Part shown: positions 1 through 64,000 of the stretch, piece after piece | How the letters are laid out: every line of letters begins with the position of its first letter | Numbering within the stretch: the stretch's first letter is position 1 | NCBI GenBank assembly: GCA_945862125.1 | Contig: CAMAYC010000001.1 | Span: forward strand, 43,649 to 107,648 | Direction: 5' to 3' | Source: Reyranella massiliensis 521 | GTDB taxonomy: Bacteria > Pseudomonadota > Alphaproteobacteria > Reyranellales > Reyranellaceae | Length of the DNA: 64,000 bases | Notes under the pieces: model-generated | What the model was told of the DNA's origin: nothing | Seen by the model: only the letters and a program-made list of their open reading frames with translations | Databases searched by the model: none | Program-made: the position numbers and the translations under genes

Positions 1-243
1 GGTGTAGCGGAAACCCTGGTCGGTCGGCTGGTATTCGAGGCGCCAGGTCTTGCCGTCGAGCGTGACCGAAGCGCGATTCTTGGCGTAGACCACCGACACT
101 TCCTTGCGACCGTCGCAGAGATAGGCGATGCCCTGCGGAGTCGGGTCGTCGGCGGCGGGCCGCGGAATCAGGTTCGTCTGTGGTTGCTCTTGGGCGACAC
201 AGCCACACAACAAGGCAATCGCTGCAATCGACAGGCGCTTCAT
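1..243 (-). CDS. MliC-like lipoprotein, C-terminus cut by window edge
   Basis: The reading frame is absent from the ORF track because it runs off the left edge. It starts at the ATG complementary to 241-243 and gives 81 residues. The N-terminus is a short lipoprotein signal (MKRLSIAAIALLCGC) with Cys in a lipobox-like context, followed by a polar linker. The visible part then carries AYLCDGRKEVSVVYAKNRA and a Trp-containing strand ending GFRYT, the pattern of the MliC (membrane-bound lysozyme inhibitor, C-type) beta-barrel. By family it would sit in the periplasm or outer membrane and protect peptidoglycan from lysozyme. The rest of the barrel is off the window, so the family call is moderate; the CDS itself is firm. 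It is divergent from the next gene. Confidence 0.72.
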   Translation of the reverse strand, partial: MKRLSIAAIALLCGCVAQEQPQTNLIPRPAADDPTPQGIAYLCDGRKEVSVVYAKNRASVTLDGKTWRLEYQPTDQGFRYT

Positions 244-296
244 CCTGCGCTTTCCTCCCTGGACCGGCACCTTAAGGAAATCGGGGGAACGTGCAA

Positions 297-1100
297 ATGC
301 CACTCTTCAAACTGCGTGATGGCGCCGAGCTCTACTACGAAAGGAACGGAAGTGGGCCGCCCTTGTTCCTGGTGGCCGGTCTGGGAGGCGATGGCCGCTT
401 CTGGGGCGCCAATGTCGACGACCTCGCCCGGAATTTCACGGTGGTCGTGCACGATCATCGCGGCACCGCGCGCAGCACGCTGTCGCGACTCACCTACAGC
501 GTCGAGCAAATGGCCGACGATGCGCTGCAACTCATCGAGGGGCTGGGCTTCGACCGGGTCCATTGGTGCGGCCATTCGACCGGCGGCGCCATGGGGCAGG
601 TGCTGGCCATCGAACATCCCGAGCGCATCGACCGGCTGGTGTTGAGCTCGACCTGGGCGAAGACAGATGCCTTCTTCCGTCGCCTGTTCGAGGTGCGCTC
701 CCTGATGCTCCGCGAGCTCGGCCCCGAGGCCTACCTGAAATCGAGTGCGCTGGCGCTCAACATGCCGTCGTGGGTGCGCGACCATGACGCCGACCTGGTG
801 GCGGCCGAAGCCAAGGCCCGCGAGACCATTCCGGTCCCCGAGATCGTCCTGTCGCGCATCGCAGCCATCGTCGCCCACGACCGGCGGGAGCAGTTGCAGA
901 AGGTGCAGGCGCCGACTCTGGCGATCTGCGCCCGCGACGATACCGTGACCCCGCTCTATTTCACGGAAGAGCTGGTCCGGCTGATCCCGGGCGCGCGGGC
1001 CTATGTGCTGGCGGACGGCGGCCATGCATATCCGAACGTGCATGGCGCGGAGTTTCGGCGTGTAATGACCTCCTTCCTCCTGGAGTCCAGACTCTCATGA
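297..1100 (+). CDS. Alpha/beta-fold hydrolase
   Basis: A 267-aa cytoplasmic alpha/beta hydrolase. The nucleophile elbow GHSTGG puts Ser near residue 94. The oxyanion region follows strand 3 (FLVAGLGGDGRFW), the acid is probably Asp in RDDTVTP near 213, and the His is in DGGHAYP near 243. The track starts at GTG 291, but GGGGGA at 283-288 sits too close to it, so I prefer ATG 297. The stop overlaps the start of the downstream M20 amidohydrolase (ATGA), so the two are probably translationally coupled and act on the same ester or amide substrate. It resembles the RutD/3-oxoadipate enol-lactonase branch, but no rut or pca genes are nearby, so the substrate is unknown. Confidence 0.88.
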   Translation: MPLFKLRDGAELYYERNGSGPPLFLVAGLGGDGRFWGANVDDLARNFTVVVHDHRGTARSTLSRLTYSVEQMADDALQLIEGLGFDRVHWCGHSTGGAMGQVLAIEHPERIDRLVLSSTWAKTDAFFRRLFEVRSLMLRELGPEAYLKSSALALNMPSWVRDHDADLVAAEAKARETIPVPEIVLSRIAAIVAHDRREQLQKVQAPTLAICARDDTVTPLYFTEELVRLIPGARAYVLADGGHAYPNVHGAEFRRVMTSFLLESRLS

Positions 1101-2272
1101 ATATCGAGCCCAAGATCGCCGCCTTCGCCCACGAACTGACCGCCATCCGGCGTGACATCCACGCCCATCCCGAACTCGGCTTCGAGGAGGAACGGACCAG
1201 CACCATCGTGGCGCAGAAGCTGAAGGAGTGGGGCCTCGAGGTCACGACCGGCATCGGCAAGACCGGCGTCGTCGGAACCATCCGTGTCGGCAACAACCCG
1301 CGGGCCATCGGACTGCGCGCCGACATGGATGCACTGCCGATGGACGAGCTCAACACCTTCGATCATCGCAGCACCCACAAGGGCCGCATGCATGCCTGCG
1401 GCCATGATGGCCACACCACGATGCTGCTGGGCGCCGCCAAGTATCTCTCGGCAACGCGCAATTTCGACGGCACCGTGCATCTCATCTTCCAGCCGGCCGA
1501 GGAGGGCCGCGGCGGCGCCGAGGCGATGGTCAAGGATGGACTCTTCGACAAGTTTCCCTGCGAGCAGATCTTCGGCATGCACAACAGGCCCAAGCTCGAC
1601 GTCGGCAAATTCGCCATTCGTTCGGGTCCGCAGATGGCAGGCGGCGGTCTGTTCGACATCCACATCACCGGCAAGGGGGCCCACGGCGCGCGGCCGGAGA
1701 CCGGCGTCGACCCGGTGATCATCGCCACCCAGATCATCTCGGCGCTGCAGAGTGTAGTATCGCGCAATGTGGCACCGCTCGATTCGGCGGTGATCTCGGT
1801 GACTCAGATGCATTCCGGCGACGCCTACAATGTCATCCCCCAGGAGGCGGTACTGCGCGGCACGGTCCGTGCCTTCCGAAAGGAGACGATGGCACTGATC
1901 AAGGAGCGCATCGAGACGATCTCGGCCGGCATCGCGCACACGCTGGGCGGCAGCGCCAAGGCTGACGTGCGGATCGCCTTTCCGCCGCTGGTCAATGACA
2001 AGGATGCGGTGAAGTTCATCGCCGATGTAGCGGCTGAAATCGTCGGTCCCGAGAACATGAACCGCGAGGGGCCTTACGTGATGGCGTCGGAGGACTTCTC
2101 CTACATGCTCGAGAAAGTGCCCGGCGCCTTCATCAACATCGGCAACGGCGGTGGCGAGGGAGGCTGCGAGGTGCACAATCCCAGCTACGATTTCAACGAC
2201 GATATCCTGACCTTGGGCGCCACGCTGTGGTCGAGGGTCGTCGAAACCAAGCTCGCCAAGGACGCGCGCTGA
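1097..2272 (+). CDS. M20 family metallo-amidohydrolase (hippurate hydrolase-like)
   Basis: A 391-aa dinuclear-metal amidohydrolase of the M20D (HipO/amidohydrolase) group. Visible metal and active-site motifs are LRADMDALPM near residue 75, CGHDGHT near 98 and PAEEGRGGAEAM near 136, with the distal His in VMASEDFSYML near 335. The central lid region contains GKGAHGARPE. The family hydrolyses N-acyl amino acids or related amides in the cytoplasm. It overlaps the preceding hydrolase by four bases and has no strong Shine-Dalgarno of its own, which fits coupling. The length is normal for the family and the gene looks intact. The exact acyl-amino-acid substrate cannot be read from sequence. Confidence 0.92.
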   Translation: MNIEPKIAAFAHELTAIRRDIHAHPELGFEEERTSTIVAQKLKEWGLEVTTGIGKTGVVGTIRVGNNPRAIGLRADMDALPMDELNTFDHRSTHKGRMHACGHDGHTTMLLGAAKYLSATRNFDGTVHLIFQPAEEGRGGAEAMVKDGLFDKFPCEQIFGMHNRPKLDVGKFAIRSGPQMAGGGLFDIHITGKGAHGARPETGVDPVIIATQIISALQSVVSRNVAPLDSAVISVTQMHSGDAYNVIPQEAVLRGTVRAFRKETMALIKERIETISAGIAHTLGGSAKADVRIAFPPLVNDKDAVKFIADVAAEIVGPENMNREGPYVMASEDFSYMLEKVPGAFINIGNGGGEGGCEVHNPSYDFNDDILTLGATLWSRVVETKLAKDAR

Positions 2273-2291
2273 GCGAGGCACGGGAGGAAGC

Positions 2292-2819
2292 ATGGTGACG
2301 ACCAACGACACCCGGCACTGGCTGCTCAAGGACCTGCCGTACGCGGCCATGCTGGCACTTGCCGTGGGCGGTCTCGTGCTCACCAGCTTCCGCGGACCCA
2401 CGACCTATTACTACTGGATGGCGCTGGCGCCGATTTATGGGTTGATCTGCGTCGTGGCGGGGTGGCGACACCTCGACACGGGCGCCGGCCACATGCAGCT
2501 CGCGGTGACGCAGGCACTGCATTGGTTGGCCTTCGTCGGCGCCATGTGGCTGATGTTCCTGCCGCAGGTTCGCGGCATCGACAGCGACAATGCAACCAGC
2601 CTCACACTCCTGATCCTGCTGGCGCTCGGCACTTTCGTGGCCGGCGTGCATGCCCGCGTGTGGCGCATCTGTGCTGTCGGCGTCTTTCTTGCCGCCGCGG
2701 TGCCGGCAGTGGCCTGGGTCCAGGAATCGGCCATGCTCCTGCTGGTCGGCGCCCTGCTGGTGATCATGATTGGGCTCTTCTTCTGGTGGATGTGGCGCCG
2801 CGAGAGCGGACGGTTGTGA
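2292..2819 (+). CDS. Conserved multi-pass membrane protein, function unknown
   Basis: A 175-aa inner-membrane protein with about five hydrophobic segments (around residues 15-32, 40-58, 70-90, 98-118 and 122-165) and a basic tail (WRRESGRL). A good GGGAGGA ribosome site precedes ATG 2292. The stop TGA overlaps the GTG start of the next gene. It probably belongs to the same operon as the hydrolase and M20 genes upstream. I do not recognise a family and see no catalytic motif. Confidence 0.8.
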   Translation: MVTTNDTRHWLLKDLPYAAMLALAVGGLVLTSFRGPTTYYYWMALAPIYGLICVVAGWRHLDTGAGHMQLAVTQALHWLAFVGAMWLMFLPQVRGIDSDNATSLTLLILLALGTFVAGVHARVWRICAVGVFLAAAVPAVAWVQESAMLLLVGALLVIMIGLFFWWMWRRESGRL

Positions 2820-3415
2820 GCACAAAGGTCATTCTCTGGAGCGACTATGTCAGCCCCTATGCCTTCGTCGCCAGGGCATGGGCCTATGAGCTCGAGGCCG
2901 ACTACGATCTGACGCTTGAGTGGCGGCCCTACACGCTCGATATCGCCTCGTTCCAGGGCTCGGTGGCCGAGCGCGATGCCCACCACTGGCGCCGCGTGCG
3001 CTACGCCTACATGGACGCCAGGCGCTTTGCCAACAAGCAGGGCCTGACCCTGATGGGCCCGAAGAAGATCTTTCATGCCCGGCCGGTCAATGCCGGCATG
3101 CTCTACGCGCAGAAGCACGCTGTCTTCCGCCGCTACAACGATCGCGCATTCGATCTCTTCTGGCGGCGAGAGCTCGACCCCGAAAGTCCCGAGGCGGTGG
3201 CCGCGCTGCTGGTCGAGGCCGGTGCGCCTCCAGGCTTCGAGGATTTTCTCGCCGGTGAAGGCGGGGCCGAGCACGACCGGCTGCGCCTCGAAGCCGAGAC
3301 GTCGGGCGTGTTCGGCGTGCCCACTTTCAGCTTCGATGGCGAATTGTTCTGGGGCGGCGACCGGATCGCCCTGTTGCGCGAACGGCTCGACGAAAAGGGC
3401 GCGAAGCGACGCTAG
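2816..3415 (+). CDS. DsbA-fold protein, 2-hydroxychromene-2-carboxylate isomerase-like
   Basis: The track lists a longer frame from 2462, but the protein begins at GTG 2816 overlapping the upstream stop (GTGA), giving 199 aa. The N-terminus STKVILWSDYVSPYAFVARA is the thioredoxin-like first strand with SPYAF in place of CXXC, as in glutathione-dependent HCCA isomerases and FrnE-like proteins. The C-terminal signature GVFGVPTFSFDGELFWGGDR is the cis-proline segment plus the conserved tail of this group. Family members isomerise aromatic degradation intermediates with glutathione. No naphthalene or aromatic ring genes are near, so the physiological reaction is open. Confidence 0.85.
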   Translation: MSTKVILWSDYVSPYAFVARAWAYELEADYDLTLEWRPYTLDIASFQGSVAERDAHHWRRVRYAYMDARRFANKQGLTLMGPKKIFHARPVNAGMLYAQKHAVFRRYNDRAFDLFWRRELDPESPEAVAALLVEAGAPPGFEDFLAGEGGAEHDRLRLEAETSGVFGVPTFSFDGELFWGGDRIALLRERLDEKGAKRR

Positions 3416-3418
3416 CTG

Positions 3419-3805
3419 CTAGGCATCGGGCGGCTGGTCGATCGTGCGTTCGATGCGCTGGTGCAGCGTTTTCACCTCGCCGCGCTGCTTTTTCGCGCGA
3501 TCCTTGAGCAGGCGCTTGGCGCGCCGGAAGGCGTCGTTGACGGCAAATTGAGGGCTCGCGAAGCGGTCGTCGGCCTGCGGTGTGTGATCGATGTTGATGT
3601 CGATGCCACCCGGCAGGGTCGCATGGATGTTGGCGCTGAACAGGTTGCTGGTTCGGTGATGCTTGTCGGGAATTTTGACCACGACGTGGCAGGCGGTCAT
3701 GCGGCCGTACAACTGCTCAAGCGTCTCGACATGTCCGGTGATCAACTGGCTCAGCGCCTCGCTGGTATCGCCGCCCTGAAAGCTGATTTTGAGGGGTGTT
3801 TCCAT
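3419..3805 (-). CDS. HPF/RaiA-family ribosome-associated protein
   Basis: A 128-aa protein starting METPLKISFQGGDTSEAL and covering the single N-terminal HPF/RaiA (sigma-54 modulation) domain: beta strand, helix, then VVVKIPDKHHRTSNLFSANIHATLPGGIDINI and a basic helix FRRAKRLLKDRAKKQRGEV. The family binds the decoding centre of the small subunit and stops translation in stationary phase or stress. The long-form C-terminal domain is absent, so it is a short type. It is convergent with the isomerase gene only 3 nt away. Family call good, exact subtype uncertain. Confidence 0.82.
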   Translation of the reverse strand: METPLKISFQGGDTSEALSQLITGHVETLEQLYGRMTACHVVVKIPDKHHRTSNLFSANIHATLPGGIDINIDHTPQADDRFASPQFAVNDAFRRAKRLLKDRAKKQRGEVKTLHQRIERTIDQPPDA

Positions 3806-3873
3806 GTCGATCCTCCCTGCAGTGTTTCAACGTCCTTCTTGAACGTGGTGCGCGCGCGAGGCGTTGCAAGCGG

Positions 3874-4836
3874 TCATGGCGCAGGTTTCGCCGGCAATCC
3901 CCGGGCGGCGAGATAGGCTTCGAGCACGCCGGTCCACAGGGCGGGTGCCGATGAGATCTGATGGCCGTTCAGCCCTTCGGGCGGCTGGTACTCATGGAAC
4001 GTGCCTTTGCCGCCTGCCGCCTCGAAGGCGGCAAAATTTCCGCGGCTGTGGGCCAGCGAATAGAACGGATCCTTGTTGCCGTAGAGCCAGATAGACGGTT
4101 GGCCGTAGGCGGCGCCGCGATTGAACAGGTTCTGGTTGATGCCGCTTGCACTCCAGCAGGCGCCGCCCATCCAGCCGCCGACGAAGTTGATCGCCCCGCG
4201 CGGCGTGCCGGGCTGGCGGCCGGTCCAGGCAATGGCGAGGATGCCGCCGCGCGACTGGCCGCCGATGGCAACGCGGCTGCGGTCGACGAACGGTTGCGCC
4301 AGAATCACCGGTGTGATGGCGTCGATGTCGCGCAGCGCGCGCTCGGCGCCGGGGATCGAGAGTGTCGGCTCACACGCATAGCCCTGTGCCCTGTCGGCCG
4401 CGAAGCCTTCGTCGTAGCGCCCTTCCGAGCCGCCGCGGCCACGACGCGACGGCAGCACCACGGCCCAGCCGCGGGCCGTGAACCATTGGGCAAGCGTTCT
4501 TGGATCGTAGGGACGCGCGAAGAGCGAAGGATCGTTGCCGCGCCCTGTCGAGCCATGATGAAAGATCAGCGTCGGGAAGGGGCCGGCTCCAGCCGGCTTA
4601 TAGGTGATCGTGGCGAGCTTCACCTGCCCGCCATCGATCGTGACCGGCACCATCGATCTTTCCTGAGCCGCAACCGGAAGTGCGGCGATCAGGCCGACGG
4701 CAAGGAAGAACGAGCCTAGTCGCCCGCCGCGACGGCCTCGGTCGAGACGGCCTCGGCGGGTCGTGCGACGCGATGCGTCACCATGCGGTGATGCAGCGTG
4801 CGGACCGTATCGCTTCCGCGGGTCAGGCAGAGCCAT
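3874..4836 (-). CDS. Exported alpha/beta hydrolase (dienelactone hydrolase-like)
   Basis: The track frame is 320 aa. Residues from about 40 (LGSFFLAVGLIAALPVAAQ) form a clear Sec signal peptide ending in AAQ, followed by a hydrolase domain with FHHGSTGRG near the oxyanion loop and nucleophile GGQSRGG near residue 195. Further on are GNKDPFYS and a C-terminal HQISSAP containing the likely His. The 38 residues ahead of the signal peptide are Arg-rich and overlap the DUF6356 gene by 121 nt, so the true start is probably near 4720, but no ATG, GTG or TTG lies there in frame. Family members cleave esters or lactones. Start assignment is poor; identity as a secreted hydrolase is good. Confidence 0.78.
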   Translation of the reverse strand: MALPDPRKRYGPHAASPHGDASRRTTRRGRLDRGRRGGRLGSFFLAVGLIAALPVAAQERSMVPVTIDGGQVKLATITYKPAGAGPFPTLIFHHGSTGRGNDPSLFARPYDPRTLAQWFTARGWAVVLPSRRGRGGSEGRYDEGFAADRAQGYACEPTLSIPGAERALRDIDAITPVILAQPFVDRSRVAIGGQSRGGILAIAWTGRQPGTPRGAINFVGGWMGGACWSASGINQNLFNRGAAYGQPSIWLYGNKDPFYSLAHSRGNFAAFEAAGGKGTFHEYQPPEGLNGHQISSAPALWTGVLEAYLAARGLPAKPAP

Positions 4837-4967
4837 GGGAAGAAACCATGCACGAAGCAGGCGAGGCTGCCTAGCAGCATGCGACCGCCGAAGCCGAAGG
4901 CCATGCCCATGTGCTGGAAGTAGGTTTCGTTGACCTGGGCGGGATGATCGGTGAAGCGGCGAAGCAT
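4716..4967 (-). CDS. DUF6356-type small membrane protein
   Basis: An 83-aa protein with the pattern FTDHPAQVNETYFQHMGMAFGFGGRMLLGSLACFVHGFFPWLCLTRGS, which I recognise as the DUF6356 family. It has an acidic-aromatic head and one hydrophobic helix with conserved HGFFP, followed by a basic stretch (TVRTLHHRM). Function is unknown; related proteins are common in alphaproteobacteria. Its stop falls where the exported hydrolase signal peptide begins, so the two genes are probably co-transcribed. Confidence 0.75.
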   Translation of the reverse strand: MLRRFTDHPAQVNETYFQHMGMAFGFGGRMLLGSLACFVHGFFPWLCLTRGSDTVRTLHHRMVTHRVARPAEAVSTEAVAAGD

Positions 4968-5058
4968 GAGAACAATTTTAACGACAGCGCCGGGAAACGG
5001 CTTGCTACCTTTGCACCAAAGGGCCCAGATTTGAGAAAGTCATTCCAAGGAAATGCCA

Positions 5059-5538
5059 ATGTCCGCGAAAATATCGCTCGATTCCTTTGACAAGAAGATT
5101 CTGGATTGCCTGCAGGACAATTCGGACATGGCCCTGGCCGAGATCGCCCGCCGGGTCGGACTCTCGACCACGCCGTGCTGGCGGCGCATCAACCGGCTTC
5201 AGGAGGAGGGGATCATCCGCGCCCGGGTGGCGCTGCTCAACCGCAAGGCCGTGAACGCTGGGGTGACGGTGTTCGTGGCGGTGCGCACTGCCCAGCATAC
5301 GGCGCCCTGGCTCGCCCGCTTCGCCAGGGCGGTGGCGTCGTTTCCCGAGGTCATCGACTGCTATCGCATGAGCGGCGAGATCGACTACCTGATTCGCCTC
5401 GCGCTGCCCGATATCGAGGCCTACGACGCCTTCTACAAGCGCCTGATCGCCAAGGTCGAACTCAGCGATGTCACCTCCATGTTCGCCATGGAAGAGATCA
5501 AGTCCACCACGCGGCTCCCGCTTTCCTACCTCCCCTAG
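5059..5538 (+). CDS. Lrp/AsnC family transcriptional regulator
   Basis: A 159-aa Lrp-type regulator. The N-terminal winged helix (LDSFDKKILDCLQDN... ALAEIARRVGLSTTPCWRRINRLQEEGII) is followed by the RAM/AsnC effector domain (VFVAVRTAQHTAPWLARFARAVASFPEVIDCYRMSGEIDYLIRLALPDIEAYDAF). AAGGAA at about 5047-5052 abuts ATG 5053 and is spaced properly for ATG 5059, which I chose. These proteins bind amino acids or small ligands and act as octameric repressors or activators. The hydroxyacid dehydrogenase gene 61 nt downstream on the same strand is a plausible target. Confidence 0.93.
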   Translation: MSAKISLDSFDKKILDCLQDNSDMALAEIARRVGLSTTPCWRRINRLQEEGIIRARVALLNRKAVNAGVTVFVAVRTAQHTAPWLARFARAVASFPEVIDCYRMSGEIDYLIRLALPDIEAYDAFYKRLIAKVELSDVTSMFAMEEIKSTTRLPLSYLP

Positions 5539-5599
5539 CGTCCGGCCGAACCGGGCTCTAGGATCGCCTGGAATTCGCTCCAGAAAAGCAGGGGAAACG

Positions 5600-6595
5600 A
5601 TGTCCACGAGCCCGACCGCAGGCAAGAATCGCAAGAAGGTGCTGATCGTCGGCCGCATGCCGCAGGCCGGCCTGGACGTGCTCAAGAAGCGCGACGACGT
5701 CGATTTCGAGATCCTGGCCGACGATACGGTTCCGTCGCTGCACCCCAAGCTCAAGGACGCCCATGCTGTGACCCTGGGCGGCACGCCGTTCCGCCAGGCC
5801 GAACTCACCGCCGCGCCGGAGATGATGGTTGTGGCCCGCCTCGGCGTCGGCTTCGACGCGGTCGAGATACCGGCCCTCAACAAACGCAAGATCCCGCTCA
5901 TGACCACGGGCATCGCGAACTCGGTGTCAGTGGCGGAGCATGCGATGTACATGCTGCTCGCCGCCGCGCGGCTCACCAAGAAGTCCGACCGCTGGGTGCG
6001 CACCGGCGCCTGGGGCGAGCGCCTCAGCGACCTGCCGTCCGACGTGGCGGGCAAGAAGGTCCTGGTGATCGGCATGGGCCGCATCGGCTCGCGCACGGTG
6101 AAGCGCTGCGTCGCCTTCGAGATGGAGACCTATGTGCTCGATCCGAACGTGTCGAAAGCCGACATCGAGAAAGCCGGCGCCACCAAGGTCACGGACCTCA
6201 AGGCAATCCTGCCGCAGGTCGACTACGTGTCGATCCACTGCCCGAAGGCGCCCGAGACGATCGACATGTTCAACGCCGAGACGCTGGCGCTGATGAAACC
6301 CACGGCATTCCTGGTGAACACCGCGCGTGGCGGCATCATCAACGAGGACGCCCTCTACAATGCGCTGAAGAGCGGCAAGCTGCGCGGCGCCGGCCTCGAC
6401 GTGCTCGACAAGGAGCCGCCGGATCCCACGAACAAGCTGTTCGAGCTCGAGAACGTCTTCTTCAGCCCGCACATGGCCGGCGTCACCCAGGAAGCAAGCG
6501 ATCGCATGGCGGTGACCGCCATCGAAAACATCCTGAGCGTTTTTGACGGCCGTCCCAACGCCGCCCATTGCGTGAACAAGGAAGTGCTGGGCTAA
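5600..6595 (+). CDS. D-isomer-specific 2-hydroxyacid dehydrogenase (SerA-like)
   Basis: 331 aa; I chose ATG 5600 after the GGGGAAA site over the upstream in-frame start at 5468. The Rossmann motif is VIGMGRIGSRTVKR with a downstream acidic residue (VLDPN), which fits NAD preference. The family signature NTARGGIINEDAL contains the substrate-binding Arg, Glu follows in DVLDKEPPDP, and the catalytic His is in SPHMAGVT. It interconverts 2-oxoacids and D-2-hydroxyacids or 3-phosphoglycerate in the cytoplasm. The C-terminal ACT domain of SerA is missing, so a role in 3-phosphoglycerate oxidation is less likely than catabolic use. It lies downstream of the Lrp regulator and convergent with the selenoprotein gene. 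Confidence 0.92.
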   Translation: MSTSPTAGKNRKKVLIVGRMPQAGLDVLKKRDDVDFEILADDTVPSLHPKLKDAHAVTLGGTPFRQAELTAAPEMMVVARLGVGFDAVEIPALNKRKIPLMTTGIANSVSVAEHAMYMLLAAARLTKKSDRWVRTGAWGERLSDLPSDVAGKKVLVIGMGRIGSRTVKRCVAFEMETYVLDPNVSKADIEKAGATKVTDLKAILPQVDYVSIHCPKAPETIDMFNAETLALMKPTAFLVNTARGGIINEDALYNALKSGKLRGAGLDVLDKEPPDPTNKLFELENVFFSPHMAGVTQEASDRMAVTAIENILSVFDGRPNAAHCVNKEVLG

Positions 6596-6810
6596 CCCGG
6601 CACCAGATCCTCGATCTCCTCGTCGGTCGGAAAGCGGCCGGTCTTGCTGCGGGTGTATTTGAGCGCGCCGTCGACGGTGACGTCGAACTGGCCGGATTTG
6701 CCGGGGCGCAGCTCGATGTCGGCGGCGCCCCGCTTTTCGAGGTGTGCCCTCACACGGAGGGCCTGCGGCTTATAACCTCAAGCGCCGCAATACTCGATCA
6801 GGACTTTCAT
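6592..6810 (-). CDS. SelW-like (Rdx family) selenoprotein, TGA at codon 11 read as selenocysteine
   Basis: This gene is missing from the ORF track because of an in-frame TGA. From the ATG complementary to 6808-6810 it reads MKVLIEYCGA-U-GYKPQALRVRAHLE, then DIELRPGKSGQFDVTVDG, then TRSKTGRFPTDEEIEDLVPG and TAG; 72 residues counting Sec. The C-x-x-U motif and following GYK sit exactly where SelW/Rdx proteins carry their redox motif, and the rest matches the Rdx thioredoxin-like domain, with frame preserved on both sides of the TGA. Family members are small thiol oxidoreductases that use glutathione or thioredoxin. A SECIS-like hairpin follows the TGA. It is convergent with the hydroxyacid dehydrogenase (4-nt overlap) and divergent from the aldo/keto reductase. 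The alternative is a nonsense mutation of a CXXC protein; the hairpin argues against that. The sel genes must lie elsewhere. Confidence 0.85.
6746..6762 (-). promoter_or_regulatory. Bacterial SECIS-like stem-loop in the selenoprotein mRNA
   Basis: Read on the minus strand, GCCCTC-CGTGT-GAGGGC forms a perfect 6-bp stem with a 5-nt loop. It begins 15 nt after the TGA at 6780-6778. The apical loop holds G followed by U at its second and third bases, similar in position to the loop G/U that SelB needs in the E. coli fdhF element. Bacterial SECIS elements lie inside the coding region just 3' of the UGA, as here. Stem and loop are seen directly; SelB binding is inferred. Confidence 0.65.
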
Positions 6811-6857
6811 CCTGTTAAGGTGGAGGTCAGGCCTCGCGCCATCAAGGGGGACATCGG

Positions 6858-7838
6858 ATGAAATACGGACCGCTCGGCCGCTCGGGCCTGATCGTGAGCA
6901 GGATCTGCCTCGGCGGCAATTCATGGGGCGCCAAGGGTCGCCGCGGCTGGGGCAAGTTCGACGAGGCCGAGGCGCCGGCCTACTTCAAGCGGGCGCTCGA
7001 TGTCGGGATCACCTTCTTCGACACTGCAGACGCCTACAACGCCGGCCGCTCCGAGGAGATCATGGGCGCTACGCTCATGAAGATGGCGAAGCGCGAGGAA
7101 TTCGTGTTGTCGACCAAGGTCGGCATCCGCATGAGCCCGGTGGCCAACGACCAGGGCACCGGCCGCAAGCATCTGATGGCCGCGGTCGACGAGCAGCTGA
7201 AGCGCCTGCAGACCGACTATCTCGACGTCTACCAGGTCCATCGGCTCGATCCGCACACGCCGATGGAAGAGACCATGTACTCGCTCGACCAGATCGTCCG
7301 CTCGGGCAAGGTCCGCTACATCGGCGGCTCGACCATGCCGGCCTACAAATTCGCCCAGATGGTGATGATCGCCGACTGGAAGGGCTATGCCCGGCCGATA
7401 GCGATGCAGAACCTCTACAATCTCATCCAGCGCGAGGAAGAGCGCGAGATGAACCGGCTGTGCGACGAGCAGGGCGTCGGGCTCATTCCCTACTCACCGC
7501 TGGCGCGCGGCTTCCTGGCCGGCAATCGCAGCAAGGACGGCGGCGGCTCGACCGAGCGCTCCAAGAACGACACGGTGGTGAAGGACGGAACCTATCGCGA
7601 CAGCGATTGGGAGATCGTGAAACGGCTGAAGAAGATCGCCAAGGAGAAGGGCGCGACGCCGGCCCAGGTGGCGCTGGCCTGGCTGCTGCACAAGCCCTAC
7701 ATGGGTGCGCCCATCATCGGCGCCACCGACCTCGACCAGCTCACTTCGGCCGCGAAATCGACCGAGATCGCACTCACGCCGGAAGACTCCAAGCTGCTCG
7801 AGCAGCCCTACGAATTCCGCGTGTCGCCCGAGAACTAA
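6858..7838 (+). CDS. Aldo/keto reductase
   Basis: 326 aa with a GGGGGA site before ATG 6858. The AKR barrel is clear: MKYGPLGRSGLIVSRICLGG at the first strand, catalytic Asp/Tyr in FFDTADAYNAGRSEE near residue 55, Lys in LSTKVG, and His in YQVHRLDPHTPMEET. The NADPH-binding tail is PAQVALAWLLHKPYMGAPIIGAT. It reduces aldehydes or ketones in the cytoplasm and groups by pattern with the YajO/Tas-type AKRs. Divergent from the selenoprotein gene (47 nt), and its stop overlaps the stop of the convergent MFS gene. Substrate unknown. Confidence 0.93.
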   Translation: MKYGPLGRSGLIVSRICLGGNSWGAKGRRGWGKFDEAEAPAYFKRALDVGITFFDTADAYNAGRSEEIMGATLMKMAKREEFVLSTKVGIRMSPVANDQGTGRKHLMAAVDEQLKRLQTDYLDVYQVHRLDPHTPMEETMYSLDQIVRSGKVRYIGGSTMPAYKFAQMVMIADWKGYARPIAMQNLYNLIQREEEREMNRLCDEQGVGLIPYSPLARGFLAGNRSKDGGGSTERSKNDTVVKDGTYRDSDWEIVKRLKKIAKEKGATPAQVALAWLLHKPYMGAPIIGATDLDQLTSAAKSTEIALTPEDSKLLEQPYEFRVSPEN

Positions 7839-9031
7839 GGACTGACGCGCCGCCGGATCGCCGCAGCGAACCAGAAGGCCAGAAGCGGCAGGACGACCGC
7901 GGCCGCCCAGAACACCGGCGGCGCACCCCAGCGGTCGACGATGGGGGCGGCCATCGGCACGCCAGCTGCCTGGCCCAGGAACAGGCAGAGCGCGAACAGC
8001 GCCATGCCGGCGCCGCGCGCTTCAGGCGCCATCTGCGTGCCGTGGGTCTGCAGCGTATTGTGGAACATGTAGAACGACACGCCCGAGAGCACGATGGCGG
8101 CGAACTCGACCTCGGCCGAGGGCGCGAGCGCCATGCCCGCGAAGGCCAGGCCAAGGCCCGTGCCGCCCCACATGCAAAGGCCGCGCTCGCCCAGCAGGCG
8201 CACGAGGTGGTGTGCCACCATCACGTACAGGAAGCCGCCGGCGCCGAAGGCGGCGACCGCAAGGCCGATGGCGGCGAAGCCCAGGCCGAAGCGCTGATGG
8301 AGATCGGCGCCGACGAAGGTGAAGGCGCCCCAGAACATGCCGCCTTCCAGCGCCACCACGAGGATCACCGTGAGCGCCCACGGCCGGCGCAGCACGCGGA
8401 GCATCTGGCCGACCATCGAGCCTTCGGCGCGCTCGCCCGGCCGGGCGAGGTCGGGGCGGGTGCGCATGACGGCGATCAAAGCGACACCGGCCATGACATA
8501 GATTGCGGCCAGCACCCAGAATACCGAGCGCCAGCCCAGCCAATCGCCGATGGCGCCGCCCAGCGCCGCGCCGGTCATAAGGCCCAGCGTCTGGCCGGTG
8601 AGGAAGCGGGCGAGCATCGCCTGGCGCCGCTCGTAGCTCACATTGTCGCCGACCCAGGCGATGGCCAGCGGGATGATGGCCGAACTGGCGAAACCGGTCG
8701 CGAAGCGGACCAAAGTGAGCATGCCCAGCGACCCCGCCAGCGCGCTCAGCACGCAGCAGGCCGCGGCGCCGATGCAGGCGATGGCGACCACCGGCATCTT
8801 GCCGTAGCGGTCGCCGAACGGGCCGTGCACCAGCACGAAAACGCCGTTGGCGAACAAAAAGGCGGTGGCCACGATCGAGGCGCCGCCGACCGTGGTGCCG
8901 AACTCGGCGGCGAGCTGGACCAGCAGCGGATCGGTCACGCGCATGTTGGCAGCCGAGGCGAAGGCCGCCAGGGACAGAAGAGCGATCGCGAGCATCGGGG
9001 CGGACCGCGGCGGCACGGCGGAGGGAGGCAT
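7835..9031 (-). CDS. MFS transporter (DHA1/AraJ-like)
   Basis: 398 aa with about 12 hydrophobic segments. Loop 2-3 has [12 protein letters not shown], matching the MFS motif G-x-x-x-D-R-x-G-R, and helix 5 carries [28 protein letters not shown], an antiporter-type motif C. That suggests drug or metabolite efflux across the inner membrane by proton antiport. An internal Met ([15 protein letters not shown]) near residue 13 could be the start. No regulator is adjacent, so the exported compound is not indicated. Confidence 0.9.
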
Positions 9032-9090
9032 CGGCTGCCGGCTTAGCGGCTGGGCGACGTAAAGGAAAGGTCTCTTGGCAGGAGCCAGCG

Positions 9091-9849
9091 ATGACCTATG
9101 CTGAGCGAATGATCGAAGAACTCCTCGCCCTCGCCCGCGACCCCCATTCTTGGGCGGCTCTTGCCACCTTGATCATCATGGAAGTCGTGCTCGGCATCGA
9201 CAACCTGATTTTCATTTCCATCCTGACCAACAAGCTTCCCGAGCATCAGCGTTCGCGCGCGCGGAAGATCGGCATCGGCATGGCGGTCGTCATGAGGCTG
9301 GCCTTGCTCGGCACGGTGGCGTTCATCGTCCAGCTCACGCAGCCGCTGTTCGCGTTGTTCGGCCATGCCTTTGCGTGGCGAGACCTGATCCTGATCGCGG
9401 GCGGCCTTTTCCTGATCTGGAAGGCGACCAACGAGATCCATGCCAATGTCGCAGGCGAACATCCCGGCGAGACGACGGCGGCCGGTGTGGCGGGCATGAC
9501 GGTGGCGGGCGCCATCGGCCAGATCCTGGTGCTCGACCTCGTGTTCTCGCTCGACAGCATCATCACCGCCGTCGGCATGACCGACGATCTTCCGATCATG
9601 GTCATCGCCGTCGTGACCGCCGTCGTTCTGATGCTGCTCGCGGCCGATCCGCTGGCGCGATTCATCGGCGACAACCCGACCATCGTCATGCTGGCGCTGG
9701 GCTTCCTGCTGATGATCGGCGGCACGCTGCTGGCCGAGGGTATGGGTGTGAAGATCCCCAAGGGCTACATCTACGCTGCCATGGCCTTCTCGGCATTGGT
9801 CGAGGGGCTGAACATGATGGCGCGGCGAAAACGGCCGAAGAAGCCCTAG
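9091..9849 (+). CDS. TerC family integral membrane protein
   Basis: 252 aa with seven or more helices. The TerC signatures are present: [23 protein letters not shown] at the first helix and [30 protein letters not shown] in the middle. The conserved Asp residues in GIDN and SLDS are thought to coordinate metal. The family is linked to tellurite resistance and, more recently, to manganese export into the periplasm. RBS GGAG lies upstream of ATG 9091. A short basic tail ends the protein (RRKRPKKP). It is convergent with msrA, 13 nt away. Confidence 0.93.
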
Positions 9850-9862
9850 CGCCAAACCTGAT

Positions 9863-10462
9863 CTACGACTTGGGCGCCGGCCCCCACAGCTTTTCAAGCC
9901 GGCGGTCGCGGCCGCAGCTCCAGCGGTAGTAGGTATAGCTCGCCGAATTCTTGCGATAGTAGTCCTGATGATAGGCCTCGGCCGGATAGAACTTCGCTGC
10001 CGGCAGAATCTCGGTGACGATGCGGCCGGGCAGCTTGCCCGACTTTTCCAGGGCTGCCCTGGAAGCTTCTGCCATCGCACGCTGACTGTCGTCGAGGGCG
10101 AAGATGCCCGAGCGATACTGAGGGCCCTTGTCGCAGAACTGGCCGGCGGCATCGAGCGGATCGATGTTGCGCCAGAACACGTCCAGCAGCTGTTGATAGC
10201 TGACGCGCGCCGGATCGTACTCGACCTGCAGCGCCTCGTAGTGGCCGGTGCGCCCGGAAGTGACCTGCTCGTAGGTCGGATCGGCCTTGGTGCCGCCGAT
10301 GTAGCCCGAGGTCGTCGCGAGCACACCGTCGAGCTTGTCGAAGGGTGGCTCCATGCACCAGAAGCAGCCACCGGCGAAAATCGCGACGGCGCGCGTTTGC
10401 GCCTGTGCCGGCGCCAGAGCCAGCAGGGCGATCAGCGAGGCGAGCAGCGCGAGCTTTTTCAT
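9863..10462 (-). CDS. msrA: Exported peptide-methionine (S)-S-oxide reductase
   Basis: The track frame begins at 10834, but the protein starts at ATG 10462, overlapping the msrB stop by four bases. It has 199 aa. Residues 1-20 (MKKLALLASLIALLALAPAQAQ) are a Sec signal peptide, so the enzyme works in the periplasm. The catalytic motif is GGCFWCMEPPF with the nucleophilic Cys in GCFW, followed by GYIGGTKADPTYEQVTSGRTGHYEALQVEYDP, typical of MsrA. It reduces the S epimer of methionine sulfoxide in oxidised envelope proteins. It is the second gene of an msrB-msrA operon. Confidence 0.95.
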   Translation of the reverse strand: MKKLALLASLIALLALAPAQAQTRAVAIFAGGCFWCMEPPFDKLDGVLATTSGYIGGTKADPTYEQVTSGRTGHYEALQVEYDPARVSYQQLLDVFWRNIDPLDAAGQFCDKGPQYRSGIFALDDSQRAMAEASRAALEKSGKLPGRIVTEILPAAKFYPAEAYHQDYYRKNSASYTYYRWSCGRDRRLEKLWGPAPKS

Positions 10463-10956
10463 GCACCTGTTCCGGTCGGTTTGAAGATCAAGGCCTCGCC
10501 GTTCATGCAATAGCGCAGGCCGGTGGGCTTGGGACCGTCCTTGAAGACATGGCCGAGATGGCCGCCGCAGCGCCGGCAGTGGACCTCGGTCTGGGACATG
10601 AAGAGGAATCCCGTCTCCTGCCGGGTGCCGATCGCCTTGTCGAGCGGCTGCCAGAAGCTCGGCCAGCCGGTGCCGCTGTCGTACTTGGTGGCCGAGGAGA
10701 ACAGCGGCAGTTCGCAGCCGGCGCAGTAGAAGGTCCCGGCGCGCTTCTCGCGGTCGAGCGGACTGGTGCCGGCACGCTCGGTGCCGGCTTTCCGCAGGAC
10801 GGCATATTGTTCCGGTGTCAGCAGGCGCCGCCATTCGGCATTGCTGCGGGTCACTTCGAAGGCGGGGGCCTGTGCATGCGCGCTTCTCGCGCCGATACCG
10901 AAGGCCATGAGGGTGGTGCTCCCCAGGAGGAAATCTCGTCGATCGATCGGGCTCAT
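10459..10956 (-). CDS. msrB: Exported peptide-methionine (R)-S-oxide reductase (Tat signal)
   Basis: 165 aa from ATG 10956; the track start at 11019 would place residues ahead of a signal peptide. The N-terminus MSPIDRRDFLLGSTTLMAFGIGARSAHAQ is a twin-arginine signal. Zinc is bound by two CXXC pairs (YCAGCELPLF and CRRCGGHLGH), GTGWPSF is present, and the catalytic Cys is in RYCMNGEAL. It reduces the R epimer of methionine sulfoxide. Export by Tat implies the zinc protein folds before crossing the membrane. It is followed directly by exported msrA, so the pair repairs both epimers in the periplasm. Confidence 0.95.
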   Translation of the reverse strand: MSPIDRRDFLLGSTTLMAFGIGARSAHAQAPAFEVTRSNAEWRRLLTPEQYAVLRKAGTERAGTSPLDREKRAGTFYCAGCELPLFSSATKYDSGTGWPSFWQPLDKAIGTRQETGFLFMSQTEVHCRRCGGHLGHVFKDGPKPTGLRYCMNGEALIFKPTGTGA

Positions 10957-11061
10957 GGCATCGCTCTTAGCGCTGTCCGCGGGCCGGAAGTAAGGCGATC
11001 CACCATCACCGATGGTCACTTTGTCGTGCGGCCGTCGCGGTCCGGCGCTAAGCTTGTCCTT

Positions 11062-11823
11062 ATGAAACTCAAGGATCAGGTCGCCATCGTCACCGGCGCG
11101 GCGTCCGGCATCGGCGCCGCCTCGGCCCGTTTGTTCGCGGCGGAGGGTGCAAGGCTGGTGCTGGTCGACCAGGATACGGTCGGGCTGGGGCAGGTCGCGG
11201 CCGATATCGAGGCAAGAGGCGGCCGTGCCCTCACCATTCCTGCCGACGTGAGTTCAGACCAGCAGGCACGCGAGGGCGTCGCCAGCGTTATGGAGAAATG
11301 GGGCCGCATCGATGTGCTGCTGACGGCGGCTGGCGCCTCGACCGGCGGCACCGTCGACACGATCGAGGAGGCGGCGTGGGACCGCACCTTCGCCATCAAC
11401 GTTAAGGGCACCTATCTCTGGATCCATTACGCGATCGCCCCGATGATCGCAGCCAGGTCCGGCACCATCGTCACCATCGGCTCGCAACTCGCGCAGTCGA
11501 GCCCGGGCAAGAACGCGGCCTATATCGCCTCCAAGGGCGCCATCGCGTCCCTGACCAAGACCATGGCCGTCGACCACGCCGCCCAGGGGATCCGCGTCAA
11601 TGCGCTGATGCCGGGCGTCATCGACACGCCCATGCCGGCCAAGTCTCTCAAGCGCTATGCCGATCCCGAGGCGATGCGGGCGTTCTGGAAACTGCGCCAT
11701 CCCATGGGTCGCATCGGCCAGCCCGAGGAAGTGGCCAAGGCCGCGCTGTTCCTGGCCTGCGACGACTCCTCTTTCGTCACCGGCACGCTGCTGTTCGTCG
11801 ACGGCGGCTGGACGGCGCACTGA
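11062..11823 (+). CDS. SDR family oxidoreductase
   Basis: 253 aa; the track frame starts far upstream, but ATG 11062 begins the canonical SDR fold (MKLKDQVAIVTGAASGIGAASARLF). TGxxxGxG is the NAD(P) loop, Asp in LVLVDQDTVG fits NAD, and the catalytic set is Ser in TIGSQLAQ plus Tyr-Ile-Ala-Ser-Lys (AAYIASKGA). PGVIDTPM and the C-terminal GTLLFVDGGWTAH complete the family pattern. It is the first gene of a run with a PhyH dioxygenase and a polysaccharide deacetylase-like protein, joined by a TGATG overlap. The substrate is probably the same metabolite those enzymes handle. Confidence 0.93.
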   Translation: MKLKDQVAIVTGAASGIGAASARLFAAEGARLVLVDQDTVGLGQVAADIEARGGRALTIPADVSSDQQAREGVASVMEKWGRIDVLLTAAGASTGGTVDTIEEAAWDRTFAINVKGTYLWIHYAIAPMIAARSGTIVTIGSQLAQSSPGKNAAYIASKGAIASLTKTMAVDHAAQGIRVNALMPGVIDTPMPAKSLKRYADPEAMRAFWKLRHPMGRIGQPEEVAKAALFLACDDSSFVTGTLLFVDGGWTAH

Positions 11824-12665
11824 TGCCGAAGAAGCTCACGGCCGAGCAGATCTCGGGCTACGAACGGGACGGCTATGTCTGCCCGGTCGACGGTTTCACG
11901 ACTGAACAGGCGCGCGGTTGGCGCGACCGGCTGGAAGCGTTCGAGCGTGCCGAAGGCCGCAAGATGACTCGGGGTCACAATTTCAAGCCGCATCTTCTCT
12001 TTCCCTGGGTCGACGAGATCGTGCACTCGCCGCACGTGCTCGACGCGGTCGAGGACCTGATCGGGCCGGACATAAGGCTGTTCCATCTCACGGTGTGGCC
12101 CAAAGATGCGCAGAGCGGCGCCTATGTCAGCTGGCACCAGGATGCGACCTACTTCGCGCTGGAGCCCGCCTGCCATGTCACCGCCTGGGTGGCGCTGACC
12201 GATGCGCCGATCGAGGCGGGCTGCATGGAAGTGGTGCCGGGATCGCACAAGCTCGGCCAGATGCAGCACGCCGAGATGCAGGACCCGGAGAACCTGCTGT
12301 CACGCGGCCAGGCATTGGCCGTCGATGTCGACCGAACGCGCACCGAATTCATGCCGGTAAAGGCCGGACAGTTCTCGCTGCACCATACGCATCTCGTGCA
12401 CAATTCGCGGCCGAACCGCTCGAACGACCGGCGCATCGGACTCGGCGTCAGCTACATCCCGACCCATGCACGCTGCACCAGCACGACCCGCGTCACCGCC
12501 ATGCTGGTTCGTGGCCGCGACACCTATGGGCACTTCGACGACGAGCGCCGGCCGCGCGCCGAAGCCGGGCCGGAGGAGCGCGCCTTTCATGAAAAGGCCG
12601 TCGCCATTTTCCGGCAGATGAATGCCGAGCAGACCGAGAACAAGTCCGCGGTCGTGAAACGCTGA
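11823..12665 (+). CDS. Phytanoyl-CoA dioxygenase family protein
   Basis: 280 aa, a PhyH-type Fe(II)/2-oxoglutarate oxygenase. The iron facial triad is visible as SWHQDATYF (His and Asp near residues 105-107) and the distal His in HLVHNSRPNRSNDRRIGLG, with Arg for 2-oxoglutarate. The N-terminal helix begins KKLTAEQISGYERDGYVCPVDGFT, typical of the family. It hydroxylates an unactivated carbon. Its ATG overlaps the SDR stop (TGATG), so a hydroxylation followed by oxidation of the alcohol by the SDR is a reasonable inference. The substrate is not evident. Confidence 0.92.
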   Translation: MPKKLTAEQISGYERDGYVCPVDGFTTEQARGWRDRLEAFERAEGRKMTRGHNFKPHLLFPWVDEIVHSPHVLDAVEDLIGPDIRLFHLTVWPKDAQSGAYVSWHQDATYFALEPACHVTAWVALTDAPIEAGCMEVVPGSHKLGQMQHAEMQDPENLLSRGQALAVDVDRTRTEFMPVKAGQFSLHHTHLVHNSRPNRSNDRRIGLGVSYIPTHARCTSTTRVTAMLVRGRDTYGHFDDERRPRAEAGPEERAFHEKAVAIFRQMNAEQTENKSAVVKR

Positions 12666-12674
12666 GGAGTGAAG

Positions 12675-13583
12675 ATGCTGCGCCTGCCCTATCACAACCG
12701 CTACGGCTACTCGCCCATCACCGAGCGCAAGGACTATTCGTGGCCGGAGGGCAGGCGGCTGGCAGTCTACCTCGGCCTCAACATCGAGCATTTTGCCTTC
12801 GGGGCGGGCGAGGGCCATCTGCTCACCGTCGCCGGCACGCCACCCGACCCGCGCACCTTTGCCTGGCGGGATTACGGCAACCGGATCGGCGTCTGGCGCT
12901 GTCTGGAACTGTTCGACGAACTCAACCTGCCGGCCGCACACCTCATCAACACCACGGTGTTCGATTATGCGCCCCAGATCGTCGATGCGCTGAAGGCCCG
13001 TGGCGACGAGTTCATCGGCCATGGCCGTACCAACGCCGAGCGTCACGGCCATATGTGGGAGGCCGACGAGAAGCGCTTCCTCGAGGAGGTGCGCGACGCC
13101 ATCGAGAAGGCCTCCGGCAAGCGACCGCGCGGCTGGATGGCGCCATGGATGGCGTCGACCCATCACACGCCGGACCTCCTGAAAGAGGTGGGTTTCGACT
13201 TCCTGATGGACTGGCCGGCCGACGATCAGCCGCTCTGGATGAAGACCCGCTCGGGCCCCTTGATGAGCGTGCCCTATCCGATCGAGATCAACGACAGTCC
13301 GCAGGTCCTGGTGCGGCACCATACACCTGAACAGTTCCGCGATTTCATCATCGGCCAGTTCGAGGAATTGCTGCGCCAGTCGGCGAAGCAGCCGCTGGTC
13401 TGCGGTATCGCGCTCCACACCATGATCGTGGGCCAGCCCTATCGCCTCAGGATGCTGCGCGAGGCGCTGCAGCACATTGCGCGCCATCCGCAGAAGGACA
13501 AAGTGTGGTTCACGCGACCCTCGGCGATCTACGATCATTGCGCGGCCCTGCCTAAGGGGACGATGGCGCCGCCGCCGGCGTGA
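12675..13583 (+). CDS. Polysaccharide deacetylase-family (PuuE-like) hydrolase
   Basis: 302 aa from ATG 12675, which is spaced correctly after GAGGAG; the track uses GTG 12669, which falls inside that site. The NodB-like barrel shows the pattern of non-sugar deacetylase relatives (allantoinase PuuE and cyclic-imide hydrolases): YGNRIGVWRCLELFDELNLPAAHLINTTVFD, then GDEFIGHGRTNAERH, then GWMAPWMASTHHTPDLLKEVGFDFLMDW. The classic first NodB motif (TFDDG) is absent, so a polysaccharide substrate is unlikely. It is the third gene of the SDR-PhyH run and overlaps the convergent S9 peptidase end by 32 nt. Confidence 0.87.
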   Translation: MLRLPYHNRYGYSPITERKDYSWPEGRRLAVYLGLNIEHFAFGAGEGHLLTVAGTPPDPRTFAWRDYGNRIGVWRCLELFDELNLPAAHLINTTVFDYAPQIVDALKARGDEFIGHGRTNAERHGHMWEADEKRFLEEVRDAIEKASGKRPRGWMAPWMASTHHTPDLLKEVGFDFLMDWPADDQPLWMKTRSGPLMSVPYPIEINDSPQVLVRHHTPEQFRDFIIGQFEELLRQSAKQPLVCGIALHTMIVGQPYRLRMLREALQHIARHPQKDKVWFTRPSAIYDHCAALPKGTMAPPPA

Positions 13584-15564
13584 GGGGCCGCGCCACCGCC
13601 AGGCCGACCGTCATCAGGGCAAAGGCATAGGCGATCGCGACCTCGTCCAGCCGATCGAAGCGCCCGGACGATCCGCCGTGTCCTGCCCCCATGTTTGTTC
13701 TGAGGACGACGGGTCCGCCGGAGGTCATGGTGGCCCTGAGGCGGGCGACCCATTTGGCGGGCTCCCAGTAGGTGACGCGCGGATCGGTGAGGCCTGCCAT
13801 GGCGAGGATCGCCGGGTAATCCCTTGAGGCCACGTTGTCGTAGGGCGAATACGAGAGGATATGGCGGAACGCCGCCCCGTCGGTGATCGGGTTGCCCCAT
13901 TCGGGCCACTCGGGCGGCGTGAGCGGCAGCTTGTCATCCAGCATGGTGTTGAGCACGTCGACAAAGGGTACTTCGGCCACGATGCCGGCGAAGAGTTCGC
14001 CGGCCCGGTTGGCGACCGCGCCCATCAGCATGCCGCCGGCGCTGCCGCCATGGCCGACGATGCGCTTGGCGGACGTGAATTTCGCGGCGATGAGCGCGCG
14101 GCCGGCGGCGGCGAAATCGTCGAAGGTGTTCGTCTTCTTGTCGAGCTTGCCGTCGAGATACCACGACCAACCCTTGTCCGAGCCGCCGCGGATATGGGCG
14201 ATGGCATAGACGAAGCCACGGTCGACCAGGGAGAGGCGATTGGCCGAGAAGGAAGCCGGCATCGCCATACCGTAGGAGCCGTAGCCGTAAAGCAGGAGAG
14301 GTGCACTGCCGTCGAGCGCGAGACCGCGGCGATACAGGATCGACACGGGGACCTCGGCGCCGTCGTGCGACACGGCCATGATCCGCGTCGTGACATAGGC
14401 GGCGGGATCGTGGCCGGAAGGAATTTCCTGGCGCTTCCGCAGGGTACGTGCCCGGCTCACCATGTCGTAGTCGTAGACCTCGGCTGGTGTCGTCATCGAC
14501 GAATAGGCGAACCGCAAATTCGTCGTGTCGAATTCGTAGCCGCCGACGATGTCGAGCGAATAGGCCGCCTCGTCGAAGGCGATAAAGTGTTCGGAGCCGT
14601 TGCCGAGATCGCGGATCACGATCGAGGGCAGGGCGTTCGCGCGCTCGAGCCGCACGAGATGGCCGGCGAAAAGCTCCATGCCGAGGATGTAGGTGCCCGG
14701 CCGGTGCGGGACCAGTTCGCGCCAGTTCGCACGGCCGGGGGCTGCGAGCGGCGCTGTGACGATGCGGAAATCGATCGCGCCGCCGTCGTTGGTGAGGATG
14801 AAGAGTTCATCGCCACGGTCGGCAACTTCGTAGCGCAAGCCGGTCTGCCTGGGAGCGACGAGCCGCGGCGTGGCGTCTCTGTCGGACAGATCGATCAGGC
14901 TTTGCTCCGAGGTGTCGTGATCGCCGCCGGCGATGATGCAGAAACGGCCGCTGGCGCTTCTCTCGATGCGCGTGAACCAGCCGATGTCCTTCTCCTCGTA
15001 GACGAGGACATCTTCGGACTGCGGAGTGCCGAGACTGTGTCGGTAGACTTTCAGCGGGCGATGGTTGTCGTCGACCTGGACGTAGAAGAAGAACGTCGAG
15101 TCGAGGCCCCAGACAACGCTACCGCCGGTTTGCGTCAGCATGTCGGGAAGGTCCCGACCGTCGTCCCAGCGCCGCACGCGGAGGGTAAAGAATTCCGACC
15201 CGCGCAGGTCGGCGCTCCAGGTTTCCAGCCGATGATCCGGCGAATGCCGTGTGCCGCCGAACTTGAAGTAGCCGGAGGTCTTCGCCAGTGCATCGCCGTC
15301 GAGAATGACCTGGACGTCACCGCCCGCCCGCGGCGAACGGCCGATCTGCTGGTGCTGGCCGCCCTCGCGAAACCGCCACAGATAGGCGAAAGGTCCGTCC
15401 GGCATGGGCACCCCGGAATCGTCCTCCTTGATGCGTCCGCGCATTTCCGCGACCAGCGTCTTCTGCAGAGCCTGTGTCGGCGCCAGAAGGGCTTCGGCGT
15501 AGCGGTTCTCGGCTTCGAGATAGTCCCTTATGTCGGGATCGAGCAGCGACGGTTCGCGCAGCAC
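13552..15564 (-). CDS. S9 family prolyl oligopeptidase (oligopeptidase B-like)
   Basis: 670 aa from GTG 15564 as tracked. The seven-bladed propeller region occupies about residues 1-390. The C-terminal alpha/beta hydrolase has Ser in GHGGSAGGML, the Asp region in AGLTDPRVTYWEP and His in GAGHGGSSGRF. It cleaves short peptides after basic or prolyl residues. The frame stays open upstream and encodes RTLHGVTIADDYAWLKDERWQQ, the normal first helix of S9A enzymes, so the real start is about 30-41 codons further out. No ATG, GTG or TTG lies there in frame; CTG 15663 or ATT 15687 are the only candidates I see. It follows the aldolase gene on the same strand. Confidence 0.88.
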   Translation of the reverse strand: MLREPSLLDPDIRDYLEAENRYAEALLAPTQALQKTLVAEMRGRIKEDDSGVPMPDGPFAYLWRFREGGQHQQIGRSPRAGGDVQVILDGDALAKTSGYFKFGGTRHSPDHRLETWSADLRGSEFFTLRVRRWDDGRDLPDMLTQTGGSVVWGLDSTFFFYVQVDDNHRPLKVYRHSLGTPQSEDVLVYEEKDIGWFTRIERSASGRFCIIAGGDHDTSEQSLIDLSDRDATPRLVAPRQTGLRYEVADRGDELFILTNDGGAIDFRIVTAPLAAPGRANWRELVPHRPGTYILGMELFAGHLVRLERANALPSIVIRDLGNGSEHFIAFDEAAYSLDIVGGYEFDTTNLRFAYSSMTTPAEVYDYDMVSRARTLRKRQEIPSGHDPAAYVTTRIMAVSHDGAEVPVSILYRRGLALDGSAPLLLYGYGSYGMAMPASFSANRLSLVDRGFVYAIAHIRGGSDKGWSWYLDGKLDKKTNTFDDFAAAGRALIAAKFTSAKRIVGHGGSAGGMLMGAVANRAGELFAGIVAEVPFVDVLNTMLDDKLPLTPPEWPEWGNPITDGAAFRHILSYSPYDNVASRDYPAILAMAGLTDPRVTYWEPAKWVARLRATMTSGGPVVLRTNMGAGHGGSSGRFDRLDEVAIAYAFALMTVGLAVARPLTPAAAPSSP

Positions 15565-15676
15565 CTGCTGCCATCGCTCGTCCTTCAGCCAGGCATAGTC
15601 GTCGGCAATGGTGACGCCATGCAGCGTGCGCTGCGACGGTCGTCGCGGCGCACGGGGTGGCAGGCTCGCGGGATGC

Positions 15677-16561
15677 TCAGGCGTAATTGCCGCGCGCCTT
15701 GCCGTTGGCGCCCTTGGCCGAAGCCTTGGGCGCGGGCTTCGCTGCTGCCTTGCCGGGTTTGGCTTTCAGCAGGTTGCGCATGACGGCGCCTTGCGTATCC
15801 CACCAGTCGGCCAGGATGCGGACGTCCCAGCCGATGCAGAAGTGCTTTACGCCCATGTCGAGATAGCGGCCGGCCTGGGCGGGATCGCGCAGCTCGACGC
15901 GCGGGTGCAGTCCCTTCTTCAGCGCCATCTTGATGGTCTTGGTCTCGGCCGCCAGGACCTCGGCATCGCCATACTGGCCGGTCTTGCCGATGCTCATCGA
16001 GAAGTCGGAAGCGCCGAACTGGACCATGTCGATGCCGGGCACCGAGAGAATGCGGTCGAGATCGTCCACGCAGGACTTCTTTTCGACCATGATGGCGATC
16101 ACCACCTCGTTCAGCGCGTCGACATAGGCGGGCGTGCCGCCTGTGCGCACCGTGCCGACATCGCGCCGCATGCCGACGCCGAGGCGTCCGCGGCCGCGCG
16201 CGCCCTTGGCCATCGTGGTCTCGGCGCGGACTGCATCGACCGCCGCCTTGGCGTCCTCGACCGAGCGGATGTCGGCGAACAGCACGCTCTGGAAGCCCGC
16301 GCCGATCGCCCGCATCGCCTGGTGCGTGTACTGGGTCTGCTCGATCTTGATCATGCCCGACATGTTCATGAGCTCGAAGGCGCGGCCGAGATTGTCGAGG
16401 TCGTGCATGGTGAAGGGCGCATATTCCGCAGTGAACTCGACATAGTCGTACTGCTTGGAATGGCCAATCAGCTCGACCAGCGTCGGCCACGCCGACAGGA
16501 TGTGTGTGCCCACGGTGGGCTTGCCGGCGTCGAGACAGTCGCGGAGCGGATTGCGGCTCAT
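15677..16561 (-). CDS. HpcH/HpaI aldolase family protein
   Basis: 294 aa from ATG 16561, preceded by AGGGGGAAA; the track start at 16669 adds an unrelated leader. The class II aldolase barrel is recognisable: AGKPTVGTHILSAWPTLVELIGHSKQYDYVEFTAEYAPF at the start, the mobile metal and substrate loop around SVLFADIRSVEDA, and IMVEKKSCVDDLDRIL with VQFGASDFSMSIG. The family carries out reversible retro-aldol cleavage of 2-keto-3-deoxy acids, releasing pyruvate, with a divalent metal. The C-terminal 30 residues are Ala/Lys-rich (KAAAKPAPKASAKGANGKARG) and not part of the barrel. Divergent from a 2-hydroxyacid dehydrogenase gene 59 nt away, which may process its product. Confidence 0.9.
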   Translation of the reverse strand: MSRNPLRDCLDAGKPTVGTHILSAWPTLVELIGHSKQYDYVEFTAEYAPFTMHDLDNLGRAFELMNMSGMIKIEQTQYTHQAMRAIGAGFQSVLFADIRSVEDAKAAVDAVRAETTMAKGARGRGRLGVGMRRDVGTVRTGGTPAYVDALNEVVIAIMVEKKSCVDDLDRILSVPGIDMVQFGASDFSMSIGKTGQYGDAEVLAAETKTIKMALKKGLHPRVELRDPAQAGRYLDMGVKHFCIGWDVRILADWWDTQGAVMRNLLKAKPGKAAAKPAPKASAKGANGKARGNYA

Positions 16562-16620
16562 GAAATTTCCCCCTGAGGTCCAGTTCGGGCTAGTCTGACA
16601 TCTTGTGTAGGGGGAGTGCC

Positions 16621-17589
16621 ATGTTTCCGACGAGGGATAGTCTGACGATCTGCTTTGCGCATGCGGCATACCAGATGAAGGACCGGTTCGACGCGCGTGA
16701 CACCGGGATCAAGAATTTCCAGGTCCGCACCTACGACGAGCTGGTGAAGCGAATCGGCGAAGCCGACGTCGTCCTGGCCTCCGGCATGTGGAAGAACGAG
16801 GTGATTCCGCACGCCGGCAAGCTCAAGTTCATTCAGTCCATCAGCTCCGGCATGGACCAGTATTCCAAGGAATTGCTGGGCGCCAAGGGCATTCGTCTCG
16901 CCAGCGCCGCCGGCGTCAACGCTCGCGCCGTGGCCGAGCACGCCATCGCCCTGATTCTCGCGATCGCCCGGCGCCTGCCCGAGGCGCGCGATAACCAGCA
17001 CAAGAAGATGTGGCGCGGCATGATCGGAGATCTCGCCCAGCGCGAGGACGAACTCGGCGGCAAGACGCTGCTGGTGGTCGGTATGGGCCGTATCGGCAGC
17101 CACCTCGCCAAGCTCGCCAAGGCCTTCGACATGAAGGTGGTCGGTATCCGCCGCGATCCCAAGGCCGGCGCCAACGGCGCCGACTCGATCCACGGCATGG
17201 GCGAGCTGGTGAAGTTGGTGCCCGACGCCGATTTCGTGGCGCTCACCTGTGCGCTGACGCCCGAGACCACTGGCCTGATGAGCGCGGCCGCTTTCGCGGC
17301 CATGAAGCCTTCATCGGTGTTCGTGAACGTGGCGCGCGGCAAGGTGGCCGACGAGGCGGCGCTGATCGCCACCATGAAGGCCGGCAAGATCTGGGCGGCA
17401 GGCCTCGACGTCACGGTCGACGAGCCGTTGCCTGAGAGCTCGCCACTCTGGACGATGCCCAATGTATTCATCACACCGCATACGGCGGGCGAGACGCGCG
17501 CCTACGAGGACAATGTCATAGACATTCTGATCGAGAACCTCGACCGTCTGTGGCGGGACGAGAAGACGCTGCGCAACCAGGTACTCTAG
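16621..17589 (+). CDS. D-isomer-specific 2-hydroxyacid dehydrogenase
   Basis: 322 aa from ATG 16621; the track uses TTG 16603, which lies before the GGGGGAG ribosome site. NAD-binding motif VVGMGRIGSHLAKLA, followed by IRRDPKAG, where Arg pairs suggest possible NADPH use. The signature VNVARGKVADEAAL holds the catalytic Arg, and the His is in TPHTAGETRAYEDN. The protein is distant from the one at 5600 and closer in pattern to the glyoxylate/phosphoglycerate dehydrogenase group. It is divergent from the HpcH/HpaI aldolase, so the two may be co-regulated for 2-oxoacid use. Confidence 0.92.
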   Translation: MFPTRDSLTICFAHAAYQMKDRFDARDTGIKNFQVRTYDELVKRIGEADVVLASGMWKNEVIPHAGKLKFIQSISSGMDQYSKELLGAKGIRLASAAGVNARAVAEHAIALILAIARRLPEARDNQHKKMWRGMIGDLAQREDELGGKTLLVVGMGRIGSHLAKLAKAFDMKVVGIRRDPKAGANGADSIHGMGELVKLVPDADFVALTCALTPETTGLMSAAAFAAMKPSSVFVNVARGKVADEAALIATMKAGKIWAAGLDVTVDEPLPESSPLWTMPNVFITPHTAGETRAYEDNVIDILIENLDRLWRDEKTLRNQVL

Positions 17590-17595
17590 GCTCGT

Positions 17596-19953
17596 CTACT
17601 TCTTCTCGTCCTTCTTGGACTCTTCTTCCTTGTCGTCAGCGGCAGGCTTCGCCGCCGGCTGAACGACAGGCGCCGGAACTGCAGTCGGCAGTGGCACGGC
17701 CACCTTCGGCTCGACCGCGACGGGCGGCTTCGGCGGCTGCACCGCGGGAACAGCGACGGGCGGTACGGCGACGGGCGGGGCGGCAACCGGCGGCGCCGGA
17801 ATCGACGGCGTTACGGCCGCACCCTTTTCAGGAGCCTTGGTGTCGACTGGCGGTGGCGTGCGGATGTCGGCCGGACGCGGCGCGGCAGGTGCCGGCTGAG
17901 CCTGCGGCGGTGCTGCGGCCTTCGGCACTTCCGGCTTCGCTGGTTCGGCGGGCTTGGCAGGCTCAGCAGGGGTTGCCCGCTGTGCAGGTGCTGCCGGTGG
18001 CGTCGCGGGCTTGGCAGGTTCGGCAGGCGTTGCCCGCTGGGCCGGTGCTGCCGGCGGCGTCGCAGGTTTGGCCGGCTCGGCAGGCGCTGCCCGTTGAGCA
18101 GGCGCTGCCGGAGGCGTCGCGACCGGCGCGCTCGGTGTCTTGATGTCGTTAGCGGCCGGCGCCTTGGCTTCGGGCGTGGCAGGAGCGGGCGTGACCGGCG
18201 CCTTGCCGTCGTCCTTCAGGACAGGCGGGGCGGCGCCGGTGCGCGGCACCAGGGGCGGTGCAGTGACCTTTGCCTGCGGCGTGGCCGTGGTGTTGGTTGT
18301 CGCCGTGCCAGTCGCCGTGCCAGTCGCCGTACCCGTCGCGGGAGTGGTGGCAGCCGGCGTGGCCGGCGCCGTCGCAAGCTTGGGCCCCGGCGCGGCGGCT
18401 TTCGCCGTCGTGGGCTTGGCGAGAGTCGGCATGTCGGCAACGGCTGTCTTGGCGACCGGCAGGTTGGCGTTGGCACCCGCAGAGGCCTTGGCTTCGGCAT
18501 CCGCCTTGGCTTTGGCATCCGCCTCAGCCTTCGGATCGGCAACAGGGGCCGTCGTCGTGGCCGGTGCGGCGCGCGCGGCCGGCGCCGCGACGGGAGCAGC
18601 AGCCGGTGCGGTCGCGATCGAGGCGGTGGGCGCCGGCGGCGCCGAGACGGGCGCAACCGGTGCGGCGGCGATCTGTGCGGGTGTTACCTGCAGTGCCGCT
18701 CGTGCGACTGGCTGCGAGCCCACGAAAACGGTGGACGGGACCACGGTCGCGAAGCGCTGGTTCGCCATCACCGAGTTCTGTCCGGCGATGTAGGCTTCGC
18801 GGCGTTGCGCCCGCTGCCAGCGATCTTCCTGCGTCTGTGCTTGGACCTGGTTGGAGCTGTTGAGGCGGGTGTAGTAGGCGCGGTCGGTGCTGTACGAGGG
18901 AACATAAGCCTCGCGCGGCGCGAGCGGAAACCAGCCCACCGGCGAGCTGGCTTGCGCGGACGTGTTGCCGCCCAGCAGGGCCTGCACGAGTTGGATGCCG
19001 CCGATGAAGTTGACCAAGGCGGGCGCATAGACCGGTTGCGCCTCGCGCTGCGGCGGCACCCAGACCCAGCGATTGTTGCTGTTTGCCCAGCGGCCGTAGT
19101 GTGAGGGCGCATAGCCCCAGGGCTGATCGTCGACCCAGGTCCAGCCCCACGGCTTCACGTAGGACCAATGGCCTTCCTTGTAGGGCTGCCAGCCCGCCGG
19201 CACCGAGCGCGGCGTCCAGACGTTGCCGTACTGGCTGTCGTTGCTCCAGCTGCCGTAGCTGTTGAGATCCTCATAGCCGGTGATACCGGCCGACACATAT
19301 TGCGACGGCGGATCGTAGTTGATCTGGCGATCGCGGGCGGCCCATGAGGCCGGCTGCACCGGCGGTGCGGTGTTGAGGGTGCGCAGCTGCAACGCGCCGG
19401 TATCGCCGAAGACCTCGGCGACCTGGCCTGCGTTGACCGTCGCGGTCCTGCCGTCAAGGCTCTGGATCTGCGCCGCGCCGGTGCGGACGCCCAGCCGCGT
19501 GGCATCCTGCGTGGAGCCCGCCTCGACGTAATAGTCGCCCTGCTGGCGCAGGTTGACCGTGCCGCGCGGCGTCACAATCTGATAGGGCGTGTTGGGGTTG
19601 AGCGCGAATGTCTTGATGTCGACCCGGCCCTGGCCGACCTGCAGGCGGGTCTGGTTGTCGTTGATCTCCAGCAGGTTGAGCTGCGTGCTGCCGTCCATGC
19701 GCACGCGCGTTCCCGCGACCGAGACTTCGCTACGGGCATTGGGCTCCGTCCAGATCGAATCACCCGACGTCAGTGGCGTATTGATGACAGCAGGGCTCCA
19801 GCCGGCCTGCTCGTCATCGTGGAACGAAACGGTGCCTTCCGTATAGGCCAGGCGTCCGGCCTGCGAGGGCGGCTCGTTGAGGGCATAGGCGCTGCCGGCA
19901 AAGGCTGCGATGCAGAGCGTGGCGCCTATGGCGACGCGAAAGGATTGACCCAT
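17596..19953 (-). CDS. Exported FecR/DUF6600-like protein with Pro/Ala-rich repeats
   Basis: 785 aa. A Sec signal (MGQSFRVAIGATLCIAAFAGSAYA) leads to a FecR-like beta domain, about residues 30-190 (AYTEGTVSFHDDE... LTSGDSIWTEPNARSEVSVAG... VTPRGTVNLRQQGDYYVEAG). Next is a Trp/Tyr-rich DUF6600-like block, about 225-310 (GSWSNDSQYGNVWTPRSV... GWQPYKEGHWSYVKPWGWTW). From about residue 420 to the end it is low complexity, rich in Ala, Pro, Thr and Lys, with repeats such as PPAAPAQRATPAEPAKPAT, ending in KEEESKKDEKK. It is likely periplasmic or surface-linked, with the tail spanning or binding peptidoglycan. Function is unknown. Confidence 0.85.
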   Translation of the reverse strand: MGQSFRVAIGATLCIAAFAGSAYALNEPPSQAGRLAYTEGTVSFHDDEQAGWSPAVINTPLTSGDSIWTEPNARSEVSVAGTRVRMDGSTQLNLLEINDNQTRLQVGQGRVDIKTFALNPNTPYQIVTPRGTVNLRQQGDYYVEAGSTQDATRLGVRTGAAQIQSLDGRTATVNAGQVAEVFGDTGALQLRTLNTAPPVQPASWAARDRQINYDPPSQYVSAGITGYEDLNSYGSWSNDSQYGNVWTPRSVPAGWQPYKEGHWSYVKPWGWTWVDDQPWGYAPSHYGRWANSNNRWVWVPPQREAQPVYAPALVNFIGGIQLVQALLGGNTSAQASSPVGWFPLAPREAYVPSYSTDRAYYTRLNSSNQVQAQTQEDRWQRAQRREAYIAGQNSVMANQRFATVVPSTVFVGSQPVARAALQVTPAQIAAAPVAPVSAPPAPTASIATAPAAAPVAAPAARAAPATTTAPVADPKAEADAKAKADAEAKASAGANANLPVAKTAVADMPTLAKPTTAKAAAPGPKLATAPATPAATTPATGTATGTATGTATTNTTATPQAKVTAPPLVPRTGAAPPVLKDDGKAPVTPAPATPEAKAPAANDIKTPSAPVATPPAAPAQRAAPAEPAKPATPPAAPAQRATPAEPAKPATPPAAPAQRATPAEPAKPAEPAKPEVPKAAAPPQAQPAPAAPRPADIRTPPPVDTKAPEKGAAVTPSIPAPPVAAPPVAVPPVAVPAVQPPKPPVAVEPKVAVPLPTAVPAPVVQPAAKPAADDKEEESKKDEKK
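17930..18120 (-). repeat. Tandem repeats encoding Pro/Ala-rich tail of the FecR/DUF6600 protein
   Basis: About three near-identical 57-nt units encode PPAAPAQRATPAEPAKPAT-type repeats. A separate shorter run near 18303-18340 repeats a 12-nt unit (gccagtcgccgt-like) encoding Gly-Thr-Ala-Thr. Both lie in frame, so copy-number change would lengthen or shorten the tail without breaking the gene. Confidence 0.75.
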
Positions 19954-20052
19954 GCTGTTGCTCCTCGATAGGCTCGCGCCGCCTGTCGCTGATGCGGCTC
20001 GCCCTCAAGCACAACACGCCAATGACCAGGCGGTTCCATCAGGGAGACAAGA

Positions 20053-20634
20053 ATGCCCGTCGCAGACCCCAACCGCGTGATCGTCACCGGCGAAAACCCG
20101 TTCATCCGCCTCAGCGAAAAGGACGGCGATCCCAATTCAACGGAAGCCAGCTTCTGGCGAATCCTGTTCTGCCCGGCCGGGCCGGGCCACGTGCTCTATC
20201 TCAAGAGCGAGCTGACGCACGGCCGCTGGCGTATCTATTCCGACAACATCGCCATGGCGCGCTGGCTGCAGCAGACCGTGCAGGGCATGCTCAATCCCGA
20301 GCTGAAGGATCTCTCGATCGCCGTGATCGATGCCGAGTTCTCGCGCTCGGGCGATCCGCACTATTTCTGGACCGAGCATGTCTCGGCGGCCGACTCCGAG
20401 GTGGCGCTCACCTGGCACGACATCGGCGATCCGCTGCTGATCCACACCCATCCCAACGAGGCGCCGAACCCGCGCCCCTACGGTGTCTGCACCGTGCTGG
20501 TGCCGGCGCTCGGCGCGCGGCTGACGGTGGACGGAGTCCAGGCCAAGGGCCTGCCGTGGAAGCGCGAGCGCGAGGGCCGGCCCTTCAGTACCTGCGCGCT
20601 GGCCTTCTCCGAAAGCTGGACGGAAGCGCGGTAG
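20053..20634 (+). CDS. Conserved hypothetical protein
   Basis: 193 aa with a GGGAGA site ahead of ATG 20053. The sequence is soluble, with several Trp and aromatic residues (ASFWRILFCPAGPGHVLYLKSELTHGRWRIYSDN, GDPHYFWTEHVSAADSEVALTWHDIGDPLLIHTHPNE). The conserved-looking HTHPNE and WHDIG could belong to a beta-rich binding fold, but I do not recognise a family. It stands alone, divergent from the DUF6600-like gene and convergent with the flavin monooxygenase. Confidence 0.75.
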   Translation: MPVADPNRVIVTGENPFIRLSEKDGDPNSTEASFWRILFCPAGPGHVLYLKSELTHGRWRIYSDNIAMARWLQQTVQGMLNPELKDLSIAVIDAEFSRSGDPHYFWTEHVSAADSEVALTWHDIGDPLLIHTHPNEAPNPRPYGVCTVLVPALGARLTVDGVQAKGLPWKREREGRPFSTCALAFSESWTEAR

Positions 20635-20649
20635 GCGGGAGCCCGCCAG

Positions 20650-21669
20650 CTAACCCTTGAGGTCGAAGGCGCGCGCGAGCTGGGTGTAGCTCTCGCGTCG
20701 CACGTCCTCGTCGTGTGTCCAGGTGACGACGGCCATTTCCTGGACACCGACCTCTGTCGCCAGGTCGCGGATCCTTGTCGCGACCTCGGGGCCGGTGCCG
20801 ACGAAGGAATCCTTGCGGAACTGCTCCATGCGCGCCTGCTCATGCACGGTGAGCGGCGCTTGTGCCGCGATCTCGGGCGCTTCCAGCGGCACCAGGATGC
20901 CCTTGTCGCGGTTTATGCGGGAGAGGGCGCGCGAAGTGAAATGGTACTGCGCCTGCTCCATGGTCTCGGCGGCCAGCGCCCAGACGCAGAGCCCGGCGTG
21001 TGGCTCGGGATGGCGGGCGCTCGGCCTGTATGTGCGCTGGTAGAGATCGATGGCGCGCTTGCCGCCGGCGCCGTCGCTGAAGAACCAGGCGTAGCAGTAG
21101 GGCAGGCCAAATAGCGCGGCGACCTGGGCGCCATAATCGGAGCTGCCGAGGATCCAGACTTCCGGCGCCGTCGCACCTTGCGGAAAGGCCTTCACCGCCG
21201 CGAACGGATGTCGGTCGACCAGGGGCTCGTTGTGTACCCAGGCGATCAGGTCGCGCACGTCGGAAGGAAAATGCTCGGGCCGCTCGTTGGCCGCGGGATT
21301 GAGCGCAAACGCCGTGCGCCCGTCCGAGCCCGGCGCGCGGCCGAGCCCCATGTCGATGCGGCCCGGCGCCAGTGCATCGAGCACGCGGAAAACCTCGGCC
21401 ACTTTGAACGGCGCATAATGCGGCAACATGATGCCGGCGCTGCCGATCCGGATGCGTTCCGTCGTGGCCGCGATCGCCGCGATCACGATCTCGGGCGCGG
21501 TGCCGACGATGGTCGGGTGATTGTGGTGCTCGGACACCCAGAAGCGCTGATAGCCCAGCGCCTCGCAATGCTTGGCGAGCGCCACGGTGTTGCGGATCGA
21601 CTGGTCCTGCGGGCGCCCGGCGACGGCGATCGACTGGTCGAGGACGGAAAGACGCGTGAGCTTTGACAT
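20650..21669 (-). CDS. LLM class flavin-dependent oxidoreductase
   Basis: 339 aa bacterial luciferase-like barrel. N-terminus LTRLSVLDQSIAVAGRPQDQSIRNTVALAKHCEALGYQRFWVSEHH carries the WVSEHH motif of YhbW-type proteins, followed by GTAPEIVIAAIAATTERIRIGSAGIMLPHYAPFKVAE and IDMGLGRAPGSDGRT. These proteins use reduced FMN and oxygen, or act as F420 or FMN oxidoreductases. No flavin reductase partner is adjacent. It lies downstream, on the same strand, of the amino-acid binding protein, 25 nt from it, so the two may be one operon. Confidence 0.92.
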   Translation of the reverse strand: MSKLTRLSVLDQSIAVAGRPQDQSIRNTVALAKHCEALGYQRFWVSEHHNHPTIVGTAPEIVIAAIAATTERIRIGSAGIMLPHYAPFKVAEVFRVLDALAPGRIDMGLGRAPGSDGRTAFALNPAANERPEHFPSDVRDLIAWVHNEPLVDRHPFAAVKAFPQGATAPEVWILGSSDYGAQVAALFGLPYCYAWFFSDGAGGKRAIDLYQRTYRPSARHPEPHAGLCVWALAAETMEQAQYHFTSRALSRINRDKGILVPLEAPEIAAQAPLTVHEQARMEQFRKDSFVGTGPEVATRIRDLATEVGVQEMAVVTWTHDEDVRRESYTQLARAFDLKG

Positions 21670-21693
21670 TGCCCCAGACGTAAGGCGTGCGCG

Positions 21694-22551
21694 CTACTCC
21701 GGCAAGGTCGCGATCATGTAGAGCGCCTGCAGTGTGGGCGTCGGCCGCTCTTTTTCGCCGAACGCCTTGGTGAAGATGGTGGCGATCTCGCCCGATCTAT
21801 AGATGTGGCTCAGCGCCCGATCGACGGCGATGCGGAAGTCGCCATCGCCGCGACGCATCGCCAGCGCAAACGGCTCGATGGTGAGGGAATTGCTGGCCAG
21901 CAGGATGCGGGCGGCATCGGGATGGCCCTTGATCATGGAGGCAAGCATGGCGCGGCCGGCGAAATAGGCGGCGATCTGACCTTTCTCCAGGGCGACCATC
22001 GCCTCCTCGAAGGTCTTGAACGCCACGAATTCGGCATTGACGTGGAGCCCGGCCAGCGACTTTCGCGTGATCTCCTCGGTAAGCGTGCCGGCGGCGACGC
22101 CGACTTTCTTGCCGGTCAGCAGCTTGAGGTCCTGCGGTCCGTCGTTGCGGATGGCGAAGCTGGTGCCATCGACGAAGGTCGGAACAGAGAAGTCGACGAT
22201 TGCGCGCCGTTCCAGAGTCTGGGTGAGCGAGTCGCAGATCAGGTCGGCCTTGTTCTGTGTGATCGCATCGAGGCGGTTGGACGTGGTCACCGGAACGTAA
22301 ACCACCTTCAGGTCCGGGATTTTCAGCTGCTGGCCGAGATCCTTGGCGACCGCCTGGCAAAGGTCGATCATGAAGCCGGCGGGCTGGCCGGCCGGCGTCT
22401 TGTAGGCGAAGGGCGCGGCATCCTCGCGGTAGGCAACGCGCAGTGTCTTGCTCGCACGGACGTCGTCGAGCGTGGCGGCCATGGCGTTGCCGCCGAAGAC
22501 AGCGCCCATCGCCAGCGTCAGAAGACCAAGCTTTTTCGACATCGCGTTCAT
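21694..22551 (-). CDS. Amino-acid-type ABC substrate-binding protein (SBP_bac_3)
   Basis: 285 aa. Residues 1-25 form a Sec signal (MSKKLGLLTLAMGAVFGGNAMA). The type II periplasmic-binding fold follows: LRVAYREDAAPFAYKTPAGQPAGFMIDLCQAVAKDLGQ, a hinge with RLDAITQNKADLICDSLTQTLERRAIVDFSVPTFVDGTSF, and the C-terminal GDGDFRIAVDRALSHIYRSGEIATIFTKAFGE. It resembles glutamate/aspartate or polar amino-acid binding proteins. No permease or ATPase gene is adjacent, so it is an orphan in this window. An LLM monooxygenase follows. Confidence 0.92.
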   Translation of the reverse strand: MNAMSKKLGLLTLAMGAVFGGNAMAATLDDVRASKTLRVAYREDAAPFAYKTPAGQPAGFMIDLCQAVAKDLGQQLKIPDLKVVYVPVTTSNRLDAITQNKADLICDSLTQTLERRAIVDFSVPTFVDGTSFAIRNDGPQDLKLLTGKKVGVAAGTLTEEITRKSLAGLHVNAEFVAFKTFEEAMVALEKGQIAAYFAGRAMLASMIKGHPDAARILLASNSLTIEPFALAMRRGDGDFRIAVDRALSHIYRSGEIATIFTKAFGEKERPTPTLQALYMIATLPE

Positions 22552-22724
22552 GAATCTCTTTCCTTGTCTGGTCTGGCCTGCGGCGGACGGAAAACATCGG
22601 ACATCCCGTCTCAGATGACCACCTGAATTACAGAAGAGTGCGCAGTGATGGCCATACCGTCATCCACTCAAGTGTTTGAAATAATGTAATATAAATTCTT
22701 CCTTAAATTAGTTCTGCGAATGAC

Positions 22725-22771
22725 TTGCAATTAATGGTCAAGCCAGCATATTAGAATCGTTCCAGTCTAAT
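22725..22771 (+). promoter_or_regulatory. Putative ahpC promoter with overlapping dyad operator
   Basis: In an AT-rich gap, TTGCAA (22725-22730) and TATTAG (22749-22754) are spaced 18 nt, a plausible -35/-10 pair. The inverted repeat ATTAGA (22750-22755) / TCTAAT (22766-22771), with a 10-nt spacer, covers the -10 and likely start of transcription. Peroxide genes in related bacteria are controlled by OxyR- or Fur/Irr-type regulators, but the dyad fits no one consensus that I can confirm. The inverted repeat is seen; its role is inferred. Confidence 0.35.
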
Positions 22772-22790
22772 TTGCCTCAAGGAGCGTTTC

Positions 22791-23330
22791 ATGCTGACCA
22801 TCGGAGACAAGTTTCCCTCGTTCGACCTCAAGGCGGTGGTGAGCACCGACGCCAAGACCGCCTTCACCCAGCTCTCCGACAAGAGCGACAAGGGCAAGTG
22901 GAAGATCGTGTTCTTCTGGCCCAAGGACTTCACCTTCGTCTGCCCGACCGAGATCGCGGCCTTTGGCAAGATCAACAAGGAATTCAACGAGCGCGACGCG
23001 GTGGTCTACGGCGTGTCGACCGACTCCGAGTTCGTCCATCTCGCCTGGCGCCAGAACCATGCCGACCTGAAGGCGCTGCCGTTCGCCATGTTGGCCGACC
23101 TCAAGCGTGAGCTCTCGACCTCGCTCGGCATTCTCGACAAGAACGAGGGCGTTTGCCTGCGCGCCACCTTCATCGTCGATCCCGAGGGCATCATCCGCTT
23201 CGTGTCGGTGAACGACCTCTCGGTCGGCCGCAACCCGCAGGAAGTGCTGCGCGTCCTCGATGCCCTGCAGACCGACGAACTCTGCCCGTGCAACTGGCAG
23301 AAGGGCGACGACGTCCTCAAGGCCGCCTAA
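22791..23330 (+). CDS. ahpC: Alkyl hydroperoxide reductase, peroxiredoxin subunit
   Basis: 179 aa. The peroxidatic Cys is residue 51 in FTFVCPTEI, and resolving Cys candidates sit in the C-terminal [28 protein letters not shown] and [29 protein letters not shown] are conserved in the actinobacterial/alphaproteobacterial AhpC group, which is reduced by AhpD and not AhpF. It reduces H2O2, organic peroxides and peroxynitrite in the cytoplasm. A typical AAGGAG site lies 5' of ATG 22791. It is followed after 10 nt by ahpD, making a two-gene operon behind an AT-rich promoter region. Confidence 0.96.
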
Positions 23331-23340
23331 GGAGACTGCA

Positions 23341-23892
23341 ATGTCGCTCGACGTCCTGAAGGATCGGCTGCCCGACTACGCACGCGACCTGAAGCTCAAT
23401 CTCTCGAGCCTGGCCGCCGAGCAGTTGCTCAGCCCGCAGCAGAGGGCCGGCAGCTTCGTCGCTGCCGCGCTCGCGGCAAACCATGCTCCGACCATGCAGG
23501 CCGTGGTCGGAGCCTTCGCGGCCGAAATGTCGCCGGAAGCGCTCAACGCCGCCAAGATCGCGGCGTCGCTGATGGCGATGAACAACATCTACTACCGCTT
23601 CGTGCATCTCGTGCACGCGGCCGACTACAAGACCCTGCCGGCCAAGCTGCGCATGACCGCCATGGCCAGGCCCGGCGTCGACAAGGTCGATTTCGAGCTG
23701 TGGTCGCTGGTGGTCTCGGCCGTCAACGGCTGCGGCATGTGTCTGGAAGCGCACGAGAAGGTCTGCCGCGAGGCCGGCCTCTCGGCGGAGCAGGTCCAGG
23801 CCGCTGTGCGGATCGCTGCCGTGGTGCATGCGGTTGCGCGCACGCTTGCTGCAGAAGAGGCGCTGGCGCCTGAACTGGCGGCGGCAGCCTGA
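23341..23892 (+). CDS. ahpD: Alkyl hydroperoxidase AhpD
   Basis: 183 aa from ATG 23341; the track frame starts inside ahpC. The carboxymuconolactone-decarboxylase-type helical fold carries the CXXC motif in [19 protein letters not shown], with Glu and His in the proton relay. AhpD passes electrons from a lipoyl protein to AhpC. It lies 10 nt after ahpC, so stoichiometric co-expression is expected. The C-terminus is a helix rich in Ala and Glu. Length matches the family. Confidence 0.96.
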
Positions 23893-23913
23893 CCTTGTCG
23901 CGTCACGACATGC

Positions 23914-23938
23914 GGGCCAAACTCCGGCCGATTTTTTT
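23914..23938 (+). terminator. Putative intrinsic terminator after ahpD
   Basis: GGCC-AAACTCC-GGCC forms a short GC stem and is followed after GA by seven T residues. It lies 22 nt after the ahpD stop and ahead of the aldehyde dehydrogenase. The stem is only about 4 bp, so strength is uncertain. Confidence 0.5.
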
Positions 23939-23959
23939 GTAACCGGACGGAGAGCCCGC

Positions 23960-25459
23960 ATGTCGATGACCGCCACCCAGCCGAAATCCGCGCCGGTCGC
24001 CGGCACATACCAGCCCAAGGGCATGCTGATCGGCGGCAAGTGGGTGGAGAGTGCTTCGGGCCAGCGCATCGCCATCGAAAATCCGGCCAAGCGCACGACC
24101 GTGGCCGAAGTGCCGCGCGCCGCCGCCGCCGATGTCGACGCCGCGGTCGCGGCGGCGGAGAAGGCGTTCGCGGCGTGGAAGAACGTGGTGCCGCGCGAAC
24201 GCGGCAGGATGCTGCTCAAGGCCGCCGAGGCCCTGGAGGCGCGCGCCGAGGAGATGGCCCGCACCATCGCGCTCGAGACGGGCAATGCGCTCCGCACGCA
24301 GGCGCGCGGTGAAGCCAAGCTGGCGGCCGACGTCTTTCGCTATTTCGGCGGCCTTGCGTCCGAGCTGAAGGGCGAGACCGTACCGCTGGGCGAGCACGTG
24401 CTGTCCTACACCCGCCGCGAGCCGATCGGCATCGTGGGCGCCATCATCCCGTGGAATGCCCCGGTCATGCTGGGCGCGCTGAAGATCGCGCCCGCGCTCT
24501 GCGCCGGCAATGTGCTGGTCCTGAAGGCCGCGGAAGATGCGCCGCTGGCCGTCCTGCTGATGGCCGACATCGTCCAGGAGTTCGTCCCGGCCGGCGTGTT
24601 GAACGTGATCACCGGCTACGGCGAGGAGTGCGGCGGGCCGCTCGCCAACCACCCCAAGATCCGCAAGCTCTCGTTCACCGGCTCGACCGAGGTCGGCAAG
24701 GTGATCATGCGCGCCGCGGCCGAACGCATCGTGCCGGTGTCGCTGGAGCTCGGCGGCAAGAGCCCCTCGATCGTCTATCCCGACGCCGACGAGGATTGGG
24801 CGGTCGACGGCATCATCAACGCCATGCGCTTCACGCGCCAGAGCCAGAGCTGCACCGCAGGCTCGCGCATGTTCCTGCACGAGGACATTTTCGACTCCTT
24901 CCTGAAGAAGCTCGAGAAGAAGACGACGGCACTGAAGATCGGCGATCCGCTCGACGAGGCCTCCGACATCGGCACCATCATCAACAACAAGCAGTTCACC
25001 AAGGTCTGCAAGTATGTCGACGAGGGGCTGAAGCGCTCCGACGCCCAGCTCGTGTTCGGCGGCCTGCCGCCCAAGACCGGGCCGCTCTCCGAGGGCTACT
25101 TCACCATCCCGACGGTGTTCGCCGACCGTTCCAACGACTGGCGCCTGGCGCGCGAGGAGATCTTCGGGCCGGTGCTGGTGGCGATCCGCTGGAGCGACGA
25201 GGCCGAGGCCATCCGCATGGCCAACGACAGTCACTACGGTCTCGCGGCCTATGTCTGGACGCATGACATCGGCAAGGGGTTGCGCGCCGCGCACGCCATC
25301 GAGTCGGGCTGGGTGCAGGTCAACCAGGGCGGCGGCCAGACGCCCGGCATGTCCTACGGCGGCTACAAGCAGAGCGGCCTGGGCCGCGAGTTCTCGCTGG
25401 AAGGCATGCTCGACAGCTTCACCCAGCGCAAGAGCGTGACGGTCAACCTCGCCGTCTAG
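23960..25459 (+). CDS. Aldehyde dehydrogenase
   Basis: 499 aa from ATG 23960; the track start is inside ahpD. NAD-binding and catalytic residues are clear: IIPWNAPVMLGALKIAPALCAGN, GSTEVGKVI, Glu in LELGGKSPSIVYPDAD, and the nucleophilic Cys in QSQSCTAGSRMF. The C-terminal GGYKQSGLGREFSLEGMLDSF is typical of the ALDH superfamily. It oxidises an aldehyde to the acid with NAD(P). The product substrate is not evident. It converges with the amidase gene, with stop codons overlapping. Confidence 0.95.
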   Translation: MSMTATQPKSAPVAGTYQPKGMLIGGKWVESASGQRIAIENPAKRTTVAEVPRAAAADVDAAVAAAEKAFAAWKNVVPRERGRMLLKAAEALEARAEEMARTIALETGNALRTQARGEAKLAADVFRYFGGLASELKGETVPLGEHVLSYTRREPIGIVGAIIPWNAPVMLGALKIAPALCAGNVLVLKAAEDAPLAVLLMADIVQEFVPAGVLNVITGYGEECGGPLANHPKIRKLSFTGSTEVGKVIMRAAAERIVPVSLELGGKSPSIVYPDADEDWAVDGIINAMRFTRQSQSCTAGSRMFLHEDIFDSFLKKLEKKTTALKIGDPLDEASDIGTIINNKQFTKVCKYVDEGLKRSDAQLVFGGLPPKTGPLSEGYFTIPTVFADRSNDWRLAREEIFGPVLVAIRWSDEAEAIRMANDSHYGLAAYVWTHDIGKGLRAAHAIESGWVQVNQGGGQTPGMSYGGYKQSGLGREFSLEGMLDSFTQRKSVTVNLAV

Positions 25460-26877
25460 GCCGGCACCTTGCGGTGAAAGTCGGTCGCGCCCTGGTAGGC
25501 GTGGCCGACGCGGTAGAGCAGCGCCTCGTCGAATGGCCGGCCGATCAGCTGCAGCCCGATCGGCGCGCCGTTCGAATCGAAGCCGCACGGCACCGATAGC
25601 GCCGGCAGGCCCAGCGTATTGAACGGCCGTGTGAGTCCGGTGAAGCCCGCCACCATCTTGAGCACGGCAGGCCCGCCCTTGGTCTCGGTGTCGGTCTCCT
25701 CGATGGTCGGGATCGGGAAAGGGATGGCGGGCAGCATCACGGCGTCGACACCGTCCATGGCCAGCGCCAGGAACTCCTTCACGAAATGCGAACGAAGGCG
25801 CAGCGCATCTATGTAGTGCGTCGCCGGAATGAAGAACCCCGCTTCCATGCGCGAGCGCACCTGGTTGGCGTAGAGTTCCGGCGTCTCCTCCATCCACGGC
25901 CGGTGCATGGCGGCAGCCTCGCACTTCACCATCACCTCGGCGGCGCGATAGAGCGCGGTGAAGTCGGGCAGCCTGGCCGTGGTCACCCTGGCGCCCAGCT
26001 GGCCCAACGCGTCGGCGGCGGCCTGCACCGCCGCACCGACCTGGGCATCGAGGGCGGCGGGGCCGTCGTTCGGCAGCGCGAGTCCGATCCTGAGACCGCC
26101 GACGCCGCCTTCCAGCAGCGCCTCGTAGTCCGGCACCGGCTTCTCGCTGGTGGTCGAATCCTCGGGATCGTGGCCGGCGAGGATGCCCAGCATGCGCGCG
26201 TTGTCGCGCACCGTGCGGGTGAGCGGGCCGACATGATCGAGGCTCCACGAGCGCGCGACGGCGCCGGCACGGCTCACGCGGCCGTAGGTCGCCTTCATGC
26301 CCACGACCCCGCAGGCCGAGGCGGGCAGGCGGATCGAGCCGCCGGTGTCGGACCCCAACGCGCCATAGACCATGCGCGCCGCCACCGAGGCGCCCGAGCC
26401 ACTCGACGAGCCGCCAGTCACGCGTGAAGCGTCCCAAGGATTGCGGCAATGGCCGTGATGCACATTGTGGCCGGTCGGACCGGCGGCGAATTCCGCCATG
26501 TTGAGGAAGCCTAATTCGACCACGCCCGCGGCATCGAGCTTCTGCAGTGCCGTCGCCGTCACGGGCGCCGTCCAGTCGCGGCGGATCGCGCTGCCGCCGA
26601 TCGAGAGCTCGCCCTTGCGATAGTACATGTCCTTGTGCGCCATCGGCACGCCGTGCAGCGGACCGCGACGCTTGCCGGCGGCCAGTTCTCTGTCCATCGC
26701 TCGCGCCTGTTCCAGCGCCTTTTCCTCGTAGAGACGCAGGAAGGCATTGGTGCGCGGCTGCCAGATTTTTGTGCGCGCGAGGCACGCCTCGGTCGCTTCC
26801 ACCGACGTAATGCGCCCCTCGGCGATGGCATCGGCGATCGCCGTCAGGTCTTCCAGGGCGAGATCGTCGTTCCTCAC
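25456..26877 (-). CDS. Amidase signature family protein
   Basis: 473 aa from GTG 26877, which overlaps the stop of the small upstream ORF (GTGA). The track frame reaching 27897 is not real. The catalytic Lys lies in GVPMAHKDMYY, and the cis-Ser and nucleophile Ser are in TGGSSSGSGASVAARM, followed by GSDTGGSIRLPASACG. It hydrolyses an amide to acid plus ammonia; GatA, AtzE and indoleacetamide hydrolases are relatives. Coupling to a 56-aa protein resembles the GatA-GatC and AtzE-AtzG arrangements. The fold is certain; the substrate is not. Confidence 0.93.
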   Translation of the reverse strand: MRNDDLALEDLTAIADAIAEGRITSVEATEACLARTKIWQPRTNAFLRLYEEKALEQARAMDRELAAGKRRGPLHGVPMAHKDMYYRKGELSIGGSAIRRDWTAPVTATALQKLDAAGVVELGFLNMAEFAAGPTGHNVHHGHCRNPWDASRVTGGSSSGSGASVAARMVYGALGSDTGGSIRLPASACGVVGMKATYGRVSRAGAVARSWSLDHVGPLTRTVRDNARMLGILAGHDPEDSTTSEKPVPDYEALLEGGVGGLRIGLALPNDGPAALDAQVGAAVQAAADALGQLGARVTTARLPDFTALYRAAEVMVKCEAAAMHRPWMEETPELYANQVRSRMEAGFFIPATHYIDALRLRSHFVKEFLALAMDGVDAVMLPAIPFPIPTIEETDTETKGGPAVLKMVAGFTGLTRPFNTLGLPALSVPCGFDSNGAPIGLQLIGRPFDEALLYRVGHAYQGATDFHRKVPA

Positions 26878-27044
26878 GGCTTGGCTTCCTTCGCGAGTAC
26901 GCTGGCGAACGACGCCGGATCGTCGTCGAAGGTGAGGCGCGCACGCGAGGCGTCGAGCACCGCCTTGCACAGGATGTCGACTTCGTCCTTCAGCTCGGCG
27001 AGGCGCTTTTCGTCGAACTTCGGTCCATCGAATGTCGGAGTCAT
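26874..27044 (-). CDS. Small ORF coupled to the amidase, possible GatC/AtzG-like subunit
   Basis: A 56-aa ORF below the size limit of the track. It has a strong GAGGAG site before its ATG, a 9-nt gap from the upstream thioesterase stop, and a GTGA overlap with the amidase start. The sequence MTPTFDGPKFDEKRLAELKDEVDILC is acidic and helical, followed by DDDPASFASVLAKEAKP. Small accessory proteins with an N-terminal helix and extended acidic tail (GatC, AtzG) bind amidase subunits. I infer such a role from position and composition, not from a recognised domain. Confidence 0.7.
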   Translation of the reverse strand: MTPTFDGPKFDEKRLAELKDEVDILCKAVLDASRARLTFDDDPASFASVLAKEAKP

Positions 27045-27053
27045 CGTTTCTCC

Positions 27054-27932
27054 TCAGAACTTGATCCGGCGCGCGGCCAGGCGTGCCTGGTCCTCGGCGC
27101 TGAAACTCATGATCTTGCGGACCTTCTGGTCGAACTTCATGCCCACGGCCTCGGCACAAGCAGCAAGCGTGCCGGTTTCGGCCTCGAACAGGAAATGCGT
27201 GAAGACCAGTACCTTGCTGGTGAAGGAAGCGAGGCCGCTCATCACCACGGCAAGGTCGCCGGCGCGCAACGGGCGGCGGTAGTGGTTCAGCATCTCGACC
27301 ACCACCGAGCCCTCCTCGCGGGTCTGCATGGCGGCACGGTCGAAGCCCAGATGGTTCCACAGCATCGGCGCGCCGTCGGAGTAGCGGCCGAACTGATGGC
27401 GCGGCAGGAAGCAGCCGTGCTCGTCGCATTCGTCGGGCGTGATCACCGTGCGGCCAACCTCGATCATGCCGGTCGCGGGCGCATCGTCGAGCGTGAGATC
27501 GGGCAGCGCGAGCGTGCCGACGCTGCGTGGTTTGGCGGCCTCGGGCAGCGACATGAGGGCGGCTTCGGCGCGGGCACGGAAGGCGTCGGGCCATGGCCGG
27601 TCGCAGACGATGCGGCGGCGGACGGTAGCGGCCACGCGCCCGTCGGCCGGATTGCGGATTTCGTGATAGGCGACGAGATGTTGGGCGCCGATCTCGACCG
27701 GGGCCGAGCGGACCTCGACCGCATCGACGACCCGGAACTCGCGGAGGTAGCGGACATGGTCTTCGGCCGCCGTCACGGCGAGGCCCTGGGCCCGTTGCGC
27801 GCGCGGTCCCAGGCCCAGGCCTTGGAGCAGGTGCGCCGACGCCTCGTGGCCGAACTCGGTGTAGAATTGGACGTTCAGATGGTCGTTCTCGTCGCACTGC
27901 CAGGTGTTCACGGCGGTGCTGAAAGTCGGCAT
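27054..27932 (-). CDS. Double-hotdog acyl-CoA thioesterase family protein
   Basis: 292 aa from ATG 27932; the track start at 28016 is upstream of a more likely ATG. Two hotdog domains are visible. The first, about 1-135, starts TWQCDENDHLNVQFYTEFGHEASAHLLQGLG, like 4-hydroxybenzoyl-CoA thioesterases. The second, about 160-285, holds PDECDEHGCFLPRHQFGRYSDGAPMLWNHLGFD. Such enzymes hydrolyse acyl-CoA esters. It is followed by the small ORF and amidase on the same strand, probably in one transcript. Substrate is not evident. Confidence 0.85.
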   Translation of the reverse strand: MPTFSTAVNTWQCDENDHLNVQFYTEFGHEASAHLLQGLGLGPRAQRAQGLAVTAAEDHVRYLREFRVVDAVEVRSAPVEIGAQHLVAYHEIRNPADGRVAATVRRRIVCDRPWPDAFRARAEAALMSLPEAAKPRSVGTLALPDLTLDDAPATGMIEVGRTVITPDECDEHGCFLPRHQFGRYSDGAPMLWNHLGFDRAAMQTREEGSVVVEMLNHYRRPLRAGDLAVVMSGLASFTSKVLVFTHFLFEAETGTLAACAEAVGMKFDQKVRKIMSFSAEDQARLAARRIKF

Positions 27933-28136
27933 CAATTCGGGCGTTGGCACGCTACACACTCTCTGCTGTCTGTGGATGGCCGTCCAAATGGCCGAAAAAG
28001 CCACAGAAATCGACATTTTTCGGGTGTTCCGGGCTTGCGGGATGACGATTCGTGGATAACCTTGGCTCGCCAGCGCTGTCCTGGGGCGTCAGGAAGACGC
28101 TGGTGAAACTTAAAAAACGTAAGGGACCCCTCCACT

Positions 28137-28433
28137 ATGGCTACCAAAACCACTGTTCCGACTGTCCCGCTGTCCAAGGTCGCGGCCGAGCTGGCCGAGA
28201 AGACGGGCATGACCAAGAAGGACGCCACTGGCGCCCTCGATGAGTTCATCGGTCTGGTCGTGAGACACCTCAAGAAGGGCAACAAGGTCCGCGTTACGGG
28301 CCTCGGCATCTTCCAGGTGCGCGCGCGTCCGGCCCGCATGGGTCGCAACCCGGCCACCGGCGAAGCGATCAAGATCAAGGCGTCGAAGAAGGTTGCCTTC
28401 CGCGTTGCCAAGGATCTCAAGGAAGCGATCTAA
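28137..28433 (+). CDS. HU family DNA-binding protein
   Basis: 98 aa with VPLSKVAAELAEKTGMTKKDATGALDEFIGLVVRHLKKGNKVRVTGLGIFQVRARPARMGRNPATGEAIKIKASKKVAFRVAKDLKEAI, the helix-turn-helix body and beta arm (RMGRNPATGEAI) of the HU/IHF family. It is a nucleoid protein that bends and compacts DNA as a dimer. An intrinsic terminator follows directly, so it is monocistronic. The upstream gap contains TTAAAAAACG and a weak AAGGGA site. The short N-terminal extension before KVAAELA is seen in some HU-like proteins. Confidence 0.96.
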   Translation: MATKTTVPTVPLSKVAAELAEKTGMTKKDATGALDEFIGLVVRHLKKGNKVRVTGLGIFQVRARPARMGRNPATGEAIKIKASKKVAFRVAKDLKEAI

Positions 28434-28453
28434 GCCGCTTCCGACTGAAGATC

Positions 28454-28492
28454 GGGCGGGCGCCGGTGAGAGCCGGGTCCGCCCTTCTTTTT
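28454..28492 (+). terminator. Strong intrinsic terminator after HU gene
   Basis: GGGCGG pairs with CCGCCC around an inner CCGG-TGAGAG-CCGG stem, followed by TTCTTTTT. It begins 20 nt after the HU stop and forms a clear rho-independent terminator. Confidence 0.88.
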
Positions 28493-28524
28493 GCCTGCGA
28501 TTCGATTCCCCTGCGATTCTATTC

Positions 28525-28917
28525 CTATGCCGCATCGTGGCAGCAGACGCAGATCTTGTTGCCGTCGGGATCGCGGAAATAAGCGCCGTAGTAGTTGGCG
28601 TGATACTGCGGCCTTGGCCCCGGTGGGCCGTCATCGCTTCCGCCGCCGGCAAGTGCCTTGGCGTAGCACGCATCGACCGCCGCCCGGGTAGGCGCGAGCA
28701 ACGCGACCATCTGGCCGTTTCCCGGCGTGGCGCCATCGCCGTTCTCCGGCCGGCCGATCAGGAAGAGCGGCCGTGCCGCCGCCGTCGGCATCCAGCCCGC
28801 CCATGGACGGTCGCGCTCGCAGAACTTCAGCGGGAAGCCGAGCGCATCCATCACGCTCGAATAGAAGACGAAGGCGCGATCGAAGTCGGTCACACCGACA
28901 TGCACATGCGAAATCAT
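28525..28917 (-). CDS. VOC family (glyoxalase-like) protein
   Basis: 130 aa. MISHVHVGVTDFDRAFVFYSSVMDALGFPLKFCERDR is the first beta-alpha-beta module of the vicinal oxygen chelate fold, with His in VHVG as metal ligand. The second module ends AYFRDPDGNKICVCCHDAA, where the Glu ligand position is replaced. GNGQMVALLAPTRAAVDACYAKALAGGG lies between. Such proteins cover glyoxalases, dioxygenases and antibiotic-binding proteins. Divergent from the YdcF gene. Role unknown. Confidence 0.88.
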   Translation of the reverse strand: MISHVHVGVTDFDRAFVFYSSVMDALGFPLKFCERDRPWAGWMPTAAARPLFLIGRPENGDGATPGNGQMVALLAPTRAAVDACYAKALAGGGSDDGPPGPRPQYHANYYGAYFRDPDGNKICVCCHDAA

Positions 28918-28968
28918 CGGGGAATTCCTGCCGTTTACCGGCTGCGTCGTGGGCTACTATAGCGTGGC

Positions 28969-29760
28969 ATGGAAATGTTCGTTGTCCTGAAATTCCTCGG
29001 CCAGCTGGCCCTGCCGCCGGCATCGCTGGCGCTCGGCCTGCTCGTGGGTGGCGTCCTGGCGGTGTTGGGCCTGCGGCGCCTCGGGCGGCTGGTTGCCGTG
29101 CTGGCCGTTGCCGAGTTGCTCGTGCTGTCGCTGCCGCCGGTGGCCGATGCGCTGGTGATGCCGCTGCAGGCGGAAGCGCGCGCGGCGGCGCAAGCGGCAC
29201 CCGCCTGCTGCTACGATGCCATCGTGGTGCTGGGCGGCGGCATCGCACCGGCGGCGCCGCCCTACATTCCCGAGCCGGACCTCAAAGACTCCGCGGATCG
29301 CATCTGGCAGGCTGCCCGTCTTTTTCATCGTGGCGTGGCGCCGCGCATCATCGTGAGCGGTGGCAATCCGCGGGCCGAGGCGGGCGGCACAGCGGTGATG
29401 TCTGAAGCCGAGGCGATGCGCATCTTCCTGCTCGCCCTCGGCGTGCCGGCCGAGGCGATCGTCCTCGAGGGCGGCTCGCTCAACACCATCCAGAACATCC
29501 GGGGCGTGCGCGAGCTGGCGAAGGGCGGGCGGGTCGCCCTGGTCACGTCGGCCTCCCATATGCCGCGGGCGCTGCGCCTGGCGCGTATCGCCGGGCTGGA
29601 TGTCGCGGCTTTCCCGACCGACTGGCGGGCGCCGGCTGAGGTGCGCGCTTCGTGGGAGAACTGGCTGCCGTCGCTGGACGCGCTGTCGATGTCTTCGGGC
29701 GCGTTGTGGGAGATCATGGCCAACGTCTTCGATCGCCGCGGCGCGAGTCTCGCGCCGTGA
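28969..29760 (+). CDS. YdcF/ElyC family (DUF218) membrane protein
   Basis: 263 aa. Two N-terminal hydrophobic segments (about 8-32 and 38-60) are followed by the DUF218 domain: CCYDAIVVLGGGIAPAAPPY, then LFHRGVAPRIIVSGGN, MSEAEAMRIFLLALGVPAEAIVLEGGSLNTIQNI and VTSASHMPRALRLARIAGLDVAAFPTDWR. E. coli ElyC and SanA in this group act in envelope polysaccharide or vancomycin resistance. It is likely an inner-membrane protein with the domain facing the periplasm. Its stop overlaps the start of the next gene. Confidence 0.92.
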   Translation: MEMFVVLKFLGQLALPPASLALGLLVGGVLAVLGLRRLGRLVAVLAVAELLVLSLPPVADALVMPLQAEARAAAQAAPACCYDAIVVLGGGIAPAAPPYIPEPDLKDSADRIWQAARLFHRGVAPRIIVSGGNPRAEAGGTAVMSEAEAMRIFLLALGVPAEAIVLEGGSLNTIQNIRGVRELAKGGRVALVTSASHMPRALRLARIAGLDVAAFPTDWRAPAEVRASWENWLPSLDALSMSSGALWEIMANVFDRRGASLAP

Positions 29761-30785
29761 TCGCTCATGGAACAGTCTGGAGTCTGAACCGGCGCGCAGC
29801 GTTGGGGTTTGCCCTGGCCGGTCCGCTGCTGGTGCCGCTCGCCCGCCGGCCGCGCGCCCAGACGCTGGAGAAGGTGAGCTTCCAGACTGACTGGCGGGCC
29901 CAGGCCGAGCATGGCGGCTACTACCAGGCGATCGCCGCCGGCCTCTACGCCAGGGCCGGGATCGAGTGCGACCTTCGCCAGGGTGGGCCCAGCCTCAACA
30001 TCGGCCAGCTGCTGCTCAACGGGCGTGTCGACATGATCATGTCGAACAGCTTCGAGGCCTTCACCTATGTGCGCGAGGGCGCGCCGTTCTTCACCATCGC
30101 CGCGATCTTCCAGAAGGATCCGCAGGTCCTGATCGGCCATCCCGGCTCGGGTTTCGACGGCTTCGAGAAGCTCAAGGGCCGCACCTTGCTGATCGGCAAC
30201 GGCGGGCGCGTGACCTACTGGCCCTATCTCAGGAAGAAGTACGGGCTCCGCGACGAGCAGCTCCGGCCCTACACCTTCAACATGGCGCCGTTCCTGGCCG
30301 ACAAGAATGCCGTGCAGCAGGGGTTCCTGTCGTCCGAGCCCTATTCGCTCGGCCAGGCGCTCGGCCGCCCGCCCGAAGTGCTGCTGATCGCCGATGCCGG
30401 CTTCAGCGCCTACCAGACCACCATCGCGATCTCGCGCAAAATGGCGGTCGAGAAGAAGGAGCTGGTGCAGCGCTTCGTCGACGCCACGCTCGAGGGTTGG
30501 GCGCAGTATCTCAAGGGCGGGCCGGCGACGGCCGCCGCCAACGATCTCATCAAGAAGCATAATCCGGATCAGACCGACGACCGTATCGCCTATGCGCTCA
30601 AGGTTCTGAACGAGCGCGGCATCGTGATGTCGGGCGACGCGCTGGGAGACGGCGTCGGCGCCATGAGCGCCGCGCGCTGGAAGGGTTTCTACGACCAAAT
30701 GGCCGATGTCGACGTGCTGCCCAAAGGGCTGGACTTCGCCAAGGCCTATACGCTGGAATTCGTGAACAAGGGCATCGGCAGATAG
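29757..30785 (+). CDS. NMT1/SsuA-type ABC substrate-binding protein
   Basis: 342 aa from GTG 29757, overlapping the YdcF stop (GTGA). A twin-arginine-like leader (NRRAALGFALAGPLLVPLARRPRAQT) precedes a mature domain with VSFQTDWRAQAEHGGYYQAIAAGLYARAGIECDLRQGGPSLNIGQLLLNGRVDMIMSNSFEAF, matching the NMT1/THI5 fold used for taurine, nitrate, aliphatic sulfonates and thiamine precursors. No permease or ATPase gene is next to it. The acyl-CoA dehydrogenase gene follows on the same strand. It may supply a sulfonate or aromatic acid; this is inference. Confidence 0.9.
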   Translation: MIAHGTVWSLNRRAALGFALAGPLLVPLARRPRAQTLEKVSFQTDWRAQAEHGGYYQAIAAGLYARAGIECDLRQGGPSLNIGQLLLNGRVDMIMSNSFEAFTYVREGAPFFTIAAIFQKDPQVLIGHPGSGFDGFEKLKGRTLLIGNGGRVTYWPYLRKKYGLRDEQLRPYTFNMAPFLADKNAVQQGFLSSEPYSLGQALGRPPEVLLIADAGFSAYQTTIAISRKMAVEKKELVQRFVDATLEGWAQYLKGGPATAAANDLIKKHNPDQTDDRIAYALKVLNERGIVMSGDALGDGVGAMSAARWKGFYDQMADVDVLPKGLDFAKAYTLEFVNKGIGR

Positions 30786-30800
30786 CCACAGGGGATGACA

Positions 30801-31961
30801 ATGCATCAGGTCAGCGAAGAGCATCAGATGTTGCGCGAGTTGGTGAAGAAGTTCGTGCGCAACGAACTGCTGCCGCTGGAGAAGAACATCCTCGATCGCT
30901 TCGCCGCCGGCCAGCCGGCGGCGCTCAATGACGAGGAGAACGCGCGGCTCTTCAAGCAGTGCAAGGAACTGGGCCTGTGGGCACTCGACGTGCCGGAGGA
31001 GGTGGGCGGCGCCAACCTGCCGGCCGTGGCACTGGTCGGCGTCAACGAGGAGATCGGCTACACCTGCGTGCCCTTCACCTTCCCGCCTGATTCGCCCAAC
31101 CTGCACATGCTGCTGGCCACGGCCAGTCCCGAGCAGCGCAAGAAATACCTCGAGCCCTATGCGGCAGGCCTCACCAGCTCGGCCATTGCCATCTCCGAGC
31201 CCGGCGCCGGCGGCGATCCGGCCGGCATGAAGACGCGCGCGGTGAAGGACGGCAACGACTGGGTGATCAACGGCCGCAAGATCTGGATCAGCCGTATCGC
31301 CAAGGCCGACTTCACCATTGCGATGGCGGTGACCGACACCGCCCTGGGCTCGCGCGGCGGCATCACCGCCTTCCTGATCGACAAGGGCACGCCCGGCCTC
31401 ATTGTGGCGCGCGCGATTCCGATGCTGGCCGGCCAGCGCACCTACGAGGTCGTGTTCGAGGATTGCCGCGTGCACGAGAGCCAGGTGCTGGGCAAGGTCG
31501 GTGCAGGCTTCGCGCCGATGCAGTTACGCCTCACCGTGCGCCGCCTGCAGATGGGCGCCTGGTGCACTGGCATGGCCCAGCGCGCGCTCGACATGCTGGT
31601 CGAGCATGCCAACCAGCGCGTCACCTTCGGCGAGAAGCTCGCCGACCGGCAGGCCATCCAGTGGTGGGTGGCGGACGCCGCCATGAAGCTGCACGCCTGC
31701 CGGCTGATGGTGATGGACGCCGCCGTGAAGCAGGACGACGGCCGCGACGTGCGCATGGAAGCCTCGATGATCAAGGTCTACGCCACCGAGATGGCGACCG
31801 AGATCATCGACCATGCCCAGCAGGCCTTCGGCGCCATGGGCGTGACGCAGGAACTGCCCCTGTCGATCATGGCGCAGAAGGTGCGCACCATGCGCGTCTA
31901 CGAGGGCCCGTCGGAGGTCCACCGCATGGTGATCGCGCGGCGTATTCTCGGTGGGCGCTAG
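30801..31961 (+). CDS. Acyl-CoA dehydrogenase
   Basis: 386 aa from ATG 30801, spaced after AGGGGA; ATG 30795 abuts it. N-terminal helical domain LRELVKKFVRNELLPLEKNILDRF, a middle beta domain with AIAISEPGAGGDPAGMKTRAVKDGNDWVINGRKIWISRI, and a C-terminal four-helix domain ending QAFGAMGVTQELPLSIMAQKVRTMRVYEGPSEVHRMVIARRIL, all normal for the family. It oxidises acyl-CoA to enoyl-CoA with FAD and passes electrons to ETF. The protein is soluble. It follows an orphan substrate-binding protein, which suggests uptake and beta-oxidation of one acid. Confidence 0.94.
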   Translation: MHQVSEEHQMLRELVKKFVRNELLPLEKNILDRFAAGQPAALNDEENARLFKQCKELGLWALDVPEEVGGANLPAVALVGVNEEIGYTCVPFTFPPDSPNLHMLLATASPEQRKKYLEPYAAGLTSSAIAISEPGAGGDPAGMKTRAVKDGNDWVINGRKIWISRIAKADFTIAMAVTDTALGSRGGITAFLIDKGTPGLIVARAIPMLAGQRTYEVVFEDCRVHESQVLGKVGAGFAPMQLRLTVRRLQMGAWCTGMAQRALDMLVEHANQRVTFGEKLADRQAIQWWVADAAMKLHACRLMVMDAAVKQDDGRDVRMEASMIKVYATEMATEIIDHAQQAFGAMGVTQELPLSIMAQKVRTMRVYEGPSEVHRMVIARRILGGR

Positions 31962-32030
31962 ACCGCCGACGTTGACACCCACAGCCGGGCGGGCGGATCA
32001 TTTCCGCCTGCATTCAGGGGAGCCGCCGCC

Positions 32031-32573
32031 ATGACCTACACGCTCGATACCTTCGTCAAGGACGCCCAGGCCGCGCTCAAGGCCCACGATGGACCGGCCG
32101 GCCGCGAGCAGGTGCGTGTCCTCCTGGAGAAGCTGCTGGCGAACAAGAGTTTCGTCGATGAAGCCGTCGGTCCGGCGGCACCGCTCGGCGCCCGCAAGCT
32201 CTATGAGGACAAGGATCTCGGCTTCGTCGTGCTGGCGCACTGCAATGCCAAGCCGCACAAGAGCCCGCCGCACGATCACGGCCCGTCCTGGGCGGTCTAC
32301 GGCCAGGCCGTCAACTACACCGACATGAGCGAGTTCCGGCGGATCGACGGCGGCAAGACCGAAGGCGACGCCAAACTGGAGCAGGTCAAGGCCTATCGCC
32401 TCAATCCCGGTCAGGCCGGCGTCTACGATGTCGGCGCCGTCCATGCCATCGACTATCCCGAAGGCAGCCGCTTCGTGCGCGTGACCGGACGCGACCTCGA
32501 CTATGTGCGGCGGCTGAAGTTCGACATGGCCGCCGGCAAGGCGATCACCATCGAGAGCGCCTCGGCGAGCTGA
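32031..32573 (+). CDS. Cupin-fold protein (cysteine dioxygenase-like beta helix)
   Basis: 180 aa with a predicted double-stranded beta helix. An N-terminal helix (YTLDTFVKDAQAALKAHDG) precedes the metal motif HKSPPHDHGPSWAVYGQAVNYTD, where two His ligands sit in HDHG, and the second cupin motif is in GQAGVYDVGAVHAIDYPEGS. The pattern recalls thiol dioxygenases and acireductone-type cupins. Iron binding is likely, but the substrate is unknown. It converges with the exported protease gene. Confidence 0.82.
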   Translation: MTYTLDTFVKDAQAALKAHDGPAGREQVRVLLEKLLANKSFVDEAVGPAAPLGARKLYEDKDLGFVVLAHCNAKPHKSPPHDHGPSWAVYGQAVNYTDMSEFRRIDGGKTEGDAKLEQVKAYRLNPGQAGVYDVGAVHAIDYPEGSRFVRVTGRDLDYVRRLKFDMAAGKAITIESASAS

Positions 32574-32584
32574 ACGGTCTTCCT

Positions 32585-34039
32585 CTAGTCCGCGTTCGCC
32601 GGCGCCTGGGGCCGCGAGAATTCCTCGGCGGCGACGGCGAAGTTCAGGTTCTGGCCGGCCTTGAAGTAGAAGGTCGTGATGCCGAGCAGTTCACCCTGGG
32701 CATCGAACAGGCCACCGCCGGACGAACCCTGCGAGATCGGCGCCGAGGTCTGGATCAGCTTGGAATCGTTCTGGCTGCGCTTGGACGAGACGATGCCTTC
32801 CGCGACCGTGAGCTCCAGACCCTGCGGTGTGCCGATGGTGATCGCGCGTTCGCCAACCTTGATGTCGCTGTAGGGGCGGACGCCGACCCATTTCGGCAGC
32901 TTGCTCTCGACCCGGAGTACGCAGCGGTCGGCATTGATGTTCATCGACACGACCGTGGCCTTCAGTTCCTGCCGGTCGCGGACCAGCAGCACCCGGGTCT
33001 TGTCGCCCACGACGTGGCAGTTGGTCAGCAGGTCGCTCTCGCTCACTGCCACCGCCGAGCCGATGCTCTTGTCGGCCTTCACCATGTAGACCGCGCCGGC
33101 GGCCTTCTCGAAGATCTCCTCGGCGCTCAGGTCGCCCGCGACGCGGCGCACGAGTTTCAGCCGGTCGGTCATGCCCGCGGTGTCGAGGTTCGCCGGCGCG
33201 GTGCCGGTGGGCCGTGGCCGCGCGACCTGTCCGTCGGCCGCCTCCATCGGCGCCGCCGGCAGCTCCTCGAGCTTCGGCCGTGGCCGCGCCGAGGGATTGA
33301 ACGTCCGGTTGATGACCGTGCCCGCCATGGTCGCGGCGAACAGTGCGCGCTGCAGCTCGGGCCGGTCGTTGGGAACCGTGGTGACGGTAAAGATGATGCC
33401 GCCGGGATGGCAGAGGGCCCGTGTCAGGACCTGGCTGTTGCCGGAAGGGGACACGATCGCGAAGCCTTCCTCGGACTTGGTGCGGTACGAATCGCCTTTC
33501 TTCTGAAGCGACGTGTAGAGCGTGCCGAGCGCGACGCAGCTCGCGCCGCCGTATCGGACGCCGACCGACTGACCGACACTGCCGTCAGCGTGGTACCACA
33601 GCACCGAGCCCTCGGCCTGCGGCGGCGACAGCTTGGCGAGCCGGGTCGGCATGCCGACGGCGAAGCCCACCGAGTCGTCGCGCAGGATCGCCCAGCCCGC
33701 GGCGTCGCGCTTCTTCAGGCCTTCGGAAACCAGTTCGATCGCCTGATTGTCCGGCAGGTTTTCGGTGACGGTCCGACGCTTGGCGGTCTGCCAGGCCTGG
33801 CTGGCCTTGCGCACCGCGGTCGTGCCGCCGTCATTGTCCATGCCGATATGCCCGGTCCAGATCAGGGCCTGCACGATGTCGGCGGGGGTGATCATGTCGG
33901 CCGGCACCGAGGCGTTCCACTTGTAGGCGAAGACGCCGGGCGCCGGTTCGGCGACCGCAGCACCCGACATCAGCAGCGTGACGCTGCCGGCCGCCGCCAG
34001 GAACAGTGAACGAAATGAGCCAGAAAAAAGGGTGCGCAC
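32585..34039 (-). CDS. Exported trypsin-like serine protease (HtrA-type catalytic domain)
   Basis: 484 aa from GTG 34039 after GGGAGGA; the track start at 34105 precedes this site. A Sec signal (RSLFLAAAGSVTLLMSGAAVAE) leads to an unfamiliar N-terminal half, about residues 25-300. The trypsin-like domain is C-terminal: His in LLTNCHVVGDKT, Asp in INADRCVLRVE, and Ser in ISQGSSGGGLFDAQGE. No PDZ domain follows. It would work in the periplasm, perhaps in protein quality control. The N-terminal half has no domain I recognise. Confidence 0.88.
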   Translation of the reverse strand: MRTLFSGSFRSLFLAAAGSVTLLMSGAAVAEPAPGVFAYKWNASVPADMITPADIVQALIWTGHIGMDNDGGTTAVRKASQAWQTAKRRTVTENLPDNQAIELVSEGLKKRDAAGWAILRDDSVGFAVGMPTRLAKLSPPQAEGSVLWYHADGSVGQSVGVRYGGASCVALGTLYTSLQKKGDSYRTKSEEGFAIVSPSGNSQVLTRALCHPGGIIFTVTTVPNDRPELQRALFAATMAGTVINRTFNPSARPRPKLEELPAAPMEAADGQVARPRPTGTAPANLDTAGMTDRLKLVRRVAGDLSAEEIFEKAAGAVYMVKADKSIGSAVAVSESDLLTNCHVVGDKTRVLLVRDRQELKATVVSMNINADRCVLRVESKLPKWVGVRPYSDIKVGERAITIGTPQGLELTVAEGIVSSKRSQNDSKLIQTSAPISQGSSGGGLFDAQGELLGITTFYFKAGQNLNFAVAAEEFSRPQAPANAD

Positions 34040-34155
34040 GCGGCGATCCTCCCGGGCCCATTTTCGTCGATACCGGGAGTCCGGCCTACCGCTCGATTGT
34101 ATCAAAAGCGTGCAGGTGGCCTGCGCGGCGGGGCTTCCGGGCGGATGGCTTCGTG

Positions 34156-34617
34156 TCAGATCCAGCGTCGCGTTCGGCGCCGGTAGTCATCGAAGGCCAA
34201 TCCAAACCTGGCGGCCAGCGCCCTTTCCTCGGGCACGATCTGGAAGCGATTGATGTAGAGAAGGAACAGCAGTGGGCCCACGAAAGTGACGGCGTTCGAC
34301 AGATAGATGGCCCACCCGGCAAGCACCAGCAGGAGACCCAGGTACATCGGGTTGCGCGTGAGGCGGTAGACTCCGGTGACGACCAGCGACGAGGCGGCGT
34401 CGGGCCGGGTCGGATTGACGGTGGTCTTCGCGCGCCAGAACGACACGGTGCCGGCCGCGGAGATCGCGACGCCGAGGGCCGCCACGGCCAATGCGATCGC
34501 AAGACGGGCGGGCAGCGTGAAAGCGAGAGAACTCGATGCACTCGCCGCCAGCCACATGGCGATGGCAACAAGCAGCGCCACGACGGGAGGCGGGATCTTC
34601 AATTCGAGCGTCTTCAC
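34156..34617 (-). CDS. Isoprenylcysteine carboxyl methyltransferase-like membrane protein
   Basis: 153 aa with four hydrophobic segments and the C-terminal motif VVTGVYRLTRNPMYLGLLLVLAGWAIYLSNA followed by RFQIVPEERALAARFGLAFDDYRRRTRRWI. The RNPMYLG and EE..L...FG..Y pattern is the ICMT/PEMT S-adenosylmethionine site. In bacteria these proteins methylate lipids or small molecules in the inner membrane. It lies downstream of the isonitrile hydratase on the same strand, with a hairpin between them. Confidence 0.88.
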   Translation of the reverse strand: MKTLELKIPPPVVALLVAIAMWLAASASSSLAFTLPARLAIALAVAALGVAISAAGTVSFWRAKTTVNPTRPDAASSLVVTGVYRLTRNPMYLGLLLVLAGWAIYLSNAVTFVGPLLFLLYINRFQIVPEERALAARFGLAFDDYRRRTRRWI

Positions 34618-34642
34618 GGTCGCAATCTAGATATCGACGCCG

Positions 34643-34675
34643 GGACGCGCAAACGAGTGTGCCTCGTTCCGCGGT
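34643..34675 (-). other. Intergenic hairpin between isonitrile hydratase and ICMT-like genes
   Basis: AACGAG-TGTGC-CTCGTT is a perfect 6-bp stem, flanked by GACGCG and CGCGGTC that can extend it with a small internal loop and one bulge. No T-tract follows on the minus strand, so it is not a clear intrinsic terminator. It could stabilise or process the mRNA. Confidence 0.4.
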
Positions 34676-34684
34676 CGGAATTGT

Positions 34685-35371
34685 CTAGGCGAGCTTTGCC
34701 GCTGCTTCCGCATTGGCCTTGGACCGGGTCTCCAGCATGCCCGACAAGCGCTCGCGGATGCGCTTCACGCGCTCGACGCCCGCCTTCTCGGGGCTGCCCG
34801 AATCGAACGGCGGCTGCGGGTCGTATTCCAGGACGAGCTGGATCGACTTGGCCACTTCCTCGCCCGCAAGTTCGGCCGCGACAGTGAGCCCGAAATCGAT
34901 GCCGGCGGTGACGCCACCGCCCGAGATGCGGTTGCGGTCGCGCACCACGCGCTCGGCCACCGGAATGGCGCCGAAGGCCGGCAGCATGTCCCGCCAGGCC
35001 CAGTGGCAGGCGGACTTGTAACCTTTCAGGAGTCCCGCGGCGCCGAGGACCAGCGAGCCGGTGCAGACCGAGGTGACGTAGCGCGCCGTGGCGGCCTGCT
35101 TGCGCAGGAAGTCGAGCGTCTCCTCGTCGGTCATCAGCGCCACCTGGCCGCCGCCCCCCGGCACGCAGATCACGTCGAGCTTGGGACAATCGGCGAAGGT
35201 GGTGGTCGGCACGATCGAGAAGCCGGCGTCGGTCGGTACCGGAGCCAGCGTCTTCCAGATCATGTGCAGGGTGGCGCCCGGCACCCGCGCCAGCACCTGG
35301 GCCGGGCCGGTGGCGTCGAGCTGGGTGACGTTGGGATAGAGCAGGATTCCGATGTGGAGGGGGCTGGCCAT
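34685..35371 (-). CDS. inhA: Isonitrile hydratase (DJ-1/PfpI family)
   Basis: 228 aa, the same length as Pseudomonas putida isonitrile hydratase. IGILLYPNVTQLDATGPAQVLARVPGATLHMIWKTLAPVPTDAGFSIVPTTTFADCPKLDVICVPGGGG matches that enzyme closely by eye, and the catalytic Cys is in RYVTSVCTGSLVLGAAGLLKGYKSACHWAW. It hydrates isocyanides to N-substituted formamides. The neighbouring divergent gene encodes a GlxA-type AraC regulator whose N-terminal half has the same DJ-1 fold. The substrate in this organism is unknown. Confidence 0.9.
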   Translation of the reverse strand: MASPLHIGILLYPNVTQLDATGPAQVLARVPGATLHMIWKTLAPVPTDAGFSIVPTTTFADCPKLDVICVPGGGGQVALMTDEETLDFLRKQAATARYVTSVCTGSLVLGAAGLLKGYKSACHWAWRDMLPAFGAIPVAERVVRDRNRISGGGVTAGIDFGLTVAAELAGEEVAKSIQLVLEYDPQPPFDSGSPEKAGVERVKRIRERLSGMLETRSKANAEAAAKLA

Positions 35372-35409
35372 GGGAGTCTCCGGTGTACTTTTGTCGATGC
35401 GCGATCGGT

Positions 35410-35478
35410 GTCATCCCGAGCGCAGCGAGGGATCTTTGTCGGGCGTCTCGAAAGGTCCCTCGCTGCGCTCGGGATGAC
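35410..35478. repeat. REP-like long inverted repeat
   Basis: A 23-nt left arm (GTCATCCCGAGCGCAGCGAG plus GGA) is repeated as the exact reverse complement on the right (35456-35478), with a 23-nt centre. The arm resembles the dispersed palindromic elements common in proteobacterial genomes. It lies in the 172-nt gap between inhA and the glxA-like gene and would form a strong cruciform or hairpin. Confidence 0.88.
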
Positions 35479-35507
35479 AATGGTGCCTGTATAGGCGCTT
35501 CCGACTG

Positions 35508-35544
35508 TTGGCAGGAATGACAAAGATCGTCTATTTTCTGCCAA
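35508..35544. promoter_or_regulatory. Inverted repeat at start of the GlxA-type regulator, possible operator
   Basis: TTGGCAG (35508-35514) and CTGCCAA (35538-35544) form an exact 7-bp dyad with half-site centres 30 nt apart, about three helical turns. The second half-site runs into the ATG of the AraC-family gene. AraC-type dimers can bind spaced half-sites, so autoregulation is possible. Site seen; binding inferred. Confidence 0.4.
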
Positions 35545-36509
35545 TGACTAAACTCCATCGCGTCGTCATCGTCGCCTACGAGGGCTGCCAGCTCCTCGAC
35601 GTCACCGGTCCTGCCGCCGTGTTCGGCGCCGCCAACGAAGGGCGCTCCCATCAGGTCTACGACGTGACGATCGTCTCGCCCGACGGCGGCGCGGTCGTCA
35701 CCAATTGCGGCGTGGCGTTGCAGAGTCGCAGGATCGGCGGTCAGCCCGAGACGCTGCTGGTGGCCGGCGGCTCGCGCGGGCTGAAGGCCGCGACGATGCG
35801 CCCCGATCTGCGGCGCTGGCTGCGCAAGGTGGCGCCAAAGACCCGGCGCTACGGCTCGGTCTGCACCGGCGCTTTCGTGCTGGCCGCGGCCGGGCTCCTG
35901 GATGGCAAGCGCGTGGCCACGCACTGGGCGAGCTGCCAGCGTCTCGCCGAGCGTTACGCGACGCTCGATGTCGATGCCGACTCGCTCTATGTCGTCGACG
36001 GCAAGGTCTGGACCTCGGCCGGGGTCACGACCGGGATCGACATGGCCTTGGCGCTGGTCGAAGCCGATCTCGGTGCCGCCACGGCCAACCTGATCGCGCG
36101 GCACTTCGTGCTCTATGCCCGCCGCCCGGGCTACCAGTCGCAGTTCAGCCCGCTGCTGCAGGCCCAGACCTCAGCCCAGAGCGCGGCCGAAGCACCGTTC
36201 GTGACGCTGATCGACTGGATGCAGGCCCATCTCGACCAGCCGCTCGACGTGCCGGCGCTGGCGGCGCGCGCCGGCCTGTCGGAGCGCAGCTTCTATCGCA
36301 AGTTCACCGACGCCACCGGCAAGACACCGGCACATTTCGTGGAAAGCCTGCGGCTCGACGCGGCGCGCACCTTGCTGGCCGAGGGCCTGCCGCTGAAGGC
36401 GATTGCGGCTCGCGTGGGCCTGCGCTCCTCGGCGCGGCTCGGCCAGGCCTTCGAACGCCGCTTCGGCATGGCGCCATCGCTGTTCCGGGAGATGCATGCG
36501 GCGGCCTGA
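35544..36509 (+). CDS. GlxA-type AraC family transcriptional regulator
   Basis: 321 aa from ATG 35544; the track start at 35508 falls inside a dyad. Residues 1-180 are a DJ-1/PfpI-like domain (KLHRVVIVAYEGCQLLDVTGPAAVFGAANEG, and Cys in RRYGSVCTGAFVLAAAGLLDG). Residues about 215-320 are the AraC double HTH (LDVPALAARAGLSERSFYRKFTDATGKTPAHFVESLRLDAARTLL and LKAIAARVGLRSSARLGQAFERRFGMAPSLFREM). It probably responds to an isonitrile, amide or related ligand and controls the divergent inhA. The ligand is inferred from fold similarity. Confidence 0.93.
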   Translation: MTKLHRVVIVAYEGCQLLDVTGPAAVFGAANEGRSHQVYDVTIVSPDGGAVVTNCGVALQSRRIGGQPETLLVAGGSRGLKAATMRPDLRRWLRKVAPKTRRYGSVCTGAFVLAAAGLLDGKRVATHWASCQRLAERYATLDVDADSLYVVDGKVWTSAGVTTGIDMALALVEADLGAATANLIARHFVLYARRPGYQSQFSPLLQAQTSAQSAAEAPFVTLIDWMQAHLDQPLDVPALAARAGLSERSFYRKFTDATGKTPAHFVESLRLDAARTLLAEGLPLKAIAARVGLRSSARLGQAFERRFGMAPSLFREMHAAA

Positions 36510-36633
36510 CTTGACTTTCCTGCTGAAATCCTATTAAATCCTGTCGAAAATCCCGAGCCCTTATTGCGTCTGCGTGAATCGAGTCGTCACCGAATAGGAA
36601 ATGAAGGAAGGGAGTCAGGAGTCGTGGGTTTCG

Positions 36634-36658
36634 AAATGTCCCACTTCAGGAGACATTT
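36634..36658. other. Intergenic inverted repeat between the GlxA-type regulator and MFS gene
   Basis: AAATGTC and GACATTT flank an 11-nt spacer. The whole gap 36510-36759 (250 nt) is less GC-rich than its surroundings and holds no ORF that I consider real. Further right, AGTCGC (36722) and GCGACT (36748) could form a weak hairpin ahead of TTGACGTTTT on the minus strand, after the MFS stop. Neither is a convincing terminator. Confidence 0.3.
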
Positions 36659-36759
36659 TCTGGGCGCCCAGCGGCAATTCGGATGGTGGATCAGACGGTT
36701 GGCCGATCCGCAAAACGTCAAAGTCGCTTCTTGCTTTGTCTCTTTTGGCGACTCCGACT

Positions 36760-38133
36760 CTAGTGACGCAGCCGCAGGCTCCCGATCACCAGGGCCAGCG
36801 CGGCGAACCCCGCGCCCAGCCAGATCGCGGCACGGGCGGCATCGGCCGCCCCTCCGCCGGAGAAGTCGAACAGGCCGAACACCAGCGCCACCAGCGCGGC
36901 GCCCATCGTTTGGCCGAGTGTGCGGGCCGAGGCGATGATGCCGCCGGCGCTGCCGCTTCTTTCGCGTGGCACGGCGTTCATCATCAGCCGGTTGTTGGGG
37001 GCGGCGAAGATGCCGAAGCCCGCGCCGCACAGTACCAGCCGCCACATGATGTCGATGGCGGATGGGTCGGGCGGCAGCAGCGCGGTCAGCACGAGGCCCG
37101 CGGTCATGCTGGTGAGGCCGATGGCGCCCAGCAGGCCGGCATGGTGGCGGTCGGCGAGGCGGCCGGCGATCGGCGCCATGAAGGCCAGGGCCAGCGGCCA
37201 GGCCGTCAACAGAATGCCGGTGTCGGTGGCACTCCGGCCGAGCACGGTGGCGAAGTAGAAGGGCAGGCTGACGAAGGCGAGGCCCTGCGCGGTGAAGGTG
37301 CAGGCGCCGGCGCTGATCGAGAGCGAGAAGATCGGCCGGCGGAAGATCTCGACCGGCATCATGGGATCGGCGAGCCGGGTCTGGCGCCACACGAACAGCG
37401 TGCCGAGCAGGAGGAAGCCCGCGAGTTCGGCCAGGATCAGCCAGAGCGGGTGGCCGTGTGCCATGCCGTCGATGCCGAAGATCAGCAGGCCGAAGGTGAA
37501 GCCCGACAGGAGAGCGGAGAGGACATCGAAGGGCCGGCGGGTGTGCGTCGTGTGCGGCAGGTATTTTTCGGCGAGCAGGAACGAGATCACGCCCAGCGGC
37601 ACGTAGACGGCGAACAGGATCGGCCACGAGGTGATGGAGAGCAGCGCAGCGCCGAGGCTGGGACCGGCGGCGAGCGACGTGGCAACCACGGTGGTGTTGA
37701 AGCCGAGGCCGCGGCCGAGCTGGGCGCGGGGATAGATCGAGCGCACCAGCGCCGGCTGGATCGCCATGATCGCCGAGCCGCCCAGCCCCTGCAGCGTGCG
37801 GGCCGCGATCAGCCACGGCAGCGACGGTGCCAGCGCGCAGCCGAGCGAGGCCAGGCAGAAGAGGGCAAGGCCGAAGCGGTAGACGTGGCGGTAGCCCACG
37901 ATGTCGGCCAGCGCCGCCACCGGCAGCAGGCAGACCATCAGCGCGATCTGGCTCGCGTTGACGATCCAGATCGAGCTTTCGGCGGTGATGTTGAGATCCT
38001 GCGCGATGTAGGGCAGCGCGAGGTTGGTCATGGAATTGCTGAGCACCGACATCGACAGGCCGATGGTGATGGTGACCACCGCCAGCAGGCGCGGCAGCCC
38101 CGCCGGCATTCCGTCCTGAAGCGGCTCGGCCAT
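36760..38133 (-). CDS. MFS transporter, DHA2 (EmrB-like)
   Basis: 457 aa with about 14 hydrophobic segments. Helix 1 begins MAEPLQDGMPAGLPRLLAVVTITIGLSMSVLSNSMTNLALPYIAQDLN; ALADIVGYRHVYRFGLALF fits motif A, and RTLQGLGGSAIMAIQPALVRSIYPRAQLGRGLG is like EmrB motif C. These are proton-coupled drug or metabolite exporters. It lies 3 nt after the TauD dioxygenase stop on the same strand, so both are likely in one operon. The exported compound is unknown. Confidence 0.92.
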   Translation of the reverse strand: MAEPLQDGMPAGLPRLLAVVTITIGLSMSVLSNSMTNLALPYIAQDLNITAESSIWIVNASQIALMVCLLPVAALADIVGYRHVYRFGLALFCLASLGCALAPSLPWLIAARTLQGLGGSAIMAIQPALVRSIYPRAQLGRGLGFNTTVVATSLAAGPSLGAALLSITSWPILFAVYVPLGVISFLLAEKYLPHTTHTRRPFDVLSALLSGFTFGLLIFGIDGMAHGHPLWLILAELAGFLLLGTLFVWRQTRLADPMMPVEIFRRPIFSLSISAGACTFTAQGLAFVSLPFYFATVLGRSATDTGILLTAWPLALAFMAPIAGRLADRHHAGLLGAIGLTSMTAGLVLTALLPPDPSAIDIMWRLVLCGAGFGIFAAPNNRLMMNAVPRERSGSAGGIIASARTLGQTMGAALVALVFGLFDFSGGGAADAARAAIWLGAGFAALALVIGSLRLRH

Positions 38134-38136
38134 CGC

Positions 38137-39012
38137 CTACTGCGGGACCGTCAGCTCGTCGCCGCCAATGGTCGTGCGTTGCATAAAGCGCTTGTACTTG
38201 ACGGCATCGTAGTAGGTCGCGCGGTGCAGCACGGCGCGATTGTCCCACACGATCACGTCGCCCTCGCGCCAGGCATGCGAGAGCATGAACTCCGGCTGCT
38301 CGGCGCGATAGGCGAGTTCGTACAGGATCGCTTTGCCGATCGGCTCGGGCCAATCGACGATGTGGCCGGCATGGGCGCCGATATAGAGCGCGCGGCGGCC
38401 GTTGATCGGATTGTCGCGGAACAGGCGCTGCTTGACCGGCGGCAGCTCCGCCAGCGCCTTGGCGCTCAGGATGCCCTTCTGCACGCGGTCGCGCGAATGC
38501 GAAAGCGCATGCTCGGCGACCAGCGGATGGACCGTGGCCTGCAGCGCCGGCGGCAGCGCCTCCCAGGCGGCGCGCATGTTGAGGAACTCGGTGTTGCCGC
38601 CCTCCGGCGGGCAGATCCGCGCGGTCAGGATCGAGCACAGCGAAGGGATGCGCTTGAACGAGGAGTCGGAGTGCCAGAAGTAGTTGGCCTTCTGGTAGAT
38701 CATGCGCATGTCGTCGGGCGGGATCGGCTCGCCCGTCATGATGTCGAGGTTGGACTGGCGCTGGAACTTGGTGCCGGCGGCGGGATTGGACGCGCTGGTG
38801 GTCTCGAGCGGCCCGAAGTTCTCGCTGAAGGCGATCTGCGCGTCGTCATCCATCGGCTGGTCGCGGAACAGCAGAACCGAATGCTCCTCGAACGCCGCCC
38901 GGATCGGCCCGAATTCGCGGGCCGACAGTGGACGCGTGATGTCGATGCCGGAGACTTCCGCGCCGAACAGCGGATGCAGCTTGCGGACGGCGATGGGGCC
39001 GGTGTTGCGCAT
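38137..39012 (-). CDS. TauD/TfdA family dioxygenase
   Basis: 291 aa from ATG 39012; the 682-aa track frame is a fusion with a shadow. Fe(II)/2-oxoglutarate motifs are HSDSSF near residue 115 (His and Asp) and the distal His in WDNRAVLHRATYYDAVKYKR with Arg for 2-oxoglutarate. VRKLHPLFGAEVSGIDITRPL at the start is the classic TauD/TfdA N-terminus. It hydroxylates a sulfonate, aryloxyacid or related substrate. It is sandwiched between a beta-lactamase-fold hydrolase and an EmrB-like exporter. Confidence 0.93.
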   Translation of the reverse strand: MRNTGPIAVRKLHPLFGAEVSGIDITRPLSAREFGPIRAAFEEHSVLLFRDQPMDDDAQIAFSENFGPLETTSASNPAAGTKFQRQSNLDIMTGEPIPPDDMRMIYQKANYFWHSDSSFKRIPSLCSILTARICPPEGGNTEFLNMRAAWEALPPALQATVHPLVAEHALSHSRDRVQKGILSAKALAELPPVKQRLFRDNPINGRRALYIGAHAGHIVDWPEPIGKAILYELAYRAEQPEFMLSHAWREGDVIVWDNRAVLHRATYYDAVKYKRFMQRTTIGGDELTVPQ

Positions 39013-39026
39013 GTGCGTTGCTCCGC

Positions 39027-40256
39027 TCAGTCGATAATCGCCTGGTAGGTGAGCACGCGCAGCTCGCGGCGGATCGGATAGGTCGAGGACGGCATGAGCT
39101 GGGTCAGCAGCACCACGGCCATGTCTTCCTTGGGATCGATCCAGAAGGCGGTCGAGGCGGCGCCGCCCCAGGCATATTCGCCGGGGGTCCCGGCGATGAA
39201 GGCCTTGGCCGGATCGATCATGACCGAGAAGCCCAGGCCGAAGCCGATACCGGTGTAGGTCGATTCGGAGAAACGCGGCGTGCCCATGTCGGCCATGTCG
39301 CCCTTGAGGTGGTTCATGGTCATGAGCTCGACCGTCTTGCGGCCGAGCAGGCGCACGCCGTCGAGTTCGCCCTTGTTGAGCATGAACTTGCAGAAGCGGA
39401 GATAGTCGGAGGCGGTCGAGACGAGGCCGCCGCCGCCCGAGTTCACCTTGCGCGGGGCGAGGTAGCGGCTCTTGCCCGGATCGTCGATCAGGTCGAGCTT
39501 GCCGCCGGCGCCGGCACTGTAATTGGCGGCGAAGCGGTCGTGCTTGTCGGCGGGCACATGGAAGTCGGTATCGACCATGCGCAGCGGGTCGATCACCTTC
39601 TCCTTCAGGTACTTCTCGAAGGGCTGGCCGGAGATTACTTCGACGAGGTAGCCCAGCACGTCGGTGGAGACGGAATAGTTCCAGGCCTTGCCGGGCTGCG
39701 CGATCAGCGGCAGTTGCGCCAGCCGCTCGACGAGCTGTTTTAGGCTGGTGTCGGCGGTCTGGAAATCGACGCCGCCTTCCTTGGCGCGGTAGGCGGCATC
39801 GACCGGATTGCTCTCCATGAAGCCGTAGGTGAGGCCCGATGTGTGGGTCAGCAGGTCGCGGAAGTTGATCTCGCGCTCGGCCGGCATGGTCTCGATCTTG
39901 CCGCGGCTGCCGCCCGTCATGACGCGCGGGTTGGCGAAGGCGGGGATGAACTTCGAGATCGGATCGTCGAGCTGAAAGCGGCCCTCTTCGTAGAGCATCA
40001 TGATCGCCGTCGAGGTCAGCGGCTTGGTCATGGAGTAGATGCGGAAGATCGTGTCGGGCCGCATCGGCTTGTTGCGCGCCACGTCGGCCTTGCCATAGAC
40101 CTCGGCGAAGGCGAGCTCGCCCTTGCGCATCACGCAGGTGACCATGCCGGCCAGCTTTCCGCTGTCGACCCAGCCGTGCATCCACTTGCGTACGCGGTCG
40201 AGCCGCGCTGCGGAAAGGCCGACCTGTTCGGGGGTAACGAGCGGCAGCGTGTCCAT
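39027..40256 (-). CDS. Class C beta-lactamase-fold serine hydrolase
   Basis: 409 aa. Ser-x-x-Lys in FRIYSMTKPLTSTAIMM near residue 75, Tyr-x-x in NYSVSTDVLGYLVE near 177, and the C-terminal WGGAASTAFWIDPKEDMAVVLLTQ in place of the KTG box. No signal peptide is visible, so it is probably cytoplasmic. The family includes esterases (EstB, LovD-like acyltransferases) and peptidases as well as lactamases. It is followed by the TauD gene after 14 nt. Substrate is not evident; resistance should not be assumed. Confidence 0.92.
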   Translation of the reverse strand: MDTLPLVTPEQVGLSAARLDRVRKWMHGWVDSGKLAGMVTCVMRKGELAFAEVYGKADVARNKPMRPDTIFRIYSMTKPLTSTAIMMLYEEGRFQLDDPISKFIPAFANPRVMTGGSRGKIETMPAEREINFRDLLTHTSGLTYGFMESNPVDAAYRAKEGGVDFQTADTSLKQLVERLAQLPLIAQPGKAWNYSVSTDVLGYLVEVISGQPFEKYLKEKVIDPLRMVDTDFHVPADKHDRFAANYSAGAGGKLDLIDDPGKSRYLAPRKVNSGGGGLVSTASDYLRFCKFMLNKGELDGVRLLGRKTVELMTMNHLKGDMADMGTPRFSESTYTGIGFGLGFSVMIDPAKAFIAGTPGEYAWGGAASTAFWIDPKEDMAVVLLTQLMPSSTYPIRRELRVLTYQAIID

Positions 40257-40330
40257 GGCGATCCTCCTCGGTAGGCCGCTAGACTAGCGCAGGACGGCGG
40301 GCCCAGACACGCCAGAAACGGGAGGGAGCA

Positions 40331-41230
40331 ATGGCTAGATTGTGCGAGGGACGGGTGGCGATCGTGACCGGCGGCGCCCGTGGCGTGGGCCGCGAGCATT
40401 GCCTGATGCTGGCCGAGCATGGCGCCAAGGTCGTGGTCAACGACCTGGGCGGCGACCGCGCCGGCGCCGGCCAGGACATTTCGGCCGCCCAGCAGGTGGT
40501 GAACGAGATCAAGGCCAAGGGCGGCGAGGCCGTGGCCAACGGCGACGACGTCTCCGACTGGGATGGCGCCAAGCGCATGATCGACCAGGCCGTCTCGACC
40601 TTTGGCAAGCTTGACGCCGTGGTGCTGAACGCCGGCATTTTGCGCGACCGCATGCTGGTCAACATGAGCGAGCAGGAGTGGGACGCCGTCATCAAGGTGC
40701 ATCTGAAAGGCACCTTCGCGCCGGCGCGCCACGCCGCCGCCTACTGGCGCGACCAGGCCAAAGCCAAAGGCGGCCCGGTCGATGCACGCATCATCACCAC
40801 CACATCGGTGTCGGGCATCTACGGCAACATCGGCCAGACCAACTATGGCGCGGCCAAAGCCGGCATCGCCTCGTTCACGGTCATCGCCGCGCGCGAGCTC
40901 GCCCGTTACGGCATCACGGTGAACTCGATCTCGCCGTCGGCCTTCACGCGCATGACCGAGGATCTCCGCGAATACACCGAGGAAGACAAGAAGACGCGCA
41001 GTCCGCGCTGGATCGCGCCGGTCGCGACGTGGCTGGCAAGCGAGGAGAGCCGCGAGATCACCGGCCGCGTCTTCCAGGCAGGCAATGGCATTTTCGCCGT
41101 GGCCGAAGGCTGGCATAAGGGCCCGCAGGCCGAGCAGATCGAGGATCCGCGCCAGGCCGGCAAGATTCTGACCGAACTGGCGAAGAAAGCCCGCAAGAAC
41201 GCCGGCATGAACGGCCTCGATCTGGACTAA
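40331..41230 (+). CDS. SDR family oxidoreductase (3-hydroxyacyl-CoA type)
   Basis: 299 aa. CEGRVAIVTGGARGVGREHCLMLAEHGAKVVVNDLGGDRAG is the N-terminal pattern of the multifunctional enzyme type 2 (17-beta-HSD4) branch. It has Ser in TTTSVSGIYGNIGQTNYGAAKAG and the catalytic Tyr-x-x-x-Lys, followed by NSISPSAFTRMTEDL. The C-terminus is longer than most SDRs. It probably oxidises a 3-hydroxyacyl-CoA or similar. Followed by a Bug receptor after 32 nt. Confidence 0.92.
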   Translation: MARLCEGRVAIVTGGARGVGREHCLMLAEHGAKVVVNDLGGDRAGAGQDISAAQQVVNEIKAKGGEAVANGDDVSDWDGAKRMIDQAVSTFGKLDAVVLNAGILRDRMLVNMSEQEWDAVIKVHLKGTFAPARHAAAYWRDQAKAKGGPVDARIITTTSVSGIYGNIGQTNYGAAKAGIASFTVIAARELARYGITVNSISPSAFTRMTEDLREYTEEDKKTRSPRWIAPVATWLASEESREITGRVFQAGNGIFAVAEGWHKGPQAEQIEDPRQAGKILTELAKKARKNAGMNGLDLD

Positions 41231-41262
41231 GAGTCGACTGAAACAGGGAAGGAAAAACAATC

Positions 41263-42237
41263 ATGAGCAAGATCAACCGACGCACCGTCCTGACGGCAAG
41301 CGCCGCCGTGGCGCTCGCGCCCTCGTCGCTCCGCGCCCAGGCGTGGCCCGCCAAGCCGATCCGCTGGGTCGTGCCCTACACCGCAGGCGGGCTCACCGAC
41401 TCTGTGACGCGGCTGACGCTGGAGAAGATGAACGTCGGCCAGCCCTTCGTGATCGACAACAAGCCCGGCGCCAATTCGCTGATCGGGGCGGAGATCGTGG
41501 CCAACGCTCCGCCCGACGGCTACACCTTCCTGACGGTGATCGCGGCCCACGCCGCCAACAAGACACTCTATGCCGGCAAGCTGAAGTTCGATCCGGTGAC
41601 GAGCTTCGCGCCGGTGTCCCTGGTCGGCATCGCGCCGATCATGATCCTGGTGACCAACGAGTTGCCGGTGAAGAACGTCGGCGAACTGATCGCCTACGCC
41701 AAGGCCAACCCGGGCAAGATCTCGTTCGGCTCGTCCGGCGTGGGTGCCGCCGCCCATCTCACCAGCGAGTTGATCATGCAGGTGACCGGCACCCAGATGG
41801 TGCATGTTCCCTACAAGGGCACGGCACCGGCGCTGGCCGACCTGATGTCCGGCAACATCCAGATGCTGCTCGACGTGCCGATCGGCACGATGAGCCAGGT
41901 CAAGGCCGGCAAGGTGCGGGCGCTGGCCATGATGTCGAAGGAGCGTGTGCCCGGCGCCGAGGAGGTGCCGACCATCGTCGAGTCGGGCGGACCTCTGATC
42001 GAATCCTCGAGTTGGGTGATGTTCATGGCGCCCGCCGGCACGCCCAAGGAGATCGTCGACCGGATGGGCGGCGAAGTTGCCAAGGCGATGAAGGACGAAA
42101 GCCTGCGCAAGCGGTTGGCCGATCAGGCCGTGATTCCCGTCGGCGCCACGCCGGCCGATACGGTGAAGTTCCTCCAGGCCGAGGTCGAGAAGTGGGAGAA
42201 GGTGATCACGAAGGCGGGCGTGAAGATCGACTCATAG
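41263..42237 (+). CDS. Bug family tripartite tricarboxylate receptor
   Basis: 324 aa. Signal MSKINRRTVLTASAAVALAPSSLRAQ has a twin-arginine pair. The mature protein shows WPAKPIRWVVPYTAGGLTDSVTRLT, GANSLIGAEIVANAPPDGYTFLTV, KANPGKISFGSSGVGAAAHLTSELI and MVHVPYKGTAPALADLMSGNIQM, the Bug/TctC signature. It binds a carboxylate in the periplasm for a TctAB-type permease, which is not in this window. The SDR gene upstream is in the same direction. Confidence 0.94.
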   Translation: MSKINRRTVLTASAAVALAPSSLRAQAWPAKPIRWVVPYTAGGLTDSVTRLTLEKMNVGQPFVIDNKPGANSLIGAEIVANAPPDGYTFLTVIAAHAANKTLYAGKLKFDPVTSFAPVSLVGIAPIMILVTNELPVKNVGELIAYAKANPGKISFGSSGVGAAAHLTSELIMQVTGTQMVHVPYKGTAPALADLMSGNIQMLLDVPIGTMSQVKAGKVRALAMMSKERVPGAEEVPTIVESGGPLIESSSWVMFMAPAGTPKEIVDRMGGEVAKAMKDESLRKRLADQAVIPVGATPADTVKFLQAEVEKWEKVITKAGVKIDS

Positions 42238-42253
42238 AGGGCATCGGCATCCC

Positions 42254-42751
42254 ATGGCTCCACCGGACTCTCCGGTTAGCTTGACGGCCAACTGGCGGTT
42301 CGTTGCCGGCGTCTCCGTCCTCGGCCTAGCCATGGCGCTTCCGTTCTGTGCGCTGCTGATCCCGTTGCTCGATCTGCCGGCGGCGCAATCGGCGTTGATC
42401 GCGGGCGCCCTCGTAGCCGGGGCGCCCGAGGTCCTGATGCTGCTGGCGGTGGCCCTGCTCGGCCGGCAGAACTTCGATCGCATCGTCGGTACGGCGAAGA
42501 AGTTCCTGTTCACGACCTTCTTCTCCAAGCCGGTGTCCCGGGGCAGGTATTACGTCGGGCTCGCGATCTGCCTCCTGAGCTTCGTGCCGATCTACGTCGC
42601 GGGCTACGTGCCGTCCTGGATGCCGGCGGGCAGTGGCCGGATCGCCGTCCTGGCAGCGGCCGATCTTGCCTTCATCTTCAGCTTCTTTGTCATGGGCGGC
42701 GAATTCTGGGAGAAGTTCCGCCGCCTTTTCGTCTGGGAAGGGAAAGTGTGA
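42254..42751 (+). CDS. Conserved four-helix membrane protein
   Basis: 165 aa with four hydrophobic segments (about 15-40, 48-72, 100-125 and 130-155) and a central basic loop (TAKKFLFTTFFSKPVSRGRYYVGL). A Trp-rich tail ends FWEKFRRLFVWEGKV. It resembles small membrane proteins annotated as transporter-associated, but I do not see a definite domain. Start 42254 lies 17 nt after the Bug gene. Confidence 0.75.
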   Translation: MAPPDSPVSLTANWRFVAGVSVLGLAMALPFCALLIPLLDLPAAQSALIAGALVAGAPEVLMLLAVALLGRQNFDRIVGTAKKFLFTTFFSKPVSRGRYYVGLAICLLSFVPIYVAGYVPSWMPAGSGRIAVLAAADLAFIFSFFVMGGEFWEKFRRLFVWEGKV

Positions 42752-42771
42752 AGCCTCGCTGCAGGCGCAGC

Positions 42772-43443
42772 TCAGTTGGCCGCGAAGCAGTAAATCAACC
42801 CGGCCCCGCCGGTCGTGACCAAGGACGCGGCATTGCAGGCGCGCGAGGGATGCGACGCATTCCACGACTTCGAAGCCTCGTCGTCCCGCAGCCCCATGCG
42901 GTCGTGATGGCCGACCATTGCGGAGCCTTCGTTGCCGCCCTTGGTCCAGTTGCCGCAGGTCATGTCCTTGTCCGGCGGCGGCGCCGTGCCGTCGGCCAGC
43001 GTACCCGTCAGGATGTCGTGCTGGTTCACGACGAACAGGCGACTCGGAATCATCCGGCCGGTTTCCGCCCGGCCGTTCTCGGTATTGATCTTGTTGTTGG
43101 CCGAATGCAGGTCCTCGACGCTTGCGGCGATCTGCACGCCCGCGCTGTTGACCCAGGGGCCCTTGCCGATCCGGTCGCGGGCATTGATCGCCGGCTTGCC
43201 GTCGACCGCCTGCACACTGAGGTATGCACGCCAGGTCCTGCCGCCTGCGCCGACGCGGGTGGCCAGCATCTGGCAATGGCGGTCCGCTCCTTCGATGCCG
43301 CCGAAATCGGCACCGAACGGGCTGCCGACACTGCTGATGAAGAAGGTCATGTTCGACGCCTGCGGCTGCTGCGCGATGGCCGTACCGGAGAGCGCGAGCA
43401 GGATGGACGCAGCCGCGACGGCGACGCGAGAATGTTGGGACAT
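42772..43443 (-). CDS. Exported lectin-like/C-type lectin fold protein
   Basis: 223 aa from ATG 43443; the track frame starting at 44022 is a shadow extension. Signal MSQHSRVAVAAASILLALSGTAIAQ is followed by SNMTFFISSVGSPFGADFGGIEGADRHCQMLATRVGAGGRTWRAYLS. Next are the middle NARDRIGKGPWVNSAG and the terminal segment DMTCGNWTKGG... HPSRACNAASLVTTGGAGLIYCFA. Conserved Cys and Trp positions recall the C-type lectin or endostatin-like fold of secreted bacterial proteins. Function is unknown; export is clear. Confidence 0.78.
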   Translation of the reverse strand: MSQHSRVAVAAASILLALSGTAIAQQPQASNMTFFISSVGSPFGADFGGIEGADRHCQMLATRVGAGGRTWRAYLSVQAVDGKPAINARDRIGKGPWVNSAGVQIAASVEDLHSANNKINTENGRAETGRMIPSRLFVVNQHDILTGTLADGTAPPPDKDMTCGNWTKGGNEGSAMVGHHDRMGLRDDEASKSWNASHPSRACNAASLVTTGGAGLIYCFAAN

Positions 43444-43541
43444 GAAGCTCCTCCGGGCGGTTTCTTGGTCGGCGAATCGTCGCCTCCCGGACCGACCGGA
43501 CACTATTACATTGCCGATAACATTCCCGTGCGCGGGCGCGG

Positions 43542-44963
43542 TCAGAGCCTGCCCAGCGTTTCCAGAACCTTGGCTTGGGGCCAGATCCAGCTGCTCGCGC
43601 TCTCGTAGGCACGCATGGCGCGCAGCACGAGATGATCGGCGCGGGGCGGGCCGATGATCTGTAGGCCGACCGGCAAGCCGGCCGACGTTAGTCCGGCGGG
43701 CATCGAAGCGGCGGGTTGGCCGGTAAGGTTGCAGGTCAGCGTATAGGGTGCGCCCTTGGTCCAGCGCGGGAAGGCGTCGGAATTGTAGAGCGTCTCCACC
43801 GGCGGCGCGGCGGTCGGCGTCACGGGCGCAAGCAGCAGGTCGAAGGTCTGGTGCCAAAGCGCCAGATCGCGTGCGAGCTTGGACTTCGCCTCGTAGGCCC
43901 GAGCGTAGTCGGCGAGCGTGATGGCCAGTCCCTTCTCGGCGGCGGCGCGGAAACCGGGATCGAGCTTGCCGTGGAGCTGCGTCGGGATCTGGCGCAAGCG
44001 GGTGGCGAAACTGCCGATCCACAATGGTTCGAAGAAGTTCTGCAGCGGCTCGATCAGCGGGCCGACGTCGTCGACATGGGCGCCGAGTTCCTCGAAGCGT
44101 TGCGCGGCCGCGGCCACCAGAGCACGAACCTCGGCGTCCGCCTTCACATGCCCGAAGTCGAGGCTAAGGCCGATCCTGAGGCCGCGCACGCCGTCTTCGA
44201 GGCCGATCGTATAGTCGCGTGGATCAGCCGGCAGCGACCTCCAATCGCGCGGGTCGGGTCCGGCCGTGACGTTCAGCGCCAGTGCCGTGTCGCGCACAGT
44301 GCGCGACAGTACGCCCTGGCTAATGACGTCGGCGAATGGTGAATCGGCGGGATACTGCGCGATGCGGCCGTAGCTCGGCTTCAGCCCGACCAGCCCGGTA
44401 TGCGCGGCGGGAATGCGGATCGAGCCACCACCGTCGTTGCCGTGGTTGAAGGGATTGATGCCCGCGGCCGTGAGCGCCGAGGCGCCGCCAGACGAACCGC
44501 CGGGTGAATGCTTCAGGTTCCAGGGGTTGCGCGTGGTGCCCTGCAGCGGCGAGTCGGTCAGCGCCTTCCAGCCGAATTCCGGTGTCGCGGTCTTGCCGAG
44601 GAGGACCAGTCCGGCGGCGCGCAGCCGCCCGACGACCGGGGCGTCCTCGGTGGCGGGCGTCTCGTCGGTCGCGTGCGAGCCGTAACGCGTCGGCCAACCC
44701 TTTACCTGGGTCGTATCCTTGATCGTTGTCGGCACGCCATCGAGCGGCGACAGCGGCGCGCCAGCTCGCCATCGCGCTTCCGAAGCCTTTGCCGCGAGGC
44801 GCGCGCCATCTGGATCGATCTTAACGAACGCATTGAGAGATGGTTGCAGCGTCGATGCGCGAAGCAGCATCGCATCGACTGTATCGACCGGTGAGACGGT
44901 CTTCCGAGCGTAAAGTGTTGTGAGCTCGAATGCGGAAATCCACTCCAGAGGGAACTCAGCCAT
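43542..44963 (-). CDS. Amidase signature family protein
   Basis: 473 aa from ATG 44963. Catalytic Lys in GVPTTIKDTTQVKGW, cis-Ser and Ser nucleophile in SPGGSSGGASALTAAG, and NDGGGSIRIPAAHTGLVGLKPSYGR. It hydrolyses an amide or ureide. It is the same length as the amidase at 25456 but clearly divergent, and has no small companion ORF. The upstream region carries TTGTTTCACAATAGTCGCTATCAAC, an AT-rich stretch that may contain its promoter. Substrate unknown. Confidence 0.93.
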   Translation of the reverse strand: MAEFPLEWISAFELTTLYARKTVSPVDTVDAMLLRASTLQPSLNAFVKIDPDGARLAAKASEARWRAGAPLSPLDGVPTTIKDTTQVKGWPTRYGSHATDETPATEDAPVVGRLRAAGLVLLGKTATPEFGWKALTDSPLQGTTRNPWNLKHSPGGSSGGASALTAAGINPFNHGNDGGGSIRIPAAHTGLVGLKPSYGRIAQYPADSPFADVISQGVLSRTVRDTALALNVTAGPDPRDWRSLPADPRDYTIGLEDGVRGLRIGLSLDFGHVKADAEVRALVAAAAQRFEELGAHVDDVGPLIEPLQNFFEPLWIGSFATRLRQIPTQLHGKLDPGFRAAAEKGLAITLADYARAYEAKSKLARDLALWHQTFDLLLAPVTPTAAPPVETLYNSDAFPRWTKGAPYTLTCNLTGQPAASMPAGLTSAGLPVGLQIIGPPRADHLVLRAMRAYESASSWIWPQAKVLETLGRL

Positions 44964-45073
44964 GCGCTTTCGTTGGTTTCCGATTTTTTGAGATTGTTTC
45001 ACAATAGTCGCTATCAACAAGTGTCGACTCTGAATTCTCACAAGTCGAGAGCGTATTGCAGGAGTCCCTTCCG

Positions 45074-45370
45074 ATGGAAACCATCACGGCCTTGGTCGCT
45101 TGCGGCGCTGCCTTTGCGCTGAGCTACTACCTCGGCCATTCGCGGGCGCCGACGACGTTCATTGCCGCGCTGTTGGGCGCGGTGAGCGGCATCGGTTTCG
45201 CGGTCGTCTTCTTCGCTCTCACGCTCGCGGTCACGATCCTGCTGCCGGATACGTTCGATGCCCGGACGCTGGGCGTGCATTTCACCCGTCTGCTGGTGCT
45301 GGCACCGATCGGTGCCGCGGCGATTGCCGCTCTTACGCATCGATTCTCCGCGACCAAGACGCAATTCTAG
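45074..45370 (+). CDS. Small three-helix membrane protein
   Basis: 98 aa from ATG 45074, after an upstream in-frame TTG used by the track. Three hydrophobic segments (about 4-20, 27-56 and 70-85) surround short polar loops, ending HRFSATKTQF. No recognised family. It lies between the amidase and the MBL-fold gene, divergent from the former. Confidence 0.65.
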   Translation: METITALVACGAAFALSYYLGHSRAPTTFIAALLGAVSGIGFAVVFFALTLAVTILLPDTFDARTLGVHFTRLLVLAPIGAAAIAALTHRFSATKTQF

Positions 45371-45439
45371 AGCGAAACGCCGCCCTTCCCGAGGGCCGGC
45401 CGGCAACGCTAAGCTCCCCCGCCATCGGGGAGAGGCTGC

Positions 45440-46327
45440 ATGACCGAAGTGAAGCTCGGCGCCGCAACGGTGCGGCGTATCGAGGAAAGCTACGAGCCCA
45501 ATTTCGACGCCAAGGCTTTCTTTCCGGATTGGGATCCCGCTGTCGTCGACCGGCATGCCGCCTGGCTGATGCCCGCCCACTACGACAAGGACTCGGGCTT
45601 CCTCAAGCTCAGCGTCCATAGCTGGCTGCTCACGATCGGCGGCAAGCGCATCCTCATCGATACCTGCGTCGGCAATCACAAGCCCAGGCCGCACCGGCCG
45701 AAGTGGCATCTCATGGAGACCAAGTATCTCGAGCGACTGGCTGCGGCCGGCGTGAAGCCCGACGAGGTCGATATGGTGATGTGCACCCATCTGCATGTCG
45801 ATCATGTGGGCTGGAACACCCAGCTCGAGAACGGCAAGTGGGTGCCGACCTTCAAGAATGCGAAGTATGTGTGGAGCCGCGCCGACTACGAGCACTATCT
45901 GAAGCTCGACAGCGACCCCAAGACGGGGCCGGTCAATGCCGGTTCATTCCGCGACTCGGTGCTGCCCGTGGCCGAGGCGGGACTGATGCAGATGGTCGAT
46001 GGCGCCGCCCAACTCGACGAGAACATGAGCGTCACGCCGGCACCCGGTCACACGCCCGGCACCATCGCCATAAAATTCGAATCGAAGGGCGAGAAGGCGT
46101 TGTTCTGCGGCGATATCCTGCACCATGCGCTGCAGGTCTATCACCCGGAGTGGAACAGCTTCGCCTGCGCCGAGCCCATCGGCGCCCGCAAGAGCCGGCG
46201 CGAGGCGCTGGAGCATTGCGCCGGCACGGGCGCGCGGCTGATGCCTTGCCATTTCGGCGCACCGTTCACCTGCCACATCGACCACAAGGGAAGCGGGTTT
46301 GTGCCGCGCTTCGACGGCAGTTTCTAG
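45440..46327 (+). CDS. MBL-fold metallo-hydrolase
   Basis: 295 aa. The metal motif is MCTHLHVDHVGWNTQ (H-x-H-x-D-H), with PAPGHTPGTIAI and a later CGDILHHALQVYHPEWN. RSFxL-type N-terminal strand SWLLTIGGKRILIDTCVGNHK is normal for the quorum-quenching lactonase/AttM-like branch. A GGGAGAGG site precedes ATG 45440. It may hydrolyse a lactone or other ester. NIPSNAP follows after 10 nt on the same strand, probably in one operon. Confidence 0.93.
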   Translation: MTEVKLGAATVRRIEESYEPNFDAKAFFPDWDPAVVDRHAAWLMPAHYDKDSGFLKLSVHSWLLTIGGKRILIDTCVGNHKPRPHRPKWHLMETKYLERLAAAGVKPDEVDMVMCTHLHVDHVGWNTQLENGKWVPTFKNAKYVWSRADYEHYLKLDSDPKTGPVNAGSFRDSVLPVAEAGLMQMVDGAAQLDENMSVTPAPGHTPGTIAIKFESKGEKALFCGDILHHALQVYHPEWNSFACAEPIGARKSRREALEHCAGTGARLMPCHFGAPFTCHIDHKGSGFVPRFDGSF

Positions 46328-46337
46328 GGAGGAAGAG

Positions 46338-46664
46338 ATGATCTACGAAATGCGAGTCTACAAGTGCCTGCCGGGCCGTCTGCCGGCGCTGCTCAACCGC
46401 TTCGCCACCATCACGCTCAAGATCTGGGACAAGCATGGCATCAAGCAGGCCGGCTTCTTCACCACCCTGGTCGGCGAGTCCAATCAGGAACTCACCTACT
46501 TTCTCGCCTGGGAGTCTCTGGCCGATCGCGAGAAGAAGTGGAACGCCTTCGCGGCCGACCCGGAATGGCATGCCAAGCGCGCGGAGACGGAAAAGGACGG
46601 CCAGATCGTGGCCAACGTGTCGGTGCAGATGCTGTCGCCGACCGCCTTCTCGTCGGTCAAATAG
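46338..46664 (+). CDS. NIPSNAP family protein
   Basis: 108 aa from ATG 46338 after GGGAGGAAGAG. IYEMRVYKCLPGRLPALLNRFATITLKIWDKHGIKQAGFFTTLVGESNQELTYFLAWESLADREKKWNAFAADPEWHAKRAETEKDGQIV is the dimeric ferredoxin-like NIPSNAP domain. Many bacterial members lie near catabolic enzymes and their role is not settled. It follows the MBL-fold gene and converges with a Bug receptor gene. Confidence 0.93.
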   Translation: MIYEMRVYKCLPGRLPALLNRFATITLKIWDKHGIKQAGFFTTLVGESNQELTYFLAWESLADREKKWNAFAADPEWHAKRAETEKDGQIVANVSVQMLSPTAFSSVK

Positions 46665-46670
46665 CGCCGC

Positions 46671-47648
46671 TCACTCCGCTTTCAGTCCGGCTTCCTTGGC
46701 GAGGCGGGCCCACTTGGCGAGGTCGTCCGCGACATAGGTGGCGAACTCGGCCGGGGTGCCGAACTGGGGATCTGCGCCCAGTTCGGTGAAGCGGCGCGAG
46801 ATCTCGGGCGAGCGGATCGTGGCGTCGACGGCATCGTGCAGGCGGGCGACCAGAACCGCGGGCGTACCGGCCGGCACGAAGATGCCGTAAGAGATCGCGG
46901 CCTCGTATCCGGGCAGGCCTGCTTCGGCGATGGTAGGAATGTCCGGAGCCGCCGGAGAGCGCACCTGCAGGGTCTGGCCGAGGGCGCGCATCTTGCCAGC
47001 CTTCGCATGCGGCAGTGCGGTCGAAAGTCCGCCGAAATAGAGATCGACCTGACTGGCCATGAGATCGACCATTGCCGGTCCACCGCCCTTGTAGGGCACG
47101 TGGACGATGTCGACCCGGCCCATCGACTTGAACAGTTCGAGCGCCAGATGGGTGGCGCCGCCGGCACCTGCCGACGCGCCGTTGAGCTTGCCCGGCTGAG
47201 CGCGGACCAGCGTCAGCAGTTCGGCGACATTCCTGGCCGGCAAGTCGTTGCGCACCACCAGCAGCATGGGGTTGATGCCGACGGGCGCCACCGCGATGAA
47301 GTCGGTGCGAATATCGTAAGGCACGTTGCGGCTGAGCGCGGGCGCTATCGTGGTCGAGCCGTTCGACCCCAGCATGATGACGCCCCCGTCTGCGGGCGCC
47401 TTGGCGACCGAGGCGGCAGCGATCTCGCCGTTGGCGCCGGCGCGGTTTTCGACCAACACCGTGCGCTTCAGCCGCTCGCCGATGCCCGGCGCAATCAGGC
47501 GTGCCAGAAGGTCATTCGGTCCGCCCGGTGGAAAACCGACGACGAGACGCAGTGGACGATCGGGAAAGTCAGCCGTCTGTGCGCTGGCCGAGACCAGCGG
47601 CAGAGCTGTAAGTCCGGCAATCGCGGTGCGACGAGAAAGCTTGACCAT
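46671..47648 (-). CDS. Bug family tripartite tricarboxylate receptor
   Basis: 325 aa. Tat-like signal MVKLSRRTAIAGLTALPLVSASAQT. The mature part has FPDRPLRLVVGFPPGGPNDLLARLIAPGIGERL, RAGANGEIAAASVAKAPADGGVIMLGSNGSTTIAPAL and MGRVDIVHVPYKGGGPAMVDLMASQVDLYFGG. It captures a carboxylate in the periplasm; no TctAB partner is seen. Divergent from the next Bug gene across 43 nt, so the two may share a regulatory region. Confidence 0.94.
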   Translation of the reverse strand: MVKLSRRTAIAGLTALPLVSASAQTADFPDRPLRLVVGFPPGGPNDLLARLIAPGIGERLKRTVLVENRAGANGEIAAASVAKAPADGGVIMLGSNGSTTIAPALSRNVPYDIRTDFIAVAPVGINPMLLVVRNDLPARNVAELLTLVRAQPGKLNGASAGAGGATHLALELFKSMGRVDIVHVPYKGGGPAMVDLMASQVDLYFGGLSTALPHAKAGKMRALGQTLQVRSPAAPDIPTIAEAGLPGYEAAISYGIFVPAGTPAVLVARLHDAVDATIRSPEISRRFTELGADPQFGTPAEFATYVADDLAKWARLAKEAGLKAE

Positions 47649-47691
47649 TGTGGATTCATGGTAGGCTCTCTTCGTTTTGGGAGGAAACTAA

Positions 47692-48666
47692 ATGCAACGT
47701 AGAACATTCGTAAGTGCAGGTACTGCCGCTGCGCTCGGCACCTTGGCTGGTGTCCCGGCGTGGGCACAGAAGATCAGCGGCGATGCCCGCATCATGTGCG
47801 GCTTCCCGCCGGGTGGCACTGCCGACCTGCTCTGCCGTATCTTGGCCGATGCGGTCAAATCGGAGATCGGCCAGAACGTCATCGTCGATACCAAGAGCGG
47901 CGCCAGCGGCTTCATCGCCAACGAGACGGTGGCAACCGCCCCGCCGGACGGCCGGACCGTCGGGCTCGCCGCCATGGCCGCGATGTGCGTCTCGCCGGTT
48001 ATGCCGGGACAGAAGCTGCCGATCAACGTCGATACCGACCTGACGCCGATCGCCAACATCGCCGGCGTTTACAACATGCTGGTGTTCGGCAAGCAGGTGA
48101 CGTTTCGCACGGTGCCGGAGATGATCGCCTACGCCAAGGCCAACCCCGGCAAGCTCACCTACGCGTCGGCCGGCAACGGCACGTCGCAGCACCTGGCGGG
48201 CGAGCTGTTCAAGAAGATGGCCGGCGTCAACATCGTGCATGTGCCCTACCGCGGCGGCGCGCCCGCGATTCAGGACATCGTCGCGGGCAACGTCCAGATG
48301 ATGTTCGGCAACATGCCGGAGTTCCTGGGCCAGATCGCCGGTGGCAACTTGATCCCCATCGCCTTCGGATCGCCGCGGCCGTCGCCGCTCTTTCCCAACC
48401 TGCCGCTGATCTCGCAGTTCCTGCCGGGGTACGAGGTGGTCAACTGGTTCGCCATCTTCGGACCGAAGGCGTTGCCTACCGACCTGATCGACGTGTGGAA
48501 CAAGGCATTGCGCGCTGCCGTCGCCAAGCCCGACGTCCAGAAGCGGTTCCTCGAGAACGGCATGGACACGGTGATCGGCTCTCCGGCGGAATTGAAGGCC
48601 ACCATCGTCGTCGACCGCAAGAAGTGGTCGGAGGTCATCCAGGCGGCCGGGATGCGGGCGGACTGA
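47692..48666 (+). CDS. Bug family tripartite tricarboxylate receptor
   Basis: 324 aa. Tat-type signal MQRRTFVSAGTAAALGTLAGVPAWAQ. Mature motifs are ARIMCGFPPGGTADLLCRILADAVKSEIGQNVIVDTKSGASGFIANETVATAPPDGRTVGL and VNIVHVPYRGGAPAIQDIVAGNVQMMFGNM. A GGGAGGA site precedes ATG 47692. It is followed by an alpha/beta hydrolase and a family 1 solute-binding protein on the same strand, a possible operon for one nutrient. Confidence 0.94.
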   Translation: MQRRTFVSAGTAAALGTLAGVPAWAQKISGDARIMCGFPPGGTADLLCRILADAVKSEIGQNVIVDTKSGASGFIANETVATAPPDGRTVGLAAMAAMCVSPVMPGQKLPINVDTDLTPIANIAGVYNMLVFGKQVTFRTVPEMIAYAKANPGKLTYASAGNGTSQHLAGELFKKMAGVNIVHVPYRGGAPAIQDIVAGNVQMMFGNMPEFLGQIAGGNLIPIAFGSPRPSPLFPNLPLISQFLPGYEVVNWFAIFGPKALPTDLIDVWNKALRAAVAKPDVQKRFLENGMDTVIGSPAELKATIVVDRKKWSEVIQAAGMRAD

Positions 48667-48682
48667 GGCGTCGCCGCGCGCC

Positions 48683-49492
48683 ATGCCATCGGTTGAGACG
48701 GCGCACGGCGCGCTGCACTACGACATCGTCGATCAGGTCGCACCCTGGCAGACGGGGAGCGACCCAATCCTGTTCCATCACGGCATCGGCGCCAGTGCCG
48801 AGCTCTGGACAGGCTGGCGGCCGGCGCTTGCCGACCGCTACCGGCTCGTGGCCTTCGACATGCGCGGCTACGGCCGCTCCCACATTCCGCGGGCGGATTT
48901 CAGATGGTCGCTTGATCTGCTGGTCGACGATGTATTCGCTGTCGCCGATGCGGCCGGCCTGAAACGATTCCATCTCGTGGGTGAGTCGATCGGCGGCACG
49001 GTGGCGCTGGCGGCGGTGCTGGCGCGGCCGGAGCGGATCGCCTCGCTCACGGTCAGCAACGGCGCCCATCTCGGCGCGTCGATCCAGCGTGTCGAGGCGT
49101 GGCGCCGCCAGCTCGACACGGGCGGGGTGAAGGCCTGGTCGGACGCCTTCATGACCGACCGCTTCCACGACGACGCGCTGTCGCCAGAACGCCGGGCCTG
49201 GTTCGCGGCGCAGCAGGAAAAATGGCCCCGCGACTCCATCCTCAATGCCTTGGGCGTGCTGGTCGGCACCGATCTCACGGCCCGTCTGGGCGAAATCGGT
49301 TGTTCGACCTTGCTGCTGCATCCCGACGGCAGCCCGTTCATCCCGGTTCCCATCATAGCCGAGCTGCATCGGCACCTGCCCGATGCCCAACTCAACGTCA
49401 TCGGGCATTCGCGGCATGGCTTGCCTTATTCTCATGCCGATCGGTGTGCGATGCTGTTGCGGGCCTTTCTCGACTCGCGCGAGACCGGCTGA
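48683..49492 (+). CDS. Alpha/beta-fold hydrolase
   Basis: 269 aa. MPSVETAHGALHYDIVDQV begins the fold, FHHGIGASAELWTGWRPALADRYRLVAFDMRGYGRSH carries the oxyanion region, and LVGESIGGTVALAAV gives Ser in GESIGG. The C-terminal HSRHGLPYSHADRCAMLLRAFL probably holds the His. It is in the 3-oxoadipate enol-lactonase type branch. It follows a Bug receptor after 16 nt and precedes an ABC binding protein, so it may hydrolyse the compound they bring in. Confidence 0.9.
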   Translation: MPSVETAHGALHYDIVDQVAPWQTGSDPILFHHGIGASAELWTGWRPALADRYRLVAFDMRGYGRSHIPRADFRWSLDLLVDDVFAVADAAGLKRFHLVGESIGGTVALAAVLARPERIASLTVSNGAHLGASIQRVEAWRRQLDTGGVKAWSDAFMTDRFHDDALSPERRAWFAAQQEKWPRDSILNALGVLVGTDLTARLGEIGCSTLLLHPDGSPFIPVPIIAELHRHLPDAQLNVIGHSRHGLPYSHADRCAMLLRAFLDSRETG

Positions 49493-49512
49493 CGGCAATT
49501 CGAGAGGACATC

Positions 49513-50880
49513 ATGAGACCCGTGCTGGCTGCAGCGACTGCCCTGGCGATCGCCCTTTCCTCGACGGCTGGGGTCGCCCAGGAGAAGCTCTCGGTCTGGT
49601 GGGAGAAGGGCCTCTACGAGGCCGAGGACGAATCTCTTCTTGTTGCGGTCAAGAAGTACGAAGCCAGGACCGGCATAAAGGTCGACCTGTCGCAATACGG
49701 AGCCCAGGAAATGGCGGCGAAACTCGCTGCGGCTGTCGCCTCCGGTACGCCGCCCGACGTTGCCTATGCCGATGCGCTCGACATGCAGTTTGCCGGCACG
49801 TGGGCGTTCGAGGGTAAGCTCGAGGATATTTCCGACCTCATCGAGCCCATGAAGGGGCGCTTGTCGCCCAACACGATCGAGACGGTTTTTCTCGCCAACG
49901 GCAAGACGGGGAAGAGGGCCTACTATGCCTTCCCGATCAAGCAGCAGACCCTGCAGGTCCAGTACTGGAAGGACATGCTTGGGGTTGCCGGCTTCAAGGA
50001 AAGCGACATTCCGGGCACCTGGAAGGACTACTGGTCGTTCTGGTGCGACAAGGTTCAGCCCGGCTATCGAAAGGCCACCAACAGCGGCATCTTCGCGGTC
50101 GGCAGCCCGATGGGAATGGAGTCGAGCGACTCCGTCTGGTCGTTCCTGAGCTGGGCCGACGCATACGGCGTGAAGCTGGTCGACGATGCGGGCAAGTTGC
50201 TGGTCGATGACCCCAAGGTGAAGGCAGGCCTCGTCGCGGCGCTGCGCGACTACACCGCCCTCCATGCAAAGGGCTGCACGCCGCCAGCTGCGACGGCGTG
50301 GAAGGATACCGACAACGATGACGCGTTCGACAGCCGCTCCGTCATGCTGACGCACGCCCGCGCCATGTCGATCGTCGCGAAGTGGCTCGACATCGCCAAC
50401 AATAACGCGCTCAGCGCCGAGCAGCGCGCCGCCGGCCGCAGGGCTTACGATCAGCTGATAGCCAGCGCTGGATTTCCCACCAAGCCAGACGGCTCTCCGA
50501 TGACCTACCGGGCCTCCGTCAAGGTGGGCGTCATCTTCCTGGAGTCACAGAACAAGAAACGCGCGCGCGAGTTCGTGAAATTCGTGCTCGAGGAGGAAAA
50601 CCTGCGGCCCTATGTCGAGAGTGCGATGGGCCGCTGGTTCCCGGTGACCAAGGCCAGCCAGGAGAGTCCGTTCTGGAAGGCCGACAAGCAGCGCGAGTCC
50701 GTCTACTACCGCTTCAAGGCGGGCACGGTGCCGTTCGAGTTCACGAAGAACCACAAGTTCGCCGCGGTCAACAGCGAGAATGTTTGGGCCAAGGCAATGG
50801 CCCGCGTCGTCACCGACAAGATCGCCGTCGAGCAGGCAGTCGACGAGATGATCGCCGGCATCAAGAAGATCGTGAACTGA
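49513..50880 (+). CDS. Family 1 extracellular solute-binding protein (sugar-type ABC)
   Basis: 455 aa from ATG 49513 after GAGAGGA. Signal MRPVLAAATALAIALSSTAGVAQ. Mature motifs are LSVWWEKGLYEAEDESLLVAVKKYEARTGIKVDLSQYGAQEMAAKLAAAVASGTPPDVAYADALD, FPIKQQTLQVQYWKDMLGVAGF and MTYRASVKVGVIFLESQNKKRAREFVKFVLEEENLRPY. This is the SBP_bac_1 fold of carbohydrate or oligosaccharide binding proteins. No permease or ATPase gene is adjacent. It is the last gene of the Bug-hydrolase run. Confidence 0.93.
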   Translation: MRPVLAAATALAIALSSTAGVAQEKLSVWWEKGLYEAEDESLLVAVKKYEARTGIKVDLSQYGAQEMAAKLAAAVASGTPPDVAYADALDMQFAGTWAFEGKLEDISDLIEPMKGRLSPNTIETVFLANGKTGKRAYYAFPIKQQTLQVQYWKDMLGVAGFKESDIPGTWKDYWSFWCDKVQPGYRKATNSGIFAVGSPMGMESSDSVWSFLSWADAYGVKLVDDAGKLLVDDPKVKAGLVAALRDYTALHAKGCTPPAATAWKDTDNDDAFDSRSVMLTHARAMSIVAKWLDIANNNALSAEQRAAGRRAYDQLIASAGFPTKPDGSPMTYRASVKVGVIFLESQNKKRAREFVKFVLEEENLRPYVESAMGRWFPVTKASQESPFWKADKQRESVYYRFKAGTVPFEFTKNHKFAAVNSENVWAKAMARVVTDKIAVEQAVDEMIAGIKKIVN

Positions 50881-50890
50881 GCGGAGAGGG

Positions 50891-52198
50891 CTAGGCTCGG
50901 ACGGGCTGAAGTGGCACGGCGACGGCATGTGCCGCCAACCGCTTGCGATCGGTCTCGGGACGGATAAAGAGAAGACCGATGATGCCGCCGGCCAGCAGCA
51001 GCGCCCCCAGGACGACGAAACCCTGCTCGTAGCCGGCCTGGCGCGTTGCAGCGTATTGCACGACGCGGCCCATGGCGAACGGTGCGATGACGCCGGCGAA
51101 GGTCACCGTTGACGTGACGATGGCGAGCATGGCGGCGCGCTGCGGATGCGGCGTGAGCTCGCTCACGATCATCGGCATGACGACGAAGATGGTGCTGCCG
51201 ACCGCGGTGCCGACCACCAGCAGCGCTATTTTTGCACCCGGGTCCGACACCAGGGCGATGAAGGGCAGCACACAGCCGCCCAGGGTCACCGTGGCGGCGG
51301 CAAAGGCGCCACGGCAGAGCCGGCTCGACACGCCCGCCTTCTTCAGTCGCTGGGAGTACCAGCCGCCGCCCAGCACGACCAGCATGCCGAAGATCCAGGG
51401 CAGGATGAAGAGATTGCCGCCCATCGTCTGACTGAAGCCGAGGCCATCGACGAGGTAGGCGGTGAACCAGGTGAGCCCCAGCGCCAGACCCCAGTAGCTC
51501 GCGAAGCCGGCGCAGCACACAGCGAGGATGCTGGGACAGGTGAGCAGGTAGCGGTAGGGGATGCGCTCGGCGGTGGCCTCACCCGCAGCCGCGCCTGCGA
51601 TCACGACAGGCTGGTCGACCAGCGTGCCCTCGCGGCCGAGGAACAGCCAGAGCACGGCCCATATCAACCCGACGGCGCCCAGCGCGCCGAACGCCCAGTG
51701 CCAGGAATAGTTGACGATGATGTAGTTGAGCAGCGGCACCGCCACGATGACGCCGAGGGCGGAGCCCTGCGCCACGATGGCCGTCGGGATGCCGCGCAGC
51801 GCATCGGGAAACCATTTGTAGAGGGCGTGCGTGGCCACGGGGCCGGCCGGCCCTTCGCCGGCGCCCAGCACGATGCGGCAGGCGATCAGCAGTTCCAGGC
51901 TCACCGTGCCCAGCATGGGGAACTGCACGAGCGACCAGACGATCGCCATGACGAGCAACATGTGGCGCGTCTGTACCCGGTTGGCGAGGAAGCCGCCGGC
52001 GACGCCGGTGATGGCGAACAGGAAGAAAAACGAGGATCCCAGGAAGCCGAACTGCTCGGGTGTGAGGTTGAGCTCCGCCATGATCGGCTTGGCGGCCAGG
52101 CCGACCACCACCTTGTCGGCGAAGTTGATCAGCATGAACAGGAAGATGAGGGCGGTCATGCCCCAAGCCCCCTTGAGGGGGCGGTCGTGCTGCGTCAC
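50891..52198 (-). CDS. MFS transporter, anion:cation symporter type (tandem copy 1)
   Basis: 435 aa from GTG 52198 in the RPLKGAWG context shared with the neighbour. About 12 hydrophobic segments. LINFADKVVVGLAAKPIMAELNLTPEQFGFLGSSFFFLFAITGVAGGFLANRVQTRHMLL is typical of the ACS (hexuronate/phthalate) group, and CRIVLGAGEGPAGPVATHALYKWFPDALRGIPTAIV follows. It probably imports an organic acid. The next gene upstream is a close paralogue in the same direction. Confidence 0.93.
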   Translation of the reverse strand: MTQHDRPLKGAWGMTALIFLFMLINFADKVVVGLAAKPIMAELNLTPEQFGFLGSSFFFLFAITGVAGGFLANRVQTRHMLLVMAIVWSLVQFPMLGTVSLELLIACRIVLGAGEGPAGPVATHALYKWFPDALRGIPTAIVAQGSALGVIVAVPLLNYIIVNYSWHWAFGALGAVGLIWAVLWLFLGREGTLVDQPVVIAGAAAGEATAERIPYRYLLTCPSILAVCCAGFASYWGLALGLTWFTAYLVDGLGFSQTMGGNLFILPWIFGMLVVLGGGWYSQRLKKAGVSSRLCRGAFAAATVTLGGCVLPFIALVSDPGAKIALLVVGTAVGSTIFVVMPMIVSELTPHPQRAAMLAIVTSTVTFAGVIAPFAMGRVVQYAATRQAGYEQGFVVLGALLLAGGIIGLLFIRPETDRKRLAAHAVAVPLQPVRA

Positions 52199-52267
52199 GC
52201 GGCGTTTCTCCTCGCTGTCCCGTTGGCCGGGCCCTGACGACATCTGACAGGCTCCGGGGCCGCGGCG

Positions 52268-53524
52268 TCAACCGGCGAGGCGGCTGCGGTCGGCCTCAGG
52301 CCGGATAAAGAGGAGACCGATGACGCCGCCCGCCAGCAGCAGGCCGCCCAAGAGGGTGAAGCCGCGGTCGTAGCCGATCAGGCGCGTGGCGGCGTCCTGC
52401 ACGACGACACCCATGGCAAAGGGCGCAATAACGCCGCCCAGGGTCACGATCGAGTTCACGATGGCGAGCATGGCGGCGCGCTGCGGCTGCGGCGTCAACT
52501 CGCTCACGACCATGGGAATGACGACATAGATCGTGCTGCCGATCGCCGTACCCGCCACCAGGATCGCAAGCTTCAGGGCGGGGTCGGTCGTCAGGCCGAT
52601 GAACGGCAGGATGCAGCCGCCCAGGATGACGGCGGCGGAGGCGAAGACACCGCGGGAGACCCGGCTCGAGGCACCGCTGGCCTTCAGCCGCTGCGAAATC
52701 CAGCCGCCGGCCAGCACGACCACCATGCCGAACACCCAGGGCAGGACGCTGAGGTTGCCGCCAGCGGTCTGGCTGAAGCCCAGTCCCTCGACCAGATAGG
52801 GCGTGAACCAGGTGAGGCCGAGCGCCAGGCCCCAGTAGCTGGCAAAGCCCGTGCAGCAGACCGCCACGATGCTGGGACAGGTGAGAAGGCGGGGATAGGG
52901 GATGGGCGCGCTGCCGTGCGCGCCCGCGACCACCGGCGGATCGACCAGCGTGCCTTCGCGGCCGAAGAAGAACCACAGCACCGACCAGAGAAGCCCGGCG
53001 ATGCCAAGTGCGCCGAACGCCCAGTGCCAGGAATGGTGCACGATGATCCAGTTGAGCGCGGGTACTGCGACGATAACGCCGACCGCCGATCCCTGGGCGA
53101 CGACGGCCGTCGGCACGGCGCGCAGAGAATCGGGAAACCACTTGTAGATCGCGTGGGTGGCGACCGGGTTGGCCGGCCCTTCGGCGGCACCGAGCAGGAC
53201 ACGGCAGGCGATCAGCGCCTCGAAGCTGATGGCCCCCAGCATCGGGAACTGCAGCAGCGACCAGAAGGCCGCCATCACCAGCAGCGTGTGTCGCGCCTGG
53301 ACGCGGTTGGCGATGAAGCCGACCAGCACGGCGGCGAACGGGAAGACAAAGAAGAACGCCGAGCCGATCAGACCGAATTGCTCGGGGCTGAGCTTCAGTT
53401 CCTCCATGATCGGCTTGGCGGCGAGCCCGATCACCATCTTGTCGGCGAAGTTGATCAACATGAACAAGAAGATCAGGGCGGTCACGCCCCACGCCCCCTT
53501 GAGAGGCCGGTCAGGCAACGTCAT
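52268..53524 (-). CDS. MFS transporter, anion:cation symporter type (tandem copy 2)
   Basis: 418 aa from ATG 53524, at the start of MTLPDRPLKGAWGVTALIFLFMLINFADKMVIGLAAKPIMEELKLSPEQFGLIGSAFFFVFPFAAVLVG. It aligns by eye almost residue for residue with the downstream MFS gene, including CRVLLGAAEGPANPVATHAIYKWFPDSLRAVPTAVV. Tandem duplication is the likely origin. Organic acid uptake is inferred from the ACS-type motifs. The gap between the two is only 69 nt. Confidence 0.93.
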   Translation of the reverse strand: MTLPDRPLKGAWGVTALIFLFMLINFADKMVIGLAAKPIMEELKLSPEQFGLIGSAFFFVFPFAAVLVGFIANRVQARHTLLVMAAFWSLLQFPMLGAISFEALIACRVLLGAAEGPANPVATHAIYKWFPDSLRAVPTAVVAQGSAVGVIVAVPALNWIIVHHSWHWAFGALGIAGLLWSVLWFFFGREGTLVDPPVVAGAHGSAPIPYPRLLTCPSIVAVCCTGFASYWGLALGLTWFTPYLVEGLGFSQTAGGNLSVLPWVFGMVVVLAGGWISQRLKASGASSRVSRGVFASAAVILGGCILPFIGLTTDPALKLAILVAGTAIGSTIYVVIPMVVSELTPQPQRAAMLAIVNSIVTLGGVIAPFAMGVVVQDAATRLIGYDRGFTLLGGLLLAGGVIGLLFIRPEADRSRLAG

Positions 53525-53645
53525 GCGCCGCATATGACAAGGCGTGCCTATGGCGCGCAAGGGTCGACGCCTTGATGGCGAGCGATATGGCAAGCTGGGG
53601 CAAGGTCATCCGCGACGGCAACATCAGGATCGAGTAGGGCAAAGA

Positions 53646-53670
53646 AAAAGGGCGCCCGCAGGCGCCCTTT
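53646..53670 (-). terminator. Strong intrinsic terminator for the livJ-type gene
   Basis: GGGCGCC-CGCA-GGCGCCC is a perfect 7-bp stem with a 4-nt loop, extended by AAA/TTT to ten pairs. On the minus strand a CTTTTTCTTT tail follows it. It lies 20 nt after the livJ-type stop and also shields the tandem MFS genes from readthrough. Confidence 0.9.
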
Positions 53671-53689
53671 CGATTCAGTTGGCGAAGGA

Positions 53690-54916
53690 TCAGCCCTTAA
53701 CGAACGGGCACTTGCCGTCCTTCATGGGGCGGTAGGCCTCGCTGCCGGGCACGGTGGCCAGCAGCTTGTAGATGTCGTCCTTGCCCTTGGACTCCGCCGG
53801 CGTCTTGACCTGGAAGAGATACATGTCGCGCTCGAGACGGCCGTCCTCGCGCAGCTTGCCGTTCTTGGTCATGGCGTCGTTGACGGGGATCTCCCGCATC
53901 GTGGCCATCACGGCCTTGGGCTCGTCGGGGCCCGCAGCCTGCACGGCCTTCAGGTAGTGGAGCGTCGAGCTGTAGACGCCGATGGTCAGCATGCTCGGCA
54001 GCTTGTCCTTCTTGGCGCGGTAACGCTTGGTCCAGGCGCGGGTCTCGTCGTTGAGATCCCAATAGAATGCTTCGGTCAGCACCAGGCCCTGCGCCACCGG
54101 CAGGGTCAGCGCCTGCACGTCGGTGGCAAACACCAGGAGACCAGCCAGACGCTGGCCCGACTTCACGATTCCGAACTCACCCGCCTGCTTGATCGAGTTG
54201 ATCGTGTCCTGGCCGGCATTGGCGAGGCCGATGATCTTGGCCTTGGAGGACTGGGCTTGCAGCAGGAACGACGAGAAGTCCTGGGTGCTGAGCGGATGCT
54301 TGACGCCGCCCACCACCTTGCCGCCGGCAGCCGTCACGACGGCCGTCACATCGCGTTCCAGCGCATGGCCGAAGGCGTAGTCGGCCGTGAGGAAGAACCA
54401 CGAATCGCCGCCGTCCTTCACGACCGCGCCGCCCGTCACTTTGGCCAACGCATAGGTGTCGTAGACCCAGTGCGCGCCGGTCTCGGAGCAGGCGGGTCCC
54501 GTCAGGTCAGCCGAGGCGGCGCCGGTGTTGATATCGATCATGCCCTTTTCCTGGGCGATCTTCCGCACCGCGAGCGCGACCGAGGAGGTGCCGATGCCGG
54601 TGATCATCTTGACGCCGTCGACGTCGTACCATTTGCGCGCGATCGCGGCGCCGACGTCGGGCTTGGTCTGATGGTCGGCCTGCAGGATCTCGATCGGCCG
54701 GCCGAGAACCTTGCCCCCGAAATCGTCGATCGCCAGCTGCATGGCCTCGACCTCGCCCTGGGTGAGGTCGCCGTAAACGCCGGAGAAACCTTCCATGACG
54801 CCGATTCGAAGCGGCGCGGGTGCTTGGGCGTGCGCGATCGTGGCAAGGCCGATGGCGGCCAGGCCGACGGCGGCCGCGGCCGCGCCGGCGAACCGGACAG
54901 TGGTTCCAAGTTTCAT
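53690..54916 (-). CDS. Branched-chain amino-acid-type ABC substrate-binding protein (LivJ-like)
   Basis: 408 aa. Signal MKLGTTVRFAGAAAAAVGLAAIGLATIAHAQ. The mature type I periplasmic-binding fold has LRIGVMEGFSGVYGDLTQGEVEAMQLAIDDFGGKVLGRPIEILQADHQTKPDVGAAIARKWYD, WVYDTYALAKVTGGAVVKDGGDSWFFLTADYAFGHALE, and a C-terminal FQVKTPAESKGKDDIYKLLATVPG. By family it binds a branched-chain amino acid, amide, urea or an aromatic acid. It is divergent from livGFHM across 126 nt and ends in a strong terminator, so the set is one transport system. Confidence 0.95.
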   Translation of the reverse strand: MKLGTTVRFAGAAAAAVGLAAIGLATIAHAQAPAPLRIGVMEGFSGVYGDLTQGEVEAMQLAIDDFGGKVLGRPIEILQADHQTKPDVGAAIARKWYDVDGVKMITGIGTSSVALAVRKIAQEKGMIDINTGAASADLTGPACSETGAHWVYDTYALAKVTGGAVVKDGGDSWFFLTADYAFGHALERDVTAVVTAAGGKVVGGVKHPLSTQDFSSFLLQAQSSKAKIIGLANAGQDTINSIKQAGEFGIVKSGQRLAGLLVFATDVQALTLPVAQGLVLTEAFYWDLNDETRAWTKRYRAKKDKLPSMLTIGVYSSTLHYLKAVQAAGPDEPKAVMATMREIPVNDAMTKNGKLREDGRLERDMYLFQVKTPAESKGKDDIYKLLATVPGSEAYRPMKDGKCPFVKG

Positions 54917-55042
54917 ACTTTAATTCCTCCGAGAACGACGCTCCCCGTCGCGGGGGCGAAATCTAGCCTTCGGGCGGCCGCGACGCCAGTGCTGGACAGC
55001 AGCACAAACCTTCGATTAATTCGCCACACCGCAGGGGGGCGG

Positions 55043-55801
55043 ATGGCCGAACAAGAAACGATCCTCGAGGCGACCGGGCTGACGAAGGAGTTCAAGGGCT
55101 TCGTGGCGGTCAAGAATGTGGATTTGCGCGTTCGCCGCCATACGATCCATGCCCTGATCGGCCCCAATGGCGCCGGCAAGACCACGTGCTTCAACCTCCT
55201 GACGCACTTTCTGTCGCCGACCGCCGGGCGCATCCATTTCAACGGCCGCGACATCACCGGCAGCTCGCCGGCGGCCATCGCCCGCATGGGACTGGTCCGC
55301 TCGTTCCAGATCTCCGCCGTATTCCCCCATCTTTCGGTGCGCGAGAACGTGCGTGTCGCCTTGCAGCGCAAGCTTGGCATCTCTTTCCAGTTCTGGCGCT
55401 CCGAAGCGGTGCTGGACAAGCTCAACGCACGCGCCCTGGAGTTGGTCGAGGCGGTGGGTCTCGGCGCCTTTGCCGAACTGGCCGCGGTCGAGCTGCCCTA
55501 CGGCCGCAAGCGGGCGCTCGAGATCGCCACCACGCTCGCCCTCGAACCCGAGATGATGCTGCTCGACGAGCCGATGGCCGGGCTCGGCCAGGAGGACATC
55601 AAGCGCATCGCGGCCCTGATCCGCGAGGTCGCCAAGGATCGAACCGTGCTGATGGTCGAGCACAACATGTCGGTCGTTGCCGACCTCTCCGACACCATCA
55701 CCGTTCTGGCTCGTGGCGAGGTTCTGGCCGAGGGTCCCTATGCCACGGTGTCGAAGCATCCGTCGGTCATCGAAGCCTACGTTGGGACTGGTCATGGCTG
55801 A
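55043..55801 (+). CDS. livG: ABC transporter ATP-binding protein LivG
   Basis: 252 aa from ATG 55043; the track frame runs far upstream in a shadow. Walker A is GPNGAGKTTCFN, the signature region is LPYGRKRALEIATTLALEPEMMLLDEPMAGLGQEDI (LivG-type relaxed signature), and the switch His is in VEHNMSVVADL. It hydrolyses ATP to drive uptake. It overlaps livF by 8 nt and precedes the two permease genes. Confidence 0.95.
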   Translation: MAEQETILEATGLTKEFKGFVAVKNVDLRVRRHTIHALIGPNGAGKTTCFNLLTHFLSPTAGRIHFNGRDITGSSPAAIARMGLVRSFQISAVFPHLSVRENVRVALQRKLGISFQFWRSEAVLDKLNARALELVEAVGLGAFAELAAVELPYGRKRALEIATTLALEPEMMLLDEPMAGLGQEDIKRIAALIREVAKDRTVLMVEHNMSVVADLSDTITVLARGEVLAEGPYATVSKHPSVIEAYVGTGHG

Positions 55802-56498
55802 GGCACTCCTGAAAGTGGACGACCTGCAGGCCTGGTACGGCGAATCGCACATTCTCCATGGCGTCGGCTTCGAGATCGGCCACGGCGAACTCGTGACGCT
55901 GCTTGGCCGCAACGGTGCGGGCAAGACGACGACCCTGAAGTCCGTCATGGGCATCGTCGAGAAGCGCACGGGCTCGGTGACGTTCGAGGGCCGCCAACTC
56001 GTCGGCCATCCGTCCAACGAGATTGCCAGGCTCGGCATCGCCTACTGCCCGGAGGAGCGCGGCATCTTCTCCAGCCTCAACGTCGAGGAGAATCTGCTGC
56101 TGCCGCCGGTGGTGAAGCCAGGCGGCATGAGCCTGGCCGAGATCTACCAGCTTTTTCCCAACCTCGAGGAGCGGCGGCGCAGCCAGGGTACCAAGCTGTC
56201 GGGGGGCGAGCAGCAGATGCTGGCGATTGGCCGCATCCTGCGCACCGGCGCCCCGCTGCTGCTTCTCGACGAGCCGACCGAGGGCCTGGCTCCGGTCATC
56301 GTGCAGCGCATCGGCGAGATTATCCGCACGCTCAAGGGGCGCGGCTTCACGATCCTGCTGGTCGAGCAGAACTTCCACTTCGCCGCCACCGTGGCCGACC
56401 GTCACTACGTGATGGAGGACGGCCGCGTGGTCGACATGATCGCCTCCGCCGATGTGCAGCAGAACATCGGCAAGCTGCAAACATACCTGGGGGTCTAG
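55794..56498 (+). CDS. livF: ABC transporter ATP-binding protein LivF
   Basis: 234 aa. Walker A GRNGAGKTTTLKSV, signature LSGGEQQMLAIGRIL, Walker B LLLLDEPTEGLAPVIV and switch His region VEQNFHFAATVADRHYVMEDGRVV, normal for LivF. It forms the heterodimeric ATPase with LivG. It starts 8 nt inside the livG 3' end and precedes livH by 5 nt. Confidence 0.95.
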   Translation: MAEALLKVDDLQAWYGESHILHGVGFEIGHGELVTLLGRNGAGKTTTLKSVMGIVEKRTGSVTFEGRQLVGHPSNEIARLGIAYCPEERGIFSSLNVEENLLLPPVVKPGGMSLAEIYQLFPNLEERRRSQGTKLSGGEQQMLAIGRILRTGAPLLLLDEPTEGLAPVIVQRIGEIIRTLKGRGFTILLVEQNFHFAATVADRHYVMEDGRVVDMIASADVQQNIGKLQTYLGV

Positions 56499-56503
56499 GC
56501 GCC

Positions 56504-57385
56504 ATGTTCGAACTTCTCGGCATCCCGCCGCAGGCATTGTTCGGCCAGCTCCTGCTCGGCCTCATCAACGGCGCCTTCTACGCAATGCTGAGCCTCGGCC
56601 TCGCCGTGATCTTCGGTATGCTGAACGTCATCAACTTCACGCACGGCGCGCAGTACATGATGGGCGCCTTCGCCGCCTGGCTGATGCTGACCCAGCTCGA
56701 CATTCCGTTCTGGGCGGCGCTGGTGCTGGCGCCTCTGATCGTCGGACTGTTCGGCATCGTGCTGGAAAAAGTGTTGCTGAAACGCATCTACCATCTCGAT
56801 CATCTCTACGGCTTTCTGCTCACGTTCGGCCTCGCCCTCATCATCGAGGGCCTGTTCCAGTGGAAGTGGGGATCGTCCGGCGCGCCCTATCCCAGCCCGA
56901 TCCCCGGGGGCACCAATCTCGGCTTCATGTTCCTGCCGACCTATCGCGGCTTCGTCGTGGTGGCTGCCCTCGTGATCTGCCTCCTCACCTGGTATGGCAT
57001 CGAACGCACCAAGTTCGGCGCCTACCTGCGCGCCGCGACCGAGAATCCGACGCTGGTACGTGCCTTCGGAATCAACGTGCCGCGCCTGATTACCCTCACC
57101 TACGGGCTGGGCGTCGGGCTGGCGGCACTTGCCGGCGTGCTGGCGGCGCCGATCCAGCAGGTCTCGGCGCTGATGGGCGTCAACCTGGTGCTCGTCGTGT
57201 TTGCCGTCGTGGTCATCGGCGGGATGGGATCGATCATGGGATCGATCGTCACCGGCTTCGGTCTCGGCCTGGTCGAGGGCCTGACCAAGGTGTTCTATCC
57301 GCCGGCCTCCAACACGGTAATCTTCGTCGTCATGGCGATCGTCCTGCTGGTCAAGCCAGCCGGCCTGTTCGGGCAGACCAAATGA
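56504..57385 (+). CDS. livH: Branched-chain amino-acid ABC permease LivH
   Basis: 293 aa with about eight hydrophobic segments. GLINGAFYAMLSLGLAVIFGMLNVINFTHGAQYMMGAFAAW is the LivH N-terminal signature, and a second half carries RAATENPTLVRAFGINVPRLITLTYGLGVGLAALAGVLAAP, the EAA-like coupling loop. It is an inner-membrane permease. Its stop overlaps the livM start (ATGA). Confidence 0.95.
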   Translation: MFELLGIPPQALFGQLLLGLINGAFYAMLSLGLAVIFGMLNVINFTHGAQYMMGAFAAWLMLTQLDIPFWAALVLAPLIVGLFGIVLEKVLLKRIYHLDHLYGFLLTFGLALIIEGLFQWKWGSSGAPYPSPIPGGTNLGFMFLPTYRGFVVVAALVICLLTWYGIERTKFGAYLRAATENPTLVRAFGINVPRLITLTYGLGVGLAALAGVLAAPIQQVSALMGVNLVLVVFAVVVIGGMGSIMGSIVTGFGLGLVEGLTKVFYPPASNTVIFVVMAIVLLVKPAGLFGQTK

Positions 57386-58314
57386 CCACGCAGAGAACGG
57401 TCGCCCTCGTCCTTCTCGCGGCGGCGCTGGTGGCGCCGTGGTTCGCCTATCCGGTGTTCCTGATGACGGCGCTCTGCTTCGCGCTGTTCGCCTGCGCCTT
57501 CAATCTGCTGCTGGGCTATGTCGGCCTGATGAGCTTCGGCCACGCCATGTTCTTCGGCATGGCGGGCTATTTCTACGGCCACGTCGTGAAGGCGTGGAAC
57601 ATGCCGCCGGAACTCGGCCTGCTGGCCGGCGTCGCAGGTGCGGCTGCCCTCGGCGTGGTCACCGGGGCGCTGGCGATCCGCCGCCAGGGCATCTACTTCG
57701 CCATGATCACGTTGGCCTTTGCGCAGATGGTCTACTTCTTCTGCATCCAGGCGCCGTTTACCCACGGTGAGGACGGGTTGCAGGGCATTCCTCGCAAGGC
57801 GCTGCTGGGCGGGCTGATCCCGACCAAGGACGACCGGGTTCTCTACTACGTGGTGCTGGCTATCTTCCTGTTCGGCTACGCCGCCATCTATCGTTTCATC
57901 CATTCGCCGTTCGGCCAGGTGCTGAAAGCGATCCGCGACAACGAACAGCGGGCGGTGTCGCTGGGCTACGAGGCCGACCGCTACAAGCTGCTGGCCTTCG
58001 TTCTATCGGCCGCGCTGGCCGGGCTTGCCGGCGCCACCAAGGCGATGGTGCTGCAGTTCGCGACCTTGACCGACGTCAGCGCCGCGATGTCGGGCGAAGT
58101 CGTGCTGATGGCGCTCGTCGGCGGACTTGGCACGATCATCGGTCCGGTTGTTGGCGCCTTCATCATCATCACCATGCAGAACTACCTGGCCGCTACCGGC
58201 GAATTCGTGCTGGTGATCCAGGGGGTGATCTTCGTCGTCATCGTCATGGCCTTCCGCAAGGGCCTGGTGGGCGAACTCACCGACTGGTGGAAGTCCCGCC
58301 GCCCGACCGGCTGA
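57382..58314 (+). CDS. livM: Branched-chain amino-acid ABC permease LivM
   Basis: 310 aa from ATG 57382; the track frame is longer by a shadow. About nine hydrophobic segments; ALFACAFNLLLGYVGLMSFGHAMFFGMAGYFYGHVVK and FGQVLKAIRDNEQRAVSLGYEADRYKLLAFVLSAALAGLAGA are LivM hallmarks. It pairs with LivH to form the channel. The chaA-like gene follows after 3 nt, so the transcript continues. Confidence 0.95.
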   Translation: MTTQRTVALVLLAAALVAPWFAYPVFLMTALCFALFACAFNLLLGYVGLMSFGHAMFFGMAGYFYGHVVKAWNMPPELGLLAGVAGAAALGVVTGALAIRRQGIYFAMITLAFAQMVYFFCIQAPFTHGEDGLQGIPRKALLGGLIPTKDDRVLYYVVLAIFLFGYAAIYRFIHSPFGQVLKAIRDNEQRAVSLGYEADRYKLLAFVLSAALAGLAGATKAMVLQFATLTDVSAAMSGEVVLMALVGGLGTIIGPVVGAFIIITMQNYLAATGEFVLVIQGVIFVVIVMAFRKGLVGELTDWWKSRRPTG

Positions 58315-58317
58315 AGC

Positions 58318-59424
58318 ATGATGAGCGCGTGCAGGCGCTGGATCTGGCGGCTGGCACCGCTGCTCGGCCTCGCGGCGGCGCTCGGCGTGTCGGCGATTGC
58401 CGATGCGAATGCGCTGCCGCCGGCGCTTCGCGCGATGGTATCGGTGCTGGAGCTCGTCGTGTTGATGGCCGTGGTGTTCGCCTCAGTCCATCACGCCGAT
58501 GTCATTGCCCACCGCACGGGAGAGCCCTACGGCACGCTGGTGCTGACCGTGGCCGTCACCGTGATCGAAGTGGCGCTGATCCTGTCGATCATGCTGGCGG
58601 GCGAGGGTAGGGCGGCGCTGGCGCGCGAGACGGTGTTCTCGGTGATCATGGTGGTATGCAACGGCATGGTCGGGCTCTGCCTGATCGTGGGCGGCTTGCG
58701 CTACGGCGAGCAGGGCTTTCGGGTGACCGGCGCCAGCGCTTATCTCGTCGTGCTGATGCCGCTGACGGCCCTGACGCTCATCCTGCCAACCTACACCACC
58801 AGCGCGGCCGGGCCGTTCTACTCGCCGGTCCAGCTGGGCTTCGTCAGCGCCGTGACGCTCGTGCTCTACGGCGTGTTCCTCTACGTCCAGACCGTGCGTC
58901 ACCGCGACTATTTCCTCTCGGATCCCGGTGGTGCGCCCGCCGGCGAGGTCCCGCCCGGCGGACCGACTCCGCGCCAGTTCTGGGAGAGCGTCGCTCTGCT
59001 GGCGGTCGCGCTCGTGGCCGTGGTGTTGCTGGCCAAGCACTTCGCCGGATCGATCGAGGCCTTTGTCGCTGTGGTGGGCGCGCCTGTCGACGCTGTCGGT
59101 CTGCTGGTGGCGCTGCTCGTGCTGCTGCCCGAGACGCTGGCGGCGTTGCGCGCGGCTCGGAACAACCAGTTGCAGAAGAGCCTCAATCTGGCGCTGGGTT
59201 CCTCGCTCGCCACCATCGGGCTCACCATCCCGGCGGTGAGTATCCTGGCGATGATCCTGAACCAGCCGCTGGAGCTCGGCGTCGGCCCGCACGACATCCT
59301 GCTCCTGGCACTCACCTTCGGCGTCAGCCTCGTGACTTTTGGCGGCGGCCGCACCAACATTCTGCCGGGCTTCGTGCATCTCGTGATCTTCGCGACCTTC
59401 GTCTTCCTGATTTTCGTCCCGTGA
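58318..59424 (+). CDS. chaA: Calcium/proton antiporter ChaA-like
   Basis: 368 aa. Two CaCA repeats are visible: VVFASVHHADVIAHRTGEPYGTLVLTVAVTVIEVALILSIML in the first half, and VLLVALLVLLPETLAALRAARNNQLQKSLNLALGSSLATIGLTIPAV in the second half. Conserved acids sit in TVIEVAL and LPETLAA. It exports Ca2+ or Na+/K+ for protons at the inner membrane in alkaline conditions. It starts 3 nt after livM, which is unusual context; it may simply share the transcript. Confidence 0.92.
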   Translation: MMSACRRWIWRLAPLLGLAAALGVSAIADANALPPALRAMVSVLELVVLMAVVFASVHHADVIAHRTGEPYGTLVLTVAVTVIEVALILSIMLAGEGRAALARETVFSVIMVVCNGMVGLCLIVGGLRYGEQGFRVTGASAYLVVLMPLTALTLILPTYTTSAAGPFYSPVQLGFVSAVTLVLYGVFLYVQTVRHRDYFLSDPGGAPAGEVPPGGPTPRQFWESVALLAVALVAVVLLAKHFAGSIEAFVAVVGAPVDAVGLLVALLVLLPETLAALRAARNNQLQKSLNLALGSSLATIGLTIPAVSILAMILNQPLELGVGPHDILLLALTFGVSLVTFGGGRTNILPGFVHLVIFATFVFLIFVP

Positions 59425-59502
59425 GGCTGCCTGGGCCGATGCCCTTGCCTGCCGCCGGCATTCGGGCGAAGAACGAGTGAACCAACCGGGGAAATGCCTG
59501 CC

Positions 59503-60237
59503 ATGACCGAGCCAAGCGACGACCAGCTCTTCAGCGAACTGCGCAAGATCGACACACCCACGATCACCAACGTGGTGGCGACCTATCCGAAGAATCCGCT
59601 GTGCCTCGGGCTCTACAATCCCTGGACCGAAAACTGGTATACGGACACCTCGATCCGCTGCATCTATCCCGAGATGGGCGCGATCGTAGGCCATGCCGTG
59701 ACTTGCGTGTATGGTCTGCCCGACCCGAACTATGCCGGCCGGCTGTCCTTCATGGACGTGGTCGATGCGCTCGACGCGATGAAGAAGCCGACGATCCTCG
59801 TGATTCAGCAGAAGTGGCCGCCGGAGCTGATGAACAAGGCGGGCCTTGCCGGCGAGATGATGATCAGCTCCATGATGGCGGTGGGCTGCGTCGGCATGCT
59901 GTCCAACGGTCCGTCGCGCGACGTCGACGCCATCCGCAAGCTGAACTTCCAGCTCCTGCTGGGCGGCGTGACCGCCGGCCACGGCGAGATGGCGGTGCAG
60001 TCGGTCAATGTGCCGGTCTCGGTCGGCGGCATGGACGTGGCGCCGGGTGACCTGATCCACATGGACGAGAACGGCGCCGTGAAGTTTCCGGCAAAGCACG
60101 CGCCGGCGGTCCTGAAGAATGCCCGCGCCATGCTCGACGACGAGGCGGCCAGGCTGGTTCTCCTGCGCAAGGCCAAGACCGCTGCCGAGGTCCGTGCGGC
60201 CTCGTCGGGCGGCGCCTATACGCCGAAGAAGGGATAG
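59503..60237 (+). CDS. RraA-like protein (putative aldolase/decarboxylase)
   Basis: 244 aa from ATG 59503, spaced 9 nt after GGGGAA; ATG 59494 abuts that site. The RraA fold shows LFSELRKIDTPTITNVVATYP, GEMMISSMMAVGCVGMLSNGPSRDVDAIRKLNFQL (conserved R-D motif) and VAPGDLIHMDENGAVKFPAKHA. The fold is shared by RNase E regulators and by 4-hydroxy-4-methyl-2-oxoglutarate aldolases; catabolic context favours the latter. It precedes the cyclase gene by 3 nt. Confidence 0.9.
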   Translation: MTEPSDDQLFSELRKIDTPTITNVVATYPKNPLCLGLYNPWTENWYTDTSIRCIYPEMGAIVGHAVTCVYGLPDPNYAGRLSFMDVVDALDAMKKPTILVIQQKWPPELMNKAGLAGEMMISSMMAVGCVGMLSNGPSRDVDAIRKLNFQLLLGGVTAGHGEMAVQSVNVPVSVGGMDVAPGDLIHMDENGAVKFPAKHAPAVLKNARAMLDDEAARLVLLRKAKTAAEVRAASSGGAYTPKKG

Positions 60238-60240
60238 TCT

Positions 60241-62379
60241 TTGGCCTCGGACAGCGAAGTTCCAGCCGATACCGCGCGCCCAGTGCGGTGGGGGCTCTCG
60301 CTTCGGCTGTTCGCGATCCTGACCTTGCTGGGGGCGATCGCCGTCCTCGTCACCGGCACCCTGGGCTATGTCCGTGCGCACGATGCGCTTGAACAGGCGA
60401 TCTACAACCAGCTCACGACGGCGCGCCAGATCAAGGCGCGCCAGGTCGAGACCTACTTCCGGACGATCCATGCCGAGCTGCGCTTGCTCGCGACTTCGAA
60501 GATGGTCGTCGAGGCGTCGCGCGAGTTTCGCGTTGCGTTCAACGAGCTCGACCGCGAGCCGTTGACCGACGACATCCGTCAAAAGGTGAGCGACTGGTAC
60601 GGCGTGCATTTCGTGCCCGAGATCAGCCGCGTCCTCGGCACGGCGCCGGTCCTTGCCGATTACCTGCCGGTCGGTTCAGGCGCCAACTATCTCCAGTACC
60701 ACTACATCGTGACGAATCCGCACGCCGAGGCGCGCCGGCGACTGGTCGACGATCCTGGCGACGGCAGTCGCTACAGCAAGTTGCACGCAATCTATCACCC
60801 GCTCATGCGCGCCGCCGCCACGACCGTCGGATTCGACGATTTCATGATTGCCGATCCGAAATCCGGCCGCCTGATCTACACCGTCGACAAGGAAGTAGAT
60901 TTCGCCACATCGACCCACGTCGGGCCTTATCGGAAGACCAGTTTGGCGGCCGCCATCGCCCGTTGTTCCGGGATGGCCGACCGATCCGCCGTATGCCTCG
61001 AGGATTTTACGCTGTATGCGCCGGCGGGCGGTGAGCCGACCGCCTTCATGGCCGCCCCTGTGATCGACGAGGGGGTGGTGATCGGCGTGCTGATCGCCCA
61101 ACTGTCGGACAACGAGATCGACAAAGTCGTGACCGGCGACAGGCGTTGGAAGCACGAAGGGTTCGGCGACACCGGCGAGGCCTACCTCGTCGGTCCAGAT
61201 CATTTGCTGCGTTCCGGCCCGCGCGCGTTCTATGAGAATCGCGAGCGCTACTTCGCCGAACTGAAGGCCATCGGTACGCCCGAGGCGGAGATAGAGGCCA
61301 TCCGCCGCTTCGACACGCCGATCCTGATCCAGCACATCGACACCAAGGCAAGCCAGTCCGCGCTGGCCGGCGCCGAAGGCATCGGCGAGATCATCGGTTA
61401 TCGCGGCATCCCGACGCTGGCGTCATGGGGGCCGCTCTCCATCGCCGGTGTCAAGTGGGCGCTTATCGCCAAGATCGACAGCGCCGAAGCCTTCGCGCCG
61501 ATCTACAAGCTGCGGCAGGACCTGGTGATCGTGGGCGGGCTCGCGCTGATGGTGGTGGTCCTGACCGGAGGATGGCTGTCGCGCGCCCTGCTCGGGCCGT
61601 TGCGCGAGCTTACCGCTGGCGTGAAGCGCTTCGCCGCCGGCGATTACGGCGCCAAGGTGGCTGTCCGGACCCACGACGAGATCGGCCAGCTCTGCTTTGC
61701 CTTCAACGGCATGGTCGATGAGCTGCGCGAGAAGAACCTCATGATCGAGGGCAAGAACCGCGAGAACGAGGAGCTGCTGTTGAACGTCCTGCCGGCGCCG
61801 ATCGCAAACCGGCTGCGCGGCGGCGAGCAGGGCATCGCCGACGGTTTCGCCGAGGTCACGGTCGCCTTTGCCGATCTGGTGGGCTTCACGGCGCTGTCCT
61901 CGGAGATGCCCCCGCAGGAAGTCGTGACGCTGCTCAACGGTCTGTTCACACGCTTTGATGTCGCGGCCCAGGAGCTGGGCATCGAGAAGATCAAGACCGT
62001 GGGCGACGCCTATATGGCGGTCTGCGGCCTGCCCGTGCCCGTCGCCAATCACGCGGAGCGCATGGTGCGTATGGCGATCCGCATGGTCCACATCACGCGC
62101 GAACATGCTCTGGAGCACCAGGTATCAATGAAGCTGCGCGTCGGCATCAACAGCGGCCCGGTGGTGGCCGGCGTCATCGGCAAGAGCAAGTACATCTACG
62201 ACCTGTGGGGAGATACGGTAAATCTTGCCAGTCGCATGGAATCGGGTGGTATTCCCGACTCCATACAGGTCACTCGCCCGGTCTATGAGAAGTTGCAGGG
62301 TCTGTTCGCCTTCGAGCCGCGTGGCGCCATTGAGGTCAAGGGCAAGGGCAACGTCGAAGCGTGGCTCCTGAGGCTGTAG
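60241..62379 (+). CDS. Membrane adenylate/guanylate cyclase with Cache-like sensor and HAMP
   Basis: 712 aa from TTG 60241, spaced after AAGGGA. The first helix, about 18-42 (LSLRLFAILTLLGAIAVLVTGTL), is followed by a Cache-like periplasmic domain to about 415. A second helix, about 420-445 (LRQDLVIVGGLALMVVVLTGG), leads to HAMP (LLGPLRELTAGVKRFAAGDYGAKV). The class III cyclase domain, about 530-710, has VAFADLVGFTALSS, GIEKIKTVGDAYMAVCGLP and YIYDLWGDTVNLASRMES. Both metal Asp residues are present, so it should be active, making cAMP (or cGMP). It probably senses a small ligand outside the membrane. Confidence 0.93.
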   Translation: MASDSEVPADTARPVRWGLSLRLFAILTLLGAIAVLVTGTLGYVRAHDALEQAIYNQLTTARQIKARQVETYFRTIHAELRLLATSKMVVEASREFRVAFNELDREPLTDDIRQKVSDWYGVHFVPEISRVLGTAPVLADYLPVGSGANYLQYHYIVTNPHAEARRRLVDDPGDGSRYSKLHAIYHPLMRAAATTVGFDDFMIADPKSGRLIYTVDKEVDFATSTHVGPYRKTSLAAAIARCSGMADRSAVCLEDFTLYAPAGGEPTAFMAAPVIDEGVVIGVLIAQLSDNEIDKVVTGDRRWKHEGFGDTGEAYLVGPDHLLRSGPRAFYENRERYFAELKAIGTPEAEIEAIRRFDTPILIQHIDTKASQSALAGAEGIGEIIGYRGIPTLASWGPLSIAGVKWALIAKIDSAEAFAPIYKLRQDLVIVGGLALMVVVLTGGWLSRALLGPLRELTAGVKRFAAGDYGAKVAVRTHDEIGQLCFAFNGMVDELREKNLMIEGKNRENEELLLNVLPAPIANRLRGGEQGIADGFAEVTVAFADLVGFTALSSEMPPQEVVTLLNGLFTRFDVAAQELGIEKIKTVGDAYMAVCGLPVPVANHAERMVRMAIRMVHITREHALEHQVSMKLRVGINSGPVVAGVIGKSKYIYDLWGDTVNLASRMESGGIPDSIQVTRPVYEKLQGLFAFEPRGAIEVKGKGNVEAWLLRL

Positions 62380-62403
62380 GATTCATCCTGAAGCAGGGGC
62401 CTT

Positions 62404-62640
62404 GTGGTCGAGCGCTCGCGCACTGTAGATGAGGCAACTAGCGCATCCGGGAGTTCATTCGTGCCGAACGAGTCCGCCAAAATCGATCTTGCGAATCTCA
62501 TGATCAGGAAAGCTGGCCTGATCCGCACCGTGCGGGACGAATTGGCCAAGCAGGGCGTGGTCTATTGGGCTGGCCTCACCGAGATTCTCGATGCCATCGA
62601 ACGGGCGCGCGGCGAGGAGTCCGGCGAGCAAGCCCGATGA
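62404..62640 (+). CDS. Small hypothetical protein
   Basis: 78 aa from GTG 62404 after AGGGG. Polar N-terminus, then LANLMIRKAGLIRTVRDELAKQGVVYWAGLTEILDAIERARGEES, probably helical. The stop overlaps the next ATG (ATGA), which supports that both are real. No recognised domain. It lies 25 nt after the cyclase. Confidence 0.6.
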   Translation: MVERSRTVDEATSASGSSFVPNESAKIDLANLMIRKAGLIRTVRDELAKQGVVYWAGLTEILDAIERARGEESGEQAR

Positions 62641-63014
62641 CGCTCGGGGGGCTCACGCTCATCTACCTGGCCTGCGGTGCGGCGACCCTGCCACTCAGCA
62701 TCGTGGTACTTCGGTTCATCGTGTCGCTGTCGGCGCCGAATGGCGAGGCGCGCGAGATCGATCGCGTGTTCGATCGCGCCATCGACGTGTCGGTCTTCCT
62801 CTGGATCGTGGGCGGCCTGGTCTTCTATTTCTGCGCGGCGCATATCGAGCGCCGGAAGCCCTGCGGCGAGCAGCGCACCAATCAACTGACCGCTGACTGT
62901 CGGCGGCAGCTCGGGGCATTCAATATCAGGGGCGACGCAGAAGATCGCATTGAGCAGCTCGTCGCGCGCGCGATGCTTCAGGCTAGTTCGACGCCTCGCC
63001 GCGAGCCAGCCTGA
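62637..63014 (+). CDS. Small two-helix membrane protein
   Basis: 125 aa from ATG 62637. Two hydrophobic segments (about 5-30 and 52-72) and a soluble C-terminal part (ADCRRQLGAFNIRGDAEDRIEQLVARAML). It overlaps the 3' end of the convergent lipoprotein gene by 32 nt. No family recognised; coupling to the upstream small ORF suggests one operon with the cyclase. Confidence 0.65.
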   Translation: MTLGGLTLIYLACGAATLPLSIVVLRFIVSLSAPNGEAREIDRVFDRAIDVSVFLWIVGGLVFYFCAAHIERRKPCGEQRTNQLTADCRRQLGAFNIRGDAEDRIEQLVARAMLQASSTPRREPA

Positions 63015-63348
63015 CATAGCGCAAGGCCCTGGCGTCGTTGTCCGCCATGATCGCCGCTGTCACCTGTGGGTCCTGGTAGGGGTTGGTGACGGCAATGAGC
63101 TGGTTGGTCTCGGGCATGCACGACAGGGAAACAGCCCTGGCAACGCTGGCAACATCCGGCTCGCCGGTTGTCGGAGCGGCATTCTTCGTAAAGCAAGCGT
63201 CTCGCGCGTCGTACGCCCGCTCGACCTTGGTAACCTCCCTGGGGTGGCTGTAGCCGCCGGCCTTGAACAGCGCCGGGCTGTTGCAGGCACCCAGCGTCAG
63301 CGCCAGGAGCACCAGGCCGGCTCGGGTCGGATGATGCAGGGTTATCAA
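62983..63348 (-). CDS. Hypothetical lipoprotein, tandem copy 2
   Basis: 121 aa starting at TTG 63348, which overlaps the upstream stop (TTGA). Signal ends LVLLALTLGACNSP, a lipobox with Cys. The mature part YSHPREVTKVERAYDARDACFTKNAAPTTGEPDVASVARAVSLSCMPETNQLIAVTNPYQDPQVTAAI is very similar in pattern to the next gene, including the paired Cys (DACF and SCMPET). Function unknown. Tandem duplication is likely. Confidence 0.75.
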   Translation of the reverse strand: MITLHHPTRAGLVLLALTLGACNSPALFKAGGYSHPREVTKVERAYDARDACFTKNAAPTTGEPDVASVARAVSLSCMPETNQLIAVTNPYQDPQVTAAIMADNDARALRYVRLARGEASN

Positions 63349-63701
63349 CGCGGTGCCCTCATGATGTACAGCATTGCCCGCCGGTCCGTGTCGTTGCGGA
63401 TCGCCAGGGCGACTTGCGGGTCGCGGTCGGGATTGCTCGCGACGATGAGCCGGTCGGTCTCGGGCGCACAGGCCAAGGCAACGGCCTTGGCGATGCTGGC
63501 AATGTCCGAATTGCTGGTGTCCGAGGGGACGGCATTCTTGGCGAGACAGGCGTCCCTGGCCTCGTAAAGGCGCTTGATGCGGTTGACCGTCATCGGACTG
63601 CTGTATTCGTTGCTTTCGAAAATGACGTCACGGCTGCAAGCCCCCAGGGAGAGCGCGAGGACGGCCACGGCGGCTCGCGGCAACGATCTCAGAGACTTCA
63701 T
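63345..63701 (-). CDS. Hypothetical lipoprotein, tandem copy 1
   Basis: 118 aa from ATG 63701; GTG 63716 is the tracked alternative. Lipobox LSLGACSRD. YSSPMTVNRIKRLYEARDACLAKNAVPSDTSNSDIASIAKAVALACAPETDRLIVASNPDRDPQVALAIRNDTDRRAM mirrors the neighbour's layout (ARDACxxKNA, ACAPET, DPQV). The two conserved Cys could form a disulfide in the periplasm. Function unknown. Confidence 0.78.
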   Translation of the reverse strand: MKSLRSLPRAAVAVLALSLGACSRDVIFESNEYSSPMTVNRIKRLYEARDACLAKNAVPSDTSNSDIASIAKAVALACAPETDRLIVASNPDRDPQVALAIRNDTDRRAMLYIMRAPR

Positions 63702-63746
63702 CAGTAGAGTGCTCACGCTCGTCCTGGGACCAGGTCACGGAAAACT

Positions 63747-63793
63747 TGGCGGACCCGGCGAGATTCGAACTCACGACCTCTGCCTTCGGAGGG
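63747..63793 (-). pseudogene. tRNA-Arg(CCG) 3' fragment, possible att remnant
   Basis: Read on the minus strand, CCCTCCGAAGGCAG then GTGAG-TTCGAAT-CTCGC and CGGGTCC-G-CCA is the 3' part of a tRNA-Arg from the anticodon loop (CTCCGAA, anticodon CCG) to the encoded CCA. The T-arm stem is intact. Upstream, the expected CTGCC anticodon stem is replaced by AGACC and no normal D-arm is visible. A GGACTTA at 63817-63811 could partly pair with the acceptor, so a badly decayed whole tRNA is possible. Such 3' halves are typical leftovers of integration. Confidence 0.65.
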
Positions 63794-63876
63794 TCTGGCT
63801 CCCGTCTCGCTAAGTCCTTGATATTGCGGCGGGATCGATAGCGCGGTTTCCGCCGCGTGGCAACAACGTGCCATCG

Positions 63877-64000
63877 TCACTGTGAGGAATCACCCGGTCC
63901 CGGCTTGGTGCCCTGGTCCGCGGTGCCGGCGTCGAGGGCGGCGATCATCATCTTCTTCATCTCGCGGAACATGTTGAGCCGGACGATCTCGTGATCGGTC
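63877..64000 (-). CDS. C-terminal end of a protein running off the right edge
   Basis: On the minus strand the last 41 codons read TDHEIVRLNMFREMKKMMIAALDAGTADQGTKPGPGDSSQ and TGA. An amphipathic helix with MKKMM is followed by a polar tail. The rest lies outside the window; no family can be assigned. It is upstream of the tRNA fragment. Confidence 0.5.
   Translation of the reverse strand, partial: TDHEIVRLNMFREMKKMMIAALDAGTADQGTKPGPGDSSQ

Follow-up and report, generated by a model that had tools for sequence, protein, structure and literature searches.

A displaced 3' part of tRNA-Arg(CCG) at a contig end of Reyranella massiliensis 521 as the probable end of an integrated element

Results

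The tRNA fragment and its surroundings

The DNA analysed here is a stretch of 64,000 nt from the draft genome of Reyranella massiliensis 521 (G000, contig C1, positions 43649-107648), which is called the window in the following. Contig C1 has a length of 107648 bp and ends together with the window, 207 bp past a 47-nt block that corresponds to the 3' part of a tRNA gene. The block is preceded on its left by a cyclase gene, two small open reading frames and a tandem pair of small lipoprotein genes, and is followed on its right by the truncated end of a further open reading frame (Table 1).

Table 1. Coordinates of the features at the right end of the window
Feature	Position	Strand	Remarks
dCache-HAMP adenylate/guanylate cyclase	60241..62379	+	Ancestral flank by synteny; Pfam PF00211, PF00672
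78-aa ORF, family unknown	62404..62640	+	Ancestral flank by synteny
125-aa ORF, family unknown	62637..63014	+	Ancestral flank by synteny; same place in L155, G032, G019, G018, G021 and G023
Small lipoprotein 1	62983..63348	-	Ancestral flank by synteny; tandem paralogue, 48% identical to lipoprotein 2
Small lipoprotein 2 (LGAC lipobox)	63345..63716	-	First ancestral gene downstream of the tRNA by synteny; follows intact tRNA-Arg(CCG) in L155 (88%), G032 (78%), G019 and L126
3' part of tRNA-Arg(CCG), 47 nt	63747..63793	-	Displaced fragment, putative distal att site; 100% identity to the intact genes of relatives
Element-side sequence, putative first 207 bp of inserted DNA	63794..64000		Absent from the empty sites L155, G032 and G019
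ORF tail, last 40 codons	63877..63999	-	Oriented towards the scar; searches of relatives, phages, plasmids, Pfam and PHROGs gave no homologue

Read on the minus strand from 63793 to 63747, the block has the sequence CCCTCCGAAGGCAGAGGTCGTGAGTTCGAATCTCGCCGGGTCCGCCA and comprises tRNA-Arg(CCG) from position 30, in the anticodon stem, to the CCA. The intact tRNA-Arg(CCG) of most Reyranella genomes has a 3' part that is 100% identical to the block over 45-48 nt, with an E-value of about 1e-18 per genome, and exact 45-nt matches in named records come mostly from Reyranella and other alphaproteobacteria. An exact match of 47 nt that stops precisely at the CCA far exceeds what could arise by chance. 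The bases preceding the block on the minus strand are ..GACGGGAGCCAGA, at a place where the intact genes read GGACCCGTAGCTCAGCTGGATAGAGCGCTG, and the 5' half of the tRNA is absent from the window.

An initial annotation of this DNA had described about 47 nt from the anticodon loop to the CCA as matching a tRNA-Arg and the 5' half as not being tRNA. Both statements hold, the match being exact over its 47 nt. The feature had been drawn up to 63817, which overshoots into unrelated sequence; its true end is at 63793. A full tRNA reported by a covariance model had been named as a possible objection to a scar, and the Rfam search, run on window positions 62000-64000 and up to E = 1, reported nothing. 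ARAGORN did not call a tRNA gene in the whole window either. A full functional tRNA-Arg(CCG) at this site was consequently rejected, there being no complete cloverleaf, no 5' half and no match with either program.

Empty sites in relatives

The closest relative with an empty site is a Reyranella metagenome-assembled genome (contig JAUXRT010000624.1, locus L155). Here, the intact tRNA-Arg(CCG) directly precedes the two lipoprotein genes (first 2, then 1), the ORFs of 125 and 78 aa and the gene of the dCache-HAMP cyclase. Identity to the left flank of the window amounts to 89.7% over 4.45 kb, with a further 1 kb at 93%, and the sequence upstream of the tRNA is 92.9% identical to the upstream flank of G023. 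The same intact arrangement is found in G032 (82%), G019 and L126, so that all of these loci show the precise uninterrupted site which the Islander definition looks for in relatives.

Because the left-hand genes directly follow the intact tRNA in L155, G032, G019 and L126, the lipoproteins and small ORFs belong to the pre-existing chromosome and are not cargo of the element behind this scar. By the same comparison, the DNA from 63794 rightwards is evidently foreign to the ancestral site, since the empty-site relatives have the left flank straight after the intact tRNA. These last 207 bp of C1 occur only once in the genome and have no close match in the other fetched loci; being unique, they do not overlap with another contig end by which C1 could have been extended.

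The tandem lipoprotein pair (window 62983-63716) gave no match in Pfam or PHROGs. Relatives of these lipoproteins are present in 35 Reyranella genomes, often paired and mostly at other genome positions, and none were found in the other genera searched.

Occupied sites and integrases in relatives

In G018 the flank is the same, and so is the part of the tRNA at which the scar starts; a 415-aa tyrosine integrase (domains PF00589 and Arm-DNA-bind_3; PHROG 1) is encoded within 200 bp of the scar on its element side. L146 is another occupied site bearing the same flank. In G016, a genome assembled as one contig, the whole arrangement is present, with the intact tRNA at 938447, a 17.9-kb island, an integrase at 954877-956313 and the scar at 956376; a further tRNA-Arg(CCG) scar follows at 959384, 3.0 kb beyond the first. 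Further scars of this tRNA with an adjoining integrase are present in G022, G008, G034 and G033, and in G022 and G008 the integrases read away from the scars. G021 has a short scar of about 14 nt of the acceptor end together with an integrase. In G023, a neighbouring species, a decayed fragment, GTTCATTCCAACTGGCCCGCCA, lies before the same flank, with ABC-transporter DNA adjoining.

When only fragments away from contig edges are counted, scars of tRNA-Arg(CCG) are present in about 15 of the 37 Reyranella genomes examined. On the evidence of these sequences, tRNA-Arg(CCG) is evidently a recurrent integration site in Reyranella, at which the crossovers are predicted to fall in the anticodon stem-loop.

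The assemblies of G018 and G022 contain scars of tRNA-Arg(CCG), and no intact gene was detected in them. The G022 assembly consists of one contig, in which two of these scars lie 17.6 kb apart with an integrase near each (C1:3868001-3920000; L085, L086, L242); a gap of 503 N about 17 kb upstream of the first scar may hide the intact tRNA-Arg(CCG).

Discussion

Proposed integration event

We interpret the 47-nt block, with a probability of roughly 0.93, as the distal att site left when a mobile element entered tRNA-Arg(CCG) through a tyrosine integrase that recombined at the anticodon stem-loop. According to this model, the element would have been a genomic island, an integrative element or a prophage whose attP brought along a further copy of the tRNA 3' half. 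Integration would have rebuilt an intact tRNA at one end of the element and would have left the original 3' half at the other end, beside the chromosomal DNA that had followed the gene before. This older DNA would then occupy the window below 63747, and the element would start at 63794 and be cut by the contig end.

The fragment itself, the empty sites of relatives, the foreign DNA on the right and the integrases beside the same scars in relatives are what was observed. By analogy with these relatives, the element of this genome probably carries, or once carried, a tyrosine integrase. What speaks against the model is that neither an intact tRNA-Arg(CCG) nor an integrase that could be linked to this scar was found in the draft genome, and that no mobile-element gene was seen in the 207 bp to the right of the scar. 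The initial annotation had likewise considered a scar left by an integrase targeting a tRNA 3' end, and this part is backed by the empty sites and by the relatives that combine flank, scar and integrase. It had placed the island on the wrong side, the element lying to the right of the scar and not to the left.

Of the 3919 islands of the Islander catalogue, 2083 are integrated at the anticodon subsite, and 3' fragments accompany 3760; the commonest configuration is a 3' fragment located downstream, in the same orientation and with the anticodon subsite (PMC4383910). The 47-nt block is an end fragment in the sense of the Islander definition, namely a displaced tRNA fragment whose 3' side extends to the CCA. 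Like the islands of the anticodon ('A') subsite (PMC4383910), the locus combines a tRNA 3' fragment up to the CCA and a putative crossover at the anticodon stem-loop with foreign DNA on the side where the orientation of the tRNA predicts it and with tyrosine integrases at the same site in relatives. It differs from the catalogue entries (PMC4383910) in that the intact tRNA and the integrase of this element are unassembled, so that the locus would fail the Islander filters in this draft. In Sinorhizobium meliloti a few tRNA genes are repeatedly used by islands and prophages (PMC11476347). The direct repeats at the 3' ends are about as long there, one of them measuring 49 bp; the genus is a different one, and the tRNA genes named, Lys(CUU) and Asn(GUU), are others.

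A literature search on genomic islands in Reyranella gave nothing relevant among the papers it covered. The scar is an ordinary instance of a well-described kind of tRNA integration and leaves the known principles unchanged. The case records tRNA-Arg(CCG) as a site of repeated integration in Reyranella, and it illustrates how an island can stay hidden behind a contig end in a draft genome while the genes that look like cargo are old chromosome.

Alternative explanations

The scar may be an old one beside an element that has in part decayed. Going further, the scar could be dead altogether, the element having been lost or decayed and the 207 bp on the right being unrelated DNA brought in via a later deletion or rearrangement. 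The decayed fragment of G023 with its adjoining ABC-transporter DNA and the short remnant in G021 are in favour of such a course, as is the lack of a visible integrase in the 207 bp. The 47 nt of the block are undamaged, however. This points to an event in the fairly recent past or to a block still in use as an att site, and we therefore regard a dead scar as unlikely.

A second alternative is an assembly chimera joined at the 47-nt repeat or at its end, in which case the 207 bp on the right would be misplaced. The contig does stop 207 bp further on, and contigs of another Reyranella metagenome-assembled genome (L117, L153) break exactly at this repeat. Such a chimera would nevertheless presuppose that the 3' half is truly present a second time with foreign DNA lying upstream; that copy would itself be a scar, and the same architecture is present in the independent genomes G016 and G018. 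This makes a misassembly very improbable.

The initial annotation had taken the tandem lipoproteins and small ORFs on the left for cargo of the old island that made the scar. Although these genes are located between tRNA and cyclase in one subclade only, with different DNA at this place in L112, L108 and L157, this version is hardly tenable, as they directly follow the intact tRNA in the empty-site genomes, the displaced 3' fragment adjoins old chromosome in the direction of the tRNA, so that the left side cannot be this element, and the far side of the left block has no second tRNA fragment. For this scar, the empty sites refute the lipoproteins as cargo. From its distribution, the lipoprotein block may be an older insertion in the ancestor of the subclade; neither a second tRNA fragment nor an integrase marking such an insertion was found.

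The expected intact tRNA and the unassembled gap

We return to the integrated element and to the intact tRNA that should accompany it. The intact partner had been expected elsewhere in the genome, and the absence of a second copy had been named as a refutation of the scar. A second copy of the 47-nt block was indeed not found in the draft genome, but the contig stops inside the element and other essential tRNAs are missing as well. CGG codons occur in the genes of the window, eight of them in the cyclase gene, and the ICG anticodon, which is made from ACG, does not read CGG by the established decoding rules. An intact tRNA-Arg(CCG) should therefore exist in the genome. Among the 41 tRNAs over the threshold in the draft, those for arginine are Arg(ACG), Arg(TCT) and Arg(CCT), and an intact tRNA-Arg(CCG) is not included. 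Since tRNA-Trp, tRNA-Tyr, tRNA-Ile(GAT) and tRNA-Gly(TCC) are also lacking among the 41, its absence means little. For a contig that ends inside the element, in a draft without indispensable tRNAs, the missing second copy is thus no valid refutation.

A comparison with G023, G032 and G019 assigns the flank upstream of the tRNA to contig C27 of the draft, and 5.8 kb are missing between the start of C27 and the tRNA. The gene situated just upstream of the tRNA in G032, a YqhA-like gene, was not found in the draft. Because C27 stops short of the tRNA and the YqhA-like gene is missing, we infer that the unassembled stretch between C27 and C1 is the probable location of both the intact tRNA-Arg(CCG) and the element. 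That the lineage truly has no intact chromosomal tRNA-Arg(CCG), and relies on a copy on the unseen element or reads CGG otherwise, is barely conceivable.

Other tRNA-linked sites in the draft genome

A second scar is located on contig C142 (L193), where 10556-10623 on the minus strand contains 48 nt of the 3' part of tRNA-Thr(CGT), the intact copy being on C31. A tyrosine integrase is encoded on the element side of this scar (about 10855-11937, plus strand) and is 37% identical to that of G018; the contig ends just after it. The third scar, on contig C56 (L195) at about 68-126 on the plus strand, comprises 59 nt of the 3' part of tRNA-Leu(CAA), with an intact copy on C29. The element side of the C56 scar is again cut, in this case by the contig start, so that the draft seems to lack elements at tRNA genes in a systematic way.

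On contig C234 (L194) an intact tRNA-Val(CAC) (1894-1965, minus strand) has an integrase domain (1337-1774, plus strand) no more than 120 bp from its 3' end, and both together are probably the tRNA end of another integrated element. Contig C127 (L196) contains a tRNA-like sequence at 544-617 on the minus strand which scores 21 bits, below the Rfam cut-off, and is not called by ARAGORN; it may be a decayed or unusual tRNA.
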